Below are positions 1 through 24,246 of a stretch of DNA of 24,246 nt, piece after piece. Source of the stretch: a virus; IMG/VR virus record IMGVR_UViG_3300025000_000414, positions 1 to 24,246 of that record, one strand, 5' to 3'. Numbering within the stretch: the stretch's first letter is position 1; each line of letters opens with the position of its first letter. The notes under the pieces are model-generated. The model was given only the letters and a program-made list of their open reading frames with translations, was not told the origin of the DNA and searched no databases. Made by a program: the position numbers and the translations under genes.

Positions 1-1617
1 TCTAGTAGTGTATGGAGCAAAAGCCTTCTTAACCTCAGGCGTTTCTTTATCAAGTAACTCATTACGCCTTTTGTTCAATGTAATAAGTTTATCTTCAATT
101 ACTTTTCTTTCATCTGCACTTGGTGAAGTTTTAGCATCTAATGCATAAGGATCAAACTTACGATTATATTGTTCAGAGAGAGTTGTAATCTCATTATCAA
201 TATTTGTAATCCTTTCATTAAGCTGGCTTGCAGATTCATATCTATGAGTAGCTAACTTATTTTCAATTTCTTTTACTTCCTTCTCTTCAGGAGAAAGAGC
301 TTCATATTCTTTCTTAGCAAGTTCTTCTTTCTTCTGGATTCCTGAATTAATTCGATCCAGAAGACTTTGACTATTTTTATTATCCTCAACAGTCTTTCTA
401 ATTAATTCAGCCGGCTCGACATTTAACTCTCTTGCTTGCTGATCAAGTTTATAAGGATCATCAAGAATTTCTTTATTCAAGTTAAGAGTATCATTTAAAG
501 TTTGAATACTCTTACCAAGTTCATCTTCTTTCAGATTGAGAATATTTGCTGCTCTTCGATCAAGTTCAATCTCTGCATCAGTCTTTCCAGGTCCAGAATC
601 TTTTGCTTGTGCGGAGAATCCTGCATTAACTGCTGCACCAGCCCCACCACCGATAGCACCAGCAGCCATGCTTTCAATGATTCTTTCAATATTGCTTGCA
701 GTCAGCAGCTTCTCATCTGTATTTGCTACAGTATTAAGCACATTGAAAAATTCCTGTCCACCTTCTTGAAGAGCTTCCTGAGGAATATTCGTAAGGAGTT
801 CTTTTGCAGACTTCTTTACAGTTCCTGTTACTCCTTTGCTCAATGCATCAACAAAAGTATCTACTAGCTTACTATTACCACCAGCGAACTCGAGGGCTGT
901 TGATAAAGCACCAAACAGTGTCGCAGTACCTGGAGCATCAATTCCTTTTTCTTGTAGCAACTCGGCGTACATGCCACCAGTTTCCATTGGCATTACAGCT
1001 GCACCAATACCAACTTTGCCACCAAGTTTCTTTAATGCTTGGCCAGCAATCTGTTTCTTTAACTGATCTTCTGCTAAATCACCAGCACCATGTTTAATTG
1101 CTTGCTTGACAGATTCCTCGATGCCTTTCTTAATAACTGTTCTAGCTGCAAGACCACCAGCAACAGTACCTGGGCCTGGAGCCACAACAGATCCTATAGC
1201 AGCACCAATACCAGCCTCGGCCATACTAGGAACAAGTTCACCAAGAGTTCCTTGAGCCCAGTCAACAGCACCACCAATACCAGTCTTGCCAGTATAGATA
1301 TCTTTAAAAGTATGCTTTGCAGGATATTGTTTTGCTTCTTCAAGATTTCGTTGATATCCTTCCATACCAAAATCTTGAAGAGATTGTCCAACAGACTCTG
1401 CACCAAGATTTTTAAGTCCTTTCCCTGCAAGTGCAGTAGCACCATAAGCAGATGCTTGAAGATTCTGCAATCCTCTCTTCACTCCAGGAATAAAATCAGG
1501 TGCATCTTCTGGAACAGAAGCTGATGCAGAACTATCTGTCATAAATTGCTTATAAGGGCTTTCTTCTTTTTCATTAACAAGAAATTGCTTATATGGACTT
1601 TCAGTCATTTCAGGCAT
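1..1617 (-). CDS. Large virion protein, N-terminal part (probable internal virion or ejection protein), runs off window
   Basis: An open frame of 539 codons runs from ATG at 1617 to the left edge with no stop, so the protein is larger than seen. Residues 5-30 carry a near-repeat, SPYKQFL then SPYKQFM. Residues 130-160 and 315-335 are glycine/alanine-rich and hydrophobic (AGIGAAIGSVVAPG; AAGAIGGGAGAAV), like glycine-zipper membrane segments. From about residue 345 the protein turns charged and helical with coiled-coil character. It is the last and largest gene after the tail genes, where short-tailed phages often place internal virion (DNA-ejection) proteins or large polyvalent proteins. That role is inferred from position and composition; no catalytic motif is visible in this part. 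The ribosome-binding site is weak, and a second ATG lies at codon 4. Confidence 0.7.
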   Translation of the reverse strand, partial: MPEMTESPYKQFLVNEKEESPYKQFMTDSSASASVPEDAPDFIPGVKRGLQNLQASAYGATALAGKGLKNLGAESVGQSLQDFGMEGYQRNLEEAKQYPAKHTFKDIYTGKTGIGGAVDWAQGTLGELVPSMAEAGIGAAIGSVVAPGPGTVAGGLAARTVIKKGIEESVKQAIKHGAGDLAEDQLKKQIAGQALKKLGGKVGIGAAVMPMETGGMYAELLQEKGIDAPGTATLFGALSTALEFAGGNSKLVDTFVDALSKGVTGTVKKSAKELLTNIPQEALQEGGQEFFNVLNTVANTDEKLLTASNIERIIESMAAGAIGGGAGAAVNAGFSAQAKDSGPGKTDAEIELDRRAANILNLKEDELGKSIQTLNDTLNLNKEILDDPYKLDQQARELNVEPAELIRKTVEDNKNSQSLLDRINSGIQKKEELAKKEYEALSPEEKEVKEIENKLATHRYESASQLNERITNIDNEITTLSEQYNRKFDPYALDAKTSPSADERKVIEDKLITLNKRRNELLDKETPEVKKAFAPYTTR

Positions 1618-1683
1618 TTATCACGCTCATCTGAAAAGTTTTTATTTACATGTATTTAATAGCACATTAAAATATATCAATAA

Positions 1684-3033
1684 CTAATTACCACTGCCCC
1701 ATCGATCATCAAGTAGCTTTGCCAATTGTTTTCTTGCTTCTCCTGGAGGCATACTCTTAAGAGTTTCAAAAGCTTGATCATGAGGCATTGAAGAAAAGTA
1801 TTTCTCATAAATCATTTGAGGTTTTTGCCCACTATTCAGATCAGCAAGGATAGCATTTTGCGGACCTGTTTGTTGTCTTCTTGGATTAATAAACTTACCA
1901 GCACTTATATCATATAACTGTTCTTCATTTATAAACTTCTGCATTCCAGTAGCTAGATCAATTTCTCCAGAAGGAACTTGATTAACAATCTTAAGAAAGT
2001 TATCTTTATCTACACCTGTTCCTGTACCCAGATTTTTAATTTGTGCCGCTTGATAGTCACGTAATGATTTACCTGTTAATGGTATTTCATTTGCATGTGC
2101 AATTGCTTCACTTGTCTGAGCATTCTGAAGCGGAACTGTTCCATTCTCAGATGCCCAAGCATTATTCCGATTGTTATATCCATTCATCTGTTCTGCATTG
2201 TAACTGGCTATTCCAGCATTAGCAGCGTTCATTTCATCAACGCCAGTACTGTAAATAGGATTCCGATCTTTATCCCAGCCAATAATCTGCCGGAACTTCT
2301 TAGCACTAACAAATGGACGCTCAAGTGCAGGAGCACTATTATTGCCAGACCCATTAATAGTTTCCCTGACTACAGACTTTCCTGTCTTTTCATCTCTCAG
2401 CATAGAATAATTGATATCAGGATTCGGAGATCTGAGCATTTCCTTGATACCACCAAGCCGATTCATTCTCTCTGTATCTTCAGCATACAAGAAGTTAGAT
2501 TGTGCAGGTTTCTGAATGTTAATTGATGATGTATTATCAGTAGCTGGCTTACTATTATTAGTTTGTGATACTGGTTTTTGTGGCTGATCAATAGGCTGAT
2601 CTGAAAGTTGAGAAAGTCTTGACTGAATTCTCTGTTTTTCTCTTGATATTTCATTAGGATCTGCTGCAAACACCTGCCCAGGAATGTCTTTAAGTGAAGT
2701 TGTCTTGTTATCATTGAGAAAACTTTGCGTAGTAGCATTCATCACAAATGGACTTGTGTCTGCTGGCTGTCCAGTAAAGCCTCGATACATATTATTACCA
2801 ACTCGCTCAAGTGCTCGAGGAATAAGAGCGGCTGTATCAATAGCAGTTCCTGCTAACCCTGCTACAAGAGGCCCACCGATCTTGCGAACACCCCTACCAA
2901 GCATAGAAGAGGCAGTTTGGCCTTCTGGTACAGCTAGAGAGCGTAGTCCTCTTGGTTGACTGTCTGCTCCCAATTCTTCTGTGTTTGAAAATGACTGATC
3001 TAACAATAATTTCTTCTTCTCTTCAGGTGTCAT
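1684..3033 (-). CDS. Hypothetical virion protein, 449 aa (possible internal virion protein)
   Basis: The start is set at ATG 3033 because GGAG lies 6-7 nt upstream (ACGGAGAATAATATG). A TTG 42 nt further upstream keeps the frame but has no ribosome-binding site. The N-terminus is charged (TPEEKKKLL). A hydrophobic glycine/alanine stretch follows at about residues 53-85 (GPLVAGLAGTAIDTAALIP). The rest is polar, rich in Asn, Gln and Ser and probably partly disordered, with a helical C-terminus. No family is recognised. It shares the small-residue hydrophobic segment style of the gene on its left, so both may be ejected with the DNA. The gene sits between that protein and the 657-aa helical protein, and its start region carries the duplicated peptide sequence described separately. 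Confidence 0.75.
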   Translation of the reverse strand: MTPEEKKKLLLDQSFSNTEELGADSQPRGLRSLAVPEGQTASSMLGRGVRKIGGPLVAGLAGTAIDTAALIPRALERVGNNMYRGFTGQPADTSPFVMNATTQSFLNDNKTTSLKDIPGQVFAADPNEISREKQRIQSRLSQLSDQPIDQPQKPVSQTNNSKPATDNTSSINIQKPAQSNFLYAEDTERMNRLGGIKEMLRSPNPDINYSMLRDEKTGKSVVRETINGSGNNSAPALERPFVSAKKFRQIIGWDKDRNPIYSTGVDEMNAANAGIASYNAEQMNGYNNRNNAWASENGTVPLQNAQTSEAIAHANEIPLTGKSLRDYQAAQIKNLGTGTGVDKDNFLKIVNQVPSGEIDLATGMQKFINEEQLYDISAGKFINPRRQQTGPQNAILADLNSGQKPQMIYEKYFSSMPHDQAFETLKSMPPGEARKQLAKLLDDRWGSGN

Positions 3034-3034
3034 A

Positions 3035-3106
3035 TTATTCTCCGTTGCAACAGTTACGTTCTGTTCTGTTGTCAATAATTACAGCACATTTTAATAAATA
3101 TTTCAA
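3035..3106 (-). CDS. Possible 23-codon leader ORF ending in TERNCCNGE
   Basis: A short frame opens at TTG 3106 and ends TAA at 3035, one base before the ATG of the next gene. Its last nine residues, TERNCCNGE, are identical to the C-terminus of the 657-aa protein just upstream. The two DNA copies differ only at third positions or in the stop codon. GGAG lies about 12 nt before the TTG, longer than ideal. It may be a translated leader that couples translation to the next gene, or simply a remnant of a duplicated gene end. Real translation is uncertain. Confidence 0.3.
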   Translation of the reverse strand: MKYLLKCAVIIDNRTERNCCNGE

Positions 3107-3142
3107 CTACTTTCATTCTCCGTTGCAGCAATTACGCTCTGT
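3035..3142 (-). repeat. Direct repeat of a gene 3' end (two 30-nt copies, 78 nt apart)
   Basis: Copy A (3113-3142) is the last ten codons of the 657-aa gene, and copy B (3035-3064) lies just before the next gene. In minus-strand sense both read T-E-R-N-C-C-N-G-E-stop. The four differences are GAG/GAA, AAT/AAC, TGC/TGT and TGA/TAA, so 26 of 30 bases match and no amino acid changes. Each copy also contains ACGGAG, which in copy B is the ribosome-binding site of the next gene. Confidence 0.85.
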
Positions 3143-5086
3143 TGTACTGTGACTTGTGCTGTTCTGATCCGATACCGATGTACTGTAAGAATCACTCCTT
3201 CCGCTGCTGTCACTCCTGCTCTGACTATACCCAAGGTTCGCTCCTGCCGAGACACTGGACAATGCCGCGGCGGCAAGCTGACTAGCTATCTGAGCTTTAG
3301 CCTTAATCAGTTCCGCGTTGATCTCAGCCTGTGCAACTTCAATCCTCGCCAGCATATCCCCATATCTTACTTGAATATCTGAATTAGCTATGGCAACTGC
3401 AGTTTCTGCTTTATAACTATCTACCAAAGCAGTGACAATTGATGAGAATTTTCTAATTTCTCCGTCGAATGCTTGGATTTTCAACTCTTCAGCTTTGGCT
3501 TGGATCTCAGCATTGCTTACACTTGCGCTCACGTCTGCCTTGTATTGTTCGATCTGCGCCATGAAGACATTGACTTCGCCTTGACTCTGCTTCACCTTAG
3601 CATCCAGGACAGAAACATCAATCTCAGATCTGGCCTTGTATGCATCAACTACTTTTCCGTATCCCTCGACCTGATAGGAATACATTTTAGCTTTTTCAGA
3701 TTCACCGGCTATCTTTGCCTGATAGAGATTATATTCAGCCGTAACTCCTTCAACTTGAGCCTTGTAAGCTTCAACAAATGCCCTGAATTGCTCTACTCTA
3801 ACACCATTAATTTCGGCAACAACTTTTTGGCCGTCCATCTTTGCTGCGTAAATCTTAGCCATTGTGTCAATTGCAGCAAGCTGTTTGCCATACAAATCAA
3901 CGGTAAGAGCCTGCATTTCAACGGATAGTTTTCTTCCTTCAATGGTTGCCTTGTAAAGTTCTGCCTTGGCAATCTCAACCTGTATTCTAGCCTTCCATAT
4001 CTCAGCCTCAGTCTTATATCCTTCTAGCCTTGCAGCAAATGCCTTGACACGAATATCATATTCCTGGATGAGGAATTCAAGAGTAACTTTAGAGGCTTCA
4101 AACGCTCGCTGCTGAACAGAATTAAACAAAGCCATATACTCATGTTCAAGAGCAAGCCCCTTTTCAATGATGAATGTAGAATATTGATATGCAAGATCTG
4201 CTGATTTGACCATGATATCTTTGACCAAATCCTCACGGACAAATGCACTTTGTAGTTGTGCCTCACTTAGTCTTGCAACCAATGCACCCTGCGGAAGTCG
4301 TGAACCCCTTGATGCGAAGTCATTCAGTGCAAGTAATTCGTTTTTCTGTAATTCCGCGTCAAGCCTGGTAATCGCTCTGTCATAGATGGCTTGCTCAACT
4401 TCCGGCAACATTCCCTGGCCGCCATTAATAATCCCATCTTCAATCTTCAGCCGTAGCATCCGATTGAAATCGCTATCGTAGGCCGCTTCATTCCAGACAT
4501 AGACCAAATCAGGAGGTGTCAGATCAGAAGTTGGGAAGATCGCTGCAAACTCAGGCAATGCAAATACAGGTTCATCAGGTGGCAGTACTTCATGAAGAAC
4601 TGGTAATGGAGGTGCAACCGGAAGATCATCAAGCGGCAAGTTAATCGCCAGTTCAGCAGGTGCTGTCTGCGTAAATGTAGGCGGTTGTGTGCTCGGTGCT
4701 GCTGGTATAAAAAAGTTCGGCAGCGGGACATTAAATTCTGGGACAGCCAAGACCGAGATATCATACGTCTCAAAAGTTGGCGCGGCCTGAGTAAATGTCA
4801 CCGGGGAAACAGCAATCGCGGCAATCGTCGGGCTTGTGGGGGTAGTTGCGCTCAGCCCTGATATGCCAGCAGGTGCGCTGATAGAGATCGCAGATGGCGG
4901 ACCCCAGCCGAAAGAAACATCTGTACCTGCTCCGCTACTCCCCAAATATCCTAATGCCGTGGTAAAAGTCTGATTCGCGTAGTCCTGCGACAGTGCAAAC
5001 CTACCCGCCACCAGACTGTGCGTGACCTCTGTAGTCAACGGGTCTTCTGTTACGTAGTCGTCTGCCGGATATCCTAAACCACCCAT
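3113..5086 (-). CDS. Long helical virion protein, 657 aa
   Basis: No named family is recognised. Residues 1-90 are Gly/Ser/Thr-rich. Residues 90-200 are a proline-rich region with repeated short hydrophobic patches (PTFTQTAP, PVAPPLPVL). Residues 205-620 are almost entirely alpha-helical with recurring units such as YKAQVEGV, YQAKIAGE, YQVEGYGK and YKAETAVA, as in a long coiled coil or helical bundle. The tail is Ser-rich (SRSDSSGRSDSYSTS) and ends in NCCNGE. Length, helicity and position fit a podoviral ejection or internal virion protein or a tail-stalk protein. A tape measure is less likely because no tail-tube or chaperone genes are present. Its ATG lies just after the stop of the 520-aa gene, with GAGG as ribosome-binding site. 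Confidence 0.8.
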   Translation of the reverse strand: MGGLGYPADDYVTEDPLTTEVTHSLVAGRFALSQDYANQTFTTALGYLGSSGAGTDVSFGWGPPSAISISAPAGISGLSATTPTSPTIAAIAVSPVTFTQAAPTFETYDISVLAVPEFNVPLPNFFIPAAPSTQPPTFTQTAPAELAINLPLDDLPVAPPLPVLHEVLPPDEPVFALPEFAAIFPTSDLTPPDLVYVWNEAAYDSDFNRMLRLKIEDGIINGGQGMLPEVEQAIYDRAITRLDAELQKNELLALNDFASRGSRLPQGALVARLSEAQLQSAFVREDLVKDIMVKSADLAYQYSTFIIEKGLALEHEYMALFNSVQQRAFEASKVTLEFLIQEYDIRVKAFAARLEGYKTEAEIWKARIQVEIAKAELYKATIEGRKLSVEMQALTVDLYGKQLAAIDTMAKIYAAKMDGQKVVAEINGVRVEQFRAFVEAYKAQVEGVTAEYNLYQAKIAGESEKAKMYSYQVEGYGKVVDAYKARSEIDVSVLDAKVKQSQGEVNVFMAQIEQYKADVSASVSNAEIQAKAEELKIQAFDGEIRKFSSIVTALVDSYKAETAVAIANSDIQVRYGDMLARIEVAQAEINAELIKAKAQIASQLAAAALSSVSAGANLGYSQSRSDSSGRSDSYSTSVSDQNSTSHSTTERNCCNGE

Positions 5087-5087
5087 A

Positions 5088-6650
5088 TTATGCCTCTATT
5101 TCGTATTTGATTAAACCGAGGAAAATCTCTCCGTAAAAAATCACCGTGTCGTCTATGCCTTCGACGTTGGGGATGATGTGTTCATAGTCGCCGCTGTTTG
5201 TGCCGAACTGTGTCAAGGCCAAGCCGTTTTGCGAGTTCGGCCCGACATAGTGATAGTTGAACCAACTGTATCCCCCGACATCTTCCCTCAATGCTGCACT
5301 CATCATGCCGGTGACCGCGGCCATGCTGTCGGTGTTGTAATATTTCATGCAGTCGTAGGAGTGAACATATTCAGGATATTCTGAAGATTTCGGCCCAGCC
5401 AAGACAAACTCTGTGTCGTCAACCTTGAAGCAGTCTGAGTATTCAGTTTCTACCGATGATGAGTATGTCGGGGCATCGAGCCGCATTCCTATTGATGCCT
5501 CACCTATTTTGGGATAAGGATATGTTTGACTCCTGGTGTCCGTTGTAATAATCTCGGATTTCCTATAAGCGCTGCAGCTTCTTGAGATATCTTCTCGTTC
5601 TGCCCTGATCGAAACCTCGCGTTCAAATAAGGAATTTTCAATAACCGTTGTCGTATCTGTGTTGTTGTAGTATTCAACATGCCAGTCAACGAATGGCGGG
5701 GTTGCTCCCGCCTGCGCCGTGTAGTTGGCGGAAAACTTATCCCTTACCTGAGTCCTTAACTCTTCGTCACTGGGGGGGGCAGGGTCTGAGGTGAAAACAA
5801 CCTCGCTGTTGTTTGCCTGCCATGGTGCATGGTCAACACACGTCCCGCCAGAATCAAAGACGGTATCTGAGTATGCGGGTGAGAACTCCATCCCCCAAAG
5901 TGTAATATCGGCAGAGGATCCCTGCGTTGAGGAAGGCAGCGACCCAATGGCGATACCTACCATCGCATAGTTCCCCTCTTCACTGACACTCTTATATATT
6001 CCCGGGTTTGAACTCCAAGCCACCGTAGCAGTTTCACTTGATTGCTCGGGGTCAGAGTAATCCAAGTCTTCGTATTCCGGCCTTACGCCGGTCTGTGCGA
6101 TGAAATACAATTCAGGGTTGTTGATACTATCTTCAATCGGATTTTCCCCAATTGAGATAAGTTGGCCATCAAGATCAATCTCGATATTATCATCAAGTGC
6201 TTCAGCAGGAATTCCAAAAGTATTGGGAAAGGCATAATATGGCCCCTCAAACGTCCCGGATAGGCAAGCCACCCACCACATATTGTCAGCACTCCTAATC
6301 ACCGGGACAATCTGCTCAACCTCATCAACGCCTTTCTTCGGCACAGGAGGAATTTCACCACCAAGTTGCGTCATCGGAGAGACGATGTGAATATCCTCCT
6401 TGCCGTGAACAATCTTGAAAGTCGCTACCGATCCATCATCAAAATATTTGATACCTGAGATGATGGGTAGATTGTTGACGTTGATCATCTTCATCTTGCC
6501 GAGGTGCGCCCGTGCTTCGTGAAAATGCGAGTGTGCTCGTTCATGATCTCCAGTTAGCGCATATTGAGTACCATCATGAGTAAAGTTCTTCGTCGGAACA
6601 TTCTGTTCACGCTCAGCTTTACCTCGGATCTCATCCCAGTTCTTATTCAT
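5088..6650 (-). CDS. Hypothetical virion or tail protein, 520 aa
   Basis: The protein is not recognised. Its N-terminal 55 residues are charged and helical with a histidine-rich patch (DHERAHSHFHEARAHLG). The rest is mixed beta-rich with many Asp, Glu, Tyr and Ser residues and scattered aromatics, like a globular tail or receptor-contact protein. There is no signal peptide, transmembrane segment or clear catalytic motif. Its ATG overlaps the stop of the 165-aa gene (ATGA), so the two are translationally coupled. Base composition looks more GC-rich than the genes on either side, a hint of separate origin. A tail-associated role is inferred only from position between tail and ejection genes. 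Confidence 0.75.
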   Translation of the reverse strand: MNKNWDEIRGKAEREQNVPTKNFTHDGTQYALTGDHERAHSHFHEARAHLGKMKMINVNNLPIISGIKYFDDGSVATFKIVHGKEDIHIVSPMTQLGGEIPPVPKKGVDEVEQIVPVIRSADNMWWVACLSGTFEGPYYAFPNTFGIPAEALDDNIEIDLDGQLISIGENPIEDSINNPELYFIAQTGVRPEYEDLDYSDPEQSSETATVAWSSNPGIYKSVSEEGNYAMVGIAIGSLPSSTQGSSADITLWGMEFSPAYSDTVFDSGGTCVDHAPWQANNSEVVFTSDPAPPSDEELRTQVRDKFSANYTAQAGATPPFVDWHVEYYNNTDTTTVIENSLFEREVSIRAEREDISRSCSAYRKSEIITTDTRSQTYPYPKIGEASIGMRLDAPTYSSSVETEYSDCFKVDDTEFVLAGPKSSEYPEYVHSYDCMKYYNTDSMAAVTGMMSAALREDVGGYSWFNYHYVGPNSQNGLALTQFGTNSGDYEHIIPNVEGIDDTVIFYGEIFLGLIKYEIEA

Positions 6651-7144
6651 AAACCATGCCTACGATTAACTAGAACAAAAATTCCGTCAATAAAGTCTAT
6701 AGAAAAATCAGAACCACTAACATTAGCAACAGTAATCTTCCAATATTCGTCTTTCTGCTTACTACTTATAGGAACTTCAAGTGTGTGCTGTACAAGAGCT
6801 GTGTCTCTTGGAGTCGCAGTATAAGTCATAGTCGTAACATACGCTTTGGGAGTATCCACCTTGATTGTCATACTTCCAGTAAATTCGCCCCCAAGATATA
6901 AACGTCTACCTTGCTTCACATGATCATCACCCAATTGGCTTGGTCCTAGTTCAAACCAGGCCGAAATGTTCCGCTCATCCGAAGTCGTTGTATAAACATC
7001 CTTCAACCCACCATCCAAAGTAAATATCCCATCAGGACTTGCACCGAGTGGCCTGCCTTCAAACATTGTAAATGAATTGAATGCAGCAGGATATGAATGC
7101 TGAGTAACTGCACCATTTCTAAGATTAACTTTAACCGTTGTCAT
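6647..7144 (-). CDS. Hypothetical tail-associated protein, 165 aa
   Basis: This is a beta-rich protein with alternating hydrophobic and polar residues (TMTYTATPRDTALVQHTLEV) and no export signal. It contains the hexapeptide TTTSDE, which also occurs at the C-terminus of the repeat protein encoded just upstream. The start overlaps that gene's end by 14 nt, and CGCGGATATG gives GGA ahead of the ATG. Its own end overlaps the next start by 4 nt. The context is a string of small beta-sandwich-like virion proteins; the function is unknown. Confidence 0.75.
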   Translation of the reverse strand: MTTVKVNLRNGAVTQHSYPAAFNSFTMFEGRPLGASPDGIFTLDGGLKDVYTTTSDERNISAWFELGPSQLGDDHVKQGRRLYLGGEFTGSMTIKVDTPKAYVTTMTYTATPRDTALVQHTLEVPISSKQKDEYWKITVANVSGSDFSIDFIDGIFVLVNRRHGL

Positions 7145-8024
7145 ATCCGCGCCTATATCTAATTACTTCGTCTGAGGTTGTAGTAAAATCTGTTGGCAAA
7201 TCAACTCCAATAAAAAACTCACCTACAGATGGTGGAGTATTGCCAGAAAAAATCATTGTCGTTTCTTCTCCAATAACAAACGCACCATCCATTTCAGGAG
7301 TTAGCCCAGAGAATGAAAACTCACTTACAAGAAAATCAAACGACCCATCCATTGCAGGAGTTGTCCCAGTGAATGATCCATACTGTTCATAATCACCAGT
7401 AAACGCACCTTCCATTGCAGGAGAAAAACCTGCAAAGTCCATCGCTTGTTCAATGTCAAAACTACCTGACATTGCTGGAGACTTGCCCGAGAAGGATCCC
7501 CAGTTTTCTTCTTCCAACTCAAACGAACCTTGCATAACTGGAGTCTTTCCGGAAAATTCAGCTCCGAACTCAAAGGCTCCCTGCATAACTGGAGTATTGC
7601 CCATAAAGTCGGCATACTGAATTTCCTCAAGAACGAACGCCCCAGTAGACGCAGGGGTTTCTCCTGAGATTTCCATGCCGAACTCAAAAACACCAGTCGA
7701 GGCAGGAGTCTCTCCAGCAAAATCATGAGGATAAACAAATGCCCAATCCCCCTCCATCTGCGCCGTATTGCCGGAAAACTCTACAGTATCAGCAAAGATG
7801 AACGACCCATTCATACTCGGAGTCGTTCCAGAGAAATCCATATCCTCACCAGTTACGACGTTAGGAACATATCCTGTAGATACCGAATGTCCTGTAGTCG
7901 GCTGTGCGTAATCAGTTAGTGCAGTGACAGTGGGAGCATACCCAGTAGAAACAGAGTGTCCTGTTGCTGGATATGCAATTTCCTTTCCATCATCTAAATA
8001 TAGAAGACTTGATCTAAGACTCAT
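7131..8024 (-). CDS. Short-tandem-repeat virion protein, 297 aa
   Basis: After a short N-terminus come two copies of TGHSVSTGY[AV]P (about residues 22-32 and 43-53). About eleven units of 17-21 residues follow, to near the C-terminus. Each unit has the form F-[SAT]-G-x-[TS]-P-x-M-x-G-x-F plus a variable acidic linker, for example FSGKTPVMQGSFEL and FTGTTPAMDGSFDF. Gly, Pro and Phe/Met positions are fixed while linkers vary, so the units are probably small beta-turn or beta-hairpin elements making an elongated fibre. There is no signal peptide. The stop lies inside the next gene's start. The family is unknown; a tail or adhesion spike role is inferred from context. Confidence 0.8.
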   Translation of the reverse strand: MSLRSSLLYLDDGKEIAYPATGHSVSTGYAPTVTALTDYAQPTTGHSVSTGYVPNVVTGEDMDFSGTTPSMNGSFIFADTVEFSGNTAQMEGDWAFVYPHDFAGETPASTGVFEFGMEISGETPASTGAFVLEEIQYADFMGNTPVMQGAFEFGAEFSGKTPVMQGSFELEEENWGSFSGKSPAMSGSFDIEQAMDFAGFSPAMEGAFTGDYEQYGSFTGTTPAMDGSFDFLVSEFSFSGLTPEMDGAFVIGEETTMIFSGNTPPSVGEFFIGVDLPTDFTTTSDEVIRYRRGYDNG

Positions 8025-8025
8025 A

Positions 8026-8352
8026 TCACATCACAAGAAGATTCCAGAGAAAGTCCCGTCCAGTACCAGCAATCTGCTTTAGTGTACAAATGATTTCTGC
8101 ATCAACAGGTACTGGTACTGAATATTTATTCGGATCAGCCTGAGCATGTGCATAAGTCTGTGAATACGCCAGTCGTGACGTTCCACCTGCAGCAGCCTTT
8201 GTCTTAATCCGTAATTCCAACACATCACCAAGAACGAGATTAGAAGTATCTACAACCAAGACATACACACCAGGATTCGTCTCAGTGTCAAGAGTATGCT
8301 CAGTATCAATTACCGCTGTCTGTGTTGCAGACCCTACGGAAGTTACAGCCAT
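8026..8352 (-). CDS. Small structural protein, 108 aa
   Basis: This is a short beta-rich protein with no Cys motif, signal peptide or transmembrane segment. It begins MAVTSVGSATQTA and contains a VYVLVVDTSNLVLGDVLELRI core, like the single-domain beta-sandwich proteins common among phage virion genes. AGGAG lies 7 nt before the ATG (AGGAGATAAATATG), overlapping the stop of the 275-aa gene upstream. No specific family is recognised. A virion role is inferred from its place in the run of structural genes. Confidence 0.7.
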   Translation of the reverse strand: MAVTSVGSATQTAVIDTEHTLDTETNPGVYVLVVDTSNLVLGDVLELRIKTKAAAGGTSRLAYSQTYAHAQADPNKYSVPVPVDAEIICTLKQIAGTGRDFLWNLLVM

Positions 8353-8361
8353 ATTTATCTC

Positions 8362-9189
8362 CTATGCTATACCGTATAAAACAATATCAAATTTCCTATC
8401 TGTAGCGTCCACAATCGTACAGGCAGCCCGAACCGCAATCCTAGTGCTTATTGGAATATTAACCTCAAAGCATGGAGTATGAGTTGGAAAGACAGCATCA
8501 GGATAATCATGTGCAGCAAGAGCAATATTAGGAATAAGCACTTGCTCTGATCCAGCACCTCCTATTCCAATATCAACCAGCCAAGTACAATTTGTCATTG
8601 CTGTATTAGCTGCTGTTCCAAACCCAATAATCATCGCTTTCAAGTCTGCAGGAGATGCCGCGACAATTTCCGTCCATGCCCCTTTAGTATTATCAACGGC
8701 ACCAGGGTCTATTATAACTCCTCCTGAATCGGCAGTAGCAGCTCCGATAGTGACAACTCTTCCTCCTGCTGCCTGACCATTCGCTTCTAGAATTACTCCA
8801 ACTCGAACATATCGGCTTGATGAAGTACCAGTTCCTTGTACCCTGGATGCTATCCTAGTACCAGATTGAATAGGCACTGGCAAACGAGAGCAGAAGGAAA
8901 CCTTATCTCCATAGGAAGAAGAACCTACAGAGATATTAAGATTTGCAATAAAGACTTGTTCAGAACCTGCAGGACCAATGCCAATGTCAACCAGATAATC
9001 AGTACCGCCATATCCTTCAGGAATCATTACCGTTACGGCAGAAGCATCAATATCAGCAGTACCAAGTTCTACCCAAAACCCTTTAGTATTCGCGGTAAGT
9101 GAGGGATATACCGGCTTAGGTCGAGCAAGAATATCATTCCCGACCATGCTAAACTGTTGCGCCGTACCTTTTGTTTGCCAGTCGCCCAT
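8362..9189 (-). CDS. Virion protein with internal duplication, 275 aa
   Basis: The protein is two copies of one domain, at about residues 35-135 and 168-274. Shared landmarks are KGFWVEL/KGAWTEI at the start of each, LVDIGIGPAGSEQV (66-79) and LVDIGIGGAGSEQV (204-217) in the middle, then PVPIQSGTRIASR and NIPISTRIAVR. Each copy looks like an all-beta sandwich. The linker (136-165) is Gly/Ala-rich. A duplicated beta-sandwich suggests a trimeric or hexameric tail or spike component. AAGGG precedes the ATG. The family name is unknown. Confidence 0.8.
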   Translation of the reverse strand: MGDWQTKGTAQQFSMVGNDILARPKPVYPSLTANTKGFWVELGTADIDASAVTVMIPEGYGGTDYLVDIGIGPAGSEQVFIANLNISVGSSSYGDKVSFCSRLPVPIQSGTRIASRVQGTGTSSSRYVRVGVILEANGQAAGGRVVTIGAATADSGGVIIDPGAVDNTKGAWTEIVAASPADLKAMIIGFGTAANTAMTNCTWLVDIGIGGAGSEQVLIPNIALAAHDYPDAVFPTHTPCFEVNIPISTRIAVRAACTIVDATDRKFDIVLYGIA

Positions 9190-9198
9190 ATCGGTCCC

Positions 9199-9639
9199 TT
9201 ATGTTATATCGAAGATTCCGCCCGAGGCGAGTTGAACAACAAAATTATTCCCTACTGTCGCAGTCTTGTCAGCACCACTTTCAAGTTCACAATAACGAAT
9301 AAGTTTACCCGAAGCAACATGATAGATTACTGAATATCGAGCAACAATAGATCCTACAGCGGCAGTCCAAGAAATATCAGCAGCGTCCCATTTATCAACC
9401 CCTGCAGTATTGATGAACGTGACTGCAGTTAAAGCGGCACCTCCAGTCGTGTAACCATTAGCATTTGCATGTTCATGAGCTGATAAGTCAGCCCAGGTGT
9501 CATCTGTCAAATCAGGTGTATAGGTGCTAAGAAGCAGGGCACACTTGAACACTCCAGCACCGGCATCATCATAATCAATGGTGCCAGTCATGCCGTAGAA
9601 ATTAGCTTTATTAAACTTAATCCATGCCGAAGCACTCAT
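9199..9639 (-). CDS. Small structural protein, 146 aa
   Basis: This is a beta-rich protein beginning MSASAWIKFNKANFYG, with a Gly-rich end (NNFVVQLASGGIFDIT). It resembles unassigned virion proteins seen beside tail hub genes in environmental podoviruses, including the LSTYTPDLTDDTWADLSAHE stretch; this comparison is from memory of such proteins, not a search. The start follows GGGGTG, which overlaps the stop of the preceding gene. There is no signal peptide and no catalytic motif. Confidence 0.7.
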   Translation of the reverse strand: MSASAWIKFNKANFYGMTGTIDYDDAGAGVFKCALLLSTYTPDLTDDTWADLSAHEHANANGYTTGGAALTAVTFINTAGVDKWDAADISWTAAVGSIVARYSVIYHVASGKLIRYCELESGADKTATVGNNFVVQLASGGIFDIT

Positions 9640-9642
9640 GAG

Positions 9643-10374
9643 TTACACCCCATACTGATACGGAAAAGTAAACGAGCCAGAATTAAGATAATATACCTTA
9701 CCCAATGTGATCGCGGTCGTCGCAACTAAAGCATCAACCCCTGAAGTAGTACCAACCGACATATCAATTCGCGCAAGGGTAGTTGATGCAAGGCCATTGT
9801 CTGCAGGATTGGCACAAAGTCGAATCCATCCTGCTGTACCATTAGCAAGACCTGTTCCTTTAGGAGTCTCAGCAGCAGCAGTAGAAATAACACCGGCAGA
9901 ACTAACATCAAAATTCAATCCATTTGCAGCAGCTCCATGAGCGAATGTTCCACCATTGTTAGTATATTCCACCAGTAGTGTCGCAGTCCCAACAGCAGCG
10001 TCAGCAGTAGCAGGCTGCGAACCGGAATACTCGCGCATTACAAAATTTCGCATAACATCTCGAAGCTGTCCACCTGTAGCTGCAACAATAGCAAAGATCG
10101 TTCCTGCTGCTTCCGTAGTCGGTGCGGGTGTAACAGTCAAAGCACCGGCAGCAGCTACAGTAACGGTAAATGTAGTATTGTTATTTGCCGTACCAAAAGC
10201 TAAAACTAGATCTCCAACAAGAAAACCTGCTGCCAACAATCCATTTCCTGAATCCCTGATCTGACTTGTGGCATTATCAAAACTAATAGTATTTGCTGCC
10301 TTTGATGCGTGAATAGTTGCCCGACCAGTGCCATACATTTTGTCGCGTAAACCTGTGCTAAAACGAATTGCCAT
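9643..10374 (-). CDS. Structural protein, 243 aa
   Basis: This is an Ala/Thr/Gly-rich, beta-structured protein without export or membrane signals. It begins MAIRFSTGLRDKMYGTG. It has two regions: an N-terminal one (to about 90) with a VTVAAAGALTVTPAP strand pattern, and a C-terminal one (about 115-243) ending in ITLGKVYYLNSGSFTFPYQ. AAAGGAG lies 8 nt before the ATG. Position between the hub-like gene and other beta-rich genes argues for a tail or virion component. The family is not recognised by name. Confidence 0.7.
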   Translation of the reverse strand: MAIRFSTGLRDKMYGTGRATIHASKAANTISFDNATSQIRDSGNGLLAAGFLVGDLVLAFGTANNNTTFTVTVAAAGALTVTPAPTTEAAGTIFAIVAATGGQLRDVMRNFVMREYSGSQPATADAAVGTATLLVEYTNNGGTFAHGAAANGLNFDVSSAGVISTAAAETPKGTGLANGTAGWIRLCANPADNGLASTTLARIDMSVGTTSGVDALVATTAITLGKVYYLNSGSFTFPYQYGV

Positions 10375-10386
10375 TGTACGTCTCCT

Positions 10387-11346
10387 TTATTTGATGAACT
10401 GCGCGAGTAAGGTTGATCCATCAATTAGGATCGCACCTGATGTATAAGGAGGAATCAAATTAATTTTTTCCTCCGTAATATTTGTTACATTGCCTGATGC
10501 ATCACCGAACATGATGCCTTCATTAGTCAGCCAGAAAGCAACTTCAGTCTTGCCTCCAGGCTGCCAAACATAATTCCCATCTTGTCCCATGGACATTGCA
10601 CCAACTGCTGGCTTGCTTGACCATGGCAAAGCAGGATGACTATCAACTACTTTCCAATCTGGTTTCAATTGCTCCCCAGAAACAAACCATGTTAACTCTG
10701 ATTCTGAGATATAAATTCCTCCTGCAACAGGTCTTACCATCGTCACTGCGGATTCAAGTGAAAGATATCCATCTGCTGGAGCAAACAAATCAGGACCGTA
10801 TGCTTCTGAATACCTGACTATTTTCCGATCTTCAGCTATACCAGACACATACATTCGACCGTTCCAATATCCTAGGATATTCCCAGTCGGTGGATCTTCA
10901 TATATTCTTGTTTGATTATTAGAATAAACTGTTGCTGCTTTTACCCATGGTTGATTAACTCCATTAACAATCTTGCCCCTCTGAACACCATTGCTCCAGT
11001 AACCAATACCATCCACTACTTCACAACAGACAGGAGCAGGCGTAATGGTAGCAATCTGCACATAACCTGAAAACCCTGGCTTAAGCAACCACAATCCACC
11101 ATCTATAACGAACAAACAATACTGACCAACCTGATAGATCGAGTGTGCATTCTCAGGAACGCGCTTAACAGTTCCTCGTCTTCGCATGATCATATTGCCA
11201 TCAGTAATGTCAATGTTCATACATGCAGCGAGATCAACCAATCCTAGCTGCCCAGGAAATCCACCCTGTCCCTGAGAGTACGGAGAACGTGATGGATCTG
11301 GCTGTGTTCGTAATCCGGAAGAACCCTTGATTATTGAAAGTTTCAT
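10387..11346 (-). CDS. Tail hub / DNA-stabilisation-type beta-propeller protein, 319 aa
   Basis: The N-terminus has a P-rich loop, then LAACMNIDITDGNMIMRRRGT. This matches the 'A-x-N-x-[DE]-x-x-x-G-x-x-x-x-R-x-G' pattern at the start of P22 gp10-like stabilisation and tail hub proteins. After it come blade-like repeats with W/Y-G motifs (GYWSNGVQRGKI, GYWNGRMYVSGI, GGIYISESELTWFVSG, YVWQPGG). At 319 aa it is shorter than P22 gp10 (about 470 aa). It lies directly after the adaptor-like gene, as expected for a podoviral neck/tail operon. The start has AGGT 8 nt upstream. Assignment rests on motif pattern and neighbourhood. Confidence 0.6.
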   Translation of the reverse strand: MKLSIIKGSSGLRTQPDPSRSPYSQGQGGFPGQLGLVDLAACMNIDITDGNMIMRRRGTVKRVPENAHSIYQVGQYCLFVIDGGLWLLKPGFSGYVQIATITPAPVCCEVVDGIGYWSNGVQRGKIVNGVNQPWVKAATVYSNNQTRIYEDPPTGNILGYWNGRMYVSGIAEDRKIVRYSEAYGPDLFAPADGYLSLESAVTMVRPVAGGIYISESELTWFVSGEQLKPDWKVVDSHPALPWSSKPAVGAMSMGQDGNYVWQPGGKTEVAFWLTNEGIMFGDASGNVTNITEEKINLIPPYTSGAILIDGSTLLAQFIK

Positions 11347-11350
11347 AACA

Positions 11351-12019
11351 TTACCTAAGAGCTAATCCACGAGTATAAGATGGAAGTGTTAATTCAAGTG
11401 TTCTCATAGCACTAAGAAAACTGTTTTTAAATCTAGTAGTATTTGGTGTTTCACCTTCAAGACCATCTTCAATATGTTCCCAGGCTTTCCAAGCTGCAAA
11501 ATTCACCAGCAAAGATATATGTAAATGCGATGGAATTCCATCTGGAACATCAGCATCAAGAGACATATCAACAGGTTTTCTATAATAATGGAGTGTTAAT
11601 GTCTCAGCACTTGTAGGAATACCTTGATAATATAATTTTCTTCCATGTTCAATAGATTCAGAAATTCTTCCTGCCTTATTCAGCAGTGGATAAGTTTCTG
11701 CAAACTCAATAAACGAATGTGCTATATCAATCTCACTTCCAGTAGGTGAAACAACTAATTGTAAATCTCGATGAAAATTAGTTGGCATAGCTACAAAAGC
11801 AGCTGTAGTTGAAGTTGTTACAGTTCCTATTGTAAATAATTCCGGTAATGGTGGAGTAAGTGCATTCGGTATTGGATTCTCAATTCCATCTAATAACGAA
11901 AGCATTCCGCCTGCAATCTCAGAAACTCCTTGATTAATAAAACCACCTAAAGAAGCAGTCAAAGAAAGATCAGCAACAAGAACATCAGCTTTACTTTTTA
12001 ATTCACTAAAAGTAGTCAT
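11351..12019 (-). CDS. Probable head-tail (portal-tail) adaptor protein, 222 aa
   Basis: The layout fits phage adaptor proteins. A helical N-terminus ends with INQGVSEIAGGML. A beta segment about residues 63-100 follows (PTNFHRDLQLVV). Next comes the typical LYYQGIPTSAETLTLHYYRKP strand pair, then a helix-rich C-terminus with WKAWEHIEDG. Such proteins bind the portal ring and carry the tail hub. The gene lies just before the propeller hub gene and after a small zinc-binding gene often found with it in podovirus-like genomes. AAGGAA lies 7 nt before the ATG. The portal itself is not in the window, presumably to the right. Confidence 0.6.
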   Translation of the reverse strand: MTTFSELKSKADVLVADLSLTASLGGFINQGVSEIAGGMLSLLDGIENPIPNALTPPLPELFTIGTVTTSTTAAFVAMPTNFHRDLQLVVSPTGSEIDIAHSFIEFAETYPLLNKAGRISESIEHGRKLYYQGIPTSAETLTLHYYRKPVDMSLDADVPDGIPSHLHISLLVNFAAWKAWEHIEDGLEGETPNTTRFKNSFLSAMRTLELTLPSYTRGLALR

Positions 12020-12027
12020 ATAATTCC

Positions 12028-12267
12028 TTAAAGATCATCTGGTGTAATTGGAGTAGTTATAAAATTTTCCTCTGGTTCCGGCCTATGCACAGGAACACTT
12101 TGCTTCTCACCCAATGGTTTTGGATCTGTATAATGTGGATGTTTTTCTTCCCAACATGTATCAGCACAAACAAACAACTTATCCCAAGTCATTCTGCATT
12201 CAGATGCATAACGCTGAAATCCACATTGATCACAAGTTACTAGGTAGTCTCCAGGTTTATAAGACAT
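12028..12267 (-). CDS. Small zinc-binding protein with recoded 5' end, 79 aa
   Basis: Cysteines at 12, 15, 24, 34 and 38 (CDQC; ASEC; CADTC) suggest a zinc-binding fold. The protein is acidic and proline-rich at its C-terminus. Small proteins of this type (GDYLV-C-x2-C-GF-x-RYASECRMTWD) recur in podovirus-like tail regions with unknown role. The start lies inside the end of the HNH gene (11-nt overlap), with AAAAGG upstream. The first 14 codons are a diverged, mostly synonymous second copy of the fragment at 12894-12941 on the far side of the endonuclease. The present 5' end therefore probably arrived with the endonuclease. Confidence 0.8.
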   Translation of the reverse strand: MSYKPGDYLVTCDQCGFQRYASECRMTWDKLFVCADTCWEEKHPHYTDPKPLGEKQSVPVHRPEPEENFITTPITPDDL

Positions 12268-12790
12268 AATTTTTCCTTTTTAAATATAAATAAGCTGAAC
12301 CCATATTAGATAAACTATGACAGCCTAGCCAACATAAGCGAACTTCTTCCAAATACCTAGCAAAAACAGCATCATCAAAGTTTTTATATATACCAAGATA
12401 TTTTGTTTTTCCATCTATACAAATGTTAGCTGACCATTTTTGGGTTTGTTTATGTAAAAAAACACCTTTAACTCCTGATACATTATTACATGACATACCA
12501 CAATTTCTAGCATTGCCTTGCTTATTTATTTCTCTTAAATTTTCAATTCGATTATCTTGCTTATTACCATTAATATGATCTAATCGTTTTGGTAAATAAC
12601 CATAATAATAAAGCCAAATAAGTTGGTGTGCATAATAATGTTTTTTATCAACATTAATTTGTCGATAACCATGTGCATAATTACCAGCAATAGAACCTAC
12701 CTGTATTCTATTACTCGTACGAATTTTCCAAATAAGATTTTTTCCATCATAAAAAAATAATTCTTTTAATCTTTCTTGACTTAATTCCAT
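12257..12790 (-). CDS. HNH homing endonuclease with AP2 DNA-binding domain, 177 aa
   Basis: Residues about 45-95 form an HNH nuclease of the HNH_3 type: H55 (AHQLIW), the metal-site motif DHINGN (71-76), and N80/N84 in DNRIENLRE. Residues about 103-150 are an AP2-like DNA-binding domain (SGVKGVFLHKQTQKW; YLGIYKNFDDAVFAR). This order is usual for free-standing phage homing endonucleases, which cut an allele lacking the gene and spread by repair. The start is ATG 12790 with AAGGAG 6 nt upstream; an earlier in-frame ATG at 12817 has no such site. The gene is visibly more AT-rich than its neighbours. Its last codons overlap the start of the zinc-binding gene, so both are translated together. All catalytic positions appear intact. 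Confidence 0.9.
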   Translation of the reverse strand: MELSQERLKELFFYDGKNLIWKIRTSNRIQVGSIAGNYAHGYRQINVDKKHYYAHQLIWLYYYGYLPKRLDHINGNKQDNRIENLREINKQGNARNCGMSCNNVSGVKGVFLHKQTQKWSANICIDGKTKYLGIYKNFDDAVFARYLEEVRLCWLGCHSLSNMGSAYLYLKRKNYVL

Positions 12791-12822
12791 AATTAACTCC
12801 TTAATTATGATACTCATTAAAA

Positions 12823-12878
12823 TATGCGGAAAGCAAATGAGTAGTTTGCCTTATCGGAGATATCATCCTATCCGCATA
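12823..12878 (-). promoter_or_regulatory. Stem-loop in leader of the homing endonuclease
   Basis: The arms TATGCGGA (12823-12830) and TCCGCATA (12871-12878) form an 8-bp perfect outer stem. Inside it a second hairpin, GCAAA (12833-12837) with TTTGC (12845-12849), can form. There is no T-run, so it is not an intrinsic terminator. It lies in the untranslated leader about 33 nt upstream of the endonuclease start. It may control endonuclease translation or mark an end of the inserted element. Confidence 0.4.
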
Positions 12879-12893
12879 ATCCTATACACTATT

Positions 12894-12941
12894 TTAAAAT
12901 TGATCACAGATTACTAAATAATCACCAGGTCTATATGACAT
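12894..12941 (-). pseudogene. Broken 5' fragment of the zinc-binding gene (15 codons)
   Basis: ATG 12941 with GAAGG upstream opens a frame encoding MSYRPGDYLVICDQF and then TAA. The first 14 codons match those of the intact gene at 12267 (MSYKPGDYLVTCDQ) with two amino-acid changes and five synonymous changes. After CAA-T the similarity ends abruptly. It follows the lysozyme stop directly, where the original gene should begin, so it is most simply the stump left by the endonuclease insertion. Confidence 0.8.
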
Positions 12942-12953
12942 TATTTACCTTCT

Positions 12954-13424
12954 TTATGATAGCCATAATTGAATTTCTTTTTCTCGTCGATTAACTAGAC
13001 CTTGAACTACCTTGCCGTTGTCATATTTCCAGCGCCGCAGTTGGCTTGGCACCACTCCATACTGGTCCTGATTGAGAACTCGAAGCAGGGTAGAATCTAG
13101 AAAGCTTTCGTCGCCGACATTGAAAGTGAAGCTCACCAGTGTGTTGAACTGATTCTGCGTGAGTGGAACCTTGACTCCACGATTCACTACCTTAACCACC
13201 GCTCGAATATCTTGTTGACAGAGATTTAATACTTGTGCATCAGTTAATCCGCGTCTATATTCTACAACAGCTTTATCAATTACGAGCTTTCCTGATCTAC
13301 GCTCAGAGAGTGTCAACAAATGACCAATGCCAATAGTAGGCTCTCCACCTGAATCAAGATAAACTTGTTTATAACTTCCTTCAACATGTTTCAAAAAATC
13401 ATAAAATTTGGCATCAACTTTCAT
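12954..13424 (-). CDS. Endolysin, glycoside hydrolase family 24 lysozyme, 156 aa
   Basis: The GH24 catalytic triad is present with exact T4-lysozyme spacing: Glu15 (KHVEGSY), Asp24 (VYLDSGG) and Thr30 (EPTIGIGH), i.e. E-x8-D-x5-T. The family motif LTQNQFNTLVSFTFNVG is at 88-104 and the C-terminal RRxxEIQLW at 146-154. It should cleave the glycan strands of peptidoglycan at lysis. There is no signal peptide or SAR segment, so it needs a holin; the nearest candidate is at 15761-15997. The start is set at ATG 13424, which overlaps the peptidase stop (ATGA) and has GGAAGG upstream. An upstream in-frame start at 13451 lies inside the peptidase gene. Confidence 0.92.
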   Translation of the reverse strand: MKVDAKFYDFLKHVEGSYKQVYLDSGGEPTIGIGHLLTLSERRSGKLVIDKAVVEYRRGLTDAQVLNLCQQDIRAVVKVVNRGVKVPLTQNQFNTLVSFTFNVGDESFLDSTLLRVLNQDQYGVVPSQLRRWKYDNGKVVQGLVNRREKEIQLWLS

Positions 13425-14149
13425 ATTACTGCCTTCCTTGCAAACGCACATTCACCACCACGTTTCATAAACACTTCAGCAAAATCATCAAGGTCCATCA
13501 CCCAATAACCGTTACGCAGTAAGTTCCAATCTGACCATGAATTTGGGCCCCCAATAATTCGTTGATGAATATTAACAAATGTAGCTGCTGTACAGTGTCC
13601 ACCAACAACTTCACCACCAGGAGTACTTAAGCCGTCTACTTCACGAGGATACATCATACCCTCAGTCCATTCAAGACCAAGTATAGCACTGCCGTAATAG
13701 TCGATGCCACGAATTATTTCATCAACAGTCCTTGCTCGACAATATGATTCAATCAAACCTTCCTGCTTTGCAGTCTGCATCACTGAGGCAAGTGATGTGC
13801 CATAACTAATTGGTTTCGATTCCGGTCGTTCAGATCCAGGCCAAGAATCATTATCTTGGGCGCGAAAATAAAATTCAAGAGCCCATTCATCACCAAGAGT
13901 ACAGATGTTCGGCTCATGCTCAAGAAACGCAGTAAACCCAAACCCTCCGCAAGCACTCCAATTACCCTGATTAAGCAATGGAGCTTTAAACTTCTTTACT
14001 CTATACTTTGATATTAATTCTCTATACCTGAGGTCAATCCCATCATCAATTGGTGATACAGTCAGAATGTTAGGCGCACTTGGATCAGGTTGAAATATAA
14101 GTCCACATCTCGAATCTTGAGTTTCAGTCTTACCATCTTTAAGTATCAT
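13421..14149 (-). CDS. C1-family (papain-like) cysteine peptidase, 242 aa
   Basis: Papain-fold signatures are present in order: QGNWSACGGFGFTAFLE with the presumed nucleophile Cys67 (61-77), GGHCTAATFV with His185, and GPNSWSDWN with Asn203. The usual oxyanion Gln is Gln61. There is no signal peptide or pro-domain. Phage C1 peptidases are known but their targets are mostly unproven. Here the gene overlaps the lysozyme start by 4 nt and follows membrane-protein genes, so a role in cell-wall or protein cleavage at lysis is plausible. Virion maturation is the alternative. The start is ATG 14149 with AAGGAA 7 nt upstream; an upstream in-frame extension runs back into the preceding gene and is rejected. 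Confidence 0.8.
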   Translation of the reverse strand: MILKDGKTETQDSRCGLIFQPDPSAPNILTVSPIDDGIDLRYRELISKYRVKKFKAPLLNQGNWSACGGFGFTAFLEHEPNICTLGDEWALEFYFRAQDNDSWPGSERPESKPISYGTSLASVMQTAKQEGLIESYCRARTVDEIIRGIDYYGSAILGLEWTEGMMYPREVDGLSTPGGEVVGGHCTAATFVNIHQRIIGGPNSWSDWNLLRNGYWVMDLDDFAEVFMKRGGECAFARKAVI

Positions 14150-14160
14150 ATTATTCCTTG

Positions 14161-14541
14161 TCAGCTGCCTGTAATGGCCTTTTTGACCGTATCCGTAATC
14201 TTCGCCCAATACCCATATATCGTGAGGCCTGAGACGCCCGTTAACACCAGTACCAAAAAAAATCTCCTGACTACAGTCCTGTTGTCTGCCATTACCACCG
14301 TAAATTTATTGAAAGCTGATATCATGTTCTTTAGGTCGTCTGGATTGATTCCTTTAAAAGCAGAAACCATATTATTTAGATCTTCGGTAGAGATCCTACC
14401 AAACCGACAATCCTCTGCTTCATGCCTACGGCTTCTATGTGTAGCTTCGATTATGGCTGCAATAGCATCAAGATCTTCATTGGTCAGATTGTTCCTTCTT
14501 CGTGGCCTCAACTCTTCATACGCCTCACCTGATTCCGTCAT
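14161..14541 (-). CDS. Single-pass membrane protein in lysis region, 126 aa
   Basis: The first 90 residues are polar and helical, with a short internal repeat, STEDLNNMVSAF then NPDDLKNMISAF. Residues 91-112 form one strong transmembrane helix (FFLVLVLTGVSGLTIYGYW) flanked by Arg-Arg, then a short basic/polar tail. This resembles small phage membrane proteins near lysis genes (holin, antiholin or spanin-like), but none can be named. ATG 14541 is preferred because AAAGGA lies 7 nt upstream. ATG 14559 overlaps the previous stop (TAATG) but has a poorer site. Confidence 0.7.
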   Translation of the reverse strand: MTESGEAYEELRPRRRNNLTNEDLDAIAAIIEATHRSRRHEAEDCRFGRISTEDLNNMVSAFKGINPDDLKNMISAFNKFTVVMADNRTVVRRFFLVLVLTGVSGLTIYGYWAKITDTVKKAITGS

Positions 14542-14558
14542 CCCATATTCCTTTCGCA

Positions 14559-14993
14559 TTATGGTGCAACCTTTATAGACCGTTCTTTCGACGGCCAAAG
14601 ATTGTTACGTCCGAACCTGTTCAAAACTCTTTCCCACAACTTAGCCCGGAGCGGCCACATACCGTCTTCCAAGGACCATCTTTCCAGAAGGGCATCGAAA
14701 ACCTTGTGCAGATCAGCAGGCAGGAGCCCAAGACGACAGAGCTTGTACAAGGCATCATGCCCGGCTGAACTTCGCATTGATGATTTGGAGTCAATCGTCG
14801 GACCGGAAGCGCCATCCCAGGCATAGCCATCTCTGAGCCGCATGAATCCGTTCGGAAAGAGCCGAATAAATTTGGTTTTTATATCGTAGCCAAGAATGCC
14901 TGTAGCAAGCCAACAATCTGATCGTAATTGATATTTCATACCATCTGAATAACGAATTGATTTTGATTCAACAAATACTTGAGAAGAAGTCAT
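14559..14993 (-). CDS. DUF1353 family protein, 143 aa
   Basis: The family signature is clear: a beta N-terminal half, then DGYAWDGASGPTID (55-68), then HDALYKL (79-85) and helices through LPADLHKVFDALL (91-103). DUF1353 proteins are frequent in phage late and lysis regions; the function is unproven, and His/Asp conservation suggests a possible hydrolase. The start is ATG 14993, which overlaps the nuclease stop (ATGA) and has GGAGG upstream. An in-frame start at 15098 lies inside the nuclease gene and is rejected. Confidence 0.85.
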   Translation of the reverse strand: MTSSQVFVESKSIRYSDGMKYQLRSDCWLATGILGYDIKTKFIRLFPNGFMRLRDGYAWDGASGPTIDSKSSMRSSAGHDALYKLCRLGLLPADLHKVFDALLERWSLEDGMWPLRAKLWERVLNRFGRNNLWPSKERSIKVAP

Positions 14994-15454
14994 CGTCGAA
15001 TCCTCCGCCAAGTCCACGGCTGTACCGGTACCGGGTCCGCCCAGATCCCTACGCGATTGCCCGCCGAGATGCCTTGCAGGCTCGACCAGGCGTTGCAAAA
15101 CGATTTCTTGCAGTAATCAGGATAGACCCAAGCGTAGCCGGAAAGTATCAATTGCTCCTGTAAGCATTGTGTCCCGAGCATCACAATTGCAACCGTCCGG
15201 CCATAGGTGTACTCTCCGGTCGGCAGGATATCGACAGTTTTTCCTTCGACCATTGTTTCGGTAAAATCCTTCGCCGCCATGCCGTAGGCTTGCTTTTTCT
15301 CCGGGCTGTCGATACCGTAGAGCCTGATCGTGGTCAGTCCTGCCTCGTCGATTACTTTGATTGTGTCACCGTCCACCACGCTCACGACTGTGGCGGTTTT
15401 GGCCTGGGCAGTTGCAGCGATAAGGAGCATGAGAGCGATAATTATGGTCTTCAT
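14990..15454 (-). CDS. Secreted thermonuclease-type nuclease (SNase family), 154 aa
   Basis: An N-terminal Sec signal peptide (MKTIIIALMLLIAATAQA, cleavage near 18) precedes an SNase OB-fold. The catalytic and Ca-binding residues of staphylococcal nuclease have counterparts: VDGDT (27-31), Arg44, Asp49 and Glu52 in IRLYGIDSPE, and Arg86 in TYGRTVA. It ends with the PW-x-WRR tail common in secreted family members. It should cut DNA or RNA in the periplasm or outside the cell. A phage copy could destroy competing incoming DNA or host DNA after lysis. It overlaps the genes on both sides by 4 nt. Confidence 0.88.
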   Translation of the reverse strand: MKTIIIALMLLIAATAQAKTATVVSVVDGDTIKVIDEAGLTTIRLYGIDSPEKKQAYGMAAKDFTETMVEGKTVDILPTGEYTYGRTVAIVMLGTQCLQEQLILSGYAWVYPDYCKKSFCNAWSSLQGISAGNRVGIWADPVPVQPWTWRRIRR

Positions 15455-15651
15455 CTCTTTTTCTCATCAGCGCAGAATTTAACCCCAGTTGAAATCATAC
15501 TGAACCTGTCGCACGATTTCCCCTGCCGGCCGTTGCAATCAAAAGTGAAGCACCACTGACTTTCATCCTTACAGTAGCGATCCCGGACCCGGTGCAGGCC
15601 GTTTTCGTCTTTGTCGCTCATGTGCAAACTCGCTTCCGCTATGACTCTCAT
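15451..15651 (-). CDS. Small cysteine-containing protein, 66 aa
   Basis: The start is ATG 15651, with GGAGGGA directly upstream. Five cysteines fall in the second half (YCKD, WCFTFDC, SCDRF, FCAD), which could form disulfides or bind metal, but the spacing is not a standard zinc ribbon. There is no signal peptide. It ends in an ATGA overlap with the nuclease start. No family is recognised. Confidence 0.6.
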   Translation of the reverse strand: MRVIAEASLHMSDKDENGLHRVRDRYCKDESQWCFTFDCNGRQGKSCDRFSMISTGVKFCADEKKR

Positions 15652-15677
15652 ATTCCCTCCGGGAGTAAAGGTCAGCC

Positions 15678-15764
15678 TCAGTCGTCGCAATCCTCATTAG
15701 GCGTCAAACATACAGGGCAGAACCCGCCGTGGTATTTATGGCCGCAGTTTTTACAGGTGGTCAT
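15678..15764 (-). CDS. 28-residue zinc-ribbon mini-protein
   Basis: ATG 15764 overlaps the preceding stop (ATGA) and has GGATGG upstream. The product begins MTTCKNCGHKYHGGFCPVC and ends acidic (NEDCDD). Two CxxC knuckles (C4/C7 and C16/C19) are separated by eight residues with two histidines, a minimal zinc ribbon. It is tightly packed between the holin candidate and the next small gene. The full metal-binding pattern and the coupled start support a real gene despite its size. Confidence 0.65.
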   Translation of the reverse strand: MTTCKNCGHKYHGGFCPVCLTPNEDCDD

Positions 15765-15997
15765 ACCATCCGCTTATGTTTCAGCCAGGTTCGCCCTGCA
15801 ACGTAAACGGCTGCAACCAGAGCCGGCGCCTGTGATGTGCTTTGCACCACTTGGATATCATGCTGCGACTGAGTAACCACTGCGATTACCGCCCCGAGAT
15901 CAATCCCGAGCTGGTTGCTGAAATATGGTATGATCACGGCCGCAACCATCCAAAATTCAGAGGATTTGAATCCTTTTAGGAGTAAGCCTTCGTTCAT
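15761..15997 (-). CDS. Holin candidate, 78 aa, two or more transmembrane segments
   Basis: A short polar N-terminus (KGFKSSEFW) is followed by hydrophobic segments at about 15-29 (WMVAAVIIPYF) and 58-72 (APALVAAVYVAGRTW). A weaker segment lies at 33-43, and the C-terminus is basic (LKHKRMV). Size and topology fit a phage holin, which would let the signal-less lysozyme reach the cell wall. ATG 15997 is chosen over an in-frame GTG at 16006, which would sit in the ribosome-binding site GAGGTGAT. The distance from the lysozyme gene is unusual but within the same operon. Confidence 0.6.
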   Translation of the reverse strand: MNEGLLLKGFKSSEFWMVAAVIIPYFSNQLGIDLGAVIAVVTQSQHDIQVVQSTSQAPALVAAVYVAGRTWLKHKRMV

Positions 15998-16021
15998 ATC
16001 AATCACCTCATTGCCGCAATA

Positions 16022-16261
16022 TCAGCAAATCACTTTCCAGGGATCAGGAATAACGTCACCAGTACCGTCACTCCAATATGGCTTAAAAGGAGCATCCTTA
16101 AATAAAGTGGGATAAGTGGGATAAGTGGGATAAGCAGGTAGCGCAGAAGGAGCAGACGCCAATTCATCAATAACCTTCCGTAATTCCCTCAACTCTTCCA
16201 TCGTCAGAAGGTGAACGGCCTCGCCTATCTTCAACTCTATCTTCACTGATATGTTTGTCAT
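16022..16261 (-). CDS. Hypothetical protein with YPT repeat, 79 aa
   Basis: Residues 1-35 are an amphipathic helix-rich segment (MEELRELRKVIDEL). Residues 36-53 are proline-rich with three YPT repeats, and the C-terminus is PW/DPW-containing. The repeat comes from a 9-bp tandem DNA repeat. ATG 16261 has GGTGAT upstream; an in-frame GTG at 16270 is inside that site. No family is known. There is no export signal. Confidence 0.6.
   Translation of the reverse strand: MTNISVKIELKIGEAVHLLTMEELRELRKVIDELASAPSALPAYPTYPTYPTLFKDAPFKPYWSDGTGDVIPDPWKVIC
16107..16133. repeat. Three 9-bp tandem repeats (GTGGGATAA)
   Basis: Three exact copies of gtgggataa on the plus strand encode Tyr-Pro-Thr repeats in the 79-aa protein on the minus strand. 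A partial fourth unit flanks each end. Being in frame, copy number could change by slippage without breaking the gene. Confidence 0.9.
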
Positions 16262-16266
16262 ATCAA

Positions 16267-16956
16267 TCACCAGTACATAGTTACAGTTTTGCTCTTATCG
16301 CCATAAGGGGCATGTAGATAGATGCCGCCGTGGCTTGTCCCCGTGTCCGAGTCGCCATCTCCGTTCGGTCCTATTCCGGGCTTGTACACAAATCCGTACA
16401 TAGCGGCCTTGCTGTTCCGACTGCAGTTCTCCTGGTCCCGGCAATTTTTCAATGGATTTTTGACGATGAAGGTTTTCCCAGAAGAGAAGACAAATTTAAT
16501 CGGCCCCGAGCCAAGTTCATCGCCGCCCTTGGGAATTCTCCAGGCCATCCGCCCGCCATTCCTTTCCCCATACGATGTATATGTGGCCTTATGGTCATAG
16601 TCTCCCGTCGGCGTGGCCGGTACATCAGGAACGTTCGGCGCATCAGCCCCGGCAATATATGAGTATTTCTGCCCGCCATCCATCTCTATGACCATTTTCA
16701 GCGGCCGCATGTAATTATGGCCTGGGTTTTTCATCAAGAAAACCGGACATCCCTTGTACGAATTGCCTTTCCGCGCCATCTCATTGTTGACCGTGACAGC
16801 TACGACATCGGCATCCGTCAGGGTTCGGAAAAGGATGCAGGCTGCGCCGTTGCCTTGGTCGCTGTCGTTTTCCCATGTGACTTTGTATGGGAATGGCTTA
16901 AGCGTCGGCTGTGGCGTGTCGGTCCACGTGTGTTTACACTTCGGGCAGGTCGGCAT
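16267..16956 (-). CDS. Hypothetical protein with N-terminal zinc knuckle, 229 aa
   Basis: The protein begins MPTCPKCKHTW, a single CxxC knuckle. It continues as a mixed alpha/beta protein with WENDSDQGNGAACILFRTL and many Gly, Lys and Tyr residues. Two more cysteines are in KNCRDQENCSRNSK. The C-terminus is aromatic (GGIYLHAPYGD). There is no signal peptide. The ATG at 16956 shares its A with the stop codon of the lipoprotein gene, with GTGGAG upstream, so the two are coupled. The family is not recognised. Confidence 0.7.
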   Translation of the reverse strand: MPTCPKCKHTWTDTPQPTLKPFPYKVTWENDSDQGNGAACILFRTLTDADVVAVTVNNEMARKGNSYKGCPVFLMKNPGHNYMRPLKMVIEMDGGQKYSYIAGADAPNVPDVPATPTGDYDHKATYTSYGERNGGRMAWRIPKGGDELGSGPIKFVFSSGKTFIVKNPLKNCRDQENCSRNSKAAMYGFVYKPGIGPNGDGDSDTGTSHGGIYLHAPYGDKSKTVTMYW

Positions 16957-17297
16957 CACTCCACCTCTTCAAACTCGCCCTGCCCGGCAGGACTGACAGC
17001 AGCAGGTTCAAATGTTTCCTCTTTTGTCACCGGAACGACCGGGATGATGATATCCTCTCCCTTCTGCAGGCTGTCGACAACTTTGCCGATATTCCCCTCA
17101 ATCCAGGCTTTTGCCGCCTCGATCGCACCAGAAAAATCCCCATCAGCCTTTTGGTCGGTGGTGGTCGCGTTGGTCGCGCCGGCTGCATCAATCCGCATAC
17201 TGGTGCCGGCTTGCAGGTAAATCGACGTATCGCGCTGGTTCACTGTGCAGCCTGTCAGGGCAGCCAAGGCAATAACTAGTACCCATACTTTCTTCAT
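16956..17297 (-). CDS. Predicted lipoprotein, 113 aa
   Basis: A basic start (MKK), a hydrophobic core and a lipobox LTGC ending at Cys17 give a class II signal peptide. The mature part is polar and Ala/Thr-rich, with a predicted helix (EAAKAWIEGNIGKVVDSLQK) and an acidic tail. It would be anchored in the outer or inner membrane of a Gram-negative host. It could be an outer-membrane spanin partner, though it lacks the proline-rich look of Rz1 and no inner-membrane spanin is obvious. A superinfection-exclusion lipoprotein is also possible. AGGAGGGGATC gives a very strong ribosome-binding site. Confidence 0.75.
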   Translation of the reverse strand: MKKVWVLVIALAALTGCTVNQRDTSIYLQAGTSMRIDAAGATNATTTDQKADGDFSGAIEAAKAWIEGNIGKVVDSLQKGEDIIIPVVPVTKEETFEPAAVSPAGQGEFEEVE

Positions 17298-17309
17298 GAT
17301 CCCCTCCTG

Positions 17310-17432
17310 TTAAATTCCTCGTATTACTGCACGACAAAGTTGATGATCCGAGGCTGCCCCCCTGATCGATTCGCCCCTGGCCTCGTGGTAGACGGTCAGC
17401 GCGAGCCAAAATAGAGCTTGCGTCATGTCCAT
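17310..17432 (-). pseudogene. Truncated SleB/CwlJ-type cell-wall hydrolase fragment (40 codons)
   Basis: The frame opens at ATG 17432 (GAGGTAGAT upstream, overlapping the preceding stop region). The product contains LALTVYHEARGES, the active-site start of Hydrolase_2 (SleB/CwlJ) enzymes including the catalytic Glu. After this the expected '-G-x-x-AVA-x-V-x-x-NR' helix is missing, and the frame ends at 17310. The break lies near a run of six G (in CAGGGGGGCAG), but neither other frame restores the family pattern. It is most likely a recombination remnant, possibly still translated. Confidence 0.55.
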
Positions 17433-17434
17433 AT

Positions 17435-18748
17435 CTACCTCATGTTTCCAAGCGGAACTGTCCCGCGTGAGACAGTTGACGGAGGGATGTTAGTTCCGAC
17501 CAAGGATACGTCAACCCCCATGTCATCCCCATCACTTGCCGCATGATACCCCACACTCTCAGCAGTCAGCGCAAATCCTGCTATCGTGGTTGGTGTTGCC
17601 CCACCAACAAAAGTAGGAGTCGCCTGATACGAGTAACAGCTGTTGTCTGCATCTGGACAGCCGCCCAAGTATGTCTGATAGTTTGCCAGTGTATACGATG
17701 TTGAATAGTCCCTGATAACCAAACTAGGCACATACAGATTGTAACCGAATGTAGTGTAATGCGGCGTACTTGTGTATGGGTACAATTGTATCATCGTATC
17801 AAATATGGAGTTACGATAATCGTTGTACTGGGCACCATTGTCGCTGTGCTCCTGATTTACTGATGTAGTTGAACTGTAAATTGTGTTGTGGTTGAATGTG
17901 TTATTGTCGGCTGATATAGTCCCACCTGATCCAGTGTCAAATTGTATGCCCAGGCGGTTGTCTACAATGAGGTTGTTAGATATCTCCGCATCATGGATAT
18001 CCAAACGAATTCCAGCATCATTATCATGGATGTAGCAGTTTTTGATATATGACTGCGTATCGCCCGCGTCGTTTGAATGTTTTGCGTATATTCCATTATT
18101 AAACCCACTTACATCGCAGTTTTGTATCCTGATATTGTTGGTGGAGAACGTGATAACTGATGCGTTACAAGATGACGTCCCCGGCCCGACAAACGTACAT
18201 CCATCGACGAGCATATCAGCAGTGGTGGAATTTGCCTGAATCGCTCCACCCCCATCCGTGCAATAGTACTCAGATAGAGTGAATGTATCATTGATGAACT
18301 TCCAGCCAGCTGGCTTGCCGGTCGTCGCGTTGTTCATGCGAAAGACGCCATTCGTTCCCTGGAAATTAAGGTCTTCTATTGTCCAGTAGTTTTTATTGAT
18401 ATCGAATGGAAAAGGAGAGACATTAGATACAATAGTGACTGTTGCCCCTGGATATGCCTTATGAGTGATCGGTGATTCTGCTGTGCCGTCTGCACCCGTT
18501 CCCCCGTACAGAGTAATGAGCGACGATATGGTGTGCGTCCCGGCCAGATAATACACAACATCTCCGGCAACCGATTGCTCAAATGCGTGTTTCATCGTTG
18601 CCCACGGTCCGCATGCACCTTCGTCGGTAATGCACTGCCCTGAATCGCTATCACTTCCAGAGCCATCCGGGGCAACATAATATGTAGTAGCAAATGCGGA
18701 CTGTGCAAAAAGCAATATTGCCACAATGTAGAGTATTAGTTTCATCAT
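17435..18748 (-). CDS. Secreted parallel beta-helix protein, 437 aa
   Basis: A Sec signal peptide (residues 1-20, ending AQSAFA) is followed by TYYVAPDGSGSDSDSG and GPWATMKHAF, the usual opening of right-handed beta-helix (pectate-lyase-like) proteins. Coils continue from about 120 to 340 with NNxI/GI patterns such as STNNIRIQNC, FNNGIYAKHS, DNDAGIRLDI and DNRLGIQFD. Phage proteins of this fold usually bind or cut surface polysaccharide, but no catalytic residues can be assigned. The ATG overlaps the previous stop, with AGGAG upstream. A cleavable signal peptide is unexpected in a virion protein. Confidence 0.8.
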   Translation of the reverse strand: MMKLILYIVAILLFAQSAFATTYYVAPDGSGSDSDSGQCITDEGACGPWATMKHAFEQSVAGDVVYYLAGTHTISSLITLYGGTGADGTAESPITHKAYPGATVTIVSNVSPFPFDINKNYWTIEDLNFQGTNGVFRMNNATTGKPAGWKFINDTFTLSEYYCTDGGGAIQANSTTADMLVDGCTFVGPGTSSCNASVITFSTNNIRIQNCDVSGFNNGIYAKHSNDAGDTQSYIKNCYIHDNDAGIRLDIHDAEISNNLIVDNRLGIQFDTGSGGTISADNNTFNHNTIYSSTTSVNQEHSDNGAQYNDYRNSIFDTMIQLYPYTSTPHYTTFGYNLYVPSLVIRDYSTSYTLANYQTYLGGCPDADNSCYSYQATPTFVGGATPTTIAGFALTAESVGYHAASDGDDMGVDVSLVGTNIPPSTVSRGTVPLGNMR

Positions 18749-19446
18749 GGCGCATCTCCTGAGCCTATGACTGATGTGCTCATAAGTACCTGATCTATCT
18801 CAAAATCCATACTACTGTTCGTCTCAAAACGTACTGCATTGGTGTCTGTTGATGTAGTGCCATTAGCGCAACTGCCGATGGATGTCCCCGGTTTAGTCGA
18901 ATCAGTGCTCTGCCAAATTTCCAGCGTTGATCCAGTGCCGCCATTGTTAGTATACGCCCACCAAATATAGTAGGGAGTTCCAACACTCATAGCATATCCA
19001 GCCGCTGCATAGAATTGTGTGCAGCCAGTAATGACACCGGTTATTCTACCAGTTATTTGCTGGGCTATTTCACCGATCCTGGTTGCTCCATTATACAGCC
19101 CGAAGAATCTGGTCGTCCCGGCAGGAAGCACTGCAAAATCAACCATGAAGCGACCATAAACAGTAGTCGCACTGGAAACAACGGGGCTTTTAGCGTTGGA
19201 GTCAGCATTGACTAGTCGTAAATCCTGTGAACCCCTTAGCGGAGTCGTTGTATAATCTGGGTACACCGTTCCACTAGAGGTCCATGTCTCGCTATTGTCG
19301 TATCCGGTGCCCTCAAAATTTTGATTTACGAGATAGGTAATACCTCCTGCGGCCGCTGGGCCTCTCGTCACGCTAACACTATGCGATCCTGCAAATGACA
19401 GACAAGGGAGCAGCGCCAATATCAATATCAGTATATGTTTTTTCAT
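18745..19446 (-). CDS. Secreted lectin-like (concanavalin/LamG-fold) protein, 233 aa
   Basis: A Sec signal peptide (about residues 1-19, ending LSFA) leads into a beta-sandwich that opens with VNQNFEGTGYDNSETWTSSG and continues TPLRGSQDLRL. This pattern is seen in concanavalin-like domains of phage tail and surface proteins. No enzyme motif is visible. It probably binds carbohydrate, or packs beside the fibre encoded before it and the beta-helix encoded after it. The start is ATG 19446, with GGGATTGAT upstream; the in-frame extension to 19467 lies inside the fibre gene. Confidence 0.7.
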   Translation of the reverse strand: MKKHILILILALLPCLSFAGSHSVSVTRGPAAAGGITYLVNQNFEGTGYDNSETWTSSGTVYPDYTTTPLRGSQDLRLVNADSNAKSPVVSSATTVYGRFMVDFAVLPAGTTRFFGLYNGATRIGEIAQQITGRITGVITGCTQFYAAAGYAMSVGTPYYIWWAYTNNGGTGSTLEIWQSTDSTKPGTSIGSCANGTTSTDTNAVRFETNSSMDFEIDQVLMSTSVIGSGDAP

Positions 19447-19447
19447 A

Positions 19448-21166
19448 TCAATCCCAATCCCCCTCAATTTGCCATGAGCATTCGTTCAGCGCGTCATCGG
19501 GGTCTGAGAGCGTAACGAAGACTTTTGTTCCAGCCGGAATTGTTGCATCGTCAAATCCAGTCGTGAAAGTAGCTGTTCCGTTTACGGTAGAAATGGCCTC
19601 TATCGTGGTTGGAGTGCCGTAGCCAACACCCGCTGCTTTGTGCTGAAACATTAGAGTGATTTCTGTTGTCGGATCAGCATCACATGAGATATTTATTTCA
19701 GTTATCGTAAAAGCTGCCGGAACATTATTGATCAGAGTTACAGCATGGTTGGTGCCGTCAACCGCATAAATAGCTTGTGGGTCTAGCAGCGTCCCGTAGA
19801 AGTCGGCCTCTGTTCCTGAGACATACTTGGCTATGGCAGCTTGCTCGTTGCCGTTGAGCTTCTGTATTGCCTGCAGGATGGTATCAGTCGCAGCGACAGT
19901 GCCGGCACCAGAAGTGTATCCGGTAAGAACAGCGGAAGCTCCAGCCGCATTTCCAACAACGACAAAGCCGCCAGTACCGTTGGCAGCTGCAGCAAGAGCG
20001 GTACCGACGCCAGTGCCGAAATCGCGAGAAAGAATAATGTCATACTCGGTGTCGTTCTCTACGGCCTTTATTGCTCCACCCTCATTGTAAATTTCCTCAC
20101 TGCCATCCGCGAGTGGGGCAATACTGGCATTGCTGGGAAGGATCGATCTACGGCTACCATCTGCGGCAGACGAGAGGATTTCAGCCGCTGTGACTGTGGT
20201 AAACGTACCTGCTGCCGGCGTCGTGCCACCGATAGCGCCAGGAGTGGCAGGAGTATAGGAAACCTTGTTGTTGAAGGTGTCCCAGTCGGTATCGGATAGC
20301 GCCCCGATTGTACTGGTAGAGGCCAAGCCAAGGGTTAATACCTGACTTCCGTCCACACTCAAGCCGTTGGCTGTGGCATTGATCGTCACAGCATCATGCC
20401 CACCAGCCAGAGTTTCTATCTTATCGCGAATTGCATTCTTGGTTGCCGCGTCCGTGTTAGCGTCCCAAGTTGTCGCATCATAGGCTGTGTCGTCTGCCGG
20501 GCTACCGAAGGTTGCCGGGTCGGTAAACCCCCCCGTTCCGTCAGCGTCAAAATTCAGCAGGTAATTGCTCCCTCCAGCAGCAGCCGGGGGGAATCTAAGG
20601 GTAACGATCCCAGTAGGAGTTGCAGCGGGCAACCATCCTGCTGTATAGATTGGGTCAGTGTTGCTGTAGAGTACCAGTGCCCCCTGAGTAGTATTCGCCA
20701 CGCCTGCATAGAGCGTTCCCCCAGATGCCGTCACGTTGCCGAAGGTGACATTATCCGTAACCTCTAAGTCTCCAAGCCTTGCTTTCTCGGCGTCTGTGAC
20801 ATAGTTATCATCTTCACCGAGAGCTGCGGCATATAAATCCACTCCATGATATTTCCATTTCGTTGCCCACGAATCTCCAACTCCAGGCTCATCTCCGACT
20901 GCACCTGAAGCAGAAGAAGTATGATTAACAATACAAACGAAAACATGTCCACCATGTGTCACTGACTGAGTATTTGCAGTATAAGCTGTAGCTGTTACCC
21001 ATGTTATTGCAGATATGTTTGCCTTAGAATTAACTGCATTCTTAACATTATTAGCTTCAGATGCTGAAAATGTTCCTCCTGTAACTTTATCATCATAAGT
21101 TACATCAGTTGCAAAACATTGGGAAGCAATCAAAGACATTCCCAAAATAAAAAATATTCTTTTCAT
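19448..21166 (-). CDS. Tail fibre with signal peptide and CBM-like module, 572 aa
   Basis: Residues 1-19 look like a Sec signal peptide (MKRIFFILGMSLIASQCFA). A segment DKVTGGTFSASEANNVKNAV follows, a pattern common at phage fibre N-termini. At 56-107 there is a CBM5/12-like module (WVTATAYTA, GGHVFVC, DSWATKW). The middle and C-terminal parts carry fibre repeats such as LASTSTIGALSDTDWDTFNN and TPGAIGGTTPAAGTFTTV, then a beta-rich tip. It is probably a receptor-binding or fibre-shaft protein. The signal peptide is odd, because fibres normally assemble in the cytoplasm. GGAG precedes the ATG, within the previous gene's end. Confidence 0.8.
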   Translation of the reverse strand: MKRIFFILGMSLIASQCFATDVTYDDKVTGGTFSASEANNVKNAVNSKANISAITWVTATAYTANTQSVTHGGHVFVCIVNHTSSASGAVGDEPGVGDSWATKWKYHGVDLYAAALGEDDNYVTDAEKARLGDLEVTDNVTFGNVTASGGTLYAGVANTTQGALVLYSNTDPIYTAGWLPAATPTGIVTLRFPPAAAGGSNYLLNFDADGTGGFTDPATFGSPADDTAYDATTWDANTDAATKNAIRDKIETLAGGHDAVTINATANGLSVDGSQVLTLGLASTSTIGALSDTDWDTFNNKVSYTPATPGAIGGTTPAAGTFTTVTAAEILSSAADGSRRSILPSNASIAPLADGSEEIYNEGGAIKAVENDTEYDIILSRDFGTGVGTALAAAANGTGGFVVVGNAAGASAVLTGYTSGAGTVAATDTILQAIQKLNGNEQAAIAKYVSGTEADFYGTLLDPQAIYAVDGTNHAVTLINNVPAAFTITEINISCDADPTTEITLMFQHKAAGVGYGTPTTIEAISTVNGTATFTTGFDDATIPAGTKVFVTLSDPDDALNECSWQIEGDWD

Positions 21167-21169
21167 TGC

Positions 21170-21592
21170 TTACTCCAATATAAATGGAAACACATAAGGA
21201 AATGATGTATTTACTGTTGCCGGATCAACTTTTGTCCAGGCCTCAAAGATAAACTCTATTGCACCATCACTGAATAATTGTATAGCCTCAGTCTTAGTTT
21301 CATACTCATCAACATCGCTCATTACCAATGTTTCAATATATTTCGTCGCAGAAGTAATAGTAATTGCACCAGACTGAAATTCTTCCATACCATTTGCACG
21401 ATGCAAACCATTTACAACAGATATTGTTGAATCAACAGATGGTTTCGGTGATGGATACCAACGACGAGAAATTACCTGTGTATTGAGTTCTTGATCGTCT
21501 TTACTACCTGGAGTTCTAGCAACAAAATCTCCATAACGATTCATCCCGATCACAGAATTATTAAATGGTCCTACAAGAGGTGAACTAAACAT
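21170..21592 (-). CDS. Hypothetical structural protein, 140 aa
   Basis: This is an alpha/beta protein with no signal or membrane segment, beginning MFSSPLVGPFNNSVIG. Its stop is 3 nt before the fibre start. Its own start overlaps the upstream stop as TAATG. The short hydrophobic C-terminus ends FPYVFPFILE. Position between capsid and fibre genes suggests a virion component, but no family is recognised. Confidence 0.7.
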   Translation of the reverse strand: MFSSPLVGPFNNSVIGMNRYGDFVARTPGSKDDQELNTQVISRRWYPSPKPSVDSTISVVNGLHRANGMEEFQSGAITITSATKYIETLVMSDVDEYETKTEAIQLFSDGAIEFIFEAWTKVDPATVNTSFPYVFPFILE

Positions 21593-21900
21593 TATTCAAA
21601 TCCTATTCCAAAAGAATTGCCAACACTTTCAGCCTTAGATATCCTATAAGTACCACGAAAAGGAATACTTCTTCGATTATTATTAGCATCTAAAACATAA
21701 GTAATACCATCATAGACAAGCGGAGTCCAATCAGTATCAGTATCTACAGCAGGATTTTCTACCTTAGGAATCTCAATAGCAACAGTTTCAGTAGTAACAA
21801 GTCCTATAATAGAAACTGATCCATTAAGATTTAAATTATCTATAATTAATATCTTATTTGCAGCAGCTGTTGTTGGTGCTATTAATGTTTTTGCCCTCAT
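21592..21900 (-). CDS. Hypothetical structural protein, 102 aa
   Basis: This is a small beta-rich protein (NKILIIDNLNLNGSVSIIG; TETVAIEIPKV; RSIPFRGTYRI). AGGAG lies 8 nt before the ATG. It is the first gene after an AT-rich spacer holding a strong hairpin and a palindrome, so it may head its own transcript. No motif or export signal; a virion role is inferred from neighbours. Confidence 0.7.
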   Translation of the reverse strand: MRAKTLIAPTTAAANKILIIDNLNLNGSVSIIGLVTTETVAIEIPKVENPAVDTDTDWTPLVYDGITYVLDANNNRRSIPFRGTYRISKAESVGNSFGIGFE

Positions 21901-21917
21901 AATATTCTCCTATATGA

Positions 21918-21929
21918 TAATCATGATTA
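21918..21929. promoter_or_regulatory. 12-bp perfect palindrome upstream of a gene start
   Basis: TAATCATGATTA is a perfect palindrome 18 nt upstream of the ATG at 21900, between the hairpin at 21957-21986 and the ribosome-binding site. It lies in a very AT-rich spacer where a promoter could sit, although no convincing -35/-10 pair is visible. It could be an operator or a chance palindrome. Confidence 0.25.
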
Positions 21930-21956
21930 GATAAATATTTATATTAACATAAAACC

Positions 21957-21986
21957 TGTAATAATAAAGTTTCCTTTATTATTACA
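21957..21986. terminator. Perfect 13-bp hairpin, likely terminator (possibly bidirectional)
   Basis: TGTAATAATAAAG pairs perfectly with CTTTATTATTACA across a 4-nt loop (GAAA on the minus strand). On the plus strand it is followed by TTCTTTTTT; on the minus strand by GGTTTT, a weaker tract. It sits about 30 nt after the stop of the 134-aa gene. It probably stops or attenuates leftward capsid-module transcripts, and may also stop any rightward ones. The stem is AT-rich, so efficiency is uncertain. Confidence 0.6.
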
Positions 21987-22017
21987 AGTTCTTTTTTAAT
22001 ATGTCCTAAGCACTATA

Positions 22018-22422
22018 TTAACTTACAGTACAAACAGAAGAAATTAACAAGGAACCATCAGGCTTGACAAACACAACCCAATAATCATCAGCAGCCGCAG
22101 TAATTGTCAAACCAAGCAATCCCGCAGCTGTAGTAGTAAATAAACTCGGACCAGCACTACCAAGATTCTTAAGTGCACCATTAGTCAATACAGCCAAAGT
22201 CGTATCGGCTAAATCATTTGTCAGTCCAGTAGCTACTTCACTCAAATAAAGCAGTCCAGACACTGGAGCCGTAAGAGCATTACCAGAAACATCTTTGAAA
22301 ACAAATTGAACTGCACAGGAACCTGATGCAGGTGTAGCAGTAGTAGTTACTGATGCGAAGGCAGGATAGATTGCAATGCCTTCAAAAGTCGGACCGGTTC
22401 TACCAAAAGAATATTTTCCCAT
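22018..22422 (-). CDS. Small structural protein after capsid gene, 134 aa
   Basis: This is a beta-sandwich-like, Ala/Thr-rich protein beginning MGKYSFGRTGPTFEG, with the pattern CAVQFVFKDVSGNALTAPVSG near the middle, as in Ig-like or decoration proteins. There is no signal peptide. GGGTGG lies 4-5 nt before the ATG. It follows the major capsid gene and its hairpin, so a capsid-decoration or head-associated role is possible but unproven. Confidence 0.65.
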   Translation of the reverse strand: MGKYSFGRTGPTFEGIAIYPAFASVTTTATPASGSCAVQFVFKDVSGNALTAPVSGLLYLSEVATGLTNDLADTTLAVLTNGALKNLGSAGPSLFTTTAAGLLGLTITAAADDYWVVFVKPDGSLLISSVCTVS

Positions 22423-22445
22423 TTTACCACCCTTTCCTTAGAGCA

Positions 22446-22473
22446 GCGTTGGAAGATTGGTTTCTTCCAACGC
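22446..22473 (-). terminator. 11-bp perfect stem-loop after the major capsid gene
   Basis: GCGTTGGAAGA pairs with TCTTCCAACGC across a 6-nt loop. It lies about 46 nt after the major capsid stop and about 24 nt before the next start. No T-run follows, so it is not a standard intrinsic terminator. It may attenuate readthrough or protect the abundant capsid mRNA's 3' end, as seen for some phage capsid transcripts. Confidence 0.55.
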
Positions 22474-22519
22474 CAGTATTAAAATTAGTCTTGACCGTTC
22501 ACTTATGAACACCAAGTTA

Positions 22520-23443
22520 TCATGCAGCACCAGGTGAACCAAATATACCTCGAGGATCTGACCAACCAAACGAACCACGGAAAGTCGCTTTGAACTTAGC
22601 ATTCTCCGTATCAAAGTCATTCTCAGTTCCAAACGCATCAGGCCGACGTTCCATGTACTTCAAGCCATCCGGGCAGTTGGTCTTAATAAACCATGCATCA
22701 CTATCCGTCAGGTAATGATTCACAGCAATGCCTTGTGGAAACTTTTTTGAGGCTCGAATAGCATTGATATCATTATTTGCACTGCCAGACTGTCCAATAG
22801 ACTCGAGAATCCTCATAGCGTCGAACTCAAGTGCGGTCGGAATGATCAACTTCTGGGGCATAATCGCGATCTTAAGGCCACGATCAGTGGTGAATGCAGC
22901 AATGTCAATGCATGCCTGCTCGAGAGCAGCTTCACTAAGATCTGCCGCAGTAGCAAGTTCATTACGCCACGTACCACCAGACTTGTTCGGATGATCAGTA
23001 GCACAAAGCTCCTTACCATCACTATTAGTCCCCATAGTATAAGCAGCAGTAAAAGCCCTATTGAGAATATTCGCTCCAATGATCTCTTTGGTCTGCCGAA
23101 TGGAGAATGCCAGCGCATTTGCACGACGCAGCGCTACAGTAACAGCTATACCATCTTCGTACATTTCTCGAGTAATAATAAACCCAAGGCCATACGTTAC
23201 ATGAGTGTAGCGGCTAACAAATCCTTGCTCCTGCTCATCATACGCAATCCCAGCTCCCTCGGTTTTTACTGCTGCGAGGCCGAAACCAGTTACGCCAGCT
23301 TCCTCTTCGAAAGCCTTCGTAGAGTTACCCTTTTCAAAAACATCCAAATATTCAATCGGATACTCTTTATATTTCTGCCCGAACCAAGTCTTTACACCCG
23401 GTACAAGATCTTTTGCAAAATTACTAGTAGTAATAATACCCAT
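22520..23443 (-). CDS. Major capsid protein, HK97-fold type, 307 aa
   Basis: The protein matches a well-known phage major head protein family in order: N-terminal arm; FEEEAGVTGFGLAAVKTEG; the strongly conserved YTHVTYGLGFIITREMYED (79-97); the helix RRANALAFSIRQTKE (106-120); LATAADLSEAALEQA; PQKLIIPTALEFDAMRILES; HYLTDSDAWFIKT; and the end FKATFRGSFGWSDPRGIFGS. Length and the absence of a long N-terminal delta domain are normal for this group. A scaffold or protease would lie to the right, outside the window. AAAGGAG precedes the ATG. It is followed by a hairpin, fitting high expression. Confidence 0.92.
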   Translation of the reverse strand: MGIITTSNFAKDLVPGVKTWFGQKYKEYPIEYLDVFEKGNSTKAFEEEAGVTGFGLAAVKTEGAGIAYDEQEQGFVSRYTHVTYGLGFIITREMYEDGIAVTVALRRANALAFSIRQTKEIIGANILNRAFTAAYTMGTNSDGKELCATDHPNKSGGTWRNELATAADLSEAALEQACIDIAAFTTDRGLKIAIMPQKLIIPTALEFDAMRILESIGQSGSANNDINAIRASKKFPQGIAVNHYLTDSDAWFIKTNCPDGLKYMERRPDAFGTENDFDTENAKFKATFRGSFGWSDPRGIFGSPGAA

Positions 23444-23495
23444 TTGTAAGCTCCTTTAAATGATGATTAAATAGCAGAAGTTAATAAGCAACTAA

Positions 23496-24092
23496 TTAAA
23501 CATCAGTTGAAATAGTCAGGCCCAGCTCATGCTCTCCGAAAAGAACTTCCCACTTGGCATAATTTCCAAGTTCATTATCGTCACGATTCACAAGCTTCAA
23601 AATTCTGCAATTACCACTAGTGTCGGTTGCAGTATCACTAGAGTCAAGTTCCATAGCAGACTTGCCAGTAGCAGTTGAACCCGAGCCAACTACAAAGTTA
23701 GTAGACAGTCCAACCATTGCAGCAGTAATAGAGTTGGCATCACTATCTTCCTGAACCTCAAAAATAACCTGAGGATCATCAACTACCAAACAATACATTG
23801 CAGTAGCAGCCGGCCTATATGCCCGCAGCGGCGTGTCAGCCTGAATCATTACATAAGGATTATCACCAAAACCAATTACAACACCACGAACAGCCGCACC
23901 AGCAGTAGCTTGTGCGACCGTAGGATACTTGCCGGTTGCATCTGCAGATCCAGCACTTTTAACTGCATCACCTTTAAAAGTTGCAGTATTATCCGTAGAC
24001 GGAATGTAATAAACATTTGCCTGACCGTTCCAAGGAGACCCGTTCAAATGTTTTACCGGCTTAAAGCCGAAAGGAGTATCAAGATTAGCCAT
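23496..24092 (-). CDS. Head protein beside capsid gene (probable decoration or head structural protein), 198 aa
   Basis: The start MANLDTPFGFKPVKHLNGSPW is typical of a phage structural protein repeatedly found just before this kind of major capsid gene. It goes on with a PTVAQATAGAAVRGVVIGF segment and DDPQVIFEVQEDSD, all beta-rich and without membrane or export signals. It probably coats or stabilises the head, though direct evidence for its family is limited. GAGGT lies 8 nt before the ATG. Confidence 0.75.
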   Translation of the reverse strand: MANLDTPFGFKPVKHLNGSPWNGQANVYYIPSTDNTATFKGDAVKSAGSADATGKYPTVAQATAGAAVRGVVIGFGDNPYVMIQADTPLRAYRPAATAMYCLVVDDPQVIFEVQEDSDANSITAAMVGLSTNFVVGSGSTATGKSAMELDSSDTATDTSGNCRILKLVNRDDNELGNYAKWEVLFGEHELGLTISTDV

Positions 24093-24119
24093 ATTTTTTA
24101 CCTCAACAAAGTTTAATTA

Positions 24120-24246
24120 TTACGAAATAGTCACACTTCCAGACAAGCCATCTCTACCCTCGCCACGAGAGTTCCGCTTAATTTGGTTTTCTACCTCACT
24201 AATCTTGGCTTGTGATTCGGCTCGGTCTGCCTCATAAATCTCTTCT
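24120..24246 (-). CDS. 3' end of an unidentified head-module gene
   Basis: Forty-two codons run from the right edge to a TAA-TAA double stop. The visible C-terminus starts as a charged, heptad-like helix (ADRAESQAKISEVENQIKR) and ends with a Gly-rich tail (GEGRDGLSGSVTIS). Position just before the head and capsid genes would suit a scaffold or a head-assembly protein, but too little is present to name it. Confidence 0.65.
   Translation of the reverse strand, partial: EEIYEADRAESQAKISEVENQIKRNSRGEGRDGLSGSVTIS

Follow-up and report, generated by a model that had tools for sequence, protein, structure and literature searches.

Endonuclease insertions are usually held to spare the host only when they lie in an intron, in an intein or between genes. 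In the WHO elements of the yeasts Torulaspora and Lachancea, the 3′ end of FBA1 is replaced by a resistant one, and the old end is left as a fragment (PMC7282813). Mobile ORFs of mitochondria bring foreign gene ends to atp6 in Allomyces and to atp6, atp9, cox2 and nad3 in Glomus (PMC3630166). In phage T4, the 50-nt bypass of gene 60 occurs together with a homing endonuclease and is thought to protect from cleavage, according to a review (PMC5009743). In the intronless homing of T-even phages (SegF, SegG and MobE), a free-standing endonuclease is accompanied by a divergent neighbouring allele in the carrier, and co-conversion takes place (PMC2988022). Furthermore, a synthetic Cas9 system has been engineered in flies as a home-and-rescue gene drive (PMC7968924).

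The phage locus described here probably carries a mobile HNH cassette, which inserted after codon 14 of a small gene and replaced the native 5′ end with a foreign one. It would then be a natural home-and-rescue element. The yeast work is cited in a paper that surveyed the nuclease genes located where phage genomes exchange segments, and a search of its text for the relevant terms returned no such cassette (PMC10448857). No phage precedent was found in the open-access literature, and this absence is provisional.

Organization of the interrupted gene

The window, i.e. the whole stretch of 24,246 nucleotides analysed here, comes from the genome of a tailed phage. Along its minus strand, lysozyme is followed by a stump of 42 nt, a spacer of 109 nt, the HNH-AP2 gene, the complete zinc-binding-type gene (79 aa) and a gene for an SU10-like adaptor. 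The intact HNH-AP2 gene lies in an insertion of 674 bp, which begins after codon 14 of the small zinc-binding-type gene. The features are as follows.

12954–13424, minus strand: phage lysozyme gene, flanking the cassette on its left (Phage_lysozyme, 1.6e-35)
12900–12941, minus strand: stump, native codons 1–14 of the zinc-binding-type gene; what is left is a dead-end ORF of 15 aa, MSYRPGDYLVICDQF
12791–12899, minus strand: spacer of 109 nt, present only in the window and L104/L006/L080
12788–12809, minus strand: inverted repeat of 9 bp; in the centroid fold, its loop contains GGAG and its stem the HNH start codon
12257–12790, minus strand: HNH-AP2 homing-type endonuclease gene, intact, 177 aa, 27.5% GC (44% for the window)
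12274–12278, minus strand: AAGGA, Shine-Dalgarno-like site of the restored gene, within the HNH coding end (read from the sequence)
12226–12267, minus strand: foreign (divergent) copy of codons 1–14, which restores the interrupted gene; found only in carriers
12028–12267, minus strand: restored zinc-binding-type gene, 79 aa, with CxxC pairs

The stump (12941–12900) encodes MSYRPGDYLVICDQ, and the start of the restored gene (12267–12226) encodes MSYKPGDYLVTCDQ. As the first-pass annotation had described, the two differ at eight of 42 bases, which corresponds to five synonymous codons and the changes R/K and I/T. The common end point of the similarity was also seen, and identity stops one base beyond codon 14 in both. 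The copy agrees with the stump at 34/42 bases, and no other stretch of the window does better than 24/42. Thus, the likeness between stump and copy is not due to chance. The final 9–10 bases before the junction, including the palindrome TGATCA, are the same in both. The earlier suggestion that TGATCA belongs to the target fails as far as discrimination is concerned, because the palindrome is kept in both copies; discrimination in the window case would need codons 2–11.

The HNH protein matches HNH_3 of Pfam at 2.6e-17 and phrog_99 (HNH endonuclease) of PHROG at 4.5e-59. The residues D71, H72, N74 and N84, which are invariant in the HNH family, are all retained. The AP2 match is weak (E 0.0043, 17.8 bits, under the cut-off of 33.3). 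The occurrence of the HNH gene is sporadic: 17 distinct alleles of the zinc gene are empty, i.e. cassette-free, with empty sites in L013, L014, L017 and L027, for example. For the restored zinc-binding-type protein, no family match was obtained in Pfam, PHROG or NCBIfam. A related HNH gene, 44% identical, is located upstream of terminase genes in L107 (356–868), and the same contig has a relative of the zinc gene (L050).

The spacer had been called structured. The 109-nt sequence is, however, no more stable than its shuffles (z = −0.49), and its overall fold is ordinary; what stands of the claim is the 9-bp inverted repeat, which encloses the HNH ribosome-binding site and start codon. This repeat is a possible hairpin for translational control, as judged from the predicted fold. 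The HNH ORF and the start of the restored gene overlap by 11 nt. Judged by this overlap, translational coupling of the two is likely, and the restored start has its own AAGGA. A scan for promoters and terminators gave nothing above chance. The adaptor gene downstream has a short form of 222 aa, carried by the window (11351–12019), and a form of about 300 aa in relatives (L104 2945–3859), which has an extra N-terminal part.

Gene starts in relatives with and without the cassette

When the zinc protein was used as a query, 78 loci were obtained. Relatives that have the zinc gene immediately after lysozyme, without HNH, were looked for, and many of the loci are of this kind (e.g. L013, L014, L017, L021, L025 and L027); the allele comparison was made with the 17 distinct empty alleles. 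Over the first 42 nt, the stump differs from them by 1–5 mismatches (mean 1.6) and the new start by 5–9 (mean 6.9), and no empty allele matches the copy. Among the empty alleles themselves, the first 42 nt vary by 2.8% per site versus 9.8% for the remainder. Codons 15–79 of the window gene are 9.0% from the empty alleles, inside their own spread of 9.8%. Four states are private to the window gene, at positions 6, 18, 21 and 24, all of which lie within the first 24 nt (codons 2–8).

According to codon-degenerate scans, the start of the copy is restricted to cassette carriers, which are three contigs: the window, L104 (=L006) and L105 (=L007). Besides these, the scans returned the alleles of L003, L004 and L011, which are similar in part. 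With the exhaustive pattern PGDYLVTCDQ, only the carriers and the L003 type were obtained. Since the empty alleles resemble the stump and the copy's start is confined to carriers, it is the stump that represents the native end, and the copy has come in from outside. The claim that the insertion supplies a different 5′ end and keeps the host gene complete agrees with these comparisons, in which the empty alleles match the stump and never the copy. None of the contrary outcomes named beforehand occurred. No uninterrupted relative among those found has a start of the 12267 type. Contig L037 (1278–2797), considered as a genome with two full zinc genes, has an inverted arrangement with different alleles and is probably a chimeric assembly.

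The donor allele of the new 5′ end was not found in viral contigs, no DNA match was found in plasmids, and the sole match to the protein in phage records is 41% identical. The closest natural 42-mer in the wider family is five bases off the copy (L003 type). In the cassette-free L003, L004 and L011, codons 9–12 (CTAGTAACTTGT, I11T) are copy-like and codons 1–8 are native-like. The L003-type allele could have been left by past exchange with a carrier, or it could be related to the donor.

In L001, L005, L008 and L015, genes dissimilar to the window's lysis gene (12954–13424) take its place upstream of the zinc gene. Exchange seems to have a boundary at the conserved 5′ end of the latter.

L104 shares the stump, the spacer and the new start with the window, its stump being identical, and its HNH gene is shorter by 277 bp. 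This deletion (L104 2436–2455) takes out the HNH domain and causes a frameshift; the stump and the new start are retained. Judging from its sequence, L104 is a decayed element which still rescues the host gene. From 14470 to 12221 of the window, the two contigs show one difference (13937), besides the deletion and the edge base 14470. Differences resume at 12220 and are dense from 12127, and they are also present upstream of 14470. The right edge of the near-identical tract is located 6–100 bp beyond the copied codons. Downstream of the tract, the window resembles the empty L001/L003 backbone, about 83–98% per 100-nt tile over the adaptor region; L104 is about 78% there and then unrelated. As one near-identical tract is present in two backbones, the cassette unit moved between phages. 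A right edge at this distance is the pattern expected of endonuclease-driven repair, but lysis-module exchange could yield the same. Because the shared tract reaches about 1.5 kb leftwards, ordinary lysis-module exchange could have moved the cassette.

Recurrence in other genes and rival explanations

The survey covered 215 distinct HNH places related to the window HNH in viral contigs, phage records and bacterial genomes, and asked whether the start of the downstream gene is repeated upstream of the HNH match. Three of the 215 places were above the null, namely the window cassette, L228 and L128, with scores of 63–81 versus a null maximum of 49; this maximum is the value after setting aside three very high pairs involving L251, assumed to be homologous loci. 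The stump–HNH–gene architecture is rare among relatives of the window HNH family, and the replaced end is the 5′ end in all three cases. No WHO-like 3′ version appeared in a general flank comparison of the surveyed HNH places. Among the other leads, L285 is really two tandem HNH genes, and L132, L274 and L385 are low-complexity matches.

In L128 (1944–3182), a stump of the gene for the annealing protein Sak is fused in frame to an HNH-AP2 gene, which is followed by a full Sak gene. Sak is a single-strand annealing protein (PF06378, 3.7e-44). L286, L287 and L288 have the L128 neighbours and lack the HNH gene. Against these three, respectively, the L128 stump shows 5, 3 and 6 mismatches over 51 nt and the copy shows 22, 20 and 19. 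The 5′ part of the copy (75 nt) has 34, 32 and 26 mismatches; the next 120 nt have 5, 4 and 16. The new end is about 44% unlike the closest native alleles, with 10 amino acids as well as synonymous sites changed. The switch from foreign to native is near nucleotide 85 and the insertion point is at about nucleotide 57. Thus, the foreign segment extends across the insertion point. At the level of sequence comparison, the three empty relatives confirm a foreign 5′ end on a native body in L128, a case known from one contig.

In L228 (1373–2252), a 26-codon stump is followed by the HNH gene and a complete 83-aa gene, whose start is overlapped by the HNH stop. Over 25 aligned codons, stump and copy are identical at 5, synonymous at 11 and different at 9. 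A close empty relative of L228 was looked for and not found.

These cases bear on how the arrangement arose. Passive mosaicism would assume a donor in which the HNH gene lay just upstream of a zinc gene and entered by illegitimate or short-homology recombination in the course of lysis-module exchange. The donor 5′ end would have hitch-hiked, the HNH target would lie elsewhere, and the divergence would have no role in immunity. This course of events is unlikely, even though the lysis gene that precedes the zinc gene is frequently exchanged, many free-standing phage endonucleases cut hundreds of base pairs or more from their own gene (PMC2988022), and the HNH reading frame already terminates inside the new start. 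Insertion in a gene start with a foreign end on the native body recurs in unrelated genes, which random exchange does not favour, and L128 has foreign sequence on either side of its insertion point. Duplication in place is far less probable still. A 42-bp tandem copy would have been born at the HNH insertion, and the functional copy would then have drifted or been selected to cut recombination between the repeats. The equal length and end point of both copies fit such an origin, as do the mostly synonymous changes. However, nearly all the changes are in the functional copy, and the unconstrained stump has one common change; the carriers are otherwise almost identical. In L128, moreover, the copy differs from the closest native alleles at 32–34 of 75 positions, versus 4–5 of 120 in the gene body.

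The position inside a reading frame is intron-like, and a self-splicing intron containing the HNH gene was also considered. It is hardly credible: an Rfam search gave no match at E≤1, neither for the spacer nor for a group I ribozyme core, the non-coding part is about 109 nt, and no choice of ends in the sequence yields the group I combination of a U-ending exon and a G-ending intron. Furthermore, the downstream copy is equipped with a start and a ribosome-binding site of its own. As every sequence used here is a metagenomic contig, an assembly artefact has to be weighed, and its probability is negligible, because contigs from other samples have the same junctions, L104 that of the stump and both L104 and L105 that of the copy.

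Proposed mechanism and comparison with known systems

The preferred reading is insertion of a mobile cassette with replacement of the native 5′ end. The cassette unit would consist of the HNH-AP2 gene and, after it, a foreign, divergent 5′ end of this host gene, which brings a ribosome-binding site of its own. Its insertion would displace the native 5′ end, which is left as the stump, and join the foreign 5′ end to the native body, leaving the host gene complete. The endonuclease would cut the native allele near codon 14, where the stump ends. Then repair from a carrier would copy the stump side, the endonuclease and the new 5′ end. The changed bases would prevent recutting of the restored gene, and they would also reduce recombination between the two copies. 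It is plausible that the foreign 5′ end makes the carrier allele immune to the endonuclease. The first-pass annotation had spoken of a recoded 5′ end. This end does differ from the native one, but given the divergence of about 44% and the 10 amino-acid changes in L128, it is better read as a foreign donor allele. The apparent recoding thus most probably reflects the 5′ end of a foreign donor; the WHO elements and the atp6 elements of fungal mitochondria present a like situation at the 3′ end.

We lean slightly towards a wider generalization. Tailed phages would have a recurrent class of self-contained home-and-rescue elements, in which HNH genes invade 5′ ends and supply foreign, cleavage-resistant 5′ ends; this class would have evolved independently, as a mirror image of the yeast WHO elements. 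Replacement of the host gene's own 5′ end would then be a further route to harmlessness and immunity for endonuclease insertions. It would also account for chimeric gene starts and for sharp boundaries of recombination in phages.

The WHO elements are alike in combining an endonuclease gene with a host-gene end, in keeping the displaced native end as a fragment (the stumps of the window and L128 match the empty alleles) and in having degenerate copies. A chimeric host gene of the WHO type, with a foreign end supplied by the element, is present in the window and in L128. The WHO elements differ in that they act at the 3′ end of FBA1 with an intein-like endonuclease carrying a zinc finger, whereas an HNH-AP2 protein (HNH_3) is found here at the 5′ end in phages. 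Resistance of the rebuilt allele has been tested for WHO and would be expected for the phage cassette. The mitochondrial mobile ORFs likewise place an endonuclease ORF within a gene and supply a replacement end which is foreign and mostly synonymous, and the displaced native end matches relatives, but the carboxy-terminal end is concerned, the endonucleases are of the LAGLIDADG or GIY-YIG type, and the hosts are fungal mitochondria.

The T4 gene 60 bypass system, whose homing endonuclease we take to be MobA, is similar in that a phage endonuclease locus carries sequence keeping the host gene working. There, however, the insert is translationally bypassed and the gene is split, and no gene end is replaced. 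The intronless homing of T-even phages also places a free-standing endonuclease beside a divergent allele; its endonuclease gene is intergenic, with a distant target and with neither stump nor replacement start, whereas the insertion here is within a gene start. The engineered home-and-rescue drive homes into a needed gene while providing a working replacement, as the cassette would do, and differs in being a synthetic Cas9 system in flies. The cassette would be a small, testable, natural counterpart of such engineered drives.
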